NCBI GenBank assembly: GCA_020073185.1
Contig: JAIQFT010000012.1
Location: 1 to 64,000, forward strand
From: Terriglobia bacterium
GTDB taxonomy: Bacteria > Acidobacteriota > Terriglobia > Terriglobales > Acidobacteriaceae
DNA length: 64,000 bases
Direction of reading: 5' to 3'
How positions within the stretch are numbered: position 1 is the stretch's first letter; each line of letters starts with the position of its first letter. Under the pieces are notes generated by a model, which was not told the origin of the DNA, did not search any database, and worked only from the letters and a program-made list of their open reading frames with translations. This document shows positions 1 through 64,000 of the stretch, one piece after another. The position numbers were made by a program, and so were the translations under genes.

Positions 1-158
1 TCACCGATCCGGCGTCAACCCAGGTGATCCGCAAGACCTATTTGCCGTTGGGAGAGATCACGATCACCAAGTTGGATGATCTCTCGGCAGACGCGAAGGG
101 CGCGAGTGCGGAACAGTTGAAAGTCGGCGACGTTGCGACGGTAATCACCGCCGGCTGA
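1..158 (+). CDS. C-terminal fragment of an unidentified protein, cut by the window edge
   Basis: An open frame enters from the left edge (frame of base 3) and ends at the TGA at 156-158, giving about 51 residues that finish in LKVGDVATVITAG. I do not recognise a family. Its position just before a coiled-coil protein, a small protein and a tape-measure gene suggests a phage tail or virion protein. That is inference from neighbours only. Confidence 0.45.
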   Translation, partial: TDPASTQVIRKTYLPLGEITITKLDDLSADAKGASAEQLKVGDVATVITAG

Positions 159-224
159 GGGGCGCGAAGGGTGAAGAAACAGAGACGAGCAGTGGAAGCG
201 AGCAACACGGAGGAGGAGACGACA

Positions 225-1076
225 GTGGCGACGGTAAAGGAAATTCAAAGCCAGATCGAGGAATGGGAATCGCATCTCGCCCAGGTAGGCGAGTCGCAGC
301 AAAAAATTGAGTCGCGCGTTTCGGAACTGGAGACGGAGCGGCGCGGGCTGATCGTAGAGGCCAGGACAAAAAACAATGACGCGGCGAAAAAACGCATCGC
401 AGCCATCGCCGGCGAGCTTGACGCCGCCAACCGCGAACTGCGCGATGATGCCGATGCCGTGACCGAGTGCACCAATCGCCTGGAGCCCTTGCGCGCGGAG
501 TTGGCGTGGGCCAAGAAACTGGCGGAGCGCGAGCAGCTCCGAAAATTTGTTGCGGCACGCGCCGACCTGGACCGTCCCGCGCGCATCGGGAAACTGGTGC
601 GGGCTCTTGAGGAAGAGGTGGCGGGGTGGACGGCTGATAAGGCGGCGGTCGGGGACGCCCTGGTCGCCTTCGATTCCAGGCTCAAGGATGTGGCGACCGG
701 CATCCGGACCACATATCCCGACCCGGTGGGAATCAAGTACCTGTACCCGACAAAACAGTACCTGCAGAACTTCGAGAGCCAAGGACCGAAAATCTACGCC
801 GAGGCGCTGGCAGCGGTCGAGGCTCACTTGCTGCCCGGCGAGCCGGTGCCGTCCGATCGCCGCGCCTACCGCGCGGATAATCATTTCCATTTGCACGGCC
901 TGGAACTCTACCGCGGTGAGATCGTGTATCTGCTGCCCGAGCACGCGGCCTATTTCGTCAAGGAGGGGTTGTTGATTGAAGTGGCCGAGCCCGAAGCGAA
1001 GGCGACAGAGCCCGCCGTCACGCGCGATCCGCAGCCCGCGGCGGAGGGCAAGGGCAAGGTCAAGGTTTTCGTGTAG
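225..1076 (+). CDS. coiled-coil protein of a phage-like tail module
   Basis: About 283 residues. The start chosen is GTG 225, because AGGAGGAG at 211-218 sits six bases before it; an in-frame GTG at 171 would give 18 more residues but has a poor ribosome site. The first half is charged, heptad-rich coiled coil (IQSQIEEWESHLAQ onward). The second half is globular, with the segment PDPVGIKYLYPTKQYLQNF and a HFHLHGLELYRGEIVYLLPE stretch, followed by a low-complexity charged tail. I do not recognise the family. It lies between a truncated gene and a tape-measure gene in the same direction, so a structural or assembly role in a phage tail is plausible but unproven. Confidence 0.6.
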   Translation: MATVKEIQSQIEEWESHLAQVGESQQKIESRVSELETERRGLIVEARTKNNDAAKKRIAAIAGELDAANRELRDDADAVTECTNRLEPLRAELAWAKKLAEREQLRKFVAARADLDRPARIGKLVRALEEEVAGWTADKAAVGDALVAFDSRLKDVATGIRTTYPDPVGIKYLYPTKQYLQNFESQGPKIYAEALAAVEAHLLPGEPVPSDRRAYRADNHFHLHGLELYRGEIVYLLPEHAAYFVKEGLLIEVAEPEAKATEPAVTRDPQPAAEGKGKVKVFV

Positions 1077-1292
1077 GAACTTTTCAGCGGTAGAAGGGGC
1101 GCCCATGCTTCGCGCGCCCCTTGCTCCTCGCAGGCTACGCGAGGGCCGGGCTTCGCAGGCGCTGCGCGAGGCCCACAGAGGTACGGGGTTCTTCACCTCG
1201 AATGTTTTGATCGATTCGATTCGGGTGGAGGATCTCCATGTCACGAAAACACGCCCGCAATTTTCCATGATGCAGAGAGTGTAGAGTGCATC

Positions 1293-1646
1293 ATGGCGGT
1301 GGCGAACGCGATCGCAACGAGGAAGGTCCGCGTCCGCGACCTCCGCGCGATCGCACTTCCCAATCAGGCCGAGGCGCAAGCCATCTCCACGGCTCACCAG
1401 CAGATCTCGCCAACTTGTGCAGGTCAACCGCAGTTCGACCTGGCAGGCATTGGCGACAGCTCCGCCCGCACCTTGCTGGTGAAAGTTCGCCAGAGCGGAG
1501 GAGAGTACGTCGCCAGTTGTGCCGGCCGCGCACGCCGAGCCCATGGCACTACTCCCGCGGAAGCGATCGCGAAACTGCGCGCAGCAATTTATCCGCCCGA
1601 TGAACCGGAAGCGACGGCCGATTCACGCACCGGAGGAGCGGCGTAG
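1293..1646 (+). CDS. small hypothetical protein preceding the tape-measure gene
   Basis: 117 residues starting MAVANAIATRKVRVRDL and ending in an acidic/Ala tail; its stop lies two bases before the tape-measure ATG. The N-terminal residues VRVRDLRAIALPNQAEA look like the short tail-assembly proteins often found at this position in tailed phages, but no signature motif is visible. The 216 bases before it hold no convincing gene. The start has no strong Shine-Dalgarno sequence, so it is uncertain. Confidence 0.5.
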   Translation: MAVANAIATRKVRVRDLRAIALPNQAEAQAISTAHQQISPTCAGQPQFDLAGIGDSSARTLLVKVRQSGGEYVASCAGRARRAHGTTPAEAIAKLRAAIYPPDEPEATADSRTGGAA

Positions 1647-1648
1647 CC

Positions 1649-4286
1649 ATGCCCATTATTGGACTTAAGATCGAGCTCGACAACGAAGGGGCCGTCAAGG
1701 GGTTGCGTGCGTTCAACACCGAACTGGACGGGATGAAGACTCACGCCGTCGCCGGTGCAGCAGGCGCGAGCCAGGCCATGGGCGGCATCGATAAGAGCAC
1801 GCAGAGGTCAATCGATTCCGCGCGCTTGCTCGAAAGCACCTTCGGAGTGGCCCTGCCGCGCACGCTCACCAAGCTCATCAGTCAAAGCGAAGCCTTCGGG
1901 TCCGTGCTCTCCGCGGCGTTCAACGTTTCGGTGGTGGCGGCGTTGGGCGCGGCCGTGGTGGTGGTTGGGGAGAAGATCGCGGCGGCGGCGGTGGAACTCG
2001 GCGGCTACACCAAAGCGATGCAGGACGCTTACGCCGCCAACGTGAAGGCCAACAACGAGGAACTTGCCAATCCGAAGACCCTGGAGATCGCAAAGCAGAC
2101 GCTGTCGAGGATGCAACAACAGAAAAAAGCGAGTGACCAAGTTATTGCCAGCCAGATGAAGGAAGACGAACTCGTACAAGACTTCTTCGACTATGGGACC
2201 AGATCGCTCGCAACGGCCGCGCAGCGCGCCAAGTCCGAGGAGCAACTCCTAAAAACCGAGGAGGCGCGCATTCCGGTGGGGCAGAAGATGAACGAGCTGC
2301 AAATCCAGCTCGGTGTCGCCATGGCGCAGGCGCAAGGGAGAGTCGCGCAAGCTAAAGCCATCGGCCCGCTCCAGCAGATCGCGGCGGAGGAAAGCACGGC
2401 GCTGGCGGTGCTGAATGCGACCTATACCGGAGCCTTGCGCAAAACAACAATGTTCAGAGTTCTAGTCGAGGCCACCCAGCAGGAGGCGGCAGCGAAAGCC
2501 GCGAAGGCGTATCAGGATTTCCAGGTCAAACTGCGCGAGATGACCATCGGCGGTAGCGCGAAACTGGTCGAGGAGGGCAGCGCTGCGATTGCGAAGAAGG
2601 TGACCGCAGACTTCGTGGCTGAGCTGAAAAACGAGCAACAAGCCAGCGAGCAGGGGCTTCGGCTTATCGATCAGCGAAAGCAGGCCGAATACGACGCCGC
2701 AATCGCGATCGCGAACTACAACGGCGATTCGGTCAGCGCGATCGCTCTGCAGGAGCGGCAACGCGTCGAGGACACAATCGGCCATCTGCGCATGATCGGT
2801 GTGGCGGAACAGGATCTGCAGGCGCTGCGCATCCAGCTCAACGCAGGGGCGAACGTGAGGATCGCAGAGGAATTCCGGCGCACTACTCAAGACCTCGGCA
2901 GCCAACTCGGATCGTTGTTCGATGACATCGGCGGCGGCAACCTGGAGAAACGTCTGCTCACCAATTTCAAGAAGCTCACCTTCGAGATGATCGCGCAGTG
3001 GCTGCTGGCGACCAATGCCATGCGAGGCGGCATGGGATCGATCTTCTCGGACCTGGTCTTCGGATCGGGCTCCACGGCCGCGCAGTACTTCGGCGGTGCG
3101 GGCGGCATGATGGTTCCGGGCATGACTAATGCCGGTTTCGGGCCTGGCACGTTCGGCGGCTCGACAACTCAGGCGATGCAGATGCAGCAATGGCTCGGCG
3201 CACAGCAGGCGGGCCAGATGCAGCAATGGCTCGGCACACAGCAGGCGGGCCAGATGCAGCAGTGGCTCGGCGCGCAGCCCAGTGGCACGACGATGGACCA
3301 ATGGATTGGCGCGCAACCAAGCGGCACAACGTTGAGCAATCAGTTGCTCGGGATCGGCGGCCTGAACATCACACGCGCGCAGACCGGCATCGGGTTATTC
3401 AACAAGAGCACGCTCTCTGGCGCAGCTCCCCTGATGGCCGCGCTGCTGGGAGGAAAGCTCGGAGGCACGACAGGGATGCTCGGCGCCGGCCTGCTCACTG
3501 CGATGGCCATCGGCCCCAGCGCTGTAATCGGCGGGCTGAATTCCGTCGCTGTCTCGCTCGGCAACGCGCTCGGCATTAGCGCCGGCGCGGCCGCCGGCCT
3601 GATGACCGGCGTTGGCGCTGGGCTCTTCGGCTTTGGAATTGGCCAACAATACGGAAAGCTGCCTGGCACCATCAGTGGCGGCGCCAGCGGGGCGCTGCTC
3701 GGCCTTGCGTTCGGCGGCCCGATCGGCGCGGTGATAGGCGGAATCATCGGACTGCTCGGCGGCTTGTTCGGCGGACTGTTCGGCGGATCGCAACGGCGGA
3801 AGCAGGCCGAACAGTACGCGCAGGCGCAGTTGGCGGAGATCGACTCGTTGCCGCCTTCAAGAGTTTCCAAATCGATTATGCCTCCGCCAGCAGCCAACTG
3901 AAAGAGATGCGCACGAACGCGCAGCAGGAACTCGGCAAGCTGAAGGGCGAAGGCAACAAGGTCTTCAACCGCACGCTGGCGCCGAAGATCGATAGCGCGC
4001 TGTCGGAGATCGAAGGGCTGAACAAGGAGCGCGAGCGGCGCATGGGGCTGGTTTTCGGGCCACCGGAATTTCAGGCAGGCGGCTACACCGGCAACGTGCC
4101 GTGGATGGGAGGTTGGGGACTTCCGCGCGGCGCCGCCGGCGTCGTGCATCCGCGCGAGTTCGTTTCCACCGAACAAGCTACCGCGCGCTTCCGGACGCAG
4201 CCAGCTTCGTTGATCTGCTCAATCGCCACGGCTGGGAGGCGATCAAGAGAATGGGGCGGCGCGATGCGCAGGAGGGGCGCCGATAA
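1649..4286 (+). pseudogene. phage tail tape-measure protein gene, broken by two frameshifts
   Basis: The first frame (1649-3901) encodes 750 residues: an N-terminal alpha/beta start (MPIIGLKIELDNEG), long helical stretches, four Trp-containing repeats near residues 511-560, then a Gly/Ala-rich hydrophobic region typical of tape-measure proteins. After about base 3845 the sensible reading moves to another frame: AAFKSFQIDYASASSQLKEM and on to AGGYTGN and VVHPREFVSTEQ, a classic tape-measure C-terminus. Near 4175 it moves again, to LPDAASFVDLLNRHGWEAIK ending at the TAA at 4284-4286. Both shifts are of the -1 type, as if one base had been lost each time (the first fits TTGG reduced to TTG near 3850). 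No slippery heptamer is obvious, so decay or assembly error is likelier than programmed frameshifting. Confidence 0.75.
3179..3325 (+). repeat. 36-bp tandem repeat inside the tape-measure gene
   Basis: Three near-identical 36-base units begin at 3179, 3215 and 3251, followed by a diverged fourth. Each encodes QMQQWLGAQQAG or a variant. Periodic aromatic residues are common in tape-measure proteins, whose length sets tail length. Confidence 0.8.
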
Positions 4287-4309
4287 ATGGGATCGGGTCA
4301 GAGGGAATT

Positions 4310-4573
4310 GTGAACATACGACGGCACGGCATGACCTTGAACGCGAGAGCCTCGCGCGTCAGCCGCCGGCTGCATCCTGATCCTTCACTGCTGCCCGCAT
4401 CGGGCCTTGAATCGCGGCGAATTCTCATTCGGGACGCTGCGGCAATCCTTGGCTGCTCGCGTTCGGTCGTTCGTCGGTTACTCAACGATGGAATGCTTCA
4501 CGGGCGAAGGTTCACTGATCGCGGGATAGGTGTGACGCGGGAGTCGCTGGTCGAGCGAAGAAGAAGAGGATGA
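4310..4573 (+). CDS. excisionase-like small HTH DNA-binding protein
   Basis: 87 residues from GTG 4310 (GAGGGA just upstream), or 80 from ATG 4331. The region RILIRDAAAILGCSRSVVRR followed by LLNDGMLHGRRF is the helix-turn-helix and wing pattern of the HTH_17/excisionase-MerR-like family: helix, turn, recognition helix SRSVVRRLLN, then a basic wing. Such proteins bind DNA in phage excision or as small regulators. It sits 24 bases after the broken tape-measure gene, which fits the edge of a decayed prophage. No integrase is visible in the window. Confidence 0.55.
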   Translation: MNIRRHGMTLNARASRVSRRLHPDPSLLPASGLESRRILIRDAAAILGCSRSVVRRLLNDGMLHGRRFTDRGIGVTRESLVERRRRG

Positions 4574-5551
4574 ACGGGTCAACCTCTTCGCGCATCGCCG
4601 GCAAAAGGTCAGCAGGCGCCCACAGATACTCGTGCGCACGATGGGACGCGAGGCGGGCCGTTAGTAGGACGGTGTGCTCCACGCGCCGGGCGCGCGAATC
4701 GTCGGCTGCGCAACGCCGGCTGCCGGCGGCGATCAGAACTGAGTGCTCTTTGTGGAGGGCCGCGCAGCAGCGCACGAGCGCGGTTTAGTCTCGGCGTTGC
4801 GATGAAGGCATTGCGCGCCTTCGGATGCGAAGGCAGTTGCACGCCTTCGACTGAGAAAGCTGGAGAGGCTGACGCGGTAGCACGCTGATTGCCACTCGGC
4901 TGCGCGCGGGTAGCTCGTCGGTTTTGGAGCCGCGTCTCAGAAGCCGGCGCGGTCGTGTGTCTGCCCGACTTCAGCCTGTGCCGTTCTCAAATAGCTCCAA
5001 CACGTTCTCAAATACCGGCATCACTTAGTGACAAATAGCGATTGCGGCCCTACCCTTGATGGTTCCTTCAACGACTCTTGCCAGCATAACGTCTCTCCTT
5101 TCCGAGAAAACGGTTGGGAAGCGCCCAGCGCATGGGAGCAGTTGGAAGCCGGCTCGCCAATCCCGGAGCGCGGCGGGGAGATTGGCTCAACCGCGGTTAG
5201 TGAGTGCTCTTACCGGTCGAAAACGACCGGCCCACATCGGATCAAGGTGGCAGAAATTATACGCCGCTGGACCGCGTCGGCACTCGGGGAATTTTTTCCG
5301 AATCCGTCCCAAAACTGCAAGATTTCGGGTGACATCCCAGGGTCTCTTCCGGCAACAAACAATTGACTTCGAGCGGCTTTGTTGTACTATCCGGGAGCTA
5401 ATCAGGCTGTCATATGCAGTACAAGGCTGGCCGGATGGAAGTGGACTGAAAACGGGACACTTCCGGCGGATATCCTCCCCCGTAAACCGAACTTTGCAAT
5501 CGCTCCGCGACGACGGAAGAGCTGCGTCCAGAGCGGGAGCGCAGGTGTGCG
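4574..5551. other. non-coding stretch between phage remnant and beta-barrel operon
   Basis: No reading frame here has convincing composition or start signals. It contains a 12-base direct repeat (CGTTCTCAAATA at 4982-4993 and 5003-5014) and, near its end, a good sigma70-type promoter. It may hold further prophage debris, but nothing recognisable. Confidence 0.5.
5363..5390 (+). promoter_or_regulatory. candidate sigma70 promoter for the barrel-cyclase-FecR operon
   Basis: TTGACT at 5363-5368 and TACTAT at 5385-5390 are separated by 16 bases. This is the best hexamer pair upstream of the gene at 5552 and leaves a leader of about 155 bases. Prediction from sequence only. Confidence 0.4.
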
Positions 5552-7897
5552 ATGCGATTCTTCCGAGCCCTAAATTGTGCTCTCATCCTGGCGGTAATGG
5601 CCGCCGCAATTACTTCCTCCGCGCAGACGGGGAGTTCGCAAGGGTCTTCCCAGCAGCAGCCCGGACAGGCGTCGGAGAACCCCATCCAGGAGGCGACGAA
5701 GCCCACGTCGCTGAGCCAGCAACAACAAGACCAACCGCAGCGACAGGCGGAAGCGGCGCGGGAACATCAGCCCACGTTCGACACCGGCGGCGCTGGCGCG
5801 GGCCAGCAAGACCAGGAATTGGGGGAAGTGCGGCTGATGACGCGCTACTCCGACATCAATTCCGGCAGCCCGCAGGGACTTGCGCGCTCCTTCCACAACC
5901 AGGGCGAGAACGATCTGGCCGAGTTCAATTTTTTCCTCGATCGCAACCTGTTCAGCACCGGACACCGCTTCCAGTTCCTGACCATGTTCCGCGGTACCGA
6001 CGACACCAGCATTGATCCCGAGCGCAACAGCATCCAGAAGGGTCTGGTGCGCATTTACGGGCCGCGCGATGAGTACATCTTCGGCGACGCGCTGGTGAAC
6101 TACTCGCGGCTCACGTTCAACCAGAACATCAAGGGCGTGTCGGCGTCGTGGAAACTCGGAAAGAAATGGAAGATGTCGGCCACGGGCGGGGTGTTTATCG
6201 ACCGCTGGGGATCGCTATTCAAGGACCAGCCGATGAACCAACCGGGTTTCGCCATTGACTCGAATACCAGAACTTTCCTGATTGACCCGGTCACCGGCGC
6301 CAAGATTCCGATCATTAGCGGGTGCCAGCCGCCGTTCTTTCCAACGCCGAGCAACTTCGTGCAGTCCAACGACGCGCTGTGCGGCCGCCCGTTTACGGCG
6401 GTAGTCAGCGGCGCCCGGCTGGAGTATGCCTTCACGCGCGATTCGGCCATCGGCTTCAATTTTTCCAGCAGCAACGACCTGGTGGACACGCGCGCTCCGC
6501 TGGCGGTGGGCACACCTGCGCCGTTCCCCTCGCCGCAACCCGCGACCAACAAGGTCGGCTCGATTGACTTCAAGTACCAGACCAGGGGCCTGCGCATGGA
6601 CGGCGAGTTCGCTTACTCAGCGACAAACTTCGACCGGCGCCCGCAACCGTGTGCCGGAGCGCCGACCGTGGTGCCGCCCGCGGGGCACACCATTTTCCCC
6701 TGCGACAGCCGCATGTCCAACGCCGGATTGGGAGTGCAGGACGACTGGGGGGCGCGGTTCGAAGCGGCCTATCGCTACAAAAAGCTGAACTTCCGCACTT
6801 CCTACGTGCGCTACCAGCCGAACTTTGCCGCGCTCAACGCGCGCCAGATCTCGGACTTGCAAGACTTCCTGTTCCGCGTTTCTCTTGACGCGCTGCCCTG
6901 GCTGACGATGGATGGCACGGCGCGCCGCAACAACAACAACCTGAAAAACCAGCAGGCTTTTGAAACTACGATCTGGGGACCGGAAGGGCGGCTGATCTTC
7001 CACGACCTGTCGTTCTACCGCCGCGCCTCGCTGGAAGTCGGGTATCGCCACCGCATTATTGACGGCTCTACACCAGCCATTCCGCTGCAATTCGATGCCA
7101 CGACGAACCTGTTCGCACCTACGCCGACCACCGGCTGCAGCTTTAGCCCAACGTTGACCGGTCCGATGGTCTGCATTGACCGCTCCCTGCGCCAGCCCTA
7201 CGTGGAACTGACTCTGCCGATCAGCACCACGTTCCTCACCGTGGGTTACGAGCGGCGTCAGTCGGTGGACCGGCTGAAGGTGGGGCAGTCTAACAATACC
7301 GACCGCTACTACTTCGGGTTCCGCGGCATTTACGATTTCGGCGGCTGGCACCTCAGCCCTACCATCCGCTACGAACTGGAGCGGCAGAACCACCGCCTGG
7401 ATCAGGACACGTTTCTCGGTCTGCCGCCCAACCAAGCGCAGTATTTGAACCCGCTGCAGTTGCTCTACCTGGACCACGACACCAACCGCCTGGGGACGGT
7501 GACGGTGTACGTGGAGGCGCCGCGCTGGTTCATCCTGGAGGCGGGCTTCCGCGACACCTCGGCGACCATCACCGTTCCAGCGACGCTCACAGTCCCGTGC
7601 ACCGCGGCAACGACGCCGCCCTGCGCCGCCGGGCAGTCAACCATCAACCAGGTGGTCAACGGCGCCAGCGGCTACAGCCGGCCGTCGTTCCGGGTGGCGC
7701 TGACCTACAAGCTGATGAACGACGAAAACAAGGTGCTGATCTTCTCCTTCGAGCGCAACAACAACTTCTACTTCGGTCCGCCGACGTCCAGCGACCCGGT
7801 AGGATTCCCGCCGCGCGGAGTGCTCAACCCGCTGAACTTCGATGAGCGGATTGCGGGCGTGACTTTCGTCTACAAGTTCGGGAAACGGGGCAGATGA
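5552..7897 (+). CDS. secreted outer-membrane beta-barrel-like protein
   Basis: 781 residues. Residues 1-24 (MRFFRALNCALILAVMAAAI then SSAQ) form a signal peptide. A Gln/Ser-rich low-complexity segment follows to about residue 90. From about residue 95 the protein alternates polar and aromatic residues in short strand-like segments (EFNFFLDRNLF, RFQFLTMFRG, EYIFGDALVNYSRLTF) and ends with VTFVYKFGKRGR, as expected of a large beta-barrel. No plug or TonB box was seen. The stop overlaps the ATG of the CHASE2 cyclase (ATGA), so the two are translationally coupled. The cargo or partner is unknown; location next to a FecR protein suggests cell-envelope sensing or export. The barrel call rests on strand pattern, not a named family. 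Confidence 0.65.
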   Translation: MRFFRALNCALILAVMAAAITSSAQTGSSQGSSQQQPGQASENPIQEATKPTSLSQQQQDQPQRQAEAAREHQPTFDTGGAGAGQQDQELGEVRLMTRYSDINSGSPQGLARSFHNQGENDLAEFNFFLDRNLFSTGHRFQFLTMFRGTDDTSIDPERNSIQKGLVRIYGPRDEYIFGDALVNYSRLTFNQNIKGVSASWKLGKKWKMSATGGVFIDRWGSLFKDQPMNQPGFAIDSNTRTFLIDPVTGAKIPIISGCQPPFFPTPSNFVQSNDALCGRPFTAVVSGARLEYAFTRDSAIGFNFSSSNDLVDTRAPLAVGTPAPFPSPQPATNKVGSIDFKYQTRGLRMDGEFAYSATNFDRRPQPCAGAPTVVPPAGHTIFPCDSRMSNAGLGVQDDWGARFEAAYRYKKLNFRTSYVRYQPNFAALNARQISDLQDFLFRVSLDALPWLTMDGTARRNNNNLKNQQAFETTIWGPEGRLIFHDLSFYRRASLEVGYRHRIIDGSTPAIPLQFDATTNLFAPTPTTGCSFSPTLTGPMVCIDRSLRQPYVELTLPISTTFLTVGYERRQSVDRLKVGQSNNTDRYYFGFRGIYDFGGWHLSPTIRYELERQNHRLDQDTFLGLPPNQAQYLNPLQLLYLDHDTNRLGTVTVYVEAPRWFILEAGFRDTSATITVPATLTVPCTAATTPPCAAGQSTINQVVNGASGYSRPSFRVALTYKLMNDENKVLIFSFERNNNFYFGPPTSSDPVGFPPRGVLNPLNFDERIAGVTFVYKFGKRGR

Positions 7898-10308
7898 ATC
7901 CGGTCCTGAAAAAGATCGCAGAGCTGTGGGGAAAGTTTGCCGACCTGGTCGGACGCGTGCCGGCCAAGCGCGTGGACATGGGGATCGCTCTGCTGGTGAC
8001 GCTGCTGGCGATGGTGGTGTACGTGTATGTTACGACCGGCCTGAATCGCCGAGCGGCGCTGAGTTTCCTGCAGACGAGCGAGCTGCGCTCGCTGGACGCG
8101 CGATTCAAAGCACGCGGAGCGAGACAGCAATGCCCCGGACGGTCCGCCGAGCGGGGTTGCATCGATGACCGGATCGTCATCGTCGCTTTGGACGAAAAGA
8201 CGCTGCAGAAGGTCGGGTCCTTCCCCATCGCGCGCAATTACTACGGCAAAACGGTGGATCAGTTGGTAGCCGGGGGGGCGCGGGTCATCGGATTTGACTA
8301 CGACTTCCCGACGCCGGAGAAAAACTCGGCGGTGGAGGCGCTGAAGAAACTGGAGTCGGAGATCGGCGGCGCGGCTTCGCCGACGGTACTGGAGAAGATC
8401 CGCGCCATCGAGCGCACCAGCGACAACGATGCCATCCTGGCCGATTCCCTCAAGCGCGCCGGCAACGTGGTGCTCGGCCACATTTTCCTCGATGAAGAGC
8501 GCGCCAAGGCCATGGACGCCAAGGCGGCCGAGGACTATTACAACATCCTGTGGGGCCATCCCTTCCCGCAGATGATCAAGGCCAAGGCCGGCCGCGACTT
8601 CGATCTTAATAAAGCCTGGGACGATCCCACCCGGGGACACGAAGGGCCGGTGATGTTCGGCATTGAATCGAACATCCGGCTGATCGCGGAGGCCGCCCGC
8701 TCGTATGGCTTTTTCAACTACATCCCCGACCGTGACGGCATCTACCGGCGCGCCCCCAGCCTGATGCGCTACCGCGACCGCGAATGGTTCCCTTCGCTTC
8801 CGGCAGAAATGCTGAAAGTGTACGAGAACATCAAAGACCAAAGCGAAGTCGCCTACATCAATGACAACGGGATGGAGCGGCTGGAACTGGGGCCGCATAC
8901 CTACGCCACCGAGCCCGACGGCACCTTTCTGATCAATTTTGCGGGTCCGTTTAGGACCTATCCGCACTACTCGATGGCCGATGTGATGGACGGCACGGTC
9001 CCGCCCTCCACGTTCCAGGGAAAGATCGTGCTCATGGGGCCCACCGCCATCGGCATCGGCGATCTTCGCCCCATGCCATTCCAGAGCAGCGACTACATGG
9101 GAGTCGAGCTGCATGCCAACGTGCTCGACAACATGCTGAACAACGACATCGCCGGGCGCGGTTTCCTGAAGCGCGGGATCAACCAGGAGATCATCGACAT
9201 CGTGTTCATCCTGATCTTCGGCATCGGGATGGGCTACCTGTTCGCGCGCCTGAAGCCCCTGCACTCGACGTTTTCCGTGATCGCGGCGCTGGTGGCGTTT
9301 TTCGGGATCTGCTACTTCGCCTTCACGCACTGGGGGATGTGGCTGTACCTGGTGATCCCGGCGGGCGCGCTGGTGGTGAACTACGGCGCCATTACCAGCT
9401 TCCGCATGGTGTTTGAAGAGCGCGAAAAGCGCAAGGTGCGCAAAACGTTCGAACGCTACGTGTCGCCGGGCGTCATCCGGCTGATCGAACAGGACCCCAA
9501 GAAATACTTCAAGGCGGGCGGCGAGTCGAAGGAGCTGACCATCATGTTCAGCGACATCCGCTCCTTCACCGCGATTTCCGAAGGGCTCACGCCGGACGCG
9601 CTGGTGGCGCTGCTGAACGAATACCTGGGCGAGATGACCGACATCCTGTTCACGCGCTGGGGCACATTGGACAAGTACATCGGCGACGCGGTGATGGCGT
9701 TCTGGGGATCGCCCTTCCCGCAGGACGACCACGCGGTGCGCGCCTGCCACGCCGCGCTCGACATGAGCAAGCGGTTGGAAGAGCTCAACCTGAAGTGGGA
9801 AGTGCAAGGCAAGAAGCCGCTCAGCATCGGCATCGGGATCAACACTGGGCAGGTGAACGTCGGGAATATGGGGTCCAGCCGGCGATTCTCGTGGACGGTG
9901 ATGGGCGACCCGGTGAATCTGGCGTCGCGCCTGGAAGGGCAAAACAAGGAATACCATACGGCGCGAATCATCAGTGAATTCACCTACGCGCAGGTGAAAG
10001 ACCGCTACGTGTGCCGCGACCTTGACCGCATCCGGGTGAAGGGCAAGCTGAAGCCGGTGAAGATTTATGAGCTCATGGATTTCGCGAAAAACGCACCCAG
10101 GCACAGCGACCTGCTAGAGCGCTGGAACGACGCGCACGGCGCTTTCTATCGCGGGGCATGGGACGAGGCGGTACAGAAGTTCGAGGCCTTGTTGGGCAGC
10201 TATCCCGATGACGGTCCGACGGAGACCTTCCTGAAGCGGGCTTACGACTACTACAAGGAGCATCCGGCGAGCGACTGGGACGGCGTGTACGTGGCCAAGA
10301 CCAAGTGA
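7894..10308 (+). CDS. CHASE2-domain class III adenylate cyclase
   Basis: 804 residues. TM1 spans about 30-48. A long extracytoplasmic CHASE2 sensor runs from about 60 to 415 (IVIVALDEKTLQKVG, GARVIGFDYDF, GKIVLMGPTAIGIGD). Three TM helices lie at about 430-515, and then a cytoplasmic cyclase domain. The metal-binding aspartates are visible at FSDIRSF (Asp554) and YIGDAV (Asp598). Lys594 and Thr668 sit at the purine-specifying positions, the pattern of class IIIb adenylate cyclases, so cAMP is the likely product. A short TPR-like tail ends the protein. It overlaps the upstream barrel gene by 4 bases and is followed by a FecR protein. CHASE2 and FecR genes are often neighbours in cyanobacteria and acidobacteria. 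The sensed signal is unknown. Confidence 0.88.
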   Translation: MNPVLKKIAELWGKFADLVGRVPAKRVDMGIALLVTLLAMVVYVYVTTGLNRRAALSFLQTSELRSLDARFKARGARQQCPGRSAERGCIDDRIVIVALDEKTLQKVGSFPIARNYYGKTVDQLVAGGARVIGFDYDFPTPEKNSAVEALKKLESEIGGAASPTVLEKIRAIERTSDNDAILADSLKRAGNVVLGHIFLDEERAKAMDAKAAEDYYNILWGHPFPQMIKAKAGRDFDLNKAWDDPTRGHEGPVMFGIESNIRLIAEAARSYGFFNYIPDRDGIYRRAPSLMRYRDREWFPSLPAEMLKVYENIKDQSEVAYINDNGMERLELGPHTYATEPDGTFLINFAGPFRTYPHYSMADVMDGTVPPSTFQGKIVLMGPTAIGIGDLRPMPFQSSDYMGVELHANVLDNMLNNDIAGRGFLKRGINQEIIDIVFILIFGIGMGYLFARLKPLHSTFSVIAALVAFFGICYFAFTHWGMWLYLVIPAGALVVNYGAITSFRMVFEEREKRKVRKTFERYVSPGVIRLIEQDPKKYFKAGGESKELTIMFSDIRSFTAISEGLTPDALVALLNEYLGEMTDILFTRWGTLDKYIGDAVMAFWGSPFPQDDHAVRACHAALDMSKRLEELNLKWEVQGKKPLSIGIGINTGQVNVGNMGSSRRFSWTVMGDPVNLASRLEGQNKEYHTARIISEFTYAQVKDRYVCRDLDRIRVKGKLKPVKIYELMDFAKNAPRHSDLLERWNDAHGAFYRGAWDEAVQKFEALLGSYPDDGPTETFLKRAYDYYKEHPASDWDGVYVAKTK

Positions 10309-10309
10309 C

Positions 10310-10353
10310 TCCGCACCCTGTACGTCGTAGCGGGTGCGGATTACGAACGTAAT
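10310..10353 (+). promoter_or_regulatory. intercistronic hairpin between cyclase and FecR genes
   Basis: TCCGCACCC (10310-10318) pairs perfectly with GGGTGCGGA (10332-10340), and a second small palindrome ATTACG-AA-CGTAAT follows. There is no T-run, so this is more likely an RNA-processing or stability element than a terminator. Confidence 0.45.
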
Positions 10354-10426
10354 GATCCAGGGGGTTCCCCTTGGGAGACGATTTCAGATGGCCCGAAGCC
10401 GTTGTTGTAGAAGGGCAGGAACGAAA

Positions 10427-13400
10427 ATGACCAAGCAACGCATGCTGCTCCGGATCGTGATCGCAGTTCTGCTGGCAGGGATGGTATTGCCCGCGCACGC
10501 GGCCCCTGGCCCGAAGGAACCCGCGCCCAAGGTGGGGCAGAAGGCCGGCGCCGTCACCGCGCTGCTGCCGGTTGCCACCATTTCCCGCGGGACGGGCAAA
10601 GCTATGGTCACGAACCAGGCCAAGAAGGGCGACGAACTGTGGTGGAACGATCTGGTGAAGACGCAGAAGGGAGGCCGCGCCCGCATCACGCTCACCGACC
10701 AGTCGATCCTGTCGCTGGGCTCGCAAACCGACCTGAAAATCGTCAAACATGACACCCGCTCGCAGCAAACGGCGTTGCAACTGGTCGGCGGACGGATGCG
10801 CGCCGAAGTGTCGAAGATTACGCGCCAGGGGGGGAGCTTCGAGCTGCGCACGCCGACGGCGGTGGCGGGCGTCATCGGCACCGATTTCGGCTCCGATGCC
10901 TCGACCGTAGGTATCACCGTGTTCCTGTGCATTGCCGGCATCGTGCAGGTGGCCAACAACGATCCCAATGTGCCGGGTTCGGTGCAGTGCGTGCCGGGGT
11001 TGACTACCAGCGTCAGCGCCGGCAAGCCGCCCAGCATTCCCACCAACGCCACGCCGCAGCAGATCCAGCAACTCATTCAGGACACGGAACCGGCCATCAT
11101 CAGCGCCATGTCACCGAGCTCGGCCTTGCCGGGAACCACGGTGGACGCTTCCATCGGCGGCACCAAGCTGGGCGCGGTGAACGCGGTCAGCGTCAGCGGA
11201 ACCGGGATTACCGCGACCCTGTCGGGCGCGCCGACCGACACTGCGGTGACGGTCCACCTGGTCATTGCCGGCGATGCCACGCCCGGCCCGCGCACCATCA
11301 CTCTGAACAAGCCGAGTGGGGCCGCATCCGCCGCCGTATTGATCATTATGCAACCTCCGACCGCGGCGCAGAGCGGAGACTTGAAGAAGCCGTATCACGA
11401 TTCGTTCGACCAGGAACGACAATCGACCAAGGCGGGAATGACGGCTCTCATAGCCTCGGTGCAGCAAGCGGTGGATCAGACGCTGCAACAATTGCAGACC
11501 GCCAACCAGGGGAACGTAGTGGACTTGGGTCCAGCCACCGCTAGCCTGAACCAGCAGATCGCCGCCATTCAGAACCTGATCAACCAGGCGGGTGGGCAGG
11601 TGGACCAGGCGGTTAGCTCCGCCTTGGCGACGTTTGACACGCAATACATGGTCGCCTACAACGCGCTGCTGCAGCGCAATCCCGCAGGCGCGCCCGACGA
11701 CACCTTCAACCAGGCGTTGCAGGCCGCCTACAACCAGGTAAACGCCAGCCTGGGACAGGCTTTTGCCGACATCAACAACTCGCTAGGCAGCAACGCGCAA
11801 TCGGCCACCACTACCGTCAACCAGGTGCAGCAGACGTGGATGACCACGATTACCGCGGCCGCCACCGCGCCGCCGACGCCGAGGGTGAACAACTTCGAGC
11901 GCTCGATTGACTTGGGCGCGGCCTTCGGCGCCGGGATTCTGGCCGCCCCGGACGCGAGCAGTTCCGTAGGCAACTACGGCGCCACCGTGACCCGTTATTC
12001 GTGGGTACTGTGCGATTCCTCGTACAAGCCGGCACAGTTTGGAGTGCCGATCGCCCCCAACACGCCGGGATGCAACCCGCTCTCCGGCTACGTCTCCAGC
12101 ATCGCCGACTTCCCGTTCGCGACTTGCAACCTGACGCCGAACGACTACATCGCGCGCTTGACGATTACTGACAGCAACAACCAGCAGGCGGCAATGGACG
12201 TGAAGATCCACGTGCTGGCTGGCTCCTACGATCCTCCCGAACAGCGCGTTCGTAATCTGGCGGCGGCCTACAGCACGCTGCAGGTGGGGCCGTTCCTGGC
12301 CTTCTTCGACGAAACCGGGTTCTCCGGCTTCCAGGCCCTGTCGGAAAATGTGCGCAACACCTTCCCGAAACTGGCCTCGATGAACATCAACCCGCGCGTC
12401 TCCCAGGCCACCATTAGCTGTAACACTGCGGTAGTGCGCGCCGACTGGGTGCAGAACTACACCTACCAGGCGAGCCCGAACATCCCCTTCAGCCAGAGCG
12501 AGCAGTTGACCATCGGCATGACGCGCCGGCCGGGCAGGGACTGGTTCATCAACGATTTCCGCGGCGACAACGGCACCGTGCAGGGGCAGTTGCCGGGTCC
12601 GGCGACAACCGACAGCCCGCAACCCGACATGGTGGTCACTGCCGTGTTCGCTTCGTACGCCGGGGTGAGTTCGACCACCGGGCAACTGGTGCCGCCCGGT
12701 CCGCAATCGTTTACGGCTGTGGTCGGCAACGTGGGCGGCGCCGACTTGACGGCGGCCACGACGGTGCGCTTCGCGCTGCTCGATGCCAGTAACGCCGTGC
12801 TGACCACCGCCGATGTGCCGCTGACCCTGCCGCTCAGCACGAATGCCTCGCAGACGGTCACGGCCGCTCTCACCGTACCGACCAGCATCGCGATCGGCGC
12901 CCCGTTCCAGGTCGGGGCGACGGTGAACCCGGGGTGCACCGTGCCGGAGGCGCAATGCGACGCCGCCAACAGCGCGCTACAACCGCTGATCCTGGGCACT
13001 CCGATCAAGATCGCACAGGTGAACCCCCTGAGCTTCGTTGCCGGGGGCGCAACGCAGACATTGCAAGTGAACGTCAGCGACAAGGCGACGGTGCAATTGA
13101 ATCTGCCGCCGGGCATGACCACCAGCAGCCCGAATCCGCAGACGCTGACTGCCGCCGGAACCCTGACGTGGGTCATCCAGGCGACGCTGAACGCCTCCGC
13201 GGCAACCCCGCTGGCGCCGATGACGGTAACCAGCAACGTCGGCATCCCGATTGTGCAGGCGATCACGTATGCGCTGGTCGGGCCGACATTCGCCCAGACG
13301 GCCACGCCCGCGTTTCTGGCGGGCGGCGTGGCGCAGTCGCTGACGGTCACGGTCAACGTGCCGGGGGCGTACACGCTGACGCTGCCTTCAGGCATTACCA

Positions 13401-16400
13401 CTGCCAGCGCCAACCCGCAGACAATTACCAATGCCACGGGTGGCACGCTGACCTGGAACCTGCAGGCGGGCCTGGCGGCAACAACTGGCGCGTCGCTGGC
13501 AACGCCGATCACGGCCGGTGCGTATACCTTCAATGCCGCTTATTCCGTGGCCGCCCCCACATTCACACCCGGCACTCCGCCCTCCCTGCTGGCCGGAGGA
13601 TCTGCCCAGCCGCTGACTGTCTCCGTCAATATTCCGGGAACGTTCACCTTGACGCTACCCGCCGGCATCACCACCACCAGCCCGAACCCGCAGACGATTA
13701 CCACCGCCACCGGAGGCGCCCTGATTTGGAACCTGCAGGCGGGCCTCACGGCTGCTACGGGTACGTCGCTGGCCGCGCCGGTCACGATTGGCCCGGTCAC
13801 CTTTGGTGCCCCCTACACCGTGGCCGCTCCGACCTTCACGCCCGGCACTCCCCCGTCCTTGCTCGCCGGAGGACCTGCCCAGCCGCTGACCGTCTCCGTC
13901 AATATTCCGGGAACGTTCACCTTGACGCTGCCCGCGGGCATCACCACCACCAGCCCGAACCCGCAGACGATTACCACCCCTGCCGGCGGCACGCTGACGT
14001 GGGATATCCAGGCAGACTTCACGGCGCTGACCGGTGGGCCCTTCAGTACGCCGGTCACGATTGGCCCGTTCAGCTTCAATCTCACCTACAGCAACGGGGC
14101 GGAGGCGAACTACGTCATTCAGAGCGTGTCCTTCGCAGGGCATACGTCGCCGTACGCTGGGGCGCAGGGCTTCCAGGTGGGTGAGACCCTGATCATCAGC
14201 GCGGTCGTGGCCAACGTTGGCAATGGAAGTCCGACGGGCACGATAACCTTAACTGCGTTGTGCAGCGGGGGGCCAGCGGGGAACAGGGCCTGCACCGGTC
14301 CTTTCCCCGCGACGACCGTTTCGGCACCTGCGGCCGGAACCACTGTGACGGGTACCATTCCCACCATCCTGGACAGCTTCTTGCCGGGAACCTACACGGG
14401 TACCATTGCGTTGACAACGACTGTTCCGCAGAGTTCCACCGGCGACGACTCGCAAAGCGTGCCGTTTGAGGCAGTGGACTTCAACCTGGGGATCAATCCG
14501 CAGTTCTTTCCCGCGCAAAACGTGCTGGTCGGGGGCACGGCGCAGATGACGGTTGTACTGGACGAAACTGGCAACCCCACCCAGTTCCCAATGACGATAA
14601 CGGCGACCACCGACAACGGCGGCGTGCTGGTTGCGCCGGCATCGTCTACGATTTCGCCGGGCTCCCTGAACACCACCACGGGGGGATCGCCGGGCACGGC
14701 GGTGCCGGTCACGGTGGTGTACAGCGCCAGCAATCACGGCGTGACCAAGAACGCGACCCAGGTGCTGAACTACATCATCGCCAGCATTACCTCGACCAGC
14801 CTGTTCCTCAACGACACCGCCAATCCGCTGGAGGTGCAGATGGGCGGCGGGTCGGCTGGCAGCCCCATCGTTAACCTCAAGTTGAATTCGACGCCCTTCG
14901 GAGGCGCCAACAATCCGGCCACGGTCGCGGCGCCGGCGCCGGTCGGTGGCTTTACTTCCACGGTCGACGACAGCTCGACGACGACTGCCAGTGAGGGCGG
15001 CACCTTCCAGTTGCAGGTGTCGGCGGCCTTCGGTGCGACCCCAACCGTCACTTCGCTGCCGGTGGTTGCGACTTTGCCCAACAGCGCGCCCAAGGCGCAA
15101 GTCGCCTACAACCTGTTCGTGAAGGCAATCGGCGTTCCTGACCTGCAGGTGGTGAGCGTTACGCCGCCGCGCACGCTGAACGCTTCAACGCCATGGCTGT
15201 CGGGCGAGGGGCTGGATTTCACTGTGGTCGTAAGGAACAACGGCAATACCGCCAGCGCGGGGGGGGAAGCGCTCACCATGATGCTTAACGGCTATCAGGT
15301 GGACAACGGCACGATCACGGTGCCGGCGCTTGGGCCGGGCGCGACGTCGGCGCCCATCATTGTGCACGCAGTCGCCCCGAACATCGACTCATCAACGTTT
15401 ACCAGCTCCGCCGCGACGCTGAAGACGAAAGTGGATGCGGACGGAGTGGGCGACTTGAATTACGCCGACAACACGCTGACGCAAAGCGTTGCCACGGCAA
15501 ACTGGCACCTGACGGTGAGCGGCGCCGGGTCGGCCGATGCAACACCGCTGACCATCAGCATCTCCTCGGGGGGCACCTCATGGTCCAACCAGGCGCTGCT
15601 GCAAGGCACGATTGACAGCGGCGGTACTACCGCGCTGCTCTTCAACCCGACTTCCGGCGTGGTGAGCAATAAGCTGTCCATCACCGGCTTCGAGGCCGCG
15701 ACTAATCCCAACAGCTTCCTGGTTACGGTCTTAACCAGCGACAACACCATCCAAAACGGCTTCTACGTCGCGCAGGTAATCGTCCAGTTGCGGGACGTCG
15801 AAACCGTAACCGCGCAGCGGCAGGCAACGATTCACGTTAGCATTAATAACAGCTTTTCGTCTGCGCCGACCTATGCGCTGGGAATCGAGTGCTTGCACGG
15901 AGCCGCCCGCTGCGATCCGGGTGCGGGTACGCCGGTACCGATTCAAGTGAATGGCGGCCTGACCGAGCCATATACGGTAACCGTGGTTCCGAGCTGCACG
16001 CCGAACCCTGCCACTGGTCTCACCTGCCAAGGCACGGCGGATGTGGTGGTCACCGACGGCCCCAATACCGACACCACGCCGCAGCAGGTGAAAGGCCTAG
16101 CTTTCAATTTCGCCACTGCCTTCCAGCTATCGGCCAACCAGGATGCGAACGGCAATATCAATACCGGCCTGGCCAGCGGATATGCCATCAGCGCCAACGG
16201 CATCCAGCGCGCGGGCGCGACTTCACCCGACGCCGTCGGCCAGTCGGTCGCCATTCCGGTCAACGTTGGCGACATCAGCATTACCGCTAATACTGGCGCC
16301 AACAGTTGCACCGGCGTGGTGCCCAACGGAACGCCGCTACAACTGACAGTGACGTGGAATGTGCTGGGCGGCTTCAATTCGCCGTCGATCTCGTGGCAGT

Positions 16401-17722
16401 GGGAGGACGCCAACCACGCCCCGGTCGGGGCCACCCCCATCAGCTTTACCACCCCGAGCGGTACCAGCGCCTTCGGCGGCGGTACCTACACGTCGCTGCC
16501 TACCTTCACCCTGACCAATACCCTTGCCCAGGACGGGTTGGTCGGATACTTCTTTTCCATCACCGTCAGCAATGGGACCGCGAGCGCGACCAAGTACTTT
16601 CCGTTCTACTTTGACGCGTCGGTAAACCAGAACTTCTGCGGCGCGGTGGGAGGGGCGCGCGGCTTTTCGCGAGTCAGCGGAACCTGGAGCCGGAGCGCGG
16701 CCGGAAGCGGCGGCCCCATGGCCGCATCGTCGCGCCTGAGGCCGGGCGCGGCGGCCGCCGGGTCGGTTGACCTGCGTCTCAGTGCGACCGATGTTTCCTA
16801 TACGCCGTCGCTGCCGAAGTATGGCGACACCGTGCAGGTGCGCTTCCGGGTGCGCAACGAGGGTACCAGCGACGCCAAAGGCGTGCCCATCGCGCTGCTG
16901 GTCAACGGCGCGGTTGTGGCCAGTGACACCTTCGACGTGGCGGCGGGCCGCAGCGCACTTGGCGGGCTGCAGTGGAACACCACGGCGGCGGCCAGCCCGG
17001 TTATGACGCCGGCCCGCTCGGCCGCGGTGCGTCCGGGAAGAAGCGGACGTCGCGGCGGGATTGCCGCGGTTGCCGATACGGCGACCGACGACACCGCGGC
17101 GACAATGAGCGGCGTGGCGCGCCTCCATGCCGTGCTGGTGGTCGATCCGCAGCACACCGTGCTGCAGAAGACCACGCTGGAGAAGTCGGTTCCGCTGGCA
17201 CACTTCACCATGCGGAGTCCCAGCGATACCGCGATCATGGGTGCATCGGGCGGTTCGCAGCGCATCCTGCTGGAAATCCAGGAGGGCGCGTGCGCCGGTC
17301 TGCGCTTGGCCACCGGCGGCATCGGCCCCTGCGGCAGCGCCGATGTCGAGTTGACGATTGCGGACGTCGCCAAGGGTACGTACATGCTCAACACGATGAC
17401 CGGCATTGCCGACCTGGGCGCAACCTTTGCCGGAGCGCCCGCTGTGGGCGCCAGGGCAGGGTTTAGCTCGGAGTTGGCCGGCCTCGCCGGGCACAGCTAC
17501 GCGGTGCAGGTTAGCGGCGGGCGGACGGCGCTGATCACCATCGATTCGATCCGCAATCCTGGGCAGCTTGACGCCGCCACGCGCGCCGTCTTCCGCAACA
17601 GCGCGATCCGCGTCATGCGTGGCCTGGGTTCTGATTCCGGAGCTGCCGCGACCGGCGATGTGGCGAGAGGCATTCGCGGCGGGCCGACGGTGTTCGTGCA
17701 GTTGACCGTGCAGGCGCAGTAA
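10427..17722 (+). CDS. giant secreted FecR-domain protein with CARDB-like and tandem repeats
   Basis: 2431 residues from ATG 10427, chosen because AGGA lies six bases upstream and the signal peptide MLLRIVIAVLLAGMVLPAHA starts at once; an in-frame GTG at 10334 gives an implausible 31-residue extension. A FecR domain covers about residues 40-190 (GDELWWNDLVKTQKGGRARI, FELRTPTAVAGVIGTDFG). Then come an IPT/TIG-like segment, a helical region, and a long array of beta-sandwich domains. CARDB-like domains appear around residues 730-850, 1240-1340, 1590-1680 and 2120-2190 (VRFRVRNEGTSDAKGV). Four repeats of about 91 residues lie at about 860-1225. It probably sits in the periplasm or at the surface, and through its FecR domain could pass envelope signals to the adjacent cyclase. 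The partners are not shown by sequence. Confidence 0.8.
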   Translation: MTKQRMLLRIVIAVLLAGMVLPAHAAPGPKEPAPKVGQKAGAVTALLPVATISRGTGKAMVTNQAKKGDELWWNDLVKTQKGGRARITLTDQSILSLGSQTDLKIVKHDTRSQQTALQLVGGRMRAEVSKITRQGGSFELRTPTAVAGVIGTDFGSDASTVGITVFLCIAGIVQVANNDPNVPGSVQCVPGLTTSVSAGKPPSIPTNATPQQIQQLIQDTEPAIISAMSPSSALPGTTVDASIGGTKLGAVNAVSVSGTGITATLSGAPTDTAVTVHLVIAGDATPGPRTITLNKPSGAASAAVLIIMQPPTAAQSGDLKKPYHDSFDQERQSTKAGMTALIASVQQAVDQTLQQLQTANQGNVVDLGPATASLNQQIAAIQNLINQAGGQVDQAVSSALATFDTQYMVAYNALLQRNPAGAPDDTFNQALQAAYNQVNASLGQAFADINNSLGSNAQSATTTVNQVQQTWMTTITAAATAPPTPRVNNFERSIDLGAAFGAGILAAPDASSSVGNYGATVTRYSWVLCDSSYKPAQFGVPIAPNTPGCNPLSGYVSSIADFPFATCNLTPNDYIARLTITDSNNQQAAMDVKIHVLAGSYDPPEQRVRNLAAAYSTLQVGPFLAFFDETGFSGFQALSENVRNTFPKLASMNINPRVSQATISCNTAVVRADWVQNYTYQASPNIPFSQSEQLTIGMTRRPGRDWFINDFRGDNGTVQGQLPGPATTDSPQPDMVVTAVFASYAGVSSTTGQLVPPGPQSFTAVVGNVGGADLTAATTVRFALLDASNAVLTTADVPLTLPLSTNASQTVTAALTVPTSIAIGAPFQVGATVNPGCTVPEAQCDAANSALQPLILGTPIKIAQVNPLSFVAGGATQTLQVNVSDKATVQLNLPPGMTTSSPNPQTLTAAGTLTWVIQATLNASAATPLAPMTVTSNVGIPIVQAITYALVGPTFAQTATPAFLAGGVAQSLTVTVNVPGAYTLTLPSGITTASANPQTITNATGGTLTWNLQAGLAATTGASLATPITAGAYTFNAAYSVAAPTFTPGTPPSLLAGGSAQPLTVSVNIPGTFTLTLPAGITTTSPNPQTITTATGGALIWNLQAGLTAATGTSLAAPVTIGPVTFGAPYTVAAPTFTPGTPPSLLAGGPAQPLTVSVNIPGTFTLTLPAGITTTSPNPQTITTPAGGTLTWDIQADFTALTGGPFSTPVTIGPFSFNLTYSNGAEANYVIQSVSFAGHTSPYAGAQGFQVGETLIISAVVANVGNGSPTGTITLTALCSGGPAGNRACTGPFPATTVSAPAAGTTVTGTIPTILDSFLPGTYTGTIALTTTVPQSSTGDDSQSVPFEAVDFNLGINPQFFPAQNVLVGGTAQMTVVLDETGNPTQFPMTITATTDNGGVLVAPASSTISPGSLNTTTGGSPGTAVPVTVVYSASNHGVTKNATQVLNYIIASITSTSLFLNDTANPLEVQMGGGSAGSPIVNLKLNSTPFGGANNPATVAAPAPVGGFTSTVDDSSTTTASEGGTFQLQVSAAFGATPTVTSLPVVATLPNSAPKAQVAYNLFVKAIGVPDLQVVSVTPPRTLNASTPWLSGEGLDFTVVVRNNGNTASAGGEALTMMLNGYQVDNGTITVPALGPGATSAPIIVHAVAPNIDSSTFTSSAATLKTKVDADGVGDLNYADNTLTQSVATANWHLTVSGAGSADATPLTISISSGGTSWSNQALLQGTIDSGGTTALLFNPTSGVVSNKLSITGFEAATNPNSFLVTVLTSDNTIQNGFYVAQVIVQLRDVETVTAQRQATIHVSINNSFSSAPTYALGIECLHGAARCDPGAGTPVPIQVNGGLTEPYTVTVVPSCTPNPATGLTCQGTADVVVTDGPNTDTTPQQVKGLAFNFATAFQLSANQDANGNINTGLASGYAISANGIQRAGATSPDAVGQSVAIPVNVGDISITANTGANSCTGVVPNGTPLQLTVTWNVLGGFNSPSISWQWEDANHAPVGATPISFTTPSGTSAFGGGTYTSLPTFTLTNTLAQDGLVGYFFSITVSNGTASATKYFPFYFDASVNQNFCGAVGGARGFSRVSGTWSRSAAGSGGPMAASSRLRPGAAAAGSVDLRLSATDVSYTPSLPKYGDTVQVRFRVRNEGTSDAKGVPIALLVNGAVVASDTFDVAAGRSALGGLQWNTTAAASPVMTPARSAAVRPGRSGRRGGIAAVADTATDDTAATMSGVARLHAVLVVDPQHTVLQKTTLEKSVPLAHFTMRSPSDTAIMGASGGSQRILLEIQEGACAGLRLATGGIGPCGSADVELTIADVAKGTYMLNTMTGIADLGATFAGAPAVGARAGFSSELAGLAGHSYAVQVSGGRTALITIDSIRNPGQLDAATRAVFRNSAIRVMRGLGSDSGAAATGDVARGIRGGPTVFVQLTVQAQ
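13004..14100 (+). repeat. four tandem 273-bp repeats within the FecR gene
   Basis: The last two copies start near 13562 and 13835 (exactly 273 bases apart) and are nearly identical over long runs, including VSVNIPGTFTLTLPAGITTT. Two earlier copies are more diverged. Recent duplication or homogenisation of the 3' copies is implied. Confidence 0.8.
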
Positions 17723-17742
17723 CCCTGCCTCGCATCACCATT

Positions 17743-17773
17743 CCCCGGCCGTCTGCGCGCGGCCGGGGCTTTT
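17743..17773 (+). terminator. intrinsic terminator after the FecR gene
   Basis: CCCCGGCCG (17743-17751) pairs with CGGCCGGGG (17760-17768), followed by CTTTT. It lies 21 bases after the FecR stop and so ends the barrel-cyclase-FecR unit. Confidence 0.75.
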
Positions 17774-17847
17774 CATGTGCGCCGCAAATCCGCCCATCGG
17801 GTGACCGGAGTAGAATGAGCGGCATCTCAACAGTGAGAGGAATTCAT

Positions 17848-18405
17848 ATGCGCAGGTTCGTGCTCGCCCTCGCCATCCTGGCCGCCTTCGGTCTCAGTTC
17901 CTGGCTTGCCGCCGCCCAGCAGGACCCCTATTCGCCGGGGTCCACCCAGGAACAACCGAAGAAGGACCAGAACAAAGACAAGAAGGATAAGAAAGACAAG
18001 AAGAAGAAGGACAAGGCGAAGGCCGAGGATGCCTACGACAGCGCCGTGTTCTCCCAGGCGGTGGCGAACAACGTGCTGAACGACCTGCGCGACGGCCTGG
18101 AAGGTCACAGCCAGCGCCTGCTGCTGTCCGCCTTCGACCAGGACAAGATGGACGGCTACCTGACCTTCGAAGACCAAATCGACGCCATGATGCAGCGCTA
18201 CGATTCCTTCCGCGTGCACTTCCGCATCACGCAGAGCACCGTCGAGGGCTCCAAGGGCGTGGTGCTGGTGGATTTTGAAATGGAGGAGATCCCGCGCGCC
18301 GGGGGTACCCCCATCCGCCGCAACGGCCAGTTGAAGTTCGAGATGGAGCGCGGACGCAAGGGATGGAAGATCGTGGACTTTAATCCGAGAGGGTTCTTTT
18401 CGTAG
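17848..18405 (+). CDS. small secreted protein with Lys/Asp-rich linker
   Basis: 185 residues from ATG 17848 (GAGAGG upstream; residues before this in frame lack signal character). A signal peptide (MRRFVLALAILAAFGLSSWL) is followed by an extreme Lys/Asp-rich tract (KKDQNKDKKDKKDKKKKDKA, about residues 32-55) and a globular C-terminal domain with FRVHFRITQSTVEG and KFEMERGRKGWKIVDFNPRG, a fold reminiscent of NTF2-like or LolA-like small domains. No named family is assigned. A TAGAAT -10-like box lies at 17811-17816. It runs into a Nudix gene 11 bases downstream. Confidence 0.7.
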   Translation: MRRFVLALAILAAFGLSSWLAAAQQDPYSPGSTQEQPKKDQNKDKKDKKDKKKKDKAKAEDAYDSAVFSQAVANNVLNDLRDGLEGHSQRLLLSAFDQDKMDGYLTFEDQIDAMMQRYDSFRVHFRITQSTVEGSKGVVLVDFEMEEIPRAGGTPIRRNGQLKFEMERGRKGWKIVDFNPRGFFS

Positions 18406-18418
18406 CTGTCAGCTTCAT
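18405..18418 (+). repeat. two heptamers between stop and next start
   Basis: GCTGTCA and GCTTCAT fill the gap between the TAG (18403-18405) and the Nudix ATG at 18417. Only two units, listed because they match the style and word (GCTGACA/GCTGATA) of the array at 31091. Confidence 0.35.
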
Positions 18419-18851
18419 GAAACGTGATTATCCGGATCGGCCGCTGGTCGGCGTGGGTGCGGTGATCGTGCGCGACCACCGCGTGGTGGTGGTGCAGCGC
18501 TCCGCCGAGCCGCTGAAGGGGCACTGGTCCATTCCCGGCGGCGCGCTCGAGGTTGGCGAAACCCTGCGCCAGGGCGCCGCCCGCGAGGCACTGGAGGAAA
18601 CCGGGTTGCAGATCGAGGCGTTCGACGTGCTCGATGTTTTCGACAGCATCTACCGCGACCACGAAGGCCGTGCCCGCTATCACTACGTGCTGATCGACTT
18701 TTTCTGTCGCGCGGTGAGCGGCGAACTCAGGGCCGGTGGCGATGCTGCGCAAGCAAGGTGGATCACGCGCGAAGAGGTGGCGAATTTCGCGATCACCGAA
18801 ACGGCGCAGAAGGTGATTTGCAAGGCGCTGGACCGGGAACAGGTTCAGTAG
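18417..18851 (+). CDS. Nudix hydrolase
   Basis: 144 residues. The Nudix box is intact: GGALEVGETLRQGAAREALE followed by ETGL matches GX5EX7REXXEEXG. The N-terminus GVGAVIVRDHRVVVVQRSAE is the usual substrate-binding strand of the ADP-ribose pyrophosphatase/MutT-like subgroup, so it likely cleaves a nucleoside diphosphate derivative in the cytoplasm. The exact substrate cannot be told. It starts 11 bases after the preceding gene, with no obvious separate promoter. Confidence 0.9.
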   Translation: MKRDYPDRPLVGVGAVIVRDHRVVVVQRSAEPLKGHWSIPGGALEVGETLRQGAAREALEETGLQIEAFDVLDVFDSIYRDHEGRARYHYVLIDFFCRAVSGELRAGGDAAQARWITREEVANFAITETAQKVICKALDREQVQ

Positions 18852-19052
18852 CCGATGTCATCCCGAGCGAGGAAGGGCTCCCACGCGTTTCTACCGGGGT
18901 TCCCAGCACGCCTGTCTTTCGCGTGCTGGGGTGGCCGTGCCCGGGAACCCCGAGTCGAGGGATCTGGGTGTTCCCTCTCTCGGCTACACCAATTCTGAAA
19001 CTGCTCTGATCGTTGAAATTTGTTCTAACCAACGCGACCAACGACGCTTCCC

Positions 19053-19096
19053 AAAACAAAGCGACCCGCGGCTCGATTGCGGCACGCGGGTCGCCG
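19053..19096 (-). terminator. minus-strand intrinsic terminator
   Basis: GCGACCCGCG pairs perfectly with CGCGGGTCGC (19062-19071 and 19084-19093 on the plus strand). On the minus strand the stem is followed at once by TTTGTTTT. On the plus strand no T-run follows, so the direction is minus. Confidence 0.7.
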
Positions 19097-19262
19097 GTAG
19101 TCTGTTGAGATTGGCCTGAGGCGGTCACTCTAATCGTTGCCCGGCGCGGCTTGCTGCCTGGGGCGACTGCGACCTGTGAGCCTCCGGGACTCCAGCACTG
19201 CTCTGGAGTGGCGTTTGGGCCAAACACACCGGAACTAGAGGTTTGGTTTAGAGCGTACCGCT

Positions 19263-19310
19263 CTAAGCCTCAGACACCTCACTGCGGTTTTGTATATGAC
19301 TGTCAATCAT
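19263..19310 (-). CDS. 15-codon ORF behind an extended Shine-Dalgarno
   Basis: ATG at 19310-19308, stop TAG at 19265-19263, encoding MIDSHIQNRSEVSEA. It lies 12 bases after AGGAGG within the 18-base rRNA-complementary tract, and a hairpin overlaps its stop. Could be a leader peptide or a chance frame; homology unknown. Confidence 0.3.
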   Translation of the reverse strand: MIDSHIQNRSEVSEA

Positions 19311-19454
19311 TGACCTGGACCACCTCCTTTCTCAGTGTGCGGCCAGATTAATACACGCCGCAGGACGCCGTCAAATTCGGCTGGGCTCGCCTTCATTACT
19401 GTTCAGGTGCTGCTTTGGCGGGTTCGGGCGCGGAATTTGCTTGATTTCCCCATT

Positions 19455-19546
19455 GTCGAATTGACGAATTCCGGAATCGCGAAAATGGAAATCGAGATTC
19501 GCGTTTCATTCTGCAATTCGTCGATTCTGTAATTCGTCAATTGCGC
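19455..19546. repeat. inverted pair of octamer arrays upstream of ZIP gene
   Basis: Left arm: GTCGAATT, GACGAATT, CCGGAATC (19455-19478). Right arm: AATTCGTC, GATTCTGT, AATTCGTC, AATTGCGC (19515-19546). The arms are reverse complements in style (GACGAATT/AATTCGTC), so a hairpin can form just before the gene at 19570. Confidence 0.65.
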
Positions 19547-19569
19547 TCTGTTATCCTGCTCCCTTCCCG

Positions 19570-20301
19570 ATGAGCCCCATTTCCATCAGCGTGCTGCTGG
19601 GCCTGACCGCCGCCGCCGCCAACGTGTTCGGCGGCGCGGTCATCGCGTGGAAGCGGTGGCATTACAGCTACCTGAAATATTTCGTGGCCCTCGGTTCCGG
19701 ATTCATGCTGGCCACCGCGCTGATGGAGATGGTGCCGGAGAGCGTGCGCCTGCGCGGACGAGACGCCGGGTTCCTGGTGCTGGTCGGCTACCTGATTGTT
19801 CATTTTTTCGAGCACACGGTCTCGCCGCATTTTCATTTTGGCGAGGAGACGCACGAAGACGAGTTCGTGCAGAAGCACAAGTCGTGGTCGGTACTGCTGG
19901 GGCTGGTGATCCACACCTTCTTCGACGGCATCGCCATCGCCTCCGGTTTCTTGGTTTCCACCGGGCTGGGGTGGGTCATTTTTTTCGCCGTGTTCCTGCA
20001 CAAGATTCCGGAAGGCTTCACCGTGGCCTCGGTGATGCTGGCCAGCGGCCGCAGCCGCGCGTTGGCGTGGGGATCGTCGGTGCTGTTGGGCGCGGCCACG
20101 CTGCTCGGGGTGCTGACCATGGTGATCACGCGGCAGGCGGTGAGCGTGGGGCTGCCGGTCTCGGCGGGTGTCACCATCTACGTCGCGGCCTCGGACCTGA
20201 TTCCGGAAGTCAACCGCGAGCCCGGGATCAAGATGGCGCTGGTGGTGTTTCTCGGCGTGGGATGTCTCTTCCTGATGGACCACGTTTTACATGTGCACTA
20301 G
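19570..20301 (+). CDS. ZIP-family metal transporter
   Basis: 243 residues with about eight TM helices. The metal-site signatures of ZIP proteins are present: HTFFDGIAIASGF in TM4 and HKIPEGFTVAS in TM5, with a His/Glu-rich loop (FHFGEETHEDEF) between TM3 and TM4. Such proteins import zinc or another divalent cation into the cytoplasm. A start codon ATG sits 23 bases after an octamer-repeat array. No clear Zur box was seen. Confidence 0.88.
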   Translation: MSPISISVLLGLTAAAANVFGGAVIAWKRWHYSYLKYFVALGSGFMLATALMEMVPESVRLRGRDAGFLVLVGYLIVHFFEHTVSPHFHFGEETHEDEFVQKHKSWSVLLGLVIHTFFDGIAIASGFLVSTGLGWVIFFAVFLHKIPEGFTVASVMLASGRSRALAWGSSVLLGAATLLGVLTMVITRQAVSVGLPVSAGVTIYVAASDLIPEVNREPGIKMALVVFLGVGCLFLMDHVLHVH

Positions 20302-20331
20302 CGTGCACCGCGGAGTAGAATCCCGGCATCC

Positions 20332-20868
20332 GTGGCTGCTTCCGAAAACATCCCTGGGGATCACTCTCCGCCTCTCGCAGCGGAGCCAGAGGCGCCGCTG
20401 CGCCGCCTCTGGCTGCTGATGCTGACGCGCAACCTGTGGCTGTTCGCCGGCGCCGTCGGCGCTGTCATGTTCATTGGCAGCGTGGGATTCGATCTCGTGC
20501 TGCTCCAGCGCCGGGAAACGCCGCTGGCCATCGTGGTGTCCAACGCCCTGGTCGCCTTGCTGGCGGCCACGCTGGTGTTTACCCTGCTGGCGTACGGGCG
20601 CGAACAGCGCCGCTGCATCGAGGAGCGCATGGCAGCGCTCATTGAAGTGAACCACAACATCCGCAACGCGCTGCAGTCGCTGGCCTTTGCCGCCGGCACT
20701 CTGAAAGACCGCAAGGAAGCGGCAGTCATCAACGAGGCCATTCTGCGCATCCGGTGGGCTTTGTCGGAGGTGCTGCCGCGGGTGGAGCCCACCTTCGAGC
20801 CCTTCGAGGGCAGCGCGCGCCACGCCGAGCAGCACAACGTGCTGCCGCGCGATCGCGACGCGGGCTGA
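20332..20868 (+). CDS. two-TM membrane protein with histidine-kinase H-box but no ATPase domain
   Basis: 178 residues from GTG 20332 (TAGAAT box at 20316-20321). Two TM helices (about 33-55 and 65-87), then a helical segment containing EVNHNIRNALQSLAF, which matches the phospho-acceptor H-box of histidine kinases, and a second helix INEAILRIRWALSEVLPRVE. The protein ends there: no N, G1 or G2 boxes. It may dimerise with or receive phosphate from a separate kinase. The next gene is a paralogue. Confidence 0.65.
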   Translation: MAASENIPGDHSPPLAAEPEAPLRRLWLLMLTRNLWLFAGAVGAVMFIGSVGFDLVLLQRRETPLAIVVSNALVALLAATLVFTLLAYGREQRRCIEERMAALIEVNHNIRNALQSLAFAAGTLKDRKEAAVINEAILRIRWALSEVLPRVEPTFEPFEGSARHAEQHNVLPRDRDAG

Positions 20869-20925
20869 CTCCCGCACGCCTCGACGCCCTGCTCCAGCAA
20901 ATGAGTAGAATGGTTGCCACCAGCC

Positions 20926-21372
20926 ATGAATACTCCCTCCAAGAATTCCAAGCCAGCGCCTGAAGTCGGGCCCGCGGCGCCAGCGCTGCGCGCGTTTCCG
21001 TATCTGCGATGGAAACTGGTTTCGCTGGCGGTGGCGGCGGCGGCGGCCGTGTTTTTTCTCAGCGCCGGCTTGGACTGGTTCATTCTCCGCGAGCACGAAA
21101 CCCGGCGCGTGGCCCTCGAAGTCTCCGATTGCCTGGCCGCCTTGATTTCCGGCGTCCTGGTGTTTCGTCTCCTGCAGTACGAGCGCGACCGCCGCCGCCA
21201 GTTGCGGCAGCGCTTGGAAGTGATCGCGGAGATGAACCACCACGTGCGCAACGCGCTGCAGGTGATTTCGCTCTCCGCTTATTCCTACGCCGACCAGCAA
21301 CAACTCGCGACGGTCAAGAAGAGCGTCGACCGCACCCAGTGGGCGCTCGAGGAAATTCTTCCCAAGCTTTAG
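20926..21372 (+). CDS. paralogous two-TM H-box-only protein
   Basis: 148 residues from ATG 20926. It has the same layout as the gene before it: two TM helices, then EMNHHVRNALQVISLSAYSY and VKKSVDRTQWALEEILPKL. The alignable parts (NH-x-RNALQ, RxxWALxEILP) show a tandem duplication. It also lacks a catalytic ATPase domain. A TAGAAT box lies at 20906-20911. The heptamer array at 21376 begins right after its stop. Confidence 0.65.
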   Translation: MNTPSKNSKPAPEVGPAAPALRAFPYLRWKLVSLAVAAAAAVFFLSAGLDWFILREHETRRVALEVSDCLAALISGVLVFRLLQYERDRRRQLRQRLEVIAEMNHHVRNALQVISLSAYSYADQQQLATVKKSVDRTQWALEEILPKL

Positions 21373-21375
21373 GCA

Positions 21376-21396
21376 GGAGTTAGTAGTTAGGAGTTA
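21376..21396 (+). repeat. heptamer array (GGAGTTA/GTAGTTA)
   Basis: GGAGTTA, GTAGTTA, GGAGTTA in tandem, starting four bases after the stop at 21372. An inverted partner lies beyond the next small gene. Confidence 0.65.
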
Positions 21397-21404
21397 GCGG
21401 CAAC

Positions 21405-21599
21405 ATGGCCAGTTCCGGCGCCCATGGTGGCTACACGATGATGCGCGACCCGAAGTGGTCAAGGGCGGAGAAGGCGGTGGCCAGAAAGGCGTTCGACCAG
21501 GCGCTGCAGCGGGAGTTGGAGGCGGTGCTCCAGGAGGCCAAGACGATGGCCGCGAAGATCGCGCCGCGACATGAGAGCAATACGGACTCTGCGCGCTAG
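21405..21599 (+). CDS. short FRP-like (fluorescence recovery protein N-terminal) helical protein
   Basis: 64 residues, mostly helical. The segment WSRAEKAVARKAFDQALQRE resembles the N-terminal helix of the FRP family (cyanobacterial orange-carotenoid regulator and its relatives in non-phototrophs), which has W-S-x-x-E and A-F-x-x-A-x-x-R-E. The family usually continues to about 100 residues with a RRxEIDxKYDYRYSVL motif; here the protein stops before it. It may be a truncated member or a small independent helical protein. The gene is bracketed by inverted heptamer repeats, so its end may have been altered by them. No Shine-Dalgarno is evident. Confidence 0.45.
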   Translation: MASSGAHGGYTMMRDPKWSRAEKAVARKAFDQALQRELEAVLQEAKTMAAKIAPRHESNTDSAR

Positions 21600-21613
21600 C
21601 TCCTAACTACTCC
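21596..21613 (-). repeat. inverted partner of the 21376 heptamer array
   Basis: CTAGCTCCTAACTACTCC overlaps the TAG stop of the small gene. CTCCTAACTAC is the exact reverse complement of GTAGTTAGGAG at 21383-21393. Confidence 0.6.
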
Positions 21614-22815
21614 ACCTGATGCTGCGCCGTGTAGCCTTCGCGGGCGGTGACCTGGAACTTCAGGTCCTTGCCTTTCTGATCACGCACGTGCAACGGACCG
21701 CCGTCGGGCGCCACCACCTCCACCTTCAGCTTGCGGTAAGTGCCGTCCAATCTCGAATTGGTGGGGTGATAGGCGAGCACGTACTGGTTGCGGATGTTCT
21801 GTCCGATGTCGCGGAAGATTTCCGGCATCTCGCCCGCGAAGCGCGGCTTGAACCAGCGTCCGCCGGTCATCTTGGAGAAAGTGTTCATCTGGTTGTCGGC
21901 CTGCAAAAAATCAATGCTCGTGGTGCAGGGGAACAGACCCCCGCCGCCGCCCCCGCCGCGCGCTTCCGCCCAGATCCGCAGCGCCTCGCCGGTGCTGATG
22001 GTGAAGATGGTGACGTTCGGCGTGGCCTTAACCTTCTTCAGGATCTTGTCATACGTCATGCGGCTGAAGGTGTCGCAGCCGCTGGCCACCAGGATGATGT
22101 ATTTGCGGCCTGCAATACCGTCCACGCGATCCAGCGTGTCGTAGAGCGCGTCGAACACATTGGTTTCGCTGAAGCCGGGAATCCGCAAGGTGTTCAGCGC
22201 CCCGAAAATCTTCTGCTTATCCTGGGTGAAATCGGTGACGATGAAGGGCTTCATATCGAAGGCCACCACGGCCACCCAATCCTCGGGCTTGAGGCTTTGC
22301 GCGAAGGCATACGAGGCGTTGAGCGCGTCGTACATGAAAGAGTAACTGCGCGCGGCGAACTCGACCAGCAGCACGGCGGTGATCGGCGCCTGCGACACCT
22401 CGAACTTCGTGATGCGCTGCGGCACGCCGTCCTCCTGGACGCGGAAGTTTCCCTCTTTCAGCCCGGGGATGAACTGGCCGTCCTTGGTGGTAACCAGCAC
22501 CGGCACCTGCACCAGGGCGGTGTCCACTTTCAGGGAATATTCGGGCATGCCCTCGATTTTTTTGGGTGGCTGCGGCTTGGGTTCCGGCGGCGCTTCGCCT
22601 TTTTTCGGGACCGCCATCGGTCCGATGTCGCCCTCCGGCCCGCCGGCTTCCGCCGGCGCCGGCTGCGTCGGTTTCCCCGCGGGCGGCGGTGACGGCACCT
22701 GCTGCGCCCACGCGGGGAGGCCCAGGATCACGGCGAAGGCTGCGATCACTACCATTGCCGCAACTGCGCGCCTCAGGGCCGCGCCGCCGGAAGTAAGGCA
22801 TTTCACATCCAACAT
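21607..22815 (-). CDS. secreted VWFA-related acidobacterial-domain protein
   Basis: 402 residues. Signal peptide to about residue 38 (AVILGLPAWAQ), a Pro-rich linker, then the conserved strand region SLKVDTALVQVPVLVTTKDG and NFRVQEDGVPQRITKFE typical of the 'VWFA-related Acidobacterial domain' family, followed by a von Willebrand A fold and a C-terminal segment (YRKLKVEVVAPDG). The usual metal-site DxSxS is degenerate here (VEFAARS). Function of the family is unknown; it acts outside the inner membrane. It is divergent from the S55 gene at 23008. Confidence 0.85.
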   Translation of the reverse strand: MLDVKCLTSGGAALRRAVAAMVVIAAFAVILGLPAWAQQVPSPPPAGKPTQPAPAEAGGPEGDIGPMAVPKKGEAPPEPKPQPPKKIEGMPEYSLKVDTALVQVPVLVTTKDGQFIPGLKEGNFRVQEDGVPQRITKFEVSQAPITAVLLVEFAARSYSFMYDALNASYAFAQSLKPEDWVAVVAFDMKPFIVTDFTQDKQKIFGALNTLRIPGFSETNVFDALYDTLDRVDGIAGRKYIILVASGCDTFSRMTYDKILKKVKATPNVTIFTISTGEALRIWAEARGGGGGGGLFPCTTSIDFLQADNQMNTFSKMTGGRWFKPRFAGEMPEIFRDIGQNIRNQYVLAYHPTNSRLDGTYRKLKVEVVAPDGGPLHVRDQKGKDLKFQVTAREGYTAQHQVE

Positions 22816-22835
22816 GAGGAATTCCCTTCGTCGTC

Positions 22836-22853
22836 TCTATACGTTAGTATAGA
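22836..22853 (-). promoter_or_regulatory. palindromic -10/operator-like site before the VWFA gene
   Basis: TCTATAC-GTTA-GTATAGA is a perfect 7-base inverted repeat 21 bases upstream of the start codon. On the minus strand it contains TATACT, a good -10 hexamer. It could be promoter, operator or both. Confidence 0.45.
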
Positions 22854-23007
22854 TGGGCTACTCCGCTTTTTCACTGCGCGTGATCGTGCAATCCATCCCC
22901 TCCACGCAGGGATTGCGGTCCCGCAACTCTCGCTTTCCAAGCGGGTTTGTGGAAAGGATGAACTGACTGCGCGAGCCGAGATTCACGCGCGCCGTCCACC
23001 AGGTGGT

Positions 23008-24810
23008 ATGAACAAAGCTGTGTTGCCGCGCCTTCTTCTCCTCGGGCTCGTTCTGCTGATTGCGATCGTTGCCCTTGCCGAAACGCCTGCCATCGCGCCG
23101 CAAACGACCACGCCAATCCTGCCGCTGTCGGAAGTGCAAGCGGGAATGCGCGGCGTCGCCTACACCGTGTTCCAAGGCGTCACGCCGGAGCCGATGGACG
23201 TGGAAGTTCTCGGCGTGCTGCGCAACGCCAACGGTCCCAAAGGCGACATCATTCTGGTGCGTCTGCACGGCAAGAGAGTCGAGTACACGGGCGTGGTCGC
23301 CGGCATGAGCGGCAGCCCGGTCTACGTGGACGGCAGGCTGATGGGCGCCCTGGCGTTTCGTATCGGTGAATTTTCCAAGGAGCCGATCGCCGGCGTGACG
23401 CCGATCGAGAAGATGCTGGAGATCAACGCTCTCGACAACACTCCGGCGGCAGACGGGCAATCCATTCCTTCCGCCAAAAGCGAAACGACGCCCAGCAGCG
23501 GCCCGGGAACGCCGAGCGGCATCGCAGGCGCCGTCAACCTGCTGCGTCCGATCGAGACGCCCCTGGTCTTCACCGGGTTCACCCAGGACGCGGTCAACCG
23601 TTTCGCTCCGCAGTTCGCCAACGCCGGCATCGTGCCCGTGATGGGCGCCGGTTCGGTGTCGAATGAGAGACAGCCTGAGCCGATCGAACCCGGGTCGTCG
23701 GTCAGCGCCATCCTGGTGCGCGGCGACCTGAACATCGCCGCCACCTGCACTGTCACCTACATGGACCCGCAGCGCCTGCTCGCCTGCGGCCATCCCCTGC
23801 TGCAGTTCGGCAAGGTGGACATGCCCATGACCAAGGCGCGCGTGCTGGCCACGCTGCCTTCGCCGCTCAATGCCTTCAAGATCGTCAACACCACCGAACC
23901 GGTGGGCGCGTTCGTACAGGATCGCCACACCGGCATCCTTGGCCGCTTTGGCAAGCAACCGGAAATGATCCCGGTCACGCTCACCATTCACGACGCCAAC
24001 CAGCCCAAGCAGTTTCACTATGAGGTTCTGAACAACAGCAAGCTGACTCCGGTGGCCATGATGGCCACCCTGTTCAGCGCGCTGCAGGGGGTCAACGACG
24101 CGGGCGAGGATGTCACCTACCGCATGACCGGCAGCATCAGTGTCCAGGGCTATCCGACGGTTCACATCCAGAATATGTACGCGCCCTCCGACGCCGGCGC
24201 ACCCACCGCCTTTGCCTCCGCCATTTCACTGGGCGAGCGCTTTGGACGCATCTACCAGAACCCGTACGACAAGGCCAAGATCAGGGCTGTCGAACTGGAT
24301 TTCGACATCGTGCGCGAGCGCCGCTCGGCGCAACTGGAGAGCGCGCGCACCGACGTGACCGAAGCGCGCCCGGGCGATGACATCGTGATCGAGTCCGCGC
24401 TTCGCCCTTACCGCGGCGAGCGTATCGTGCGCCAGATTCCGGTGAAGATTCCGACCTCCACCCCCAAAGGAACCCTGCGCATCCTGATCAGCGACGGCAA
24501 CACGCTGGACCGCATGCGCAATATCGGCAGCAATTTCGGGCACCGCATGGACCTGGCCTCCACCATCGCCCTGCTCAACAAGGAGCACTCTAACGACCGT
24601 CTCTACGTCTCGCTGCTGGAGGCCAACCCGCAAGCCATGGTGGAAGACAAGGTCATGCCGGCCCTGCCGCTGTCGGTGATGAACGTCATGGAAGGCATGC
24701 GCGGAACGCAGGACATGGTGGTCGTGGGCGAGTCGTCGGTCAACGAGGCCTCCACCCCGCTGGACTACGTGGTTTCGGGAGCCCAGATCATTACCGTGAC
24801 GGTGAAGTAA
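23008..24810 (+). CDS. SpoIVB-type (S55) peptidase-domain protein
   Basis: 600 residues. Signal peptide (LPRLLLLGLVLLIAIVALAE). The S55 domain follows: LSEVQAGMRGVAYTVFQG at about 40-57 and the catalytic-serine motif GMSGSPVYVDGRLMGALAF at about 99-117. The rest resembles acidobacterial S55 proteins, with CGHPLLQFG (about residue 264) and a long C-terminal beta-rich part. In Bacillus, SpoIVB cleaves a sigma-processing partner; here no sporulation genes occur and the substrate is unknown. Likely periplasmic. Confidence 0.85.
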   Translation: MNKAVLPRLLLLGLVLLIAIVALAETPAIAPQTTTPILPLSEVQAGMRGVAYTVFQGVTPEPMDVEVLGVLRNANGPKGDIILVRLHGKRVEYTGVVAGMSGSPVYVDGRLMGALAFRIGEFSKEPIAGVTPIEKMLEINALDNTPAADGQSIPSAKSETTPSSGPGTPSGIAGAVNLLRPIETPLVFTGFTQDAVNRFAPQFANAGIVPVMGAGSVSNERQPEPIEPGSSVSAILVRGDLNIAATCTVTYMDPQRLLACGHPLLQFGKVDMPMTKARVLATLPSPLNAFKIVNTTEPVGAFVQDRHTGILGRFGKQPEMIPVTLTIHDANQPKQFHYEVLNNSKLTPVAMMATLFSALQGVNDAGEDVTYRMTGSISVQGYPTVHIQNMYAPSDAGAPTAFASAISLGERFGRIYQNPYDKAKIRAVELDFDIVRERRSAQLESARTDVTEARPGDDIVIESALRPYRGERIVRQIPVKIPTSTPKGTLRILISDGNTLDRMRNIGSNFGHRMDLASTIALLNKEHSNDRLYVSLLEANPQAMVEDKVMPALPLSVMNVMEGMRGTQDMVVVGESSVNEASTPLDYVVSGAQIITVTVK

Positions 24811-25117
24811 GCGGAAGAACCAGGGGTCAAAGAGTCGGCGGTCAGCGCCCGACTCCTGATTCCTGCCTCCTCATTCGCAAACTCTCCCCCTGCGCAATTT
24901 CACCCATCCTGGTCCGCCGGCCTGTGCGGTTACGCTCACAGAATGCTGTGACCGCGCGCACAGAGCCCCGGGTATTCCATCGCAAATAGCTGATTCTAAA
25001 CGCGTGCGCGCTCATCAAATCCGGCGGTGACGCTTTGGCTACCGCCGTGCTTTTGCTCCAAGTTGGAAACAGCGCTTCGAGCAGGGGAATGGGGAGGCAG
25101 CGGCCTCCGGAGGACTG
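24811..25117. other. gap before the Crp/Fnr gene
   Basis: No gene seen. A weak degenerate heptamer tract (CTCCTGA, TTCCTGC, CTCCTCA at 24853-24873) lies near the S55 stop. No clear Fnr box or promoter was found. Confidence 0.4.
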
Positions 25118-25969
25118 ATGGCAATGTCAACCTATCGCACCCCGTACAACCTTCAGCCGAGCGAATCCTGCGATCACTGCGGCGCTCGCTCAGCCGGCTT
25201 CTTCTGTCAACTGCCGGCGGCCACGCTGAAGAGGCTGGAAGCGATCTCCTTCGTCACCTCGTACCCGCACGGGGCGGTGCTGTTTGTCGAAGGGCAGGCG
25301 CCGCGCGGGGTGTACATGATCTGCCGCGGGCAGGCCAAACTCTCGGTCGTGTCGCCGGACGGCCGCACTCTGATTCTGAAGATTGCCGGCCCGGGCGAGG
25401 TCCTCGGACTCAGCGCCTGCGTCATGGACAAGGCCTACGAAGCCACCGTGGAGACGCTCAGCCCCTGCCAGGTGAACTTCATCCGCCGCGAGGATTTTCT
25501 GCGCTTCGTGCGCGAGGACTCGGAAGCCTGCCTCCTCGCCGCCATCCAGATCAGCAAGCAGTACAACAATGCCTGCCGGGAACTGCGCTGGGTGGGCCTT
25601 TCGCGTTCCGCCGACTGGCGCCTGGCCAGCCTGCTGCTGGGCTGGGGCGAGGATCATTCTGAAGGTAACGTTACCAACGAGTCGCCTTCCTTCAAAATGA
25701 CGTTGACCCACGAGGAGATTGCGCAAATGATCGGCACGACGCGCGAGACAGTGACCCGCGCGATGGCGCGCTTCAAGAAGCAGAAGCTGATTGAAGTGCG
25801 CGGTGCCACTCTGGTCCTGCGGAACCAGAAGATGCTGTTGGAAATCGCCGGACGTGGAGCTTTGTTCGTGGCCCCGCTGACGACGATGCCCCATGCCGAA
25901 CCCTTGGCAAGACAAAATTCCGCATTTCGGGTTGTAAGGGACAAACAGGCAGCCTGCGCAATCGTCTAA
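25118..25969 (+). CDS. Crp/Fnr-family transcriptional regulator with N-terminal Cys cluster
   Basis: 283 residues. N-terminal cysteines C18, C21 and C30 (CX2CX8C), then a cyclic-nucleotide-binding-type beta roll (about 45-160: HGAVLFVEGQAPRGVYMICR) and a winged helix with HEEIAQMIGTTRETVTRAMA (about 205-225). Further cysteines at 69, 101 and 117 could supply a fourth ligand for an Fe-S cluster, as in FNR, though the spacing differs from FNR's CX2CX5C. The last 45 residues are extra. A redox or oxygen response is possible, not shown. Confidence 0.85.
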   Translation: MAMSTYRTPYNLQPSESCDHCGARSAGFFCQLPAATLKRLEAISFVTSYPHGAVLFVEGQAPRGVYMICRGQAKLSVVSPDGRTLILKIAGPGEVLGLSACVMDKAYEATVETLSPCQVNFIRREDFLRFVREDSEACLLAAIQISKQYNNACRELRWVGLSRSADWRLASLLLGWGEDHSEGNVTNESPSFKMTLTHEEIAQMIGTTRETVTRAMARFKKQKLIEVRGATLVLRNQKMLLEIAGRGALFVAPLTTMPHAEPLARQNSAFRVVRDKQAACAIV

Positions 25970-25998
25970 GTCTTCAGGCTTAACCTGGGAGGCGCGTT

Positions 25999-26400
25999 AT
26001 GAGCCAGGTCCACGGTTACAAATGCGAGATCTGCGGCATCGAGGATTCCGATCACAGCAACTGGCTGCTCGTGAGCGACCAGCCGCGCGCCCACAACATC
26101 GACATCATCGAGTGGGACGACAAGCTCGCCGCCCAGCCGGGAATCTGCCACCTCTGCTGCACCGATCATCTCCAAGTTCTGGTTGGCGCCTGGATGATGC
26201 CCGACCTCGGCATCCCGCCTGCGGAAGCGACCGATGACCGCCGCGCCAAGCTGAACACTTTCAATATGGATCGCGCCTGCCTGAGCAGCGGCCTGGAGAC
26301 CGACCGCGAATCGATGCTGGCGATGCTCGACGCGGTGGAGGTCGTGCTGCAGACCTCCAAGCTCGACGACGAGGAGCCCACCACGGTCTTCGACGCCTAA
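25999..26400 (+). CDS. small Cys-rich protein of unknown function
   Basis: 133 residues starting MSQVHGYKCEICGIEDSDHS. C9/C12 and C50/C53/C54 form two zinc-knuckle-like pairs in the first 60 residues; the remainder is acidic and helical. It follows the Crp/Fnr gene by 29 bases and precedes a terminator, so the two may be co-transcribed. No family is recognised. Confidence 0.7.
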   Translation: MSQVHGYKCEICGIEDSDHSNWLLVSDQPRAHNIDIIEWDDKLAAQPGICHLCCTDHLQVLVGAWMMPDLGIPPAEATDDRRAKLNTFNMDRACLSSGLETDRESMLAMLDAVEVVLQTSKLDDEEPTTVFDA

Positions 26401-26419
26401 TAGTTTGCCTTCCCCCATG

Positions 26420-26450
26420 AGCCCCCGCCGTAGGTGCGGGGGCTTCTTGC
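26420..26450 (+). terminator. intrinsic terminator after the Cys-rich gene
   Basis: GCCCCCGC (26421-26428) pairs with GCGGGGGC (26436-26443), followed by a T-rich tract. It separates the regulator pair from the propeller gene. Confidence 0.7.
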
Positions 26451-26523
26451 TTCTCCTGACCGCCAGCCTCCGACCGCTGCCTGCTGTGGTACGCTGTTGT
26501 TAATTCCCCTCTTAGGATTCTTA

Positions 26524-28839
26524 ATGCGAAAGCTGTTCTTGCTGGTTGTTCTGCTTATCCTCTCTATCCTTGCCCTCGCCGAAGGTACCCGCATCTGGGA
26601 ACAGAGCAAGTTCGAGGAACTGGAGAAGGGCACGGCCAAGGGCGTCGCCATCCGCAGTGAGGGCGGGCTGGAGCTGGCGCCTTCGCTGAAACCCGCCTAC
26701 ACCACGCCTTCCACCTACATCTGGGCCATCGCCGGCGACGCGCGGGGAAACATCTATGCCGCGGCCGGAGCGCCGGCGCGCGTGTATCGCGTCACGCCTT
26801 CGGGCCAGACCAGCATCATTTTCCAGCCCCAGGAATTGCAGGTGCAGGCGCTGGTGGTGGACGCCAGTGGCGCCATCTACGCCGCCACTTCGCCCGACGG
26901 CAAGGTGTACAAGATGGTTCGCGGCGCCGTGCCCGCGTCGCCACCGAAGCCGGAAGCGGGCGCATCCGGTTCCCAGCAACAGGACAAAGCCAAGGTCCCC
27001 GTGGACGCCAGCTATACCGCGTCGGTCTTTTTCGATCCCCAAACGAAGTACATCTGGGACCTCGCCGAGGACGCGCAAGGGCGCATCTACGTCGCCACCG
27101 GCGACCAGGGCGAAATTTTCCGTGTGGAAAAGAATGGCGAACACGCGCTGTTCTTCAAGAGCGACGAAGCGCACATCCGCGCCCTCGCCTTCGATCCGCA
27201 GGGCAACCTGATCGCCGGCTCCGACGGCAGCGGACTGGTGTACCGCATCTCGCCCGCCGGCGATGCGTTTGTACTGTACAGCGCGCCGAAGAAGGAGATT
27301 ACCGCACTCGCCATCGACAAGGCCGGTAACATTTATGCTGCGGGCGTGGGCGAGAAGCGCGCCGCAACCGCGCCGACCGCGGTGCAGCCAGTCCTCTCGC
27401 CGGCGCCGACGATAACCGTCACCACTGGCCCCACCGCCGGAGCCATTCACCAGGCCGTGCCGCAACCGGTGCCCATGAACATTCCGTTCCCGGCCTTCGC
27501 CGCTACCGGCGGTTCCGAAATCTATCAGATCGCGCCTGACGGCTCGCCACGCCGCATCTGGAGTTCGCGCGAGGACGTGGTTTACTCCCTCGCCTTCGAT
27601 CAGCGCGGGCAGTTGCTTGCCGGCACCGGCAACAAGGGGCGCGTGTACGTCATCCGCGACGCGGGCAGCTTTACCGACCTGGTGAAAGCCAGTGCCACCC
27701 AGGTGACCGCGCTGGCGCAGGCGCCCGATGGCGGAGTGTACGCGGCCACCAGCAATCTCGGAAAGATTTTCACGCTGGGCGCCGTGCCTGATTCCGACGG
27801 CACTTACGAGAGCGACGTCTTCGACGGCCACATCTTCTCGCGCTGGGGGCGTGCCGAAGTGCGCGGCAGCGGCGCCTTCGACCTGTACGCGCGCAGCGGC
27901 AACGTGGACAATCCTGACCGCAACTGGAGCCCATGGAAGAAAATTGATTTCGCCAAAGGCGGCGAACTCGATGTGCCGCCGGCCCGCTTCGTGCAATGGA
28001 AGGCCGTGTTGCATCCCGGCACGCCGAGCCCAACCATCAACAGCGTGCTCGTCAACTACCTGCCCAAGAACGTCGCCCCGGTCATTGAGGACGTGTACGT
28101 GCAATCGGGCGCCCGCTTCCAGACCATGCCCAAGCCGACGCTCGAAAACGTCACCGTGGGCGGCAACGTTCCCACGCCGCGGTTTGAAGCCCCCACTCCC
28201 GCCGTGCGCGACCGCGAGTCCATCGCCGTGCGCTGGACCGCTCACGATGACAACGATGACGAACTGGTCTATTCCGTCTACTATCGCGGCGACGGCGAAA
28301 ACCAGTGGAAGCTGCTGAAGGACAACATTAGCGAGAAGGTCTATTCCTTTGACGCTTCGCTGCTGCCCGACGGCGGCTATACCATTCGCATCGTCGCTTC
28401 CGACGCGCCTTCGCACTCTCCTGACGAAGCGCTGACCGCAGCCAAGGAGAGCCCGCGGTTTGAGATTGACACCACGCCGCCGCAGGTGGTGGACCTGAAT
28501 GCCGCGCGCGAGAGCAGCGCGCTGCACATCACCTTTCGTGCCCTGGACGGCTTCTCGCCGATCAAGCGCGCCGAGTACTCGATTGACGCCGGCGAGTGGC
28601 AGTACCTCGAGCCGGTCGGGCATCTGTCGGACTACCGCGTGGAGAACTACGATTTCCTCGCCGCACTGGCGGGCGAGTCGGCAAGGACTCCCGAAGTCGC
28701 CGCTGCTCCGGCACGCCAGGTACCCAGCCGCACGCCGGCCGGCGGCGGAATGCCCGCGCGAGAGCACGTGGTCGTGGTGCGCGTCTTCGACCGCTTCGAG
28801 AACATGGGTTCGGCAAAATTCGTGGTGCGGGGACGGTAG
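26524..28839 (+). CDS. secreted beta-propeller protein
   Basis: 771 residues from ATG 26524 (signal peptide MRKLFLLVVLLILSILALAE begins at once; upstream in-frame codons run through a terminator and are discarded). About residues 50-430 carry repeated strands such as GDARGNIYAAAGAPARVYRV, DASGAIYAATSPDGKVYKM and FDQRGQLLAGTGNKGRVYVI, i.e. a propeller of NHL/SMP-30 or two-component-propeller style. A fibronectin-like segment follows (about 560-660, SIAVRWTAHDDNDDELVYSV). Envelope or exported; ligand unknown. The last residues overlap no neighbour. Confidence 0.75.
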   Translation: MRKLFLLVVLLILSILALAEGTRIWEQSKFEELEKGTAKGVAIRSEGGLELAPSLKPAYTTPSTYIWAIAGDARGNIYAAAGAPARVYRVTPSGQTSIIFQPQELQVQALVVDASGAIYAATSPDGKVYKMVRGAVPASPPKPEAGASGSQQQDKAKVPVDASYTASVFFDPQTKYIWDLAEDAQGRIYVATGDQGEIFRVEKNGEHALFFKSDEAHIRALAFDPQGNLIAGSDGSGLVYRISPAGDAFVLYSAPKKEITALAIDKAGNIYAAGVGEKRAATAPTAVQPVLSPAPTITVTTGPTAGAIHQAVPQPVPMNIPFPAFAATGGSEIYQIAPDGSPRRIWSSREDVVYSLAFDQRGQLLAGTGNKGRVYVIRDAGSFTDLVKASATQVTALAQAPDGGVYAATSNLGKIFTLGAVPDSDGTYESDVFDGHIFSRWGRAEVRGSGAFDLYARSGNVDNPDRNWSPWKKIDFAKGGELDVPPARFVQWKAVLHPGTPSPTINSVLVNYLPKNVAPVIEDVYVQSGARFQTMPKPTLENVTVGGNVPTPRFEAPTPAVRDRESIAVRWTAHDDNDDELVYSVYYRGDGENQWKLLKDNISEKVYSFDASLLPDGGYTIRIVASDAPSHSPDEALTAAKESPRFEIDTTPPQVVDLNAARESSALHITFRALDGFSPIKRAEYSIDAGEWQYLEPVGHLSDYRVENYDFLAALAGESARTPEVAAAPARQVPSRTPAGGGMPAREHVVVVRVFDRFENMGSAKFVVRGR

Positions 28840-28879
28840 CGCTTCCCACGGCCCCAGGCAGTCTCCCGATCATCGTCAT

Positions 28880-28900
28880 GCCTGAAGCCTGAAGCCTGAA
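28880..28900 (+). repeat. perfect heptamer array (GCCTGAA)x3 at a start codon
   Basis: Three identical GCCTGAA units. The final A is the first base of the ATG of the methyltransferase gene, leaving no room for a Shine-Dalgarno. Confidence 0.7.
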
Positions 28901-29478
28901 TGCAAATGCGCGCCCTCTGCACCGTCGCCTGGATGATCTCAATCATCTACGCAACCATTCCTTGCTACTGGCTGCTGGTCCATCCGCACATTGACTTCTG
29001 GCGCGCGCGCAAGGTGCGCCTCAGCATGGTCGGGCCGCTGTGGATCACGCTCTGGATCATCGTTGCCGCAATCACTTGGCGGTGGCGCACGCTTGCGCTG
29101 TATGCCACGCCGTGGACCTGGATTCCCGCCGCCGCCCTGATCCTCACCGGCTTTGGGATCTACACCCTGGCGCGTCGCGACTTCACCACCGACCAGGTCC
29201 TGGGCCGCTCCGAACTTGAGCCGGACAGGCACGAACAGCGCCTCAATGCCAGCGGCATCCGCGCTCGCGTGCGCCATCCCTACTACCTCGGGCACTTGTG
29301 CGAGTTGCTCGGCTGGACGATTGGCTCCGGGCTGGTCGTGCTGTACGCGCTGAACGCGTTCGCCATGATCAGCGGCGCTTTCATGATCGCCGCCGAGGAG
29401 CGCGAACTGGAAGCCCGCTTCGGCGATCAATATCGCGATTACAAAGCGCGCGTGCCCGCCATTCTGCCCCGACTCTAG
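28900..29478 (+). CDS. isoprenylcysteine carboxyl methyltransferase (ICMT)-like membrane protein
   Basis: 192 residues with about five TM helices. The C-terminal half has the ICMT/PEMT cofactor region: GIRARVRHPYYLGHLCELLG (R-H-P-x-Y) and AAEERELEARFGDQYRDYK (E-E-x-x-L). Such enzymes methylate small or lipid substrates at the membrane with S-adenosylmethionine; in bacteria the substrate is usually unknown. A second ATG six bases on is an alternative start. The leader is taken by heptamer repeats. Confidence 0.8.
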   Translation: MQMRALCTVAWMISIIYATIPCYWLLVHPHIDFWRARKVRLSMVGPLWITLWIIVAAITWRWRTLALYATPWTWIPAAALILTGFGIYTLARRDFTTDQVLGRSELEPDRHEQRLNASGIRARVRHPYYLGHLCELLGWTIGSGLVVLYALNAFAMISGAFMIAAEERELEARFGDQYRDYKARVPAILPRL

Positions 29479-29591
29479 TCCGCAGCATGCAGCCACCCAA
29501 GACCACGCCATTGCGCATGGACATCGACGTCACCTCCGTTGTGCAGCCCGCAAATTTCTGACCGTGATATGGTACGCGTACTTTACCGCGC

Positions 29592-31043
29592 ATGTCCCAA
29601 GCCCCCCAGGAACGCGCGATGACCGCGTCGCAGGAACGCCGACTCCCAGCCGTTTCCTTGGTGTTCGCGCTGCTGGCGCTGGCCTTGGCACTGCGCGTCG
29701 GCCTGGCGCTGGCCTGGCCCACGCTCGACTGGCCGGATGAAATCTTCCAGACTACCGAACCCGCGCATCGCCTCGCCTTTGGCTACGGCGTGGTGACCTG
29801 GGAGTGGCGTGACGGCGTGCGCAACTGGGCGCTGCCCGGATTCTTCGCCGTTGTCATGCGTCTGACCGCGTGGATGGCGGCGGGCTCGGCTGGCTACCTG
29901 CACGCGATTACCGTCTTGCTCGCGATGGTCTCACTGAGCGTGCTGTGGGTCGCCTGCCGCTGGGGCACGCGGCTTTTCGGCGCGCACGCGGGCATCGCCG
30001 CCGCTGCTACTTGCGCGCTCTGGTACGACCTCATTTATTACGCTCCCAAGCCGCTCTACGAAGTCATCGCCGCCCACCTGCTGGTCGCCGGCTTATATCT
30101 GGGATCCTGGAGCGACCGCCTCTCGCGCCCGGCGCGCCTGCTGGCAGCGGGAATCCTGCTCGGCATCGCGGTCGGACTGCGCGTGCAACTGGCGCCCGCA
30201 GTGCTGGTTGCGCTCATCTTCATTTGCCATCGCCTCCCGCGACGCCAATGCGCCTCGCTCCTGCTCAGCGCCGCGCTCACGATTCTCGCCTTCGGGCTGC
30301 TGGACGCCGTCACCTGGTCGCGTCCCTTTGTCTCCTACTACCGTCTTGCGCAGGTGAATGTGCTGGCAGGCAAAGCCGCGCGCTACGGTGTCGCCTCCTG
30401 GGACTGGTATTTCGGCCAACTGGTGCTGCGCGTCGGATGGCTGCTGCCGTTTTCTCTGCTGGGCGCGCGCCGCAGCTCCATGCTTGCCGCTGTCGCTGCC
30501 ACCGTGCTCGCCACGCACAGCGCCATCGCCCACAAGGAATACCGGTTCGTTTACCCGGCGGTGGTCGTGCTCGTCTTACTCGCCGCGCTCGGGATCGCGG
30601 AAGCCGTTGCCTGGTGGCAGCGCAGACGGCAGCGCGCCGGCTTGGCGGTCGCCATCGCCGCCATCGCGGTCATGGTCGTTTCCGTGCACACCTGGAACAC
30701 AACCTATGTGGCATCGAAGTACGACGGCGCGCTGCCCGCCTTCGCCCGCCTCAGCCGCGAACCCGGCGTGTGCGGCGTTGGCCTGCGCGGATACTGGTTC
30801 TGGTCGGGCGGGTACACCTGGCTGCACCGCGACGTGCCCATCGTTCCGGTCACCACCGCCACCGACGCGGCCCTCAGCCCGGCATTCAACGTGCTGGTCA
30901 CCACCGATACGCTGCCGGCGCGTCCTGCCGCCTTCCAACTCGATCGCTGCTTCGGACAAGCCTGCCTCTACCGGCGCTCCGGTGGCTGCACGCCCGATCC
31001 CGCCCACGAAATCAACGCCGTCCTGCGCGCCACCGGGCAATAA
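29592..31043 (+). CDS. GT22-family (Alg9/PIG-B-like) mannosyltransferase
   Basis: 483 residues, about ten TM helices. The N-terminal loop WPDEIFQTTEPAHRLAFGYG followed by VVTWEWRDGVRNWALPGFF is the hallmark of the Alg9-like GT22 family (D-E-x-x-Q, E-P-A-H, T-W-E-W, R-[SN]-W), which uses lipid-linked mannose in eukaryotic ER glycosylation. A bacterial member presumably adds sugar to an envelope glycan outside the inner membrane. The gene stands alone, with an array of heptamers after it. Confidence 0.8.
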   Translation: MSQAPQERAMTASQERRLPAVSLVFALLALALALRVGLALAWPTLDWPDEIFQTTEPAHRLAFGYGVVTWEWRDGVRNWALPGFFAVVMRLTAWMAAGSAGYLHAITVLLAMVSLSVLWVACRWGTRLFGAHAGIAAAATCALWYDLIYYAPKPLYEVIAAHLLVAGLYLGSWSDRLSRPARLLAAGILLGIAVGLRVQLAPAVLVALIFICHRLPRRQCASLLLSAALTILAFGLLDAVTWSRPFVSYYRLAQVNVLAGKAARYGVASWDWYFGQLVLRVGWLLPFSLLGARRSSMLAAVAATVLATHSAIAHKEYRFVYPAVVVLVLLAALGIAEAVAWWQRRRQRAGLAVAIAAIAVMVVSVHTWNTTYVASKYDGALPAFARLSREPGVCGVGLRGYWFWSGGYTWLHRDVPIVPVTTATDAALSPAFNVLVTTDTLPARPAAFQLDRCFGQACLYRRSGGCTPDPAHEINAVLRATGQ

Positions 31044-31090
31044 TCGCTCTTGTTGCTCGCTACGCCGCATCATTTACCATGAAGTGCCTC

Positions 31091-31118
31091 GCTGAAAGCC
31101 GAGAGCTGATAGCTGACA
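31091..31118 (+). repeat. heptamer array before the LolC-like gene
   Basis: GCTGAAA, GCCGAGA, GCTGATA, GCTGACA in tandem, ending 10 bases before the ATG at 31129. The word resembles the pair at 18405. Confidence 0.65.
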
Positions 31119-31128
31119 CCTTATTTTC

Positions 31129-32490
31129 ATGTCCTTCGAGCTCTTCATCGCGTCGCGCTACCTGCGCGCCAAACGGCGCCAGGCCGTAATCGGCATCATC
31201 ACCGGCATTTCCATCGCCGGCGTGATGGCGGGCGTGGCCTCGCTCATTATTGCGCTCGCTATCAACAACGGCTTCCGCCAGGACCTGCAAAACCGGCTGC
31301 TCGGTTCGACCTCGCACATCCAACTGCTGCGCGTGGAAAGCGACGGCATCCGCAACTGGCAATCGTTGTTGGAGCGGTTGAGCAAGGAACCGCACGTCGT
31401 TGCCGCCTCGCCCGCGATCTACGAACAGGTGCTGGTGTCGCGCGGGGCGCGGGCGAAAGGCGCGATTCTGAAGGGCATCCTGCCGGAATACGAACGCAAG
31501 GTCAGCGACATGCTGAAGAACGTGACCGTGGGCTCGGCGGCGCCGCTGGAACCGCAGCCTCCGTGCCCAGTCGTTCCAAACAGGAATGAAGTTGGAGTCG
31601 GCGCCGTCATTGACCGTATCGTTCCGCAGTCCGCAGCGGATTGCCAAAAACCGAGCACGGCCGGAACGGTGCCGGATGCGCTTAATCGCAGTGCATCGTT
31701 CCCGCCCGTCGTTCTCGGCAAGGACATGGCCGACGACCTCGGCGCCAGCGTCGGCTCGGTAGTCATGGTCATCAGCCCGCAAGGCGAGCTTACGCCCTTC
31801 GGCCTGGTGCCCAAGTACGCGCGTTTCAAGGTGGTCGGAATCTTCAACTCCGGCTTCTACGATTACGACAGCTCCTGGGCGTTCATTCGCCTCGCCGACG
31901 CCCAGCAACTCTTCGGCCTCGGCGACCTGGTGTCGGTAATCGAGTTCAAGATCGCCGACATTTACCAAGCTGGCCAAGTCGGCACAGAGCTTCAGCACGC
32001 TGCCGGACCCGGCTTCATGGCTACCAACTGGATGGAGCAGAACCGCGCTCTGTTTCGCGCCCTGCGCCTGGAACGCGTGGTCACGTTCATCACTATCGGG
32101 CTCATCGTCTTCGTCGCCGCGCTCAACATCCTCATCTCGCTCATCATGATGGTAATGGAGAAAACGCGCGACATTGCCGTGCTGATATCGATGGGGGCGA
32201 AGAAACGGCAGGTGCGGCGCATATTCATTGCCCAAGGCGTGCTGATCGGGATTATCGGCACTGCGCTCGGGCTGGTGCTCGGATATGCGCTTTCCTGGGC
32301 CGGCGGTCACTACCACTTCATCTCGCTGTCGCCCGAGGTGTACTCGATTGATTACGTCCCCTTCGCCCCGCGCGCGATTGACGGCGTATGGGTGTCGCTG
32401 GTCGCCATCGGAGTCTCATTCGTCGCCACCATTTACCCCTCGTGGTCGGCGTCGTCCATACTCCCTGCCGAGGCGTTGCGTTATGAGTAG
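31129..32490 (+). CDS. lolC: ABC transporter permease, LolC/LolE-type
   Basis: 453 residues. N-terminal signature LFIASRYLRAKRRQ and TM1 (about 20-45), a large periplasmic domain (about 50-300), and three C-terminal FtsX-type TM helices (VVTFITIGLIVFVAALNILI near 315-335, then two more). An EKTRDIAVLISMGAKKRQV motif lies between the second and third. LolC/E works with LolD to release lipoproteins from the inner membrane for the Lol carrier pathway. LolD follows. Usual LolC is about 400 residues; the extra here is an insertion near residues 140-180. MacB-like permeases are an alternative. Confidence 0.82.
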   Translation: MSFELFIASRYLRAKRRQAVIGIITGISIAGVMAGVASLIIALAINNGFRQDLQNRLLGSTSHIQLLRVESDGIRNWQSLLERLSKEPHVVAASPAIYEQVLVSRGARAKGAILKGILPEYERKVSDMLKNVTVGSAAPLEPQPPCPVVPNRNEVGVGAVIDRIVPQSAADCQKPSTAGTVPDALNRSASFPPVVLGKDMADDLGASVGSVVMVISPQGELTPFGLVPKYARFKVVGIFNSGFYDYDSSWAFIRLADAQQLFGLGDLVSVIEFKIADIYQAGQVGTELQHAAGPGFMATNWMEQNRALFRALRLERVVTFITIGLIVFVAALNILISLIMMVMEKTRDIAVLISMGAKKRQVRRIFIAQGVLIGIIGTALGLVLGYALSWAGGHYHFISLSPEVYSIDYVPFAPRAIDGVWVSLVAIGVSFVATIYPSWSASSILPAEALRYE

Positions 32491-32650
32491 AAAGTGTTCG
32501 CCGGGGCGTACCCGGGATCAGCACCAACGTAACGGCCTGCGCGCGACCACCGCTTGCAGAGCTGTGTCATCATAGGATGCAGACCGGGTGGGGCTCCTCG
32601 GGCTCCGGGCAATGGGAACTTTGCACCGTAGGAGAAAGGGCCTGCATCCA

Positions 32651-33358
32651 ATGGACAAGTCCGAGATTCTGCGGGTCAATAACCTCAAAAAGGTGTTTCG
32701 CTCCGGCAGTTCGGACTTGGTGCTCTTTGACAATTTGTTCTTCCGGGTGCAGACGGGAGAGATGCTGGCCATCGTGGGACAGTCGGGGGCGGGTAAATCT
32801 ACCCTATTGCACATTCTCGGAGCGCTTGATAGCGCTTCCGGAGGTGACGTATACTGCGCCCACGTAAAGCTGCAATCGCTCACCGGTGAAGCGGCAGCCG
32901 AGTTTCGCAACCGCGAGGTTGGATTTGTCTGGCAGTTTCATTATTTACTGCCGGAATTCAGTGCGCTAGACAACGTGGCCATGCCCCTGCTGGTCCGGGG
33001 CGTGAGAAGAAACGAAGCGGAAAAAGAAGCTGCAGCGTGGTTGCGCGAAGTGGGGTTAGAGGATCGCGCGCACCATCGTTCCGGCGAGCTTTCTGGGGGG
33101 GAGCAGCAACGAGTTGCCCTCGCCCGGGCTCTGGTCACGAGGCCGAAATTGCTTTTGGCGGACGAACCCACGGGCGACCTCGATAACCGGACTGCTGAGG
33201 CGGTTTTTGATTTGATCGCCAGGCTACATCGCGACTACGGTCTTACCTCTCTCATTGCCACCCACAACCTTGCGTTCGCGCGCCGTTGCAGCCGCGTCAT
33301 GCGGCTGGAAGCGGGGCGGCTGGAGGAAGTTCCCCCGCAATCGTTGCCGGTGGCATGA
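32651..33358 (+). CDS. lolD: ABC transporter ATPase, LolD-type
   Basis: 235 residues from ATG 32651, where [16 protein letters not shown] begins the family; an upstream in-frame GTG adds an unlikely basic leader. Walker [10 protein letters not shown], signature [15 protein letters not shown] and Walker [12 protein letters not shown] are all intact, as is the H-loop (IATHN). It energises the permease encoded 160 bases upstream for lipoprotein release from the inner membrane. Confidence 0.88.
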
Positions 33359-33480
33359 AGGGTTTTTGTTTTTGGGCCCCTGCAAGGACGAGTTCCGCTT
33401 CCGTGTACGGCGCCGCAAGACGCCCCGCTCGCAGGCGGTTGGATGGGGTGAGAGGGTCTGAGGTCTTTCGGAGATAACCC

Positions 33481-35924
<2,444 letters not shown>

Positions 35925-35925
<1 letters not shown>

Positions 35926-35953
35926 CTGTCAGACTGGCGGCTCTCAACTATCA
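35925..35953 (+). repeat. weak degenerate heptamer tract after clpC
   Basis: GCTGTCAG, ACTGGCG, GCTCTCA, ACTATCA run from the clpC stop into the terminator stem. A similar GCTATCAG-ACTGGGT occurs near 36043. Degenerate; listed as possible. Confidence 0.35.
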
Positions 35954-35983
35954 GCCACCGGGCGACCGGTGGCCGATTTTTCT
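35954..35983 (+). terminator. intrinsic terminator after clpC
   Basis: GCCACCGG (35954-35961) pairs with CCGGTGGC (35966-35973) across a GCGA loop, followed by GATTTTTCT. A textbook terminator 29 bases after clpC. Confidence 0.88.
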
Positions 35984-36142
35984 TTGATGGACAGTTGGTG
36001 GCGCTCGCCCTGTTAGTTGTGAGAAGGCGATCTATCCCCAGCTATCAGACTGGGTGTCGAGAGAAATGCTTTTTATTGCCAAGTATCGAAAGCGGGCAGT
36101 TGCTCGTGATATGGGAAAGAGGTTTATGGTTAAGCTGGGCTG

Positions 36143-37105
36143 CTAGCTAGCGATTCTCGCCTCGTTCCTGTAGCGCGCAGGAGGGTTGCCGAACTGGCGC
36201 TTGAAAGCGCGGTTAAAAGCCGGTTCCGAATCGTAGCCTACTTCGGATGCAATCTGGGCTACGCTGTAGCTCGTTGAACAAAGCATCTGCGCGCCCAGTT
36301 GCAGCCGCCAGCGCGTGAGATATGCAACCGGCGGTTCCCCGAGATACTGCCGAAACCGTTCCGCCAGCACGGATCGTGAGAGACCTGCTTCATTGGCGAG
36401 CTCCGCGATTGTCCACGGCGCCGCCGGCCGGCGATGCATCAAGGCGAGTACCTTCCCGACTTCCGGATCTCGCGCTCCTGCCAGCCACCCGGTTTGCCGC
36501 TCCGGCAGTTGAACGACGTAGCGCCGTAAGGTTTCCACGAACAATGTCTCGCAGAGCTTCGCTAGAACAGCCCCACCTCCCGCGCCTGTCACGCTTGCGG
36601 CCGCGATGGAGTAGCGAATGGAGTTCTCCAGCCATTGCCCGGACTCGTCTTCGCGAATGTTCACCTTGAACACCGGGGGCAGTCCCGCCAGGAAGACCTT
36701 GCTGAGTCGTGGCTCGCAGACCATGAAGCCGCACACCAGCCGGGTAACCTCGCCTCCGCCGCCGATCCGCGAGAGCTTCAGGCGCTCGGAAAAAATCCGC
36801 TGCAGCTCGTCCTCGCTGTCCACGGTACGTAGCGCATGGCCGCTCTCTAAATAGTGCGTGTCGCCATGCGGGAAGATCACGATATCCCCGGCACTGAGCG
36901 CGACGCGCTTGTCCTCCAGTTGGGCGTAGGCCTTGCCTTCAATCAGCAGGTGGTAAACGATGACGTGCCCGTCGGGGTGGTTGATATAAGGCGCCAGCTT
37001 GCAGGATTGCGGCGATCGAATCCTCCACGGCGCCGAGAACTCCGCGTTGAAGAAAAACGCGCTCTCCAGCTTTACGACTTTCAGCACTTCCGAAAGGACG
37101 TCCAT
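36143..37105 (-). CDS. AraC-family regulator with cupin domain
   Basis: 320 residues from ATG 37105 (MDVLSEVLKVVKLESAFFF is the usual family start; a longer start at 37153 is possible). The N-terminal cupin (Cupin_6-like, about 1-190: FSAPWRIRSPQSCKLAPYIN, DIVIFPHGDTHYL) is followed by two HTH motifs (TIAELANEAGLSRSVLAERF; SVAQIASEVGYDSEPAFNRA) and the signature FKRQFGNPPARYR. It is divergent from mddA 198 bases away and is a good candidate to control it. Confidence 0.9.
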   Translation of the reverse strand: MDVLSEVLKVVKLESAFFFNAEFSAPWRIRSPQSCKLAPYINHPDGHVIVYHLLIEGKAYAQLEDKRVALSAGDIVIFPHGDTHYLESGHALRTVDSEDELQRIFSERLKLSRIGGGGEVTRLVCGFMVCEPRLSKVFLAGLPPVFKVNIREDESGQWLENSIRYSIAAASVTGAGGGAVLAKLCETLFVETLRRYVVQLPERQTGWLAGARDPEVGKVLALMHRRPAAPWTIAELANEAGLSRSVLAERFRQYLGEPPVAYLTRWRLQLGAQMLCSTSYSVAQIASEVGYDSEPAFNRAFKRQFGNPPARYRNEARIAS

Positions 37106-37303
37106 AATCGCCGCCAACAGACTCTCAGCAAACCCTGCCGGACGAATGGGCAAGCTCTCTTCGTCTTACTGATGCCCAGACAAGAATCTAAGACTCACAA
37201 TCAAGCGCCCCCCGCGACTTCTGCCCCATAGTCCAATCCAACAATGCAGCGAGCTGTAATCCCCTTAGCAGCCGCTGCCGTGCTTTAGAAATGAGGATGG
37301 CCC

Positions 37304-38077
37304 ATGATGAAACGACTATTAGCCTTTGTCTACGGGGTGGCGTGCTACCTCGTTTTTCTCGCGACCTTCGTTTACGCGATCGGGTTTATCGGCAACTTGT
37401 ACGTGCCGAATTCGCTCGACTCGGCCGCCGTGACGCCCCTGGGACGGGCGCTGATCATCAACTCCGCGCTGCTGATGCTGTTCGCGCTGCAACACAGCAT
37501 CATGGCGCGGAAGTGGTTCAAGGATGCGTGGACGCGGATCGTGCCGCCGCCGGTGGAGCGCAGCACCTACGTGCTCTTCAGCAGCCTGGCGTTGATGCTG
37601 ATGTTCGCATTCTGGCAGCCCATGGGAATCGTGCTGTGGAAGGTGAGCTCGCCTGTGCTCAGCAGCCTGATTACCGGCATCTTCGCGCTGGGTTGGGGTT
37701 TGGTGTTCGTCTCTACGTTGCTCATCAACCATTTCGACCTGTTCGGGGTGCGCCAGGTGTGGCTGTATCTGCAGAAGCGGCCGTACACCCAACTGGTGTT
37801 TCGGACGCCGCTTTTCTACCGATATATCCGGCATCCGCTTTACCTGGGTTGGCTGATGGTGTTCTGGGCAACACCGACGATGACGGCAGCGCACCTGCTG
37901 TTCGCGGTGGCGACCACGGGGTACATCCTGGTGGCGATTCAGTTCGAGGAGCGCGACCTGATCCGGATCCACGGCGCCCGCTACGAACAATATCGCCTCG
38001 AGGTGCCGATGATCCTGCCGGTCGGGGGCGCGCGCGTGGCGCCGACGCGGCGAGCAGACGCCGCCTATGGCGATTAA
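37304..38077 (+). CDS. mddA: methanethiol S-methyltransferase (MddA)-like NnrU-domain protein
   Basis: 257 residues, about six TM helices. MKRLLAFVYGVACYLVFLAT and then LFALQHSIMARKWFKDAWTR, PPVERSTYVLFSSLALML and RHPLYLGWLMVFWATPTMT match the NnrU-like MddA family that methylates methanethiol to dimethyl sulfide with S-adenosylmethionine at the inner membrane. The RHP-Y and EERDL pair is the cofactor site shared with ICMT-type enzymes. NnrU of nitrite metabolism is the main alternative; the N-terminal RSTYVL region favours MddA. ATGATG gives two adjacent starts. Confidence 0.78.
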   Translation: MMKRLLAFVYGVACYLVFLATFVYAIGFIGNLYVPNSLDSAAVTPLGRALIINSALLMLFALQHSIMARKWFKDAWTRIVPPPVERSTYVLFSSLALMLMFAFWQPMGIVLWKVSSPVLSSLITGIFALGWGLVFVSTLLINHFDLFGVRQVWLYLQKRPYTQLVFRTPLFYRYIRHPLYLGWLMVFWATPTMTAAHLLFAVATTGYILVAIQFEERDLIRIHGARYEQYRLEVPMILPVGGARVAPTRRADAAYGD

Positions 38078-38394
38078 CGACTAAGGAGGGTCTGATCAAC
38101 TCCGGTTCTTGAAGGGGACGGCCTTCAGGCCGCCCGTAAATGCCGCAGAAATAGCACGGCTTTAGCCGCTGAGGGACTGACGACGTGCTTGATCAGAGTT
38201 TCCACTAAGAACCCTCGGGGCTATGCATTGCGCTGAGGGCCTCTTTCCGTTCGGTAGGATTATTGTGTCTTCTGAGGGCTTCAATCGAAATGCCCAGCGT
38301 GTCGCCGGCGGAATCTTGGGTCCCAGCGCCGCACTGCGGAATTGCCGAATTGTGTTGAACGACAATTCCGCAGTTCCGCATTTCCGCAATGTAA
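38078..38394. other. intergenic region between mddA and glutaredoxin
   Basis: No gene seen. It holds small GC-rich inverted repeats (GGCCTTCAGGCC near 38119) and, at its right end, an inverted pair of octamer arrays. The genes on both sides converge here. Confidence 0.5.
38336..38387. repeat. inverted octamer arrays at the glutaredoxin 3' end
   Basis: Left: GCGGAATT, GCCGAATT (38336-38351). Right: AATTCCGC, AGTTCCGC, ATTTCCGC (38364-38387). The arms are complementary with a 12-base loop, and the right arm ends seven bases from the glutaredoxin stop (38395-38397). Confidence 0.7.
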
Positions 38395-38670
38395 TCAGTC
38401 GTTGGCGGCGGCGGGATCGTCGTCGATGCCGAGCAGTTGGCTCATTTCCTCGTAGAGGAAACCTTCGCCGGCACGGTAGGGCTGGACCCAGGTGCCGTTG
38501 ATGACGAACTGCGGGATGGAGCGTTGGCCGGTGCGGGCGAGGATCTCCTGCGCCGCGCCGGGCGTCTCTTCGATATCAATTTCTTTGTACGGGATGTTGT
38601 GCTTGGCAAGAAATCGTTTGGCAATGCGGCAGTCTGGGCACCAACTGGATGAGTAAACGATGAGTTCCAT
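38395..38670 (-). CDS. glutaredoxin-family protein (CPDC)
   Basis: 91 residues. MELIVYSSSWCPDCRIAKRF carries the redox motif CPDC at residues 11-14, followed by the thioredoxin-fold strand pattern, cis-Pro SIPQFVING (about 52-60), and an acidic tail. This is the glutaredoxin/mycoredoxin fold: cytoplasmic thiol-disulfide exchange. Partner unknown. Confidence 0.88.
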   Translation of the reverse strand: MELIVYSSSWCPDCRIAKRFLAKHNIPYKEIDIEETPGAAQEILARTGQRSIPQFVINGTWVQPYRAGEGFLYEEMSQLLGIDDDPAAAND

Positions 38671-38790
38671 TTCTTCTATAAGTCCTCACATGCTGGGAGG
38701 ACGGGCCTTAGCCCGCTCTCCTAGGTAGATGATCCAGGGCGGGATCGGACGCAGAAAAACGCAACCCGCAAGGTACGTTTCTGCCCGTTC

Positions 38791-40674
38791 TTATCTTCGC
38801 GAGAGGCGCCCAATCCAGCCGGGCTCGCGGACGTATTCTTCCTGCAGGCGCTTGAGACGGGCGGCCATGATCCCGGAGCGGCCAAGATAGCCGATGATCT
38901 GGGTTGAGTCCTTGCGGCTGACTACCGGCAGGCGTCCTACGTTGTGGTGCAGCATCTTCTCCGCCGCGCTGGACAGCAGTTCATCCGGATACGTCACGAT
39001 CAGGCTTTTACTGCCGGCCTCGCGGACGGTCATCGCGCCGGCGGGATCCTGCTCCAGCGCCCGCATAATGTCACCCCGCGTGACGATGCCGGTCAACCGG
39101 GCCGTACCGTCCACCAGCGGCCACGCCGCGTGATTCACCAGGTGGGGATCGTGCGACGCCAGCCGCTGCGCCAGGTCGCCGACCGTCGTGGTCCCAGGAA
39201 TGGTGGAGACATCGCTGGACATGGTTTCCGAAACCTGCACCTGCTGCAGCACGTCCGGCTCGTAATCCTGGTGGATGTGCAGGCCGCGGCGCGCCAGCTT
39301 CTCCGTCATGATCGAGGTCGAGGTGAAGAACATGGCAATGCCGTCGGCGATGACGCACACCAGCATCAGCGGCAGCACGGCATTGTAGTCGCGGGTAATT
39401 TCGAAGGCGAAGATGATGAAGGTGAACGTCGCCCGCGACGCTGCCCCGAACACCGCGCCCATGGCGACCAGCGCGAATGCGCCCGGCGCAAGGTGCGTGC
39501 CCAAACCGTAGTTCAGCCCCATGGCGAACGCGCCGCCCATGGCCGCGCTGGACATGAACATCGGCGCCAGCAAGCCGCCCGAAGTACCGGACCCGAGCGA
39601 AATCACCAGCGCCAGCGCCTTGAACACCATGACGAGGAGGAGCAATTTCAGCGCGAGCTGGTTGTTCAGAATGGCGGTAATGGTGTCGTAGCCGACGCCG
39701 AGCACGCGCGGCACGAAGTAGCCGATGATGCCCAGCCCGAACGCGCCGATCGCCGGCCACCACATCTTGTCCAGCGGGAGCTTGTCGAACTGATCTTCCA
39801 CCCAGTAAAGCAATTTGCTGAACCCGACGGCGGCCAGGCCGCACAGCAGCCCGAGCAGCACGTACCAGGGCAGCGCCGTGGGCACGCCGAAATCTACCGC
39901 CGAGACCTTGAACATCTGCCCAGGACCCATCAGCTCGATGTGCACGCTGGTGGCAATGGTCGAGGCGATGACCAGCGGGATAAACGAGCGCGACTTGAAT
40001 TCGAACAGCAGCAGCTCGATCGCCAATACCACGGCGGCGATGGGCGTGTTGAAGGTCGCCGCCATGCCGGCTCCGGCGCCGCAGGCGAGCAGCACTTTGC
40101 GCTCGGCGGCCGTCATGTGAAAGAGCTGGCCGACCAGCGAGCCGACCGAGCCCCCAGTCTGGATGATCGGACCTTCCGCGCCGAACGGGCCGCCCGTGCC
40201 GATGGCGATGGCGGCGGAGATCGGCTTCAGAATCGCGACCTTGGGCTCGATCTTGCTGCGGCTGATCAGCACGGCTTCCATCGCTTCGGGAATTCCGTGG
40301 CCGCGGATCTTGGGCGAACCGTACTTCGCCATCACCCCCACGATCACGCCGCCGACGACTGGTATGACGATGATCCACAGGCCCAGGGTGGTCGCCCCGG
40401 GGCTGCGAAAGCGGAACGAGAGCTGGTGGTAGAACGCCAGGTTAGTGAACAGCCCGATGAGGTTGTAGAGCGCGTAGGCGATCAAGCCGGCGCCGGCGCC
40501 GATGGCGGCCGCCAGGAATGACACCAGCAGCATGCGGAACTTGACCGCCGTAGGAACGGGGCCTTCGACCAGACCGGCTACGCTGGCGGCGCGCGCGGGA
40601 GAACCGTTGTCGTTGGGCTGGGGAAATGGAAGCGTAGGGTCCGGCCCGGGAGAGCCGTCGATGGGTCCGGTCAT
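38791..40674 (-). CDS. ClC-family chloride channel/antiporter with CBS pair
   Basis: 627 residues. About ten TM helices with ClC signatures: RGHGIPEAMEAVLI (the GSGIP position carries His here), FGAEGPIIQTGGSVGS with the gating Glu, and GSGTSGGLLAPMFMSSAAMG. The C-terminus has two CBS motifs (about 470-600: MSSDVSTIPGTTTVGDLAQR, MLHHNVGRLPVVSRKD), which usually bind adenosine nucleotides and regulate gating. It starts 15 bases after the MarR gene ends and so is in an operon with it. Confidence 0.9.
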   Translation of the reverse strand: MTGPIDGSPGPDPTLPFPQPNDNGSPARAASVAGLVEGPVPTAVKFRMLLVSFLAAAIGAGAGLIAYALYNLIGLFTNLAFYHQLSFRFRSPGATTLGLWIIVIPVVGGVIVGVMAKYGSPKIRGHGIPEAMEAVLISRSKIEPKVAILKPISAAIAIGTGGPFGAEGPIIQTGGSVGSLVGQLFHMTAAERKVLLACGAGAGMAATFNTPIAAVVLAIELLLFEFKSRSFIPLVIASTIATSVHIELMGPGQMFKVSAVDFGVPTALPWYVLLGLLCGLAAVGFSKLLYWVEDQFDKLPLDKMWWPAIGAFGLGIIGYFVPRVLGVGYDTITAILNNQLALKLLLLVMVFKALALVISLGSGTSGGLLAPMFMSSAAMGGAFAMGLNYGLGTHLAPGAFALVAMGAVFGAASRATFTFIIFAFEITRDYNAVLPLMLVCVIADGIAMFFTSTSIMTEKLARRGLHIHQDYEPDVLQQVQVSETMSSDVSTIPGTTTVGDLAQRLASHDPHLVNHAAWPLVDGTARLTGIVTRGDIMRALEQDPAGAMTVREAGSKSLIVTYPDELLSSAAEKMLHHNVGRLPVVSRKDSTQIIGYLGRSGIMAARLKRLQEEYVREPGWIGRLSRR

Positions 40675-40689
40675 CCTTGTATGTTCACC

Positions 40690-41157
40690 TCAACTGCGGT
40701 TTGCTTTGCTCCTGCCGGGTCGCGACCCGTTATCTGCCTGCGTGTCGCGTACCACTCTCTTGAGCGCGGCGACCAGGTCGGGCGCCATCTCGCGCAATTC
40801 CTCCCGGTGACGCAGCGCCATCTCCTGCAGCAGCTTGTCGCCGCGGGGTGTGAGCTCAAGCAAGACCTCGCGGCGGTCCGCCTCGCTGCGGCGGCGCCTG
40901 ATAAGTCCGCGCCGCGCCAGCCGGTCCACCAGCTCCACCGTGCTGTGATGCTGGATCTGGAGCCGCTCGGCGATCTCGCCGACGCGGTGGCGGACGCTGT
41001 CGGGTATGCCTTTGAGCGCCAGCATGAGCTGGTACTGCTGCGGCTCGAGGCCGCCGGCACGCGCCGTCTCTTCGCTGAAACGGAGGAACCGGCGGATCTG
41101 GTAACGAAACTCCGCCAACGCCTTGTAGTTCGGTTGGAAGTTGCCGCGCGGGCTCAT
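40690..41157 (-). CDS. MarR-family regulator
   Basis: 155 residues from ATG 41157 (AGGTGA five to six bases upstream). The winged helix is RVGEIAERLQIQHHSTVELV followed by DRLARRGLIRRRRSEADRRE (wing D-R-R). Such dimers repress a local operon until a ligand binds. It is followed in the same direction by the ClC gene, its likely target. An ATG at 41172 would add five residues but has no ribosome site. Confidence 0.88.
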   Translation of the reverse strand: MSPRGNFQPNYKALAEFRYQIRRFLRFSEETARAGGLEPQQYQLMLALKGIPDSVRHRVGEIAERLQIQHHSTVELVDRLARRGLIRRRRSEADRREVLLELTPRGDKLLQEMALRHREELREMAPDLVAALKRVVRDTQADNGSRPGRSKANRS

Positions 41158-41516
41158 AAGCTCACCTTTCATCGTAACACGATATGATTTCAGATTTCGA
41201 GCGCCGGCCGCCCGATGGCCTCGATCCGTACCTGACCGGCGCAAAGCAAGCGCCAGAGGGCACATTTCGACATCGTAACCCGGGCCGTCGGAATGTGGCA
41301 AAGACCGAGCGCACCGCCCACGCCGGCGGGCCGCGAAGCCGCAAAATCTTAGCGCAAGTTGCGGGAAATTCAATCTCTTTACGATGTAATGGTCACCACC
41401 ACTTTCGTGCACCTGCCCGAGGGCGAGTAAGTCCGGTCATACAGAACTAGGTCGCGCGGCCTGCTCCATTTAGAATGACGGGTTCGGCCATGCAGGCTGA
41501 CCCCACAGGAGGCTGC
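41158..41516. other. divergent promoter region between marR-clc and purB
   Basis: About 360 bases without a gene. It contains three ATCGTAA-type motifs (41171-41183, 41272-41279, reverse at 41379-41385) that could be MarR operators, and TAGAAT (41471-41476) ahead of purB. Confidence 0.45.
41171..41183. promoter_or_regulatory. candidate MarR operator (ATCGT-aac-ACGAT)
   Basis: A perfect 5-base inverted repeat 14 bases upstream of the marR start. The same half site recurs at 41272 and inverted at 41379. The position suits autoregulation. Confidence 0.4.
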
Positions 41517-42836
41517 TTGATCGCCCGTTACACGCGCCCGGAGATGGGCCGCATCTGGAGCGAAGAAAACAGGTTCCGCCAATGGCTGGCGGTGGAGCTT
41601 GCGGCCACCGAAACGCTGGCGGAGGCGGGCCTGGTCCCAGGGCAGGCGGCGCAGGCCATCCGCCAGAAGGCGGATTTCGACCTGGGACGAATCCACCAGA
41701 TCGAAACCGAGGTCAAACACGACGTCATCGCGTTCACCACTGCGGTCGCGGAAAAGATCGGTCCGGAATCGCGCTGGCTGCACTTCGGGCTGACTTCGAA
41801 CGATGTCGTGGACACGGCGCAGGCGCTGCAGGTCAAGGCGGCGTCGGAGATCATTCGTGAAGACTTGCAGCGGCTGCGCGATGTGCTGCGGCGGCGCGCC
41901 TTCGAGTTCAAGCACACGCCCATGGTGGGCCGAACCCACGGCATGCACGCCGAGCCCATCACCTTCGGCCTGAAGCTGGCGAACTGGTACGCCGAGATTG
42001 TGCGCGGCCGGGCGCGCTTCGAACGCGCCGCCGAGGAGATGAGGGTCGGGAAGTTTTCCGGGGCGGTGGGCACGTTTGCGCACCTGGACCCCGAACTGGA
42101 AGAGAAAATCTGTGCCCGCCTGGGCCTGGGGGCGGCCCCGATCTCGTCGCAAGTGATCCAGCGCGACCGCCACGCCAATTATCTGGCGACGCTGGCCGTG
42201 ATTGCGTCGTCGCTGGACAAGATCGCGGTGGAGATTCGCCACCTGCAGCGCACCGAGGTGCGCGAGGCGGAGGAATACTTCAGCGCCAAGCAGAAAGGCT
42301 CATCGGCCATGCCCCACAAGCGCAACCCGGTGACTTGCGAACAGATCAGCGGGTTGGCGCGGGTGGTGAGGTCCAACGCGCAAGCGGCGCTGGAGAACGT
42401 GCCCCTGTGGCACGAGCGCGACATTTCCCATTCGTCGGTGGAGCGCATCATCCTGCCCGATTCCGCCATCCTCGCCGACTATCTGCTGGCGAAGACGGCG
42501 AACCTGATCGACACGCTGGTGGTTTATCCGGAGCGCATGAAGCGGAACCTGGAGAGCACCGGCGGGCTGGTGTTCAGCGGACAACTCCTGCTCGACCTGG
42601 TGGAAAGCGGCACGCTGACTCGCGAGGACGCCTACCGCATCGTGCAGCGCAACGCCATGCAGGCGTGGCAGAACGGCGAGAACTTCCGCGCGCTCATCGA
42701 AGCGGACCCGGAGATCGCGTCGCGGATTTCGCGCGAGCAGATCGAGCGCGCCTTCGACCTCCAGCGGCAGTTGCGCAATGTGGACAAGATTTTTGCGCGC
42801 GTGTTTGAAGAAAGAGAAGTCAGAAGTAAGAACTAA
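41517..42836 (+). CDS. purB: adenylosuccinate lyase
   Basis: 439 residues from TTG 41517, chosen because AGGAGG lies five bases upstream and the family starts [14 protein letters not shown]; an ATG at 41475 would add 14 unrelated residues. Lyase signatures: [29 protein letters not shown] and the flexible loop [17 protein letters not shown] with the catalytic Ser. It splits SAICAR and adenylosuccinate in purine synthesis. The last residues EVRSKN are encoded by a heptamer repeat array, so the tail is probably not ancestral. Confidence 0.95.
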
Positions 42837-42871
42837 GAAGTCAGAAGTCAAGAAATTAGGAGTCAAGAGGT
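42816..42871 (+). repeat. heptamer array overlapping the purB 3' end
   Basis: GAAGTCA, GAAGTAA, GAACTAA, GAAGTCA, GAAGTCA (42816-42850), then a degenerate continuation with AAGAGGT. It includes the purB stop (42834-42836). The same word occurs in reverse in the array at 45339. Confidence 0.75.
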
Positions 42872-42890
42872 AATCAGGAAGCGTGCTGCG

Positions 42891-42910
42891 GCTTCTTACC
42901 TCTGACTTGT
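42891..42910 (-). repeat. inverted partner overlapping the acetyltransferase 3' end
   Basis: GCTTCTTACCTCTGACTTG; TTACCTCT is the reverse complement of AGAGGTAA in the purB-side array. It contains the acetyltransferase stop and encodes its last residues TSQR. Confidence 0.6.
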
Positions 42911-43480
42911 TCCCCTCCACTCCTTGCGCAAAATCGCATATATCTTCGCGTCACGCGGGCGGCCATGCAGGAAGATGTTCTGGCGCAGCACGCCTTCCAA
43001 TTTCATTCCCACCTTTTCCATCACCCGCCAGGAACCGGTGTTCTCGACATCGCAGCGCGCCTCGATGCGATTCAAGCCCAGAGTGTTGAACCCGTAGGCG
43101 AGCATCGCGCCGACGGCTTCCGTCATTAGCCCTTGTCCCCAATACTTGCGCCCCACCGCGTAACCGATCTCGGCGCGCGCGTGTTGCGCCTGGACTTCGA
43201 ACATCCCGCACGTGCCGATCACGACCTTATCCGCCAGGTGCTCCATGCCCCAGGCCGGAGGCAGGCCTTCGGCATAGCCCTTCAACGTGCGCTGCAGAAA
43301 TTCGCGGGTGTCGTCCAGCGTGCGGTGGGGCTCCCAGAACACGTACGTTGTAACCTGGGGATCGGAGGCGTAGGCGAAGATGTCATCTGCATCTTCCCAG
43401 CGCAGCCGGCGCAACCCCAGCCGAGGCGTGCTCAGGTCGGGAAAGTTGTGGATTGTCTGTTGCAGCGCGGCCGCGTCCAT
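42896..43480 (-). CDS. GNAT acetyltransferase, RimJ/RimL-like
   Basis: 194 residues. TPRLGLRRLRWEDADDIFAY, then IGYAVGRKYWGQGLMTEAVG (acetyl-CoA binding R/Q-x-x-G-x-G/A region) and NRIEARCDVENTGSWRVMEK with GMKLEGVLRQNIFLHGRPRD are the RimJ/L signature. It N-acetylates a ribosomal or other protein or a small amine in the cytoplasm. It converges on purB; the shared gap holds inverted heptamers. Confidence 0.9.
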   Translation of the reverse strand: MDAAALQQTIHNFPDLSTPRLGLRRLRWEDADDIFAYASDPQVTTYVFWEPHRTLDDTREFLQRTLKGYAEGLPPAWGMEHLADKVVIGTCGMFEVQAQHARAEIGYAVGRKYWGQGLMTEAVGAMLAYGFNTLGLNRIEARCDVENTGSWRVMEKVGMKLEGVLRQNIFLHGRPRDAKIYAILRKEWRGTSQR

Positions 43481-43502
43481 AGGCGCAGCTTAGCACGCCT
43501 GT

Positions 43503-43526
43503 TTTCAGTACTTCAGTACCTCAGCG
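43503..43526 (+). repeat. short octamer array between acetyltransferase and ychF
   Basis: TTTCAGTA, CTTCAGTA, CCTCAGCG in tandem. Three units. Confidence 0.5.
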
Positions 43527-43534
43527 GAGGGTGC

Positions 43535-43565
43535 CCCACATCTGCCCGCAGTTGGCAGATGTGGG
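43535..43565. repeat. perfect 11-bp hairpin
   Basis: CCCACATCTGC (43535-43545) and GCAGATGTGGG (43555-43565) form a perfect stem with a 9-base loop, six bases after the ychF stop. There is no T-run, so it is not a standard terminator. Confidence 0.6.
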
Positions 43566-43570
43566 AAGCG

Positions 43571-44680
43571 CTAACCGCTGTGACGGATGTGCATCACGTC
43601 GCCATCCTTGACGACGTACTCCTTGCCCTCCAGCCGCAGCGTGCCGCGCGCGCGGGCATTGGCTTCGGAGCCGGCCTCCAGAAGCTGGTCCCAGTGCATG
43701 ACCTCGGCGCGGATAAAGTGGTGCTCCAGGTCGGTGTGGATCACGCCGGCGGCATGGACTGCTTTCGTGCCGTTCTCGATCGTCCAGGCGCGGCATTCGT
43801 CTTCGCCGACGGTGAAAAAGGAAATCAAGCCGAGCAACTCGTAGGTTTTGCGGATCAAGCGCGTGAGGCCGCTCTCGCTCATGCCATAGCTGGCGAGGAA
43901 CTCGGCGGCATCGGCGTCGCTCATCTCGGCGAGCTCCGCTTCCACCTTGCCGCAGATCGCGCTCGCGCCCGTGCTGCGGCGGGCGATCACATCCTGCAGG
44001 CTGAATTTGCCGACGGCCTGCTCCAGTTCGCGGCCAAGGTCCACGCTCTCCCCGATGTTGAGCACGTGCAGGATGGGCTTCTCGCTGAGAAACATAAAGC
44101 CGCGCACACGCTTCTTATCCTCGGGAGTCATTTCCAACTCGCGTAGCGGGCGCTCCTGCTCGAGGAAGGCCTGGCAGTGCTGGAGGAGATCGAATTCTTT
44201 TTCCAGGTCGGGCGTTTTCTGCTTTTTCAAGTCCTTCTGCAGGCGCTCCAGGCGCTTCTCCATCTGGCCGAGATCGTTGACCATGAGGTCGAAATCCACG
44301 TTCTGGATGTCGCGCAGCGGGTTGATTTCTCCGACGTGCGGGATGGCGGGATCCTCGAAGGCGCGAACCACGTGCGCGATGGCGTCCACCTGGCGAATGT
44401 TGGCGACGATGGCGTCGCTCAGCCCGGCGCCGGCCTTGGCTTCGGCTTTGGACGCGTGCGTCGGCATGGCGGCCACGTCCACGTACTCCACCGAGGCGTG
44501 CACCAGCTTGCGCGGGTTGTAAAGTGCGGCGAGCCGGTCGAGGCGGTCGTCCGGCACCTTGGCCACGCCGACGTGCGCCTCACGTGGGTTGATGTGGGCA
44601 GGCGTGAGCGGCGCCTTGGTCAGGATCTTGAACAACGACGTTTTGCCTACCTGCGGCAGGCCGATGATGCCAGTCTTCAT
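43571..44680 (-). CDS. ychF: ribosome-associated GTPase YchF
   Basis: 369 residues. Walker A GLPQVGKTSLF (residues 7-17), the YchF-type DVAAMPTHASKAEAKAGAGL switch/G3 region, an N-x-x-E G4 motif (LHVLNIGES) that explains the family's ATP preference, a coiled-coil insert (about 130-175), and a TGS domain at the end (CRAWTIENGTKAVHAAGVIH). An Obg-family protein binding ribosomes. The leader is filled by heptamer repeats, leaving no visible Shine-Dalgarno. Confidence 0.95.
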   Translation of the reverse strand: MKTGIIGLPQVGKTSLFKILTKAPLTPAHINPREAHVGVAKVPDDRLDRLAALYNPRKLVHASVEYVDVAAMPTHASKAEAKAGAGLSDAIVANIRQVDAIAHVVRAFEDPAIPHVGEINPLRDIQNVDFDLMVNDLGQMEKRLERLQKDLKKQKTPDLEKEFDLLQHCQAFLEQERPLRELEMTPEDKKRVRGFMFLSEKPILHVLNIGESVDLGRELEQAVGKFSLQDVIARRSTGASAICGKVEAELAEMSDADAAEFLASYGMSESGLTRLIRKTYELLGLISFFTVGEDECRAWTIENGTKAVHAAGVIHTDLEHHFIRAEVMHWDQLLEAGSEANARARGTLRLEGKEYVVKDGDVMHIRHSG

Positions 44681-44686
44681 AAAGCA

Positions 44687-44714
44687 GCAGTTAGTAGCTC
44701 GGAGTTGGTAGTTA
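44687..44714 (+). repeat. heptamer array in the ychF leader
   Basis: GCAGTTA, GTAGCTC, GGAGTTG, GTAGTTA in tandem. It begins seven bases from the ychF ATG, where a ribosome site would be expected. Word shared with the array at 21376. Confidence 0.7.
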
Positions 44715-44782
44715 GCGGAGCCGCCCGACTACGCGAACCGCTTCCCACCACAAAACTAATGATGATAACAAGTGCGCGGAAT

Positions 44783-45328
44783 TTAGGGGCGGCTGGAGAG
44801 GGAGTGCGCGTGCACGGCGTTCATTACGGGAATCGCCCAGGTCCGCGCAATGACGTAAAGAGTTGTCAGGCCGAGCAGAAGCACGATGACCTCCAGGCTG
44901 GTGGACCACTGATGCAGGTGGTTGAAGGCGACGCGGCGCGGATCGGCGGCGGGGATTTTGTCGATCTCGCCCATCTCCGCCCGTAAGGCCGCCATTTTCG
45001 GGCTGACTCCTATCTGCGAAATGAGCGTGATGACCACCATGCCGAAAACCAGCAGGTCCGGGGCGACGCTGGCCTTCACGCTGCCTGAGGTGCGATAGGC
45101 CTCGAAGGTAGAGCAGATCAGGAACACGCCACCGCAGACCACGCCCATCCAGTGCAACGAGCCGAGGGTGCGGGTGACTACCAGCCCGGAGAGATGGCGC
45201 GTCGGCAAGATGCTGAACAGCGCGGGCGCGACCACGAAGGAGAAGAAGATGATCCCGCCTACCCAGATCGCCATGGAGAGCAGCATGAAAAAGCGCAGCA
45301 CGGACATACGCAGGATTCGATGCACCAC
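44783..45328 (-). CDS. DUF4149 (TMEM205-like) membrane protein
   Basis: 181 residues, four TM helices. RFFMLLSMAIWVGGIIFFSF then VVAPALFSILP matches DUF4149/TMEM205 (W-x-G-x-x-F-F), with H-x-W-x-x-x-x-x-V near the end (HLHQWSTSLEVIVLLLGL). Function unknown. It sits between MoxR and ychF genes, all on the minus strand, and heptamers separate it from MoxR. Confidence 0.85.
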   Translation of the reverse strand: MVHRILRMSVLRFFMLLSMAIWVGGIIFFSFVVAPALFSILPTRHLSGLVVTRTLGSLHWMGVVCGGVFLICSTFEAYRTSGSVKASVAPDLLVFGMVVITLISQIGVSPKMAALRAEMGEIDKIPAADPRRVAFNHLHQWSTSLEVIVLLLGLTTLYVIARTWAIPVMNAVHAHSLSSRP

Positions 45329-45338
45329 TCGGAAATAC

Positions 45339-45380
45339 GTTCTTACTTCTTAATTCGGACTTCTTACTTTTGACTTCGGT
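45339..45380 (+). repeat. heptamer array between MoxR and DUF4149 genes
   Basis: GTTCTTA, CTTCTTA, ATTCGGA, CTTCTTA, CTTTTGA, CTTCGGT, ending exactly at the MoxR stop (45381-45383). The word is the reverse complement of GAAGTAA/GAAGTCA in the purB array. Confidence 0.75.
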
Positions 45381-46340
45381 TCACACCGGCACCGGCGCGC
45401 TCTCCACGATCTCGCGCAGGATTTCCTCTCCCTGCTGCGACTTCTTCAGGGTCGAGGAGTAGCGCCCGCTGACCACCACGCGGTGGGCAAACACGTGCAC
45501 CGCCAGCGCCTTGAAGTCGTCCGGGGTGGCGAAGGTGCGGCCATCGAGAAACGCCAGCCCCTGCGCCGCGCGGTAGAGCATGATGCCGCCGCGCGGAGAG
45601 ACTCCCAGAGACAGATAAGCCGACTCGCGCGTGCGGTTGACAATCGCCATCGTGTATTCCACCAGTGCGTCGTCCACGCGCACGCGGGTGACTTCATCTT
45701 GAATGCCAATCACGTCGGCGGCGGTGAGCACCGGACGCACCGTGTCCAGTTGCGCCGCGCCCGCCTCCGAGCGCAGGATTTCGCGCTCGCTGACGCCGGT
45801 GGGATAGCCCATGTGCACCCGCATCAGGAAACGGTCCATCTGCGATTCCGGCAGCGGATAGGTGCCATGGTGCTCGACTGGGTTCTGCGTGGCCATGACC
45901 AGAAAAGGCTGCGGCAGGGAATATGAGTGGCCGTCCACGGTGACGTGGGATTCGTTCATCGCCTCCAGCAGGGACGACTGCGTCTTCGGCGTGGTGCGGT
46001 TAATCTCGTCGGCCAGCAGCACGTTGGTGAACACCGGGCCGCGCTTGAACTCGAAGCGCTGCTCGACGGCGGAGTACATGGAGATGCCGAGCACGTCACT
46101 GGGCAGCATGTCGCTGGTGAACTGGATGCGCTGGAAGCTGCAGTCCAGGGCGCGCGCCAGCGCCTGCGCCAGCGTGGTCTTGCCGACCCCGGGAACGCCC
46201 TCGATCAGCAGGTGGCCGCCCGCAAACAGTGTGACCAGCGCCAGGCGGATGACTTCGTCCTGCCCGCGAATGATGGTGCGCAACGCCGCCCGCAAAGCGG
46301 CCGCCCGGCTGGCCGTTCCCTGCATCGCTTGAGGAGACAT
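45381..46340 (-). CDS. MoxR-family AAA+ ATPase
   Basis: 319 residues. Walker A GVPGVGKTTLAQ (about 41-52), Walker B VLLADEINRTTPKTQSSLLE (about 107-126), sensor 1 MATQNP, and a C-terminal lid. MoxR proteins act as chaperones that insert cofactors or assemble membrane complexes, usually with VWA partners; none is adjacent here, though a VWFA protein lies 23 kb away. Cytoplasmic. Confidence 0.92.
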   Translation of the reverse strand: MSPQAMQGTASRAAALRAALRTIIRGQDEVIRLALVTLFAGGHLLIEGVPGVGKTTLAQALARALDCSFQRIQFTSDMLPSDVLGISMYSAVEQRFEFKRGPVFTNVLLADEINRTTPKTQSSLLEAMNESHVTVDGHSYSLPQPFLVMATQNPVEHHGTYPLPESQMDRFLMRVHMGYPTGVSEREILRSEAGAAQLDTVRPVLTAADVIGIQDEVTRVRVDDALVEYTMAIVNRTRESAYLSLGVSPRGGIMLYRAAQGLAFLDGRTFATPDDFKALAVHVFAHRVVVSGRYSSTLKKSQQGEEILREIVESAPVPV

Positions 46341-46363
46341 TGACAGCGATTGTAAACCAGAAT

Positions 46364-46398
46364 AGCTCTTAGCTCTTAGCTGTTAGCCGTTAGCTTTA
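46364..46398 (+). repeat. heptamer array, left arm of an inverted pair
   Basis: AGCTCTT, AGCTCTT, AGCTGTT, AGCCGTT, AGCTTTA in perfect register, beginning 24 bases upstream of the MoxR start. Confidence 0.75.
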
Positions 46399-46465
46399 AG
46401 ACAATAAAATTCAGCGTCGAAAGGCACAGGGCGCACTTACATCACCCACTTCAAGAATCTCAAGA

Positions 46466-46513
46466 GCTAACGGCCAGAAGCCAAAAGCTAAGAGCTAAAA
46501 GCAAAGAGCTGCT
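46466..46513 (-). repeat. heptamer array, right arm, ending at the htpX stop
   Basis: GCTAACG, GCCAGAA, GCCAAAA, GCTAAGA, GCTAAAA, GCAAAGA, GCTGC. It is the reverse complement in style of the array at 46364 (AGCTCTT/AAGAGCT), 67 bases away. It touches the htpX stop (46513-46515). Confidence 0.75.
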
Positions 46514-47382
46514 TAGACATCGAACTCCGCCGGGCGCCCGGTCAGCCGTTCGATGCGCTTGGCGATCGGCGGATGGGTGGAGAACAAGTTGGCCCAGTTC
46601 ATCCCGCCCATGCCAAGGAACGGCTGCACGATGAACAGGTGCGCCGTCGAAGGACTCGCCGCCAGCGGCACGCGCCGCGAGTAGGCGTCGAGCTTGCCCA
46701 GGGCGCTGGCCAGCGCGTAGGGATTGCCGGTGAGGTGCGCACCGCTGGCGTCGGCGCCGTATTCGCGCGAGCGCGAGACCGCCATCTGGATCATCAGCGC
46801 CGCGATCGGCGCAAGGATCATCATGAACAGCGCGCCCAGTCCCCCACCGCGGTTGCGTTCGTCGCGGCCGCCGTAGCCGCCGAACATCGCGCCCCACATC
46901 GCCATGCGCGCCAGGAACGTGATGGCGCCGGCGATGGTGGCGGCGATCGAGCTAATCAGGATGTCGCGATTCCGCACGTGCCCCAGTTCGTGTGCCAGGA
47001 CGCCTTCCATCTCTTCGTCGGTAAGCAGGTTCAGAATTCCCTGCGTCACCGCGACCGAAGCATGGTTCGGGTTTCGCCCGGTGGCGAAGGCGTTGGGCGA
47101 ATCCGAAGGAATTACATAAATCTTCGGCATCGGAATGCCGACACGCTGCGTCAGGCGCTCGACGATCTGGTACACGCGCGGCAGTTCCTCGCGCGTCGCC
47201 GGCTGGGCGCGGTACATGGCCAGCGCCAGCTTGTCGGAGAAAAAGTAAGAGACAAAGTTCATCACCGCGGCGAAGACCAGCGCCAGGATCATCCCGTTCT
47301 GCCCGCCGAAGTACTCGCCGATGAACAGTAGAAAGCCGGTCAGCAGTCCCAGCAGCAGGGTGGTTTTCAGTGCGTTACCCAT
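46513..47382 (-). CDS. htpX: M48 zinc metalloprotease HtpX
   Basis: 289 residues, four TM helices (two at about 5-50, two at about 150-200). The metal site is [13 protein letters not shown] (about residues 135-147) with the downstream Glu in [17 protein letters not shown]. HtpX degrades misfolded inner-membrane proteins from the cytoplasmic side. The normal length is 280-295. It heads a minus-strand run including MoxR, each separated by heptamer arrays. Confidence 0.93.
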
Positions 47383-47585
47383 AATGTTCTTTCCTACCTA
47401 GTTGATGCTACGCCGGCGCGAAGGATTCTCCCTCATTGGATATACGAAGGAGCGTGCGGCCAGGTTTCCGCCTCCCGCAATGGGGCGAGCCTATTCCCGA
47501 ATACAGACACCGACTGACTGCCGGAATTGACTTGCGCGGTTGCCAGACCTACGATTCCGGATGGGTGAGGGGAAGGAGTGCTCCC

Positions 47586-49733
<2,148 letters not shown>

Positions 49734-49772
49734 TGTGGGTGTAAAAAGAGGAGGAGTTGGCACTCGTCTGAA

Positions 49773-49808
49773 CTGAAACCAAAACTGAAACTGAAACTGA
49801 AACTGAAA
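49773..49808 (+). repeat. hexamer array (CTGAAA)
   Basis: CTGAAA, CCAAAA, then four CTGAAA in register. It lies between the convergent kinase and DUF507 genes and ends four bases from the DUF507 stop. The only period-6 array seen. Confidence 0.7.
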
Positions 49809-49812
49809 CTCT

Positions 49813-50118
49813 CTAAATCCCGAGCTTCTTGACCCCCTCGAGGTAATACTTGCGGTAGAGGATATCCCACTCCTGGCTGCCCTCCAGGATGGTGCGTTTC
49901 TGGGACTCGATCTTGCGGCGGGCTTCCTGGTCGATCTTTTTCTCCTGTGCCAGCAGCTCCTCGAGCAGGCGCCGGACTTCCAGGCGGACAGCGTTCTTTT
50001 CCTCGATGAACTCCACGTTTTCCATGCCCGCCAGGGCTTCGGCGACGGCGCGCGCCAGCACGTTTATCTTGTCGCGGCTTAGCCGATACGGCTCCTCCGA
50101 CTTGACGTCCACTCGCAC
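49813..50118 (-). CDS. DUF507 family protein (second copy)
   Basis: 101 residues from GTG 50118, which overlaps the TAG of the upstream DUF507 gene by one base (TAGTG). The segment SRDKINVLARAVAEALAGME and the tail KRTILEGSQEWDILYRKYYL match DUF507. Function unknown. The translational coupling suggests the two copies act together, perhaps as a heterodimer. Confidence 0.82.
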   Translation of the reverse strand: MRVDVKSEEPYRLSRDKINVLARAVAEALAGMENVEFIEEKNAVRLEVRRLLEELLAQEKKIDQEARRKIESQKRTILEGSQEWDILYRKYYLEGVKKLGI

Positions 50119-50396
50119 TACAGCACCGCCTTGTACTTGCGCACCAACTCGTTCTTCACTTTCTTGAACATCTCCTGGTAGTTGGCGCCGGTCTTCTTCA
50201 TCTCGTCGGAGTAGGTTTCCAGGATGATGCGGACCTCGTCGTTGATGCGGTCTTCCAGCGTCAGCTCGTCGAGCAGCGCGGCGTGAACGCGCTCGGTGAG
50301 GACAGGCAGTTCCTTGGTTTCGATGAACTTGCCCTTGATCAGCTTTTTCGAGACCTCGCGGGCCAGGTAGCCCACATATTCTTTCGACAGGTGCAT
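50118..50396 (-). CDS. DUF507 family protein (first copy)
   Basis: 92 residues: MHLSKEYVGYLAREVSKKLI, then DRINDEVRIILETYSDEMKK and KVKNELVRKYKAVL, the usual DUF507 layout. It is helical and highly charged, so cytoplasmic. It precedes a coupled second copy. Function unknown. Confidence 0.85.
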   Translation of the reverse strand: MHLSKEYVGYLAREVSKKLIKGKFIETKELPVLTERVHAALLDELTLEDRINDEVRIILETYSDEMKKTGANYQEMFKKVKNELVRKYKAVL

Positions 50397-50497
50397 GTGC
50401 GCAATAAATCGTGGCGTTGAACAACGAGTTTAACACACCGTAGTACGCGTTAACGCGCGACAGGAGCCCTGCTCCCGCCTGCAAAAGCCTCCCGCGT

Positions 50498-50526
50498 TTG
50501 ACCCTTTCCGCCTCGCGTAGTAAGGT
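50498..50526 (+). promoter_or_regulatory. candidate promoter for the BMC shell gene
   Basis: TTGACC (50498-50503), 17-base spacer, TAAGGT (50521-50526), 58 bases before the ATG at 50585. The -35 is good, the -10 weak. Confidence 0.35.
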
Positions 50527-50584
50527 ACGCAGGCACTCATCTTGATTGGGCGCGGCAAGGGTCCGCCCGCTTCACGGAGCCAAC

Positions 50585-50914
50585 ATGGCAGTACTCGGAC
50601 CAAACATGGAAGCGCTGGGAATGATCGAAACCAAGGGCCTGGTCGGGTCCATCGAAGCCGCCGACGCCGCCGTCAAAGCCGCCAATGTGCAACTGGTGCA
50701 CAAGGAATACATCGGGGCCGGCTTCGTGACGGTGATCGTGCGCGGTGACGTGGCCAGCGTGAAAGCCGCCACCGACGCCGGAGCTGCCGCGGCGCGCCGA
50801 GTGGGCGAGCTGGTGGCGGTGCACGTGATTCCGCGTCCGCACGGCGACCTGGAAACTTCGTTGCCGATGATCAGCGGCGCCGCCCCGAAGGCGAAGAAGG
50901 CGTCGTCCGATTAG
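50585..50914 (+). CDS. bacterial microcompartment shell protein (BMC-H, EutM/PduA-like)
   Basis: 109 residues from ATG 50585 (family start [20 protein letters not shown]; earlier in-frame codons are not conserved). The single BMC fold is clear: [40 protein letters not shown] and [14 protein letters not shown]. It forms the hexameric facets of protein shells. It is the only shell gene here; no pentamer (EutN/CcmL) gene is near, so the rest of the compartment must be encoded elsewhere. An aldehyde dehydrogenase follows. Confidence 0.92.
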
Positions 50915-50954
50915 TCCGATTTCGTAATTTGGTAATTTTGTGATTTGGTAATTG
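50915..50954 (+). repeat. octamer array after the BMC gene
   Basis: TCCGATTT, CGTAATTT, GGTAATTT, TGTGATTT, GGTAATTG, beginning right after the BMC stop (50912-50914). Confidence 0.75.
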
Positions 50955-50979
50955 CGAGCAGCGCCGCGCTCCGTGCCAG

Positions 50980-51015
50980 AATTACTCAATTACCAAATTA
51001 CTCAATTACGAAATT
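50980..51015 (-). repeat. inverted octamer array before the aldehyde dehydrogenase
   Basis: AATTACTC, AATTACCA, AATTACTC, AATTACGA, AATTC. It is the reverse complement of the array at 50915 (GGTAATT/AATTACC). It ends six bases before the GTG at 51021. Confidence 0.75.
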
Positions 51016-51020
51016 CTTCC

Positions 51021-52808
51021 GTGGCCCACGATCCCACATCTGCTGTTGCCGTCGCTGCTGCGCCGTCCAAGGACGAGCGCTCCGTCGCCGAGGCGCGCGA
51101 ACTCATCGAGCGCGCCTACAAGGCTTTCCTCGAATACCAGCTCTTCAGCCAGGAGCAGGTGGACCGCGTGGTGGACGCCGTGGCGGCCGCAGCCACCGCC
51201 AACGCCGAGAAGTTGGCGCGCCTCGCGGTGGAAGAAACCACCTATGGCATCGTCGAGCACAAAGTCCTCAAAAACCTTTTTTCGTCGCAGCGCGTGTACG
51301 AGGCCATCCGCCCGCTGAAGACGGTCGGCGTCGTGCGCGAGGACAAGGCGCAAGGCATCATCGAAGTGGCGGTGCCGGTGGGCGTGGTGGCGGCGATCCT
51401 GCCCTCCACCAACCCGACCTCAACCGCCATTTACAAGATCCTGATTGCACTGAAGGGCCGCAACGCCATCGTCATCAGCCCGCACCCGACCGCGCTGCGC
51501 TGCAGTTGCGAGGCGGCGGCGATCATGAAGGATGCCGCCATCAAGGCGGGCGCGCCCGCGGACGTGATCTGCTGCTTCAACACGCCCAGCCTGCCGGGCA
51601 CCCAGGAGCTGATGAAGCACCGGCGCACCAGCATCATTCTGGCCACCGGCGGCATGAGCATGGTGCGGGCGGCTTACAGTTCGGGCAAGCCGGCGTTCGG
51701 CGTTGGGCCGGGCAATGTGCCGGCTTTCATTGACAGCAGCGCCGACCTGGCCAAAGCGGTCGCCGACGTGGTGTTCGGCAAAACTTTTGACAACGGGACC
51801 ATCTGCTCGTCCGAGCAGGCCATCGTGGCCGAAGATTCGCAGCGCGAAGCGATCCTGAGAGACTTGGCGAACAACGGCGCGCACCTGCTCAGCCGCGACG
51901 ACATTGAGAAGCTCGGAAAACAGATGGTGAACACGGAAACGCACACCATCTGCCCGAAGTTCGTCGGTAAGAGCGCCGCCAGAGTCGCCGAACTTGCCGG
52001 CCTGCACGCGCCGTCGAATGCGCGCGTGCTGGTGGCGCAGCTGGACAAGGTGGGACGCGACGAACCGCTCTCGGCGGAAAAGCTCTCGCCGGTGCTGGCG
52101 CTTTATTTCGAAAGAGACCGTGCGGCGGCGATGGCGCGCTGCGTCGAGTTGCTGCGCTTCGGCGGCCTCGGCCACACCTGCGCGATTCACGCCAAGGACG
52201 ACGCGGTCATTCGCGAATATGGTTTGAAGATGCCGGCCTACCGCGTGGTCGTGAACAGCCCGGCGCCGCAGGGGTCCATCGGATCGTCCACCAATCTGTT
52301 TCCGGCGATGACGCTGGGCTGCGGTGCGGCGGGCGGCAACATCACCTCCGACAACATCTCGCCGCTGCACCTGATCAACCTGCGCCGGATTGCCTACGAG
52401 GTCAGACCGGTGACGGCAGTGGCCATTGCGCAGCCGGTGACGGGCGCGGCGTCAACCGCAAGTTGCGCTGTCTGTGCGACCCATACCACCGAACCAGCGG
52501 GACCGGCCACGGGGTCTGGTGTCAACTGGTCGGTCTCGCGCGCCGTGGACCGCTTCCTTGCCGCCAAGCAGGGGCCGCTCGCGCCGTCCGGCGCAAAATC
52601 GGAAGCGCCGAAACCGCAGGCTGCACCTGCGGCGCCGCCGTCGGCTGCGCCTGCGCCCAAGCCGCGCCCGGTGGACTTCGTTAGCGAGGCAGAGATTCGC
52701 GCCGCCGTAAAACGCAAGGCGAAAATTTTTGTGGGCCCCAAGACCATCATCACTCCCGCCGCACGCGACTTGGCCGCGGAGTATGATGTACTGGTGAGAG
52801 TGGACTAA
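51021..52808 (+). CDS. CoA-acylating acetaldehyde dehydrogenase of a microcompartment, with C-terminal extension
   Basis: 595 residues from GTG 51021; an upstream in-frame start at 50952 would be encoded by the octamer array and is rejected. The core matches acetylating ALDH: AILPSTNPTSTAIYKILIAL, FGVGPGNVPAFID, the catalytic FDNGTICSSEQ (Cys262) and GCGAAGGNITSDNISPLHLI. It converts acetaldehyde plus CoA to acetyl-CoA. Past about residue 450 comes a helix SVSRAVDRFLAAKQG that could be an encapsulation peptide, a Pro/Ala linker, and a tail ending KTIITPAARDLAAEYDVLV, reminiscent of tails seen on other microcompartment enzymes. No Shine-Dalgarno is visible. Confidence 0.9.
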   Translation: MAHDPTSAVAVAAAPSKDERSVAEARELIERAYKAFLEYQLFSQEQVDRVVDAVAAAATANAEKLARLAVEETTYGIVEHKVLKNLFSSQRVYEAIRPLKTVGVVREDKAQGIIEVAVPVGVVAAILPSTNPTSTAIYKILIALKGRNAIVISPHPTALRCSCEAAAIMKDAAIKAGAPADVICCFNTPSLPGTQELMKHRRTSIILATGGMSMVRAAYSSGKPAFGVGPGNVPAFIDSSADLAKAVADVVFGKTFDNGTICSSEQAIVAEDSQREAILRDLANNGAHLLSRDDIEKLGKQMVNTETHTICPKFVGKSAARVAELAGLHAPSNARVLVAQLDKVGRDEPLSAEKLSPVLALYFERDRAAAMARCVELLRFGGLGHTCAIHAKDDAVIREYGLKMPAYRVVVNSPAPQGSIGSSTNLFPAMTLGCGAAGGNITSDNISPLHLINLRRIAYEVRPVTAVAIAQPVTGAASTASCAVCATHTTEPAGPATGSGVNWSVSRAVDRFLAAKQGPLAPSGAKSEAPKPQAAPAAPPSAAPAPKPRPVDFVSEAEIRAAVKRKAKIFVGPKTIITPAARDLAAEYDVLVRVD

Positions 52809-53294
52809 GTGCCACGCCTGTCCATCATGCAAGATGACCTTACCACCTTGAAAGATGACATGACCGCCTTCATCGAAGGCCACGGCATGCGCCGCTTTCA
52901 CGGTTATGTCACCGACGAAGTCACCAGCGTCATGTGGGACTCGCACGACAACGTGGAGAGCTGGAAGGATTTCGTCGAACTCGCCAAGGCCTCGGGCGCG
53001 GCGTTCCTCACCATGAGCGACGTGGCGCTCGACCGCGAGGACCTGGACTATCTCATCGAGCGCCTGCGCAATACCAATTGCACCAACGAGGAAGACGTCG
53101 ATGAGGCCCGCTGGCTGCGCACCTATGTCGGCAAGACCGGCTTCCTGCAACTGGGCTGGCCCTACCAGGGGGCAATGTTCCTGTGCGAAATTTCCACCGA
53201 GTGGTACGACCGCTATCAGCGCCTGCTGGACGTTGCCGAGGAGTACGGCGGCGTCATGATCGATGAGCCCGACGATTCCGACGAAGAGCGGTAG
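52809..53294 (+). CDS. acidic conserved protein of unknown function
   Basis: 161 residues, very acidic at both ends. GTG 52809 immediately follows the ALDH stop; an ATG at 52827 is an alternative. The C-terminal part (FLQLGWPYQGAMFLCEISTE then WYDRYQRLLDVAEEYG) looks folded. No family is recognised. Abutting the ALDH gene suggests co-transcription. Its stop lies inside a heptamer array. Confidence 0.7.
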   Translation: MPRLSIMQDDLTTLKDDMTAFIEGHGMRRFHGYVTDEVTSVMWDSHDNVESWKDFVELAKASGAAFLTMSDVALDREDLDYLIERLRNTNCTNEEDVDEARWLRTYVGKTGFLQLGWPYQGAMFLCEISTEWYDRYQRLLDVAEEYGGVMIDEPDDSDEER

Positions 53295-53318
53295 TCCGCA
53301 GTCGGTAGACGGTAGCCC
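53291..53318 (+). repeat. heptamer array, left arm, at the stop of the acidic protein
   Basis: GTAGTCC, GCAGTCG, GTAGACG, GTAGCCC. The TAG stop (53292-53294) lies within the first unit. Confidence 0.7.
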
Positions 53319-53340
53319 GCGGGCCGTCTATTACAACGCC

Positions 53341-53361
53341 GGACTACCGACTACCGACTAC
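53341..53361 (-). repeat. inverted heptamer array upstream of recJ
   Basis: GGACTAC, CGACTAC, CGACTAC; reverse complement in style of GTAGTCC/GTAGTCG, 22 bases from the left arm. Confidence 0.7.
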
Positions 53362-53414
53362 AGTTCAGGCAAACGCAACATCTTCTCAGCCACGCTCCGT
53401 GATAACGTTCGTTA

Positions 53415-55157
53415 ATGCGCTGGCAACTGCGAGCCGCGGAGGAAGAGCGCGTCACGCGCCTGGCGGCGGAGGCCAAGCTCCCGCCCGTGGTCGCCCGCCT
53501 GCTCGTCGCGCGCGGTGTCACCACTGCCGATAACGCGAACCAATTCCTTAATCCGAGCCTCGACCACCTGCATTCGCCCCTCCTGATGCTCGGCATGGAC
53601 AAGGCCGCCGAGCGCCTGCGCCGCGCTATCGCCAACCGCGAGCAAATTCTCATCTACGGCGACTACGACGTGGACGGCACCACCGCCGTCGTCATCCTGA
53701 AAACTGCCGTCGAGCTGTGCGGCGGCAGCGCCGAGTTTCACGTGCCGCACCGCATCCGCGAAGGGTACGGCATGAAGGACGATGTCATCGAGCGCGCCGC
53801 CGCCGCCGGTGTGTCGCTCATCATCAGCGTGGACACCGGCATTCGCGCCTTCGCCGCCGCCGAAACCGCGCAACGCGCAGGCGTGGACCTGATCGTCACC
53901 GACCATCACTTGCCCGAAGGACACGGCGTGCCGCCCGCGTTGGCGGTGCTCAATCCCAATCAGGCTGGGTGCGCGTATCCATGCAAGGCACTGTGCGGCG
54001 CGGGCGTGGCCTTCAAGCTGGCGCAACTTCTGCTGGAAGAAACGGGACGCGCCCGCCTGCTGCCGTCGTTCTTGAAGATGGTCGCCATTGCCACGATTGC
54101 GGACGCGGTGCCGTTGATCGGCGAGAACCGCGTGTTCGCCAAGCTCGGCTTGGAGGGCCTGCGTCATCCGGTAAACGTCGGCCTGAAGGCGCTGTTGGAA
54201 GTCTCGGCGCTCAGCGCGAAGAAACTGAGCGCGAGCGATGTGGGGTTCCGCATCGCGCCGCGGTTGAACGCCGCCGGACGCATGGACGTGGCGCAGGATG
54301 TGGTCGACCTATTTAGCGTGAAGGACACGGAGCGGGCCCGCGAAATTGCCGCGCGGCTAAACCAGCTCAATTCCGACCGCCAGCAGGAGGAGCAGCGCAT
54401 CCTGGACGCGGTCGAAGCACGCCTGGCGAGCGCACCCGATGTTCGTGATACGTACTGTCTCGTCGTGGACGGCGACCAGTGGCATCGCGGCGTGATTGGC
54501 ATTGCCGCCACGCGGGTGGTCGAGCGCTACGGACGTCCGACTCTGGTCCTCTCGCGCGAGGATGGCGAGGCCTACGGCTCCGGGCGCTCCATTCCCGCGT
54601 TTCATCTGCTGGATGCGCTGGAGTCCTGCCGCGACATCTTCACGCGCTTCGGCGGGCACGCACATGCTGTTGGTTTTTCGCTGCCGTGCGACCGCGTTCC
54701 GGCGCTGCGTGCGGCGCTCGATTCCTACGCGCGCGCGCGGCTTACGCCTGCGGACTTCGAGCGCGTCCTGGATTACGACGGCGAACTGTCGCTGAGCGAG
54801 GTCACGCCCGCGCTCTACGAGTGCTTGCAGCGGCTGGAACCGTTTGGAATGAGCAATCCCGAGCCGGTGTTTGCCGCCCGCGGGACGCGCGTCGCCTTCC
54901 CGCCGAAGATCCTGAAAGAGAAGCACGTGAAGATGCGGCTCGCCAACGGCGCCGGAAAGTACGCTCGCGGCATTGACGCCCTGGGCTGGCGCATGGCCGA
55001 GCGAGTGCAGCAGGCGTCGATTCTCGCGGGTGATTTGGTCGATGTCGCTTTTACGCTCGAAGTTAACGATCACCCTGAATTCGGCGGGCTGGAGTTGCGG
55101 CTGCAGGATATCGTCAAATCAGCGCACGCGCAGAGCGCCAGCGCCTTATCGCGCTAA
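53415..55157 (+). CDS. recJ: single-strand DNA exonuclease RecJ
   Basis: 580 residues, the usual RecJ length. DHH-family motifs: IYGDYDVDGTTAVVIL (about 76-91), IISVDTGI, VTDHHLPEG (about 157-165), then DHHA1 with RFGGHAHAVGFSLP (about 413-426) and an OB-like C-terminal domain. A 5'-3' single-strand exonuclease for recombination and mismatch repair in the cytoplasm. Confidence 0.95.
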   Translation: MRWQLRAAEEERVTRLAAEAKLPPVVARLLVARGVTTADNANQFLNPSLDHLHSPLLMLGMDKAAERLRRAIANREQILIYGDYDVDGTTAVVILKTAVELCGGSAEFHVPHRIREGYGMKDDVIERAAAAGVSLIISVDTGIRAFAAAETAQRAGVDLIVTDHHLPEGHGVPPALAVLNPNQAGCAYPCKALCGAGVAFKLAQLLLEETGRARLLPSFLKMVAIATIADAVPLIGENRVFAKLGLEGLRHPVNVGLKALLEVSALSAKKLSASDVGFRIAPRLNAAGRMDVAQDVVDLFSVKDTERAREIAARLNQLNSDRQQEEQRILDAVEARLASAPDVRDTYCLVVDGDQWHRGVIGIAATRVVERYGRPTLVLSREDGEAYGSGRSIPAFHLLDALESCRDIFTRFGGHAHAVGFSLPCDRVPALRAALDSYARARLTPADFERVLDYDGELSLSEVTPALYECLQRLEPFGMSNPEPVFAARGTRVAFPPKILKEKHVKMRLANGAGKYARGIDALGWRMAERVQQASILAGDLVDVAFTLEVNDHPEFGGLELRLQDIVKSAHAQSASALSR

Positions 55158-55206
55158 ACTTGGGTGCCGCCCAAGGTCTCCCGATTGGTAATCGATTCGA
55201 TGGCAG

Positions 55207-55530
55207 TTATGCGGCCTTGCCCTTGACGATGCCGTGAGTGGTTGAGGTGTCTACGGTGAAAGACTGGACCTTGGGCGCGGTCTCGAGCAGCGGCAACAGG
55301 ATCTGGGTGACGGTGAGGAACTGCTCGCGGTTGTAGCGCTCCGCGTCCGCCTCCGACTGCCAGAAACTGAGGGCGAGGATGCGGTCGGACTCGCAGTTCG
55401 AGACCATCGTGATCGTGTCAACGAACCCTCGTTGCTTTCTGAGGATGGGCAGGACCTTCTCGTTCAGCGTGGTACTGAAGGCGCGGCTCTTGCCCACTTT
55501 GGTGCGGATTTCGACCACTCGAGTGAACAT
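55207..55530 (-). CDS. antibiotic-biosynthesis-monooxygenase-domain protein
   Basis: 107 residues. A single ferredoxin-like ABM domain: MFTRVVEIRTKVGKSRAFST, VLPILRKQRGFVDTITMVSN and SDRILALSFWQSEADAERYN. Such proteins oxidise or bind small aromatic substrates, or act as stress proteins; nothing in the context decides. Cytoplasmic. Confidence 0.85.
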   Translation of the reverse strand: MFTRVVEIRTKVGKSRAFSTTLNEKVLPILRKQRGFVDTITMVSNCESDRILALSFWQSEADAERYNREQFLTVTQILLPLLETAPKVQSFTVDTSTTHGIVKGKAA

Positions 55531-55666
55531 GCGATTTCTCCTTTCGCAGGGCTTGGGGGAAGAAAGGAGTCGCCGCTCAATCGGCTGGCGGCGGCAAGTT
55601 GGGCGAAAGCGAAAAGGCTACGCGCTGAGGCGCGCGAGGTCAATTACCGAAGAGTGGTGCAGAAGA

Positions 55667-55687
55667 GTCGTTGGTCGACGGTCGATG
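55667..55687 (+). repeat. heptamer array (GTCGATG family)
   Basis: GTCGTTG, GTCGACG, GTCGATG. The same word family as the arrays at 60128, 60218 and 61246. Confidence 0.6.
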
Positions 55688-55779
55688 GCAAAACAGGATC
55701 AAAGTTTCGCCCGGCCGCTTCCACCGCACACGCGAGGGCGCCCTTCGACCTCGCTCAGGGCAGGCTGCGTGCCACACCC

Positions 55780-56010
55780 TCATTCGCACTTGCCGGTGCC
55801 GTGGCAGCCGCGGATGGGAGAGGCGCACAGCGACGGTTCGGCGTTCATGCCGTCGGGGCCGATGCAGGTCTGGGTGTACATGCACCAGAAGCTGTGGTCG
55901 GTGCCGGTCTGCGCCGAGGGATCGCGCTCGGAGAGCACGAACTGGCCTTTCCAGCGCAGCGCGGGGCACAGGTTGGGGTGGTTCGTCAGGTCGGAAGTGC
56001 AGTCGGTCAT
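55780..56010 (-). CDS. Cys-rich small protein
   Basis: 76 residues with seven cysteines (C4, C15, C43, C49, C62, C69, C75) and tryptophans: NLCPALRWKGQFVLSERDPS and HSFWCMYTQTCIGPDG. No signal peptide. The regular Cys spacing and coherent composition support a real gene, perhaps metal-binding. It seems to belong to a small acidobacterial family, which I recall only loosely. It lies between the ABM gene and the oxidoreductase operon. Confidence 0.55.
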   Translation of the reverse strand: MTDCTSDLTNHPNLCPALRWKGQFVLSERDPSAQTGTDHSFWCMYTQTCIGPDGMNAEPSLCASPIRGCHGTGKCE

Positions 56011-56048
56011 AATGCGTCTCTCAGTCTATCGGTCGGTGTAATCGGCAA

Positions 56049-56112
56049 CTGGGGGCTGGGGGAAAGAATCAGAACCAGCGACGCGCTACCAACTACCAAC
56101 TACCAGCTACCA
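56049..56112 (+). repeat. heptamer arrays after the oxidoreductase operon
   Basis: CTGGGGG twice (56049-56062), then GCTACCA, ACTACCA, ACTACCA, GCTACCA (56085-56112), ending four bases from the FAD-subunit stop at 56117. Confidence 0.7.
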
Positions 56113-56116
56113 TCTC

Positions 56117-57112
56117 TCACGCGCCTTTCGCGGCCTGCAAAATCGCGCGTTTGACGGCCACGTGCGCCAGCCGGATCTTGTAGCCATTCTTGCCCAGGCT
56201 CTTGCCTTCCTTCTCGGCGGCGACGACGCCGGCAGCATCCGCTGTAGTCTCGGTTACCGCCTGCCCGAGCAGTGTGGCCGCCACGTACTTGTCGCAGACC
56301 CACGGGATGGGCGCCACGTGGCCCATCACGATGCGCGCCTCCTGCACCTTATTGCCGCTCATCTTCAGCGCGACCGAGGCGGTCGCCAGCGGCCAGTCGA
56401 ATTCGGCTTTCTGACGGACTTCGTAGTGGCCAAAGCGTTCGTCCGACGGAGGCGGAACGACGATCTCGGTCATGATCTCGTTGGGCCGCAGGTCGTGCTC
56501 CCGCTCACCATCCGATTTCGGAATCACGAAGAACTTTTCCAGCGGCAGTTCGCGCGCGCCATTAGGACCGAAGATGCGGACCTTGGCGCCGGCGGCGATG
56601 AGGGCGGGCGCAATGCTGGACGGCGAAACGAAGTACGCGGGGCCGTCGTTGCCGAGGATGGCGTGATAGCGGTTGTCGCCCTCGACGACGAGCGACTTGC
56701 CGCTCTGCGGGTCCTTGGCGAGCAGGCCGTAGCCGTTGCGGAAATACCAGCAGCGCGGACGCTGGCAGAGGTTGCCGCCCAGGGTCGCCTGGTTGCGGAT
56801 CTGCGGGCTGGCAGCGTCGTCGGCAACGCGGGCGAGCGTTGGGTAATGCTTGCGGACGTCGGCGTTGTCGGCGAAGTCGGCGATGCGGACCAGCGCGCCA
56901 ATGCGCAGCCCGGTGCGCGCGTTGTAGCTGACGGCGTCGAGACCGGCGATCGACTTGACGTTGACCAGGCGCTTGGGGGCGACGACGTCGTCCTTCATGA
57001 GCGCGAGCAGATCGGTGCCGCCGGCGAGCAGTTCGGCGTCGCCCCAGTTCTGCCCGAGAAGCCCGACGGCCTGCTCTTTGGTTTTGGGCGTGGCGTATTC
57101 GAAGGCCTTCAT
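56117..57112 (-). CDS. FAD-binding subunit of a molybdenum hydroxylase
   Basis: 331 residues from ATG 57112, overlapping the Moco subunit stop by four bases (ATGA). FAD motifs: ELLAGGTDLLALMKDD (about 28-43) and QATLGGNLCQRPRCWYFRNG. It matches the medium subunit of xanthine dehydrogenase, CO dehydrogenase or PaoB-type enzymes, moving electrons from the Fe-S clusters to an acceptor. A longer frame upstream is read through the neighbouring gene and is a shadow. Confidence 0.92.
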   Translation of the reverse strand: MKAFEYATPKTKEQAVGLLGQNWGDAELLAGGTDLLALMKDDVVAPKRLVNVKSIAGLDAVSYNARTGLRIGALVRIADFADNADVRKHYPTLARVADDAASPQIRNQATLGGNLCQRPRCWYFRNGYGLLAKDPQSGKSLVVEGDNRYHAILGNDGPAYFVSPSSIAPALIAAGAKVRIFGPNGARELPLEKFFVIPKSDGEREHDLRPNEIMTEIVVPPPSDERFGHYEVRQKAEFDWPLATASVALKMSGNKVQEARIVMGHVAPIPWVCDKYVAATLLGQAVTETTADAAGVVAAEKEGKSLGKNGYKIRLAHVAVKRAILQAAKGA

Positions 57113-59484
57113 GCGGCACCTCCTTTCTTCTCCAGCGCAGCAAGTACGCGGTCGGGGGTGATGGGCAGGAAGGGCACGCGCACGCCGATGGCATTGGCGA
57201 CGGCGTTGGAGATTGCTGCGCCGGGCGAGATCACCGGCGGCTCGCCCAGTCCGATGACGCCGCGCTCGTCGTAGCCGGGGCCGGTCATCATGTGGACGAC
57301 CAGCTCGGGAATGTCGCCGTAACCGGCGAGGCGGTAGAACTGCAGGTTGGGGTTCAACATGCGGCCGGTGGTCGGGTCCATGATTTTTTCTTCGAACAGG
57401 GCGTAGCTGATGCCCATGATCATGGCGCCGTAGCACTGCGATTCGGCGGTCTTGAGGTTGATGACGAGGCCGCAATCCTGCACCGCGACCATCTTGTTGA
57501 TGCGGACGATGCCGGTTTCCACATCCACGGAGACATCGGCCATCTGCGCGCCGCCAACGCCGCTGTTGGTGAGGTCGGGCGGCTTGGACGGGTCGGGATT
57601 CTTGCCATGCGCGGTAACGCCGGTGGCGCCGAGCATGGAGCACGCCTTCTTCCAGGTGACGCTCTTGCCCTGGCTGTCCTTGACGCGGATGGTGCCATAG
57701 AGGGCTTCGAGCTGGTCGGGCGGGACGCCGAGCGTGGGCGCAACTTTGGCGAGCAGTTCGTTGAGCGCGTCGGTAGCGGCGCGGCGCGATTCGGCGGAGA
57801 CGGCGCCGATGGTGGTGGAGCCGCCGGAGCCGCCGTCGTGCGGGAAATTGGTGTCGCCGATCTTGACGGTGATCGCATCCAGCGGCAGGCCGAGGGTTTC
57901 GCCGATGACCATGGCGATGGCGGTGCGCGTGCCCGTGCCCAGATCCTGCGTGCCGCTGCGGTACTCGACGGTGCCGTCGGGATGGATGGTGAGGTCGCCG
58001 GCGCCCTGATGTCCGCGTCCGCCCCAGGTGTGGATGGAGAGGCCGAGGCCCTGCTTCATTGGGCCGGAAGTCTTGTCGCCGCGCGGATGCCAGCGCTTCT
58101 TCCACTGCATGAGCTCGTCGGCTTTCTTGAGCTCGGCTTCGTAAACGTTGGCGCGCGGGGTGAGCGCCAGGTTCTTCAGGAAGACGTCAAAGGGGTCCAT
58201 GCCGAGCCGCGCGGCGAGGTCGTCGATGGCGCACATGGTGAGCACCGCGGCTTGCGGATGGTTGGGCGCTCGCCAAGCGCGCGCGGGGCCGATATTGGTT
58301 GCAATCGAGATGTGCTGTTTCCGCTGATTGGGAATTTCCGTGAAGATGTACGGAATGGGCGGCATATTTCCGCCCAGCGGGCCTCCCGTGCCCCAGGATT
58401 GCGAGTCCCAGGCGGTGATGGCGCCGTCTTTTTTGGCGGCGAGCTTGACGCGCGCGTGCGCCGATGGACGCGCGCCGGCGACTTCCAGTTCGGCGCGCCG
58501 GTCGAGCATGATCTTGACCGGAGCGCCGCCGGCTTTCTTCGACAACTGCGCCGCCGCCAGACTCCAGCGATCGGCGGCGAACTTGCTGCCGAAACCTCCG
58601 CCGACATGCTGCTGCTGGTTGCGAATGTTGGAGGCGGGAATCTGGATGCCAGCGCCAGCCAGAGCTCCCGCAATCTGGTTCGGCATGTCGGAGACACTCT
58701 GCGTCGAGACCTGCGTTTCCAGGTGCTCGGCATCGGGCCAGTGCGCGACCACGCCGTGCGCTTCCAAGCAGCAGTGGGTGATTACCGGTACGCCATAGAG
58801 GCCTGTGCTCGTGACCTCGGCGGACTGGAATGCCTGATCGGGATTTCCAGTCACGTTGGCGGCGGATTTCTTGAAGGGCGAGCGCGTAGTTTCCGGGGGC
58901 TTCTGCGGCGCCGATTGCAGGGCCTTGATGACGTTCTCGCCGACGTTGAAGGAGCGCATGCGTTTGACTAGGTCGTCGGCGACCGGGAAGCTGAGGCCGC
59001 GCTTCTGCACGGTGGCGGCGATCTGCGGCTCCGGCACCTGGTTGCTGAACATGTTGACCAGGTCGTCGAGCGCGAGCGGACCGGTTTCTTCGGCGGCGTC
59101 TTTGGGCTCGGTGGTGTCGTCCACGAAGTGCGGCAAGACGTTGTACTGCACCTTGATGGCGCGCAGGGCGTCCTCGGCGGTGCGCTCGTCAATGGCGGCG
59201 AGGGCGACGATCTCGTCGCCTGCCCAGCGGATTTCCTTGCCATCACCTTGCAGGACTTGAACCGCTTTGACGCCGGGCATGCGCTCGGCGGCGCTGGTGT
59301 CCACGCTGACCACCTTGGCGTGGGCGTGCGGCGAGCGCAGGATGGCGCCGGCCAGCAGGCCCTTGGGATTCTGGTCGTAGGTGTATTTCGCACGCCCCGA
59401 GACTTTGACGGGACCGTCCACTCTAGTCTGGCGCGTTCCGATCAGCGTGCGATGTTGCGCATCGGGCCACTTGTAATCCGCCAT
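57109..59484 (-). CDS. molybdopterin-binding subunit of an aldehyde/xanthine oxidoreductase
   Basis: 791 residues. RVDGPVKVSGRAKYTYDQNP starts the family; QQQHVGGGFGSKFAADRW, the Moco-binding ALDM region (ARAWRAPNHPQAAVLTMCAI) and the active-site-side GLGEPPVISPGAAISNAVAN (catalytic Glu region) are present. It oxidises an aldehyde or heterocycle. It lies between a Tat-signal Fe-S subunit and the FAD subunit, which resembles PaoABC (periplasmic aldehyde oxidase) more than cytoplasmic Xdh. Substrate not determined. The normal length is 700-800. Confidence 0.92.
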   Translation of the reverse strand: MADYKWPDAQHRTLIGTRQTRVDGPVKVSGRAKYTYDQNPKGLLAGAILRSPHAHAKVVSVDTSAAERMPGVKAVQVLQGDGKEIRWAGDEIVALAAIDERTAEDALRAIKVQYNVLPHFVDDTTEPKDAAEETGPLALDDLVNMFSNQVPEPQIAATVQKRGLSFPVADDLVKRMRSFNVGENVIKALQSAPQKPPETTRSPFKKSAANVTGNPDQAFQSAEVTSTGLYGVPVITHCCLEAHGVVAHWPDAEHLETQVSTQSVSDMPNQIAGALAGAGIQIPASNIRNQQQHVGGGFGSKFAADRWSLAAAQLSKKAGGAPVKIMLDRRAELEVAGARPSAHARVKLAAKKDGAITAWDSQSWGTGGPLGGNMPPIPYIFTEIPNQRKQHISIATNIGPARAWRAPNHPQAAVLTMCAIDDLAARLGMDPFDVFLKNLALTPRANVYEAELKKADELMQWKKRWHPRGDKTSGPMKQGLGLSIHTWGGRGHQGAGDLTIHPDGTVEYRSGTQDLGTGTRTAIAMVIGETLGLPLDAITVKIGDTNFPHDGGSGGSTTIGAVSAESRRAATDALNELLAKVAPTLGVPPDQLEALYGTIRVKDSQGKSVTWKKACSMLGATGVTAHGKNPDPSKPPDLTNSGVGGAQMADVSVDVETGIVRINKMVAVQDCGLVINLKTAESQCYGAMIMGISYALFEEKIMDPTTGRMLNPNLQFYRLAGYGDIPELVVHMMTGPGYDERGVIGLGEPPVISPGAAISNAVANAIGVRVPFLPITPDRVLAALEKKGGAA

Positions 59485-59487
59485 GGC

Positions 59488-60105
59488 TCACGCTCCCTTG
59501 TTCCCGGTCATCTGACCGATAGCGCCGCGCATGCCGTAGTAGGTACCACAGCGGCAGTAGTTTCCGCCCAGGCCCTTGACCACCTGCTCGCGACTCGGAT
59601 TGGGGTTGTGCTTCAGCAGGGCGTAGCTGGCCATGACGAAGCCCGGGGTGCAGAAGCCGCACTGCTGGGCATCGTTGGCGACGAAGGCGTGCTGCAAGGG
59701 ATGGAGGGCGTCGCCGCTGGTAATGCCTTCGACCGTGGTGATGCTGTGCCCCTGGGCGTCGATGGCGAGCACGGCGCAGGCGTACACCGGGCGATCGTCG
59801 AGCAGCACGGTGCAGGCGCCGCACTCGGCGCGGTCGCAGACGCGCTTGGCGCCGGTGAGGTCGAAGTTGTCACGCAGGGCGTCGAGCAGCGTGACGCGCG
59901 GCTCCAGATCGGCGCTGTACTTCTTGCCGTTGACCGTGAGCGTGATGGGAGTCTTGCCCGGGCCGTAGACTTTGACCTCTTCGCCGGCAACTTCGAGCAC
60001 GGTGGGGCCGACCACCGCGGGAACCGCCGCAGCGACGGCGGAAATTTTCAGGAACTCGCGGCGGGAGACGCCTTGCTCTTTCACTTTCGGATCATCGTCG
60101 GGCAT
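59488..60105 (-). CDS. Tat-exported 2Fe-2S subunit of the molybdenum hydroxylase
   Basis: 205 residues from ATG 60105, with GGAGG six bases upstream; a longer start at 60291 lacks support. Twin-arginine signal SRREFLKISAVAAAVPAVVG (about 14-33). Two 2Fe-2S clusters: CDRAECGACTVL plus CAV, then CGFCTPG and CRCGTY. Export of the folded holoenzyme through Tat places the whole complex in the periplasm. First gene of the operon. Confidence 0.93.
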   Translation of the reverse strand: MPDDDPKVKEQGVSRREFLKISAVAAAVPAVVGPTVLEVAGEEVKVYGPGKTPITLTVNGKKYSADLEPRVTLLDALRDNFDLTGAKRVCDRAECGACTVLLDDRPVYACAVLAIDAQGHSITTVEGITSGDALHPLQHAFVANDAQQCGFCTPGFVMASYALLKHNPNPSREQVVKGLGGNYCRCGTYYGMRGAIGQMTGNKGA

Positions 60106-60127
60106 GTTTGCCTCCGATGCATAGGGA

Positions 60128-60155
60128 GTCGATGGTGGTTGGTCGATAGCCGTAC
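60128..60155 (+). repeat. heptamer array (GTCGATG family) upstream of the oxidoreductase operon
   Basis: GTCGATG, GTGGTTG, GTCGATA, GCCGTAC. Identical end word GCCGTACGG to the array at 60218. Confidence 0.7.
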
Positions 60156-60217
60156 GGAACCGGCCAGCGGCTGCTGACAAAATGAGAAGTATAAATCGAG
60201 AGGGGGAGGGAAGACCA

Positions 60218-60258
60218 GTCGATGGCTGTTTACCAGTCGATGGTCGTTGGCCGTACGG
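60218..60258 (+). repeat. heptamer array (GTCGATG family) upstream of purU
   Basis: GTCGATG, GCTGTTT, then GTCGATG, GTCGTTG, GCCGTAC, GG. It is a direct copy in style of the array at 60128. Confidence 0.7.
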
Positions 60259-60381
60259 CATCTCCCGGCGGCGGCTCTGTTCTGGCGACAAATGTCATGC
60301 CACCAGTAGAATGCGGACAGTCGAGCGTCCCCGCTGCCCTGCGAAACTGCACGAAGTGTGTCTTTCGTACGGAGAAGAACG

Positions 60382-61239
60382 ATGGAGCACGAAACAGCCG
60401 TACTGCTCATTTCCTGCCCCGACCAGAAGGGCCTTGTAGCCGGTGTTTCGGATTTTATTTACCGTCATGGGGGCAACATCGTCCATGCGGACCAACACAT
60501 TGACCCACAGGAGGGCATCTTCTTTCAGCGAGTGGAGTGGGAGCTAAGCGGCTTCAACCTGGCCAGGGAGGAGATCGGCGATGCTTTCCGAGAGATTGCC
60601 GGGCGCCTGCAAATGCGCTGGCGGCTCCGCTTTTCATCGACCCTGACGCGGGTGGCGATCTTCGTTTCTAAGTACGATCACTGCCTGTTGGACCTGCTGC
60701 ATAGCAGCCGGACCGGCGAGCTGCCCGGCGAGATTGCCGTCGTGGTGAGCAACCATCCGGACCTGGAACCGATTGTCGCCCCACTCGGCATTCCTTTCCA
60801 TGTGTTCCCGATTACTCCGGAAAACAAATGCGCGCAGGAAGAGCAGGAGCTCAAATTACTCACCGAGCTGCGCGTCGACCTGGTGGTGCTGGCGAGATAC
60901 ATGCAAATTCTTACGCCGCATTTCCTGGAAAGCTATCCCAATCTCGTCATTAACATCCATCACTCGTTTCTACCGGCTTTCATCGGCAAGAAACCGTACC
61001 ATCAGGCGTATGAGCGAGGCGTTAAGCTGATCGGCGCCACCAGTCATTATGTGACCGAAGAGCTGGACCAAGGTCCTATCATTGAACAGGATCTTTGCCG
61101 GGTGACGCACCGCGATTCCCTCGACGACTTGCTGCGCAAAGGCCGCGAGTTGGAGAGGAATGTACTCATCCGCTCAGTGCGATGGCATCTATTGCATCGC
61201 GTGCTGCCCTACGGAAGAAAAACCGTTGTGTTTGATTGA
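60382..61239 (+). CDS. purU: formyltetrahydrofolate deformylase
   Basis: 285 residues from ATG 60382 (GGAGAAG upstream). An ACT domain (about 5-80, LLISCPDQKGLVAGVSDFIY) then the formyltransferase-like domain with NIHHSFLPAFIGKKPYHQAY and SHYVTEELDQGPII, including the catalytic Asn/His/Asp set. It hydrolyses 10-formyl-THF to formate and THF, setting the one-carbon balance. A TAGAAT box lies at 60308. Flanked by heptamer arrays on both sides. Confidence 0.95.
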   Translation: MEHETAVLLISCPDQKGLVAGVSDFIYRHGGNIVHADQHIDPQEGIFFQRVEWELSGFNLAREEIGDAFREIAGRLQMRWRLRFSSTLTRVAIFVSKYDHCLLDLLHSSRTGELPGEIAVVVSNHPDLEPIVAPLGIPFHVFPITPENKCAQEEQELKLLTELRVDLVVLARYMQILTPHFLESYPNLVINIHHSFLPAFIGKKPYHQAYERGVKLIGATSHYVTEELDQGPIIEQDLCRVTHRDSLDDLLRKGRELERNVLIRSVRWHLLHRVLPYGRKTVVFD

Positions 61240-61245
61240 TGGGGA

Positions 61246-61280
61246 GTCGATGGTCGATGGCCGCTGATCGATGGCCGCAC
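61246..61280 (+). repeat. heptamer array (GTCGATG family) after purU
   Basis: GTCGATG, GTCGATG, GCCGCTG, ATCGATG, GCCGCAC in perfect register, starting six bases after the purU stop. Confidence 0.75.
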
Positions 61281-61333
61281 GGAGTCCAGCGGCGGTCGCT
61301 AACCAGGAGCGCCGATCCGGGAGGAACGGCCTG

Positions 61334-62029
61334 ATGAGGCGCGAGCCTGAAATCCGGCCATTCAGCGATGCGCCTGCCGACGAGGTTCCAGTTCGCGGCT
61401 TCCTGCACGTTCCCGCAAGTTCTTCCGGTGACGGGCTGGTCCTGACTCACGGCGCCGGGGCAAATTGCCGATCGCCGCTGCTGGTCGCCCTGGCGAGCGC
61501 GTTTTGCGAGGCAGGGATAACGGTGCTCTGCTGCGACCTCCCGTTCCGCCAGTTGCGGCCGCATGGACCGCCGCAACGCGGCAGCGCCAAACGCGACCAA
61601 CGGGGACTGCGCCGGGCAGTCGAGTCGATTCGGCAGATGGTTGCGGGTCGCGTGTTTCTGGGCGGACATTCCTACGGTGGGCGTCAAGGGACGTTGCTGA
61701 CGGCCAGCGCTCCGGGGCTGGCTGATGGACTGCTGTTGCTCTCCTACCCACTGCACCCGCCCAAACGTCAGGATCAACTAAGAACGGCGCATTTTCCAGA
61801 CCTGCACACGCCGGCTCTGTTTGTAAGCGGCACACGCGACGGGTTCGGCGCCATCGAGGAACTGACGGCGGCGCTGAAGCTGATCCCCGCACGCGTGCAG
61901 TTGTTGGCAATCGAGGGTGCGGGGCATGAACTGATGAGCAAGCGGAACGCTGCCGAACTACCGACAGCGGTCAAGAATGCTTTCGCCGAAATGTTCCGGC
62001 GCGCCACAGTGGACGCGAGCTCCAGATAG
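61334..62029 (+). CDS. alpha/beta hydrolase (KANL3/Tex30-like)
   Basis: 231 residues from ATG 61334, with GGAGG about ten bases upstream. LVLTHGAGANCRSPLLVALA, the nucleophile elbow GGHSYGGRQGTLL (Ser) and the His-containing EGAGHELMSKRN form the triad of the KANL3/Tex30 hydrolase family; the acid residue is near SGTRDGFG. Substrate unknown; cytoplasmic. Confidence 0.87.
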   Translation: MRREPEIRPFSDAPADEVPVRGFLHVPASSSGDGLVLTHGAGANCRSPLLVALASAFCEAGITVLCCDLPFRQLRPHGPPQRGSAKRDQRGLRRAVESIRQMVAGRVFLGGHSYGGRQGTLLTASAPGLADGLLLLSYPLHPPKRQDQLRTAHFPDLHTPALFVSGTRDGFGAIEELTAALKLIPARVQLLAIEGAGHELMSKRNAAELPTAVKNAFAEMFRRATVDASSR

Positions 62030-62126
62030 CTGGCGGTGTCGCGCGGCGCCGCCGACCCTCACCCCTCAACTTGCAAGCAACAGCCCAATGGCCGCATAAT
62101 CTCACGCTACATAAGGGGGTGAGTCT

Positions 62127-62846
62127 ATGCGTAGAGTGGCATTGCTGGCTGTCCTTACCCTGCTCGGCATTACCGCCGGTCACACGTCCGCGCCCATGGC
62201 GGACTGGGCGATCAATGCGACCGCGGTTGAGGCCTGCAGTTGTCCTCATTTCTGCATCTGCTATTTCAACTCGCACCCGGCGGCGCACCACGAGAACGGC
62301 AAATCCGGCCACTACTGCAAGTTCAACAACGCTTATAAAGTCAACAAGGGCCATTACGGCAACACCAGTCTGGCGGGCGCCAAGTTCTGGATCACCGGCG
62401 ACCTGGGCAGCGACTTCTCGCATGGCGAGATGGACTGGGCGTTGGTGACATTCGACAAAGCTACTACGCCCAAACAACGCAAGGCGCTGGGCGAGATCCT
62501 GGGCCACATGTTTCCGGTGAAGTGGAAATCGTTCCAGACCGCCGAGGGCGACATCGAGTGGACCGCCGACAAGAACCAGGCGCACGCCAGCATCAATGGC
62601 GGCAAGGTTGCCGAGGTCAAGCTGAAGCGGTTCCAGGGCATGACGAATGAACCTGCCGTGCTGAAGAATGTCAGATACTGGGGAACGCCGCGCAACGACG
62701 GTTTCGTCATGATGCCGAATGAGTTCGAAGCCTATCGGGAAGGCCCGAAGGCGTTCGAGTTCAAACGCACCAACGGATTCATGCTCACCTTCGACATGAC
62801 CTCGAAGGATGTAGCGCCGAAAAAGGGATCATCGATGGGCTACTGA
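62127..62846 (+). CDS. secreted DUF1326 family protein
   Basis: 239 residues with a signal peptide (MRRVALLAVLTLLGITAGHT). The family motif ATAVEACSCPHFCICYF follows, a cluster of four cysteines that may bind metal. Later AKFWITGDLGSDFSHGEMDW is also DUF1326-like. Function unknown. A terminator follows at 62867. Confidence 0.85.
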   Translation: MRRVALLAVLTLLGITAGHTSAPMADWAINATAVEACSCPHFCICYFNSHPAAHHENGKSGHYCKFNNAYKVNKGHYGNTSLAGAKFWITGDLGSDFSHGEMDWALVTFDKATTPKQRKALGEILGHMFPVKWKSFQTAEGDIEWTADKNQAHASINGGKVAEVKLKRFQGMTNEPAVLKNVRYWGTPRNDGFVMMPNEFEAYREGPKAFEFKRTNGFMLTFDMTSKDVAPKKGSSMGY

Positions 62847-62866
62847 GAACCGCGTCTCGTTCGCTT

Positions 62867-62894
62867 GCGCCGGAATGATCCGGCGCTTTTTTTT
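62867..62894 (+). terminator. intrinsic terminator after the DUF1326 gene
   Basis: GCGCCGG (62867-62873) pairs with CCGGCGC (62880-62886), followed by eight T residues. Confidence 0.9.
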
Positions 62895-63100
62895 CGCGCG
62901 CAATGGTACTGCACCCGGACTGCCGGCACGTCACGGTTCGGCCAACGCAGCATAAGGTTTCAAACCCGGCAGCAAGGAGGCTGGGCAATCATCGGGTCAA
63001 GTGCATTATTACTATCCGAACGTACGTACACGAAAGTTACCTTCCCTTGTGTCAATTTTTCCCGGACTCTAGTTGCTAATTCCCTAGAAGGGGATGCGCA

Positions 63101-64000
63101 ATGCTCCTCCCAATCCGGCATGAAAACATGACGGCGCGGCGATGGCCTGTCGTCACGCTGACGCTGATTGTCCTCAACACGCTTGCGTTCCTCCTCACGC
63201 ACTCGACGATCGAGAAGCAAGCAGCGGACCTCGGGCCGGTGAAGGCGCACATCCTGATGCTGGCCGCCTCGCACCCGGAATTGAAGATGCCGGAGGACGC
63301 GCGGCAGTTCGTCACCACCTTCCGCGAACACAATCCCGGCCTGTGGAAGGAACTCCAGCATCCCAGCCGTCAACTTGCGGATGGGTTCGATGTGCGGATG
63401 CGTCTGATGGAGGACGCGGATCCGCTGCAAGCGGAGATGAACTCGCTGGCGAAGCAATACAGCGAGCTGGCCGGGGCCGCGCTGACCGAGCAGTATGCGT
63501 TCGTTCCGGCGCATCCCAAGCCACTGGCGTATATCACCGCGAACTTTCTGCACGGCGGGTGGCTGCACCTGATCGGCAACATGTGGTTCCTGTGGCTGGC
63601 GGGCTTCGTGCTCGAGGACGCGTGGGGCCGGGTCCTGTATTCCGTCGTGTATGTGATCGCCGGCGTCGCCGCGCTGCAGGTTCACGCCTGGGCTAACGCC
63701 GGCAGCCTGGTCCCGACGCTGGGGGCTTCCGGCGCGGTGGCGGCGCTGATGGGTGCCTTCCTGGTGCGCTTCCCCAAGATGCGCATCGAGATGATGTGGC
63801 TGTGGATGTGGATGTTCCGCATTCGCGTTCACCGCTTCAAGGCGCCGGCCTACACGCTGCTGCCGGTGTGGCTGCTGATGGAAGTTTTCTACGGCTCGCT
63901 GTTCGGGAAGATGAGCGGCGTAGCGCACTGGGCGCACGTCGGCGGGTTCGTATTCGGCATGGTGGCGGCGGCGGTCCTGCACTTCACGGGCCTGGAACAG
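63101..64000 (+). CDS. rhomboid-family intramembrane serine protease, partial
   Basis: The frame opens at ATG 63101 (AGAAGGGG upstream) and runs off the right edge, about 300 residues so far. TM1 is VVTLTLIVLNTLAFLLTHST, then an extracytoplasmic loop (about 35-130). The rhomboid core has FLHGGWLHLIGNMWFLWLAG, the catalytic GASGAVAALMG (Ser) and HVGGFVFG (His). It cleaves TM helices within the inner membrane. The C-terminus is not visible. Confidence 0.9.
   Translation, partial: MLLPIRHENMTARRWPVVTLTLIVLNTLAFLLTHSTIEKQAADLGPVKAHILMLAASHPELKMPEDARQFVTTFREHNPGLWKELQHPSRQLADGFDVRMRLMEDADPLQAEMNSLAKQYSELAGAALTEQYAFVPAHPKPLAYITANFLHGGWLHLIGNMWFLWLAGFVLEDAWGRVLYSVVYVIAGVAALQVHAWANAGSLVPTLGASGAVAALMGAFLVRFPKMRIEMMWLWMWMFRIRVHRFKAPAYTLLPVWLLMEVFYGSLFGKMSGVAHWAHVGGFVFGMVAAAVLHFTGLEQ

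Follow-up and report, generated by a model that had tools for sequence, protein, structure and literature searches.

The window, that is, the whole 64,000-nucleotide stretch of Terriglobia bacterium DNA analysed here, harbors on its minus strand a locus without annotated gene, flanked by a NUDIX gene (18417-18851, plus strand) convergent with it and by a Zip transporter gene (19570-20301, plus strand). Read on the minus strand, the locus displays in order a promoter-like pair, a Shine-Dalgarno tract (SD1), a mini-ORF, a hairpin enclosing the stop, an extended structured region, a conserved box and a terminator. The promoter-like pair (19347..19374), read from the sequence, is composed of TTGACG (19374-19369) and TATTAAT (19353-19347), and the same TTGAC...TATTAAT layout is present in the congeners G001, G002 and G003. 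A strict promoter scan of the window listed none at this locus, as the spacing of 15 falls outside the limits of the scan. At the opposite end, an intrinsic terminator (19053..19094) can be read directly from the sequence, with a 10-bp stem (19094-19085 with 19070-19061), a 14-base loop and the T run TTTGTTTT; its stem carries compensatory changes in the alignment. It was missed by a simple scan, which permits loops of 3-8 only. Promoter and terminator positions thus predict a transcript of about 288 nt (19053..19340, minus strand), which agrees with the minus-strand RNA first proposed for this locus while being slightly longer than the 230-280 nt then expected. Folding of the region 19050-19345 on this strand was better than that of 200 out of 200 shuffled sequences (z -3.84). 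No nearby minus-strand gene lies downstream of the RNA in the window. The 15-codon ORF, the hairpins, the terminator and the lack of a downstream gene, all part of the original prediction, can therefore be read in the window sequence.

SD1, AGAAAGGAGGTGGTCCAG (19315..19332, minus strand), is located near the 5′ end of the predicted transcript. As a search for 16S rRNA in the assembly itself and in three congeners (G000-G003) found none, the 16S tail, GGCTGGATCACCTCCTTTCTAAAG, was taken from G034, a genome of the window's taxonomic family. SD1 is complementary to this entire 3′ end through 17 Watson-Crick pairs and one G-U, as had been claimed for an 18-base tract, with a computed duplex energy of -32.2 kcal/mol. 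It is the sole match at up to 3 mismatches in the window, where 0.02 are expected from shuffles, and the sole match at up to 2 mismatches in the 4.66-Mb genome.

Comparison with other genomes revealed conservation well beyond this tract. By BLASTN, 24 of 61 relatives match the locus, including the same-genus genomes G001, G002 and G003 at 90-95% identity. An alignment of 23 sequences from the window's family and near relatives (A1) displays conserved SD1, GAGGTG, stop codon and a 3′ box, GGCCAATCYCAACAG..ACCGG, present in the window as GGCCAATCTCAACAG (19102..19116, minus strand). A sequence model covering the 5′ region (R2), trained on 59 sequences from the window's family and some Actinomycetota among others, matches the window, itself part of the training set, at 19250-19339. 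At E <= 1e-4, 68 of 247 acidobacterial genomes, 29 of them from the window's family, and 63 of 149 actinobacterial genomes each yielded a single full-length R2 match. At E <= 0.01, the acidobacterial count rises to 92 of 247; only matches at E <= 1e-4 were counted for prevalence, the weaker ones, mostly confined to model positions 5-36, being presumed to reflect mainly SD1 alone, and one of them is the 16S antisense of G034. Among the 16 genomes behind chosen loci, 12 gave one full-length match, and the remaining four (three Rhodobacteraceae and one Citrobacter) matched mainly at SD1. R2, which hardly detects the alphaproteobacterial (Rhodobacteraceae) form, had no match in 199 Pseudomonadota genomes. 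An exact pattern search matched 41 of 297 acidobacterial genomes; its backwards control also matched in several genomes, and part of the hits fell inside protein genes (such as L165, L166, L170 and L171), so that prevalence was taken from R2.

Models built without SD1 were also used. The covariance model R1, which matches the window (again within its training set) at 19093-19286, was run over 100 loci picked by SD1 only. At E <= 0.03, 10 of its 11 matches lay immediately past SD1 and on the correct strand, in loci from Acidobacteriota, Actinomycetota, Zixibacteria and Sumerlaeota/BRC1. It had no match on the 8 loci antisense to 16S among the 100, and none was found in place on Bryobacterales and Rhodobacteraceae loci. 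In a less independent test on 9 further actinobacterial loci, the R1 match overlapped that of R2 in 6. R3, an actinobacterial profile, did not match the window RNA and reached other acidobacterial loci weakly (E 0.002-0.07, best E 0.002).

Genome contigs scanned for exact copies of the 18-mer yielded at least 119 loci, of which, among the matches listed, 116 were long enough to test and 10 are antisense to 16S. These antisense loci are what would favor reading SD1 as a chance match or as an rRNA-operon fragment read in antisense. The window locus runs on into a conserved RNA and matches other genomes along its length. In addition, a mini-ORF at Shine-Dalgarno spacing ending with a strong Shine-Dalgarno sequence just before its stop is found, among the matches listed, in 99 of the 116 loci and in none of the 10 antisense ones, compared with 22 of 1160 random positions. 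BLASTN conservation and this combined test refute the chance or antisense reading, whose probability we regard as practically negligible. The 99 loci, among the matches listed, come from Acidobacteriota, Actinomycetota, Rhodobacteraceae, Rokubacteria, Zixibacteria, Sumerlaeota/BRC1, Nitrospirae and Planctomycetota, these names being the deposited labels, mostly of MAGs. By sequence comparison, the RNA gene is thus not a product of chance; members of the window's family conserve it, and it reappears in other Acidobacteriota, in Actinomycetota and in further phyla, a breadth that the original prediction had missed.

Two planctomycete loci (L119, 4723-4740, plus strand; L142, 2337-2354, plus strand) harbor SD1, a mini-ORF and a Shine-Dalgarno sequence near the stop without GAGGTG. 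Separately, a record titled Bordetella parapertussis (L110, CALQCC020000012.1) carries the same RNA and has the same length (114164) as contig G054:C12 from the window's class; its title looks wrong.

The mini-ORF, MIDSHIQNRSEVSEA, extends over 15 codons plus TAG (19263..19310, minus strand), and a second Shine-Dalgarno sequence, GAGGTG (SD2, 19275..19280), is positioned nine bases ahead of the stop. Among 128 distinct cases with SD1 and GAGGT(G/C), an open frame that begins with a start at Shine-Dalgarno spacing runs in register with GAG-GTG in 111, compared with 13 and 10 for the alternative registers. Of 159 distinct cases with SD1 and GAGGTG, 147 have their first in-frame stop immediately behind GAG GTG NNN NNN NNN, compared with 1 and 1 of 159 in the other frames. 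The counts of these tests, like those of the codon tests below, include related loci of the same clade, near-identical rows having been partly removed. The stops of the 147 are TAG in 102, TGA in 26 and TAA in 19; the predominance of TAG might reflect a preference for release factor 1. In Rhodobacteraceae, 16 of 17 loci carry a purine-rich Shine-Dalgarno sequence (AGGAGG, GGGAGG, AGGGGG and similar, pairing with the anti-Shine-Dalgarno at about -8 to -11 kcal/mol) whose distance from the stop is almost unchanged, with a peptide that differs from those of the GAGGTG type. This Shine-Dalgarno sequence at a fixed distance from the stop of a mini-ORF, absent from the original prediction, is a feature that we found undescribed in the open-access literature searched.

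The open frame and the very strong SD1 could indicate a gene for a functional micropeptide, the more so as the 131 distinct mini-ORFs (11-22 codons; starts ATG 87, GTG 31 and TTG 13) share a hydrophilic composition rich in Ser, Arg, Thr and Cys. Analysis of single-base codon differences in these ORFs revealed no synonymous excess in frame, with 49 synonymous and 194 nonsynonymous changes; the shifted frames gave 90/173 and 38/241, all as pair counts that reuse sequences and are not independent. The conserved Glu-Val residues arise because GAGGTG encodes them, and GAGGT is shifted out of frame in part of the Rhodobacteraceae, which also speaks against a selected peptide. We consequently hold a micropeptide to be improbable. 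Random synonymous recodings yield an equally strong SD2 in about 18-19% of cases. T-ending codons dominate the 131 ORFs (third base T 45%; AGT 184 times), although many of the genomes are GC-rich; open structure, slow codons or another cause might account for this. Since the frame and stop tests are positive and no synonymous excess is detected, translation itself and the place where it ends seem to be under selection, and the residues of the peptide seem unimportant. The existence of a minus-strand RNA gene whose mini-ORF is translated, as first suggested, is in this respect well supported by comparison.

SD2 is also predicted to be one strand of a helix. Its 5′ strand, GGTGTCTG (19271..19278, minus strand), overlaps SD2 (GGUGnCUG) and pairs with CAGn.ACC beside the terminator, represented in the window by CAGACTACC (19096..19104, minus strand). 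Pairing holds for 96.7% of the cells in the window's family and its near relatives, where the variable position shows six pair types. In 21 Actinomycetota the value is 93.3%, with a covariation score of 0.331 versus 0.123 shuffled, and in 30 Bryobacterales-type acidobacterial loci it is 94.2%, with a score of 0.258 versus 0.224. The covariation score was reached by 0 of 500 shuffles in each of the three clades, and it drops when the partner is shifted by 1-3 columns. Other, weaker measures were reached more often: both-side pair changes by 47 (window's family), 41 (Actinomycetota) and 11 (Bryobacterales) of 500 shuffles, and pair types by 83, 1 and 11, respectively. In an unanchored search for SD2 partners over 128 loci, native sequences scored 19.6 and foreign ones 18.4 (p 2.8e-6), a small effect with a top 5% rank in 15 of 128 loci only, so that the claim rests on the anchored alignments. 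The covariation proposed as a check on this RNA is therefore present in the window's family, Actinomycetota and Bryobacterales, and the helix between SD2 and its 3′ strand, with compensatory changes in these three clades, is a second feature found undescribed; this partner strand had not been noticed in the original prediction either. A further hairpin, TTAGAGCG-GTA-CGCTCTAA (19248..19266, minus strand), encloses the stop codon with 89.1% of cells paired, in a form confined to the window's family and its near relatives.

The position of the helix bears on whether the RNA is a leader or attenuator that couples translation of the mini-ORF to the expression of a downstream gene. Such a gene exists in some clades: arfB, for ribosome rescue, follows the RNA in 14 of 18 Rhodobacteraceae loci (2 without it, 2 incomplete), and rpmE, for ribosomal protein bL31, in 18 of the 37 Bryobacterales loci with enough sequence. 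However, the window and its congeners lack a downstream gene of this kind, and about half of the Bryobacterales loci have kept the RNA without rpmE, which makes a free-standing role more likely. In the window, the 3′ partner of SD2 abuts the terminator stem without overlapping it, so that no antiterminator is evident. The translation-linked attenuator originally listed among three options is not borne out in the window, and we consider attenuation rather unlikely for the RNA as a whole. Both arfB and rpmE are tied to the ribosome, which hints at translation.

A trans-acting role was also considered, in which the RNA would base-pair either through its anti-Shine-Dalgarno-like 3′ strand or with the anti-Shine-Dalgarno of free 30S subunits, translation of the ORF being incidental. 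SD1 alone could cover the 16S tail, the 3′ strands resemble the anti-Shine-Dalgarno sequence, and the peptide residues are not conserved, all of which would fit such a role. Pairing alone, however, does not explain why the start, the frame and the distance between SD2 and the stop are kept, and we give this possibility a low probability. Within the RNA, the anti-Shine-Dalgarno-like segment GACCGCCTC (19118..19126, minus strand) is complementary to GAGGTGGTC of SD1 and is a weak candidate for pairing with it. Across 133 loci this pairing was above shuffles overall (p 1.7e-4), and it was marginal against flanking DNA in 129 loci (p 0.02); it is thus weakly supported.

On balance, we lean towards a free-standing RNA gene, belonging to a widespread bacterial group resembling the Ms_IGR-5 family and acting through ribosome occupancy. 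Comparison supports a first step in which SD1, complementary to the whole 16S tail and placed 5′ in the RNA, loads ribosomes onto a mini-ORF of usually 11-22 codons. Since the last sense codon lies six bases past GAGGTG, about where a start codon would be, the anti-Shine-Dalgarno could pair with SD2 at termination, when this codon occupies the P site. From spacing only, we infer that the ribosome at the stop could be held by SD2 after release of the peptide, and that the small subunit may remain on SD2 once release and splitting have occurred. As SD2 doubles as one strand of the covarying helix, whose partner sits against the terminator, a held ribosome may keep the helix open; when ribosomes are scarce or fall short of the stop, the RNA would close, with the helix lying against the terminator. 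The output might be the parking, counting or titrating of terminating ribosomes or 30S subunits, gauging the supply of ribosomes, or else an anti-Shine-Dalgarno-like 3′ strand exposed only while ribosomes occupy the RNA. Among the three functions first put forward, a ribosome-titrating or, more broadly, ribosome-binding RNA is the nearest to this occupancy reading, titration itself being conjectural.

As a tentative extension, one ancient RNA could serve as a built-in ribosome gauge, in which the strongest possible Shine-Dalgarno sequence loads, a throw-away mini-ORF is read, and a second Shine-Dalgarno sequence aimed at the stop grips again. The idea would cover many Acidobacteriota and Actinomycetota, where the RNA is single-copy, as well as Rhodobacteraceae and other phyla, where it recurs. 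If correct, an uncharacterised small RNA of mycobacteria and streptomycetes would be one case of a cross-phylum RNA coupling termination to folding, and the Shine-Dalgarno sequence at the stop would represent a new regulatory principle, the termination-coupled gripping of the small subunit. It would then become testable whether an RNA lets cells sense ribosome supply or termination, and whether post-termination subunits are held by a Shine-Dalgarno sequence at a stop codon. The signature of SD1, a mini-ORF and SD2 nine bases before the stop would offer a fixed and simple guide to further members.

Among known systems, a 6S-like RNA, the last of the initial options, can be set aside: at gathering scores the window has no Rfam match, the 6S covariance model finds nothing in it up to E 10, and the ORF is conserved. 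A tmRNA was likewise rejected, as ARAGORN found none in the window. In transcription-attenuator leader peptides such as trpL, a short translated ORF precedes a terminator; unlike these, the window RNA has no regulated gene downstream and its residues are not diagnostic codons, and we know of no counterpart of SD2 at the stop among such leaders. BjrC68 (RF02353), a small RNA of Bradyrhizobiaceae, has no match in the window; a weak one (24.4 bits, cut-off 39) lies beside the 3′ end of the L038 RNA.

CC2171 (RF01867), a Caulobacter small RNA, shares GAAAGGAGGUGAUCCAG at its 5′ end and a terminator-like hairpin. The window scores 19.2 bits with this model, far from the gathering score of 75, and Rhodobacteraceae loci reach up to 38.9 bits (E 1e-4), also below the cut-off. 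Likened through the Rfam model rather than the Caulobacter sequence itself, CC2171 is probably the alphaproteobacterial form of this RNA. According to the accessible parts of the publications, it is listed in Mesorhizobium huakuii (PMC5596092) and among the structures revised in Rfam 15 (PMC11701678), and the accessible part of PMC11005374 holds nothing on it.

For Ms_IGR-5, the accessible parts of the sources report RNA-seq support in S. lividans (PMC8079986), a small RNA unit in S. avermitilis (PMC8780764) and an RNA longer than first described in M. smegmatis (PMC10454040); the accessible part of PMC3828370 does not mention IGR-5. Its homologues in M. abscessus and M. smegmatis are described, in the part of PMC4974804 available, as carrying ribosome-protected reads, with the authors' warning that ribosome footprints occur on many non-coding RNAs; these reads agree weakly with the ribosome-occupancy reading. 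The search for an ordinary class, proposed at the outset, thus led to two related Rfam families, Ms_IGR-5 and CC2171, for neither of which a function was found in the open-access literature.

The closest known relative is Ms_IGR-5 (RF02471). This actinobacterial small RNA was reportedly first described from Mycobacterium smegmatis by Li et al. in 2013. The window copy stays under its 45-bit gathering score and is unlisted even at E 10; one of 41 genomes of the window's family, G028, exceeds the cut-off with 49.5 bits, an Actinoalloteichus locus (L075) reaches 95.3 bits and a Zixibacteria locus (L040) 55.9 bits. Like the window RNA, Ms_IGR-5 displays GGAGGUGGUCC at the 5′ end, a mini-ORF, and GAGGUG nine nucleotides from the stop; the Rfam consensus itself reads GAGGUG, nine bases and UAG, in frame with a UUG start. 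The consensus also places SD1 near the 5′ end and ends with a 3′ box, GGCGAAUnCC..CAG.CACC, and a terminator. The pairing of SD2 with a CAG..CACC-like 3′ strand before the terminator, found for the window and for Actinomycetota, is not that of Rfam: in the RF02471 structure line, SD1 is joined to the codons that follow GAGGUG, and the helix between SD2 and the 3′ strand is missing from the model. Ms_IGR-5 and CC2171 could thus prove to be parts of one family, in which case Rfam could join entries that are now separate. As judged from sequence comparison, the RNA of the window is a real, conserved and ribosome-engaging RNA, a diverged acidobacterial branch of this known and unexplained small RNA family.
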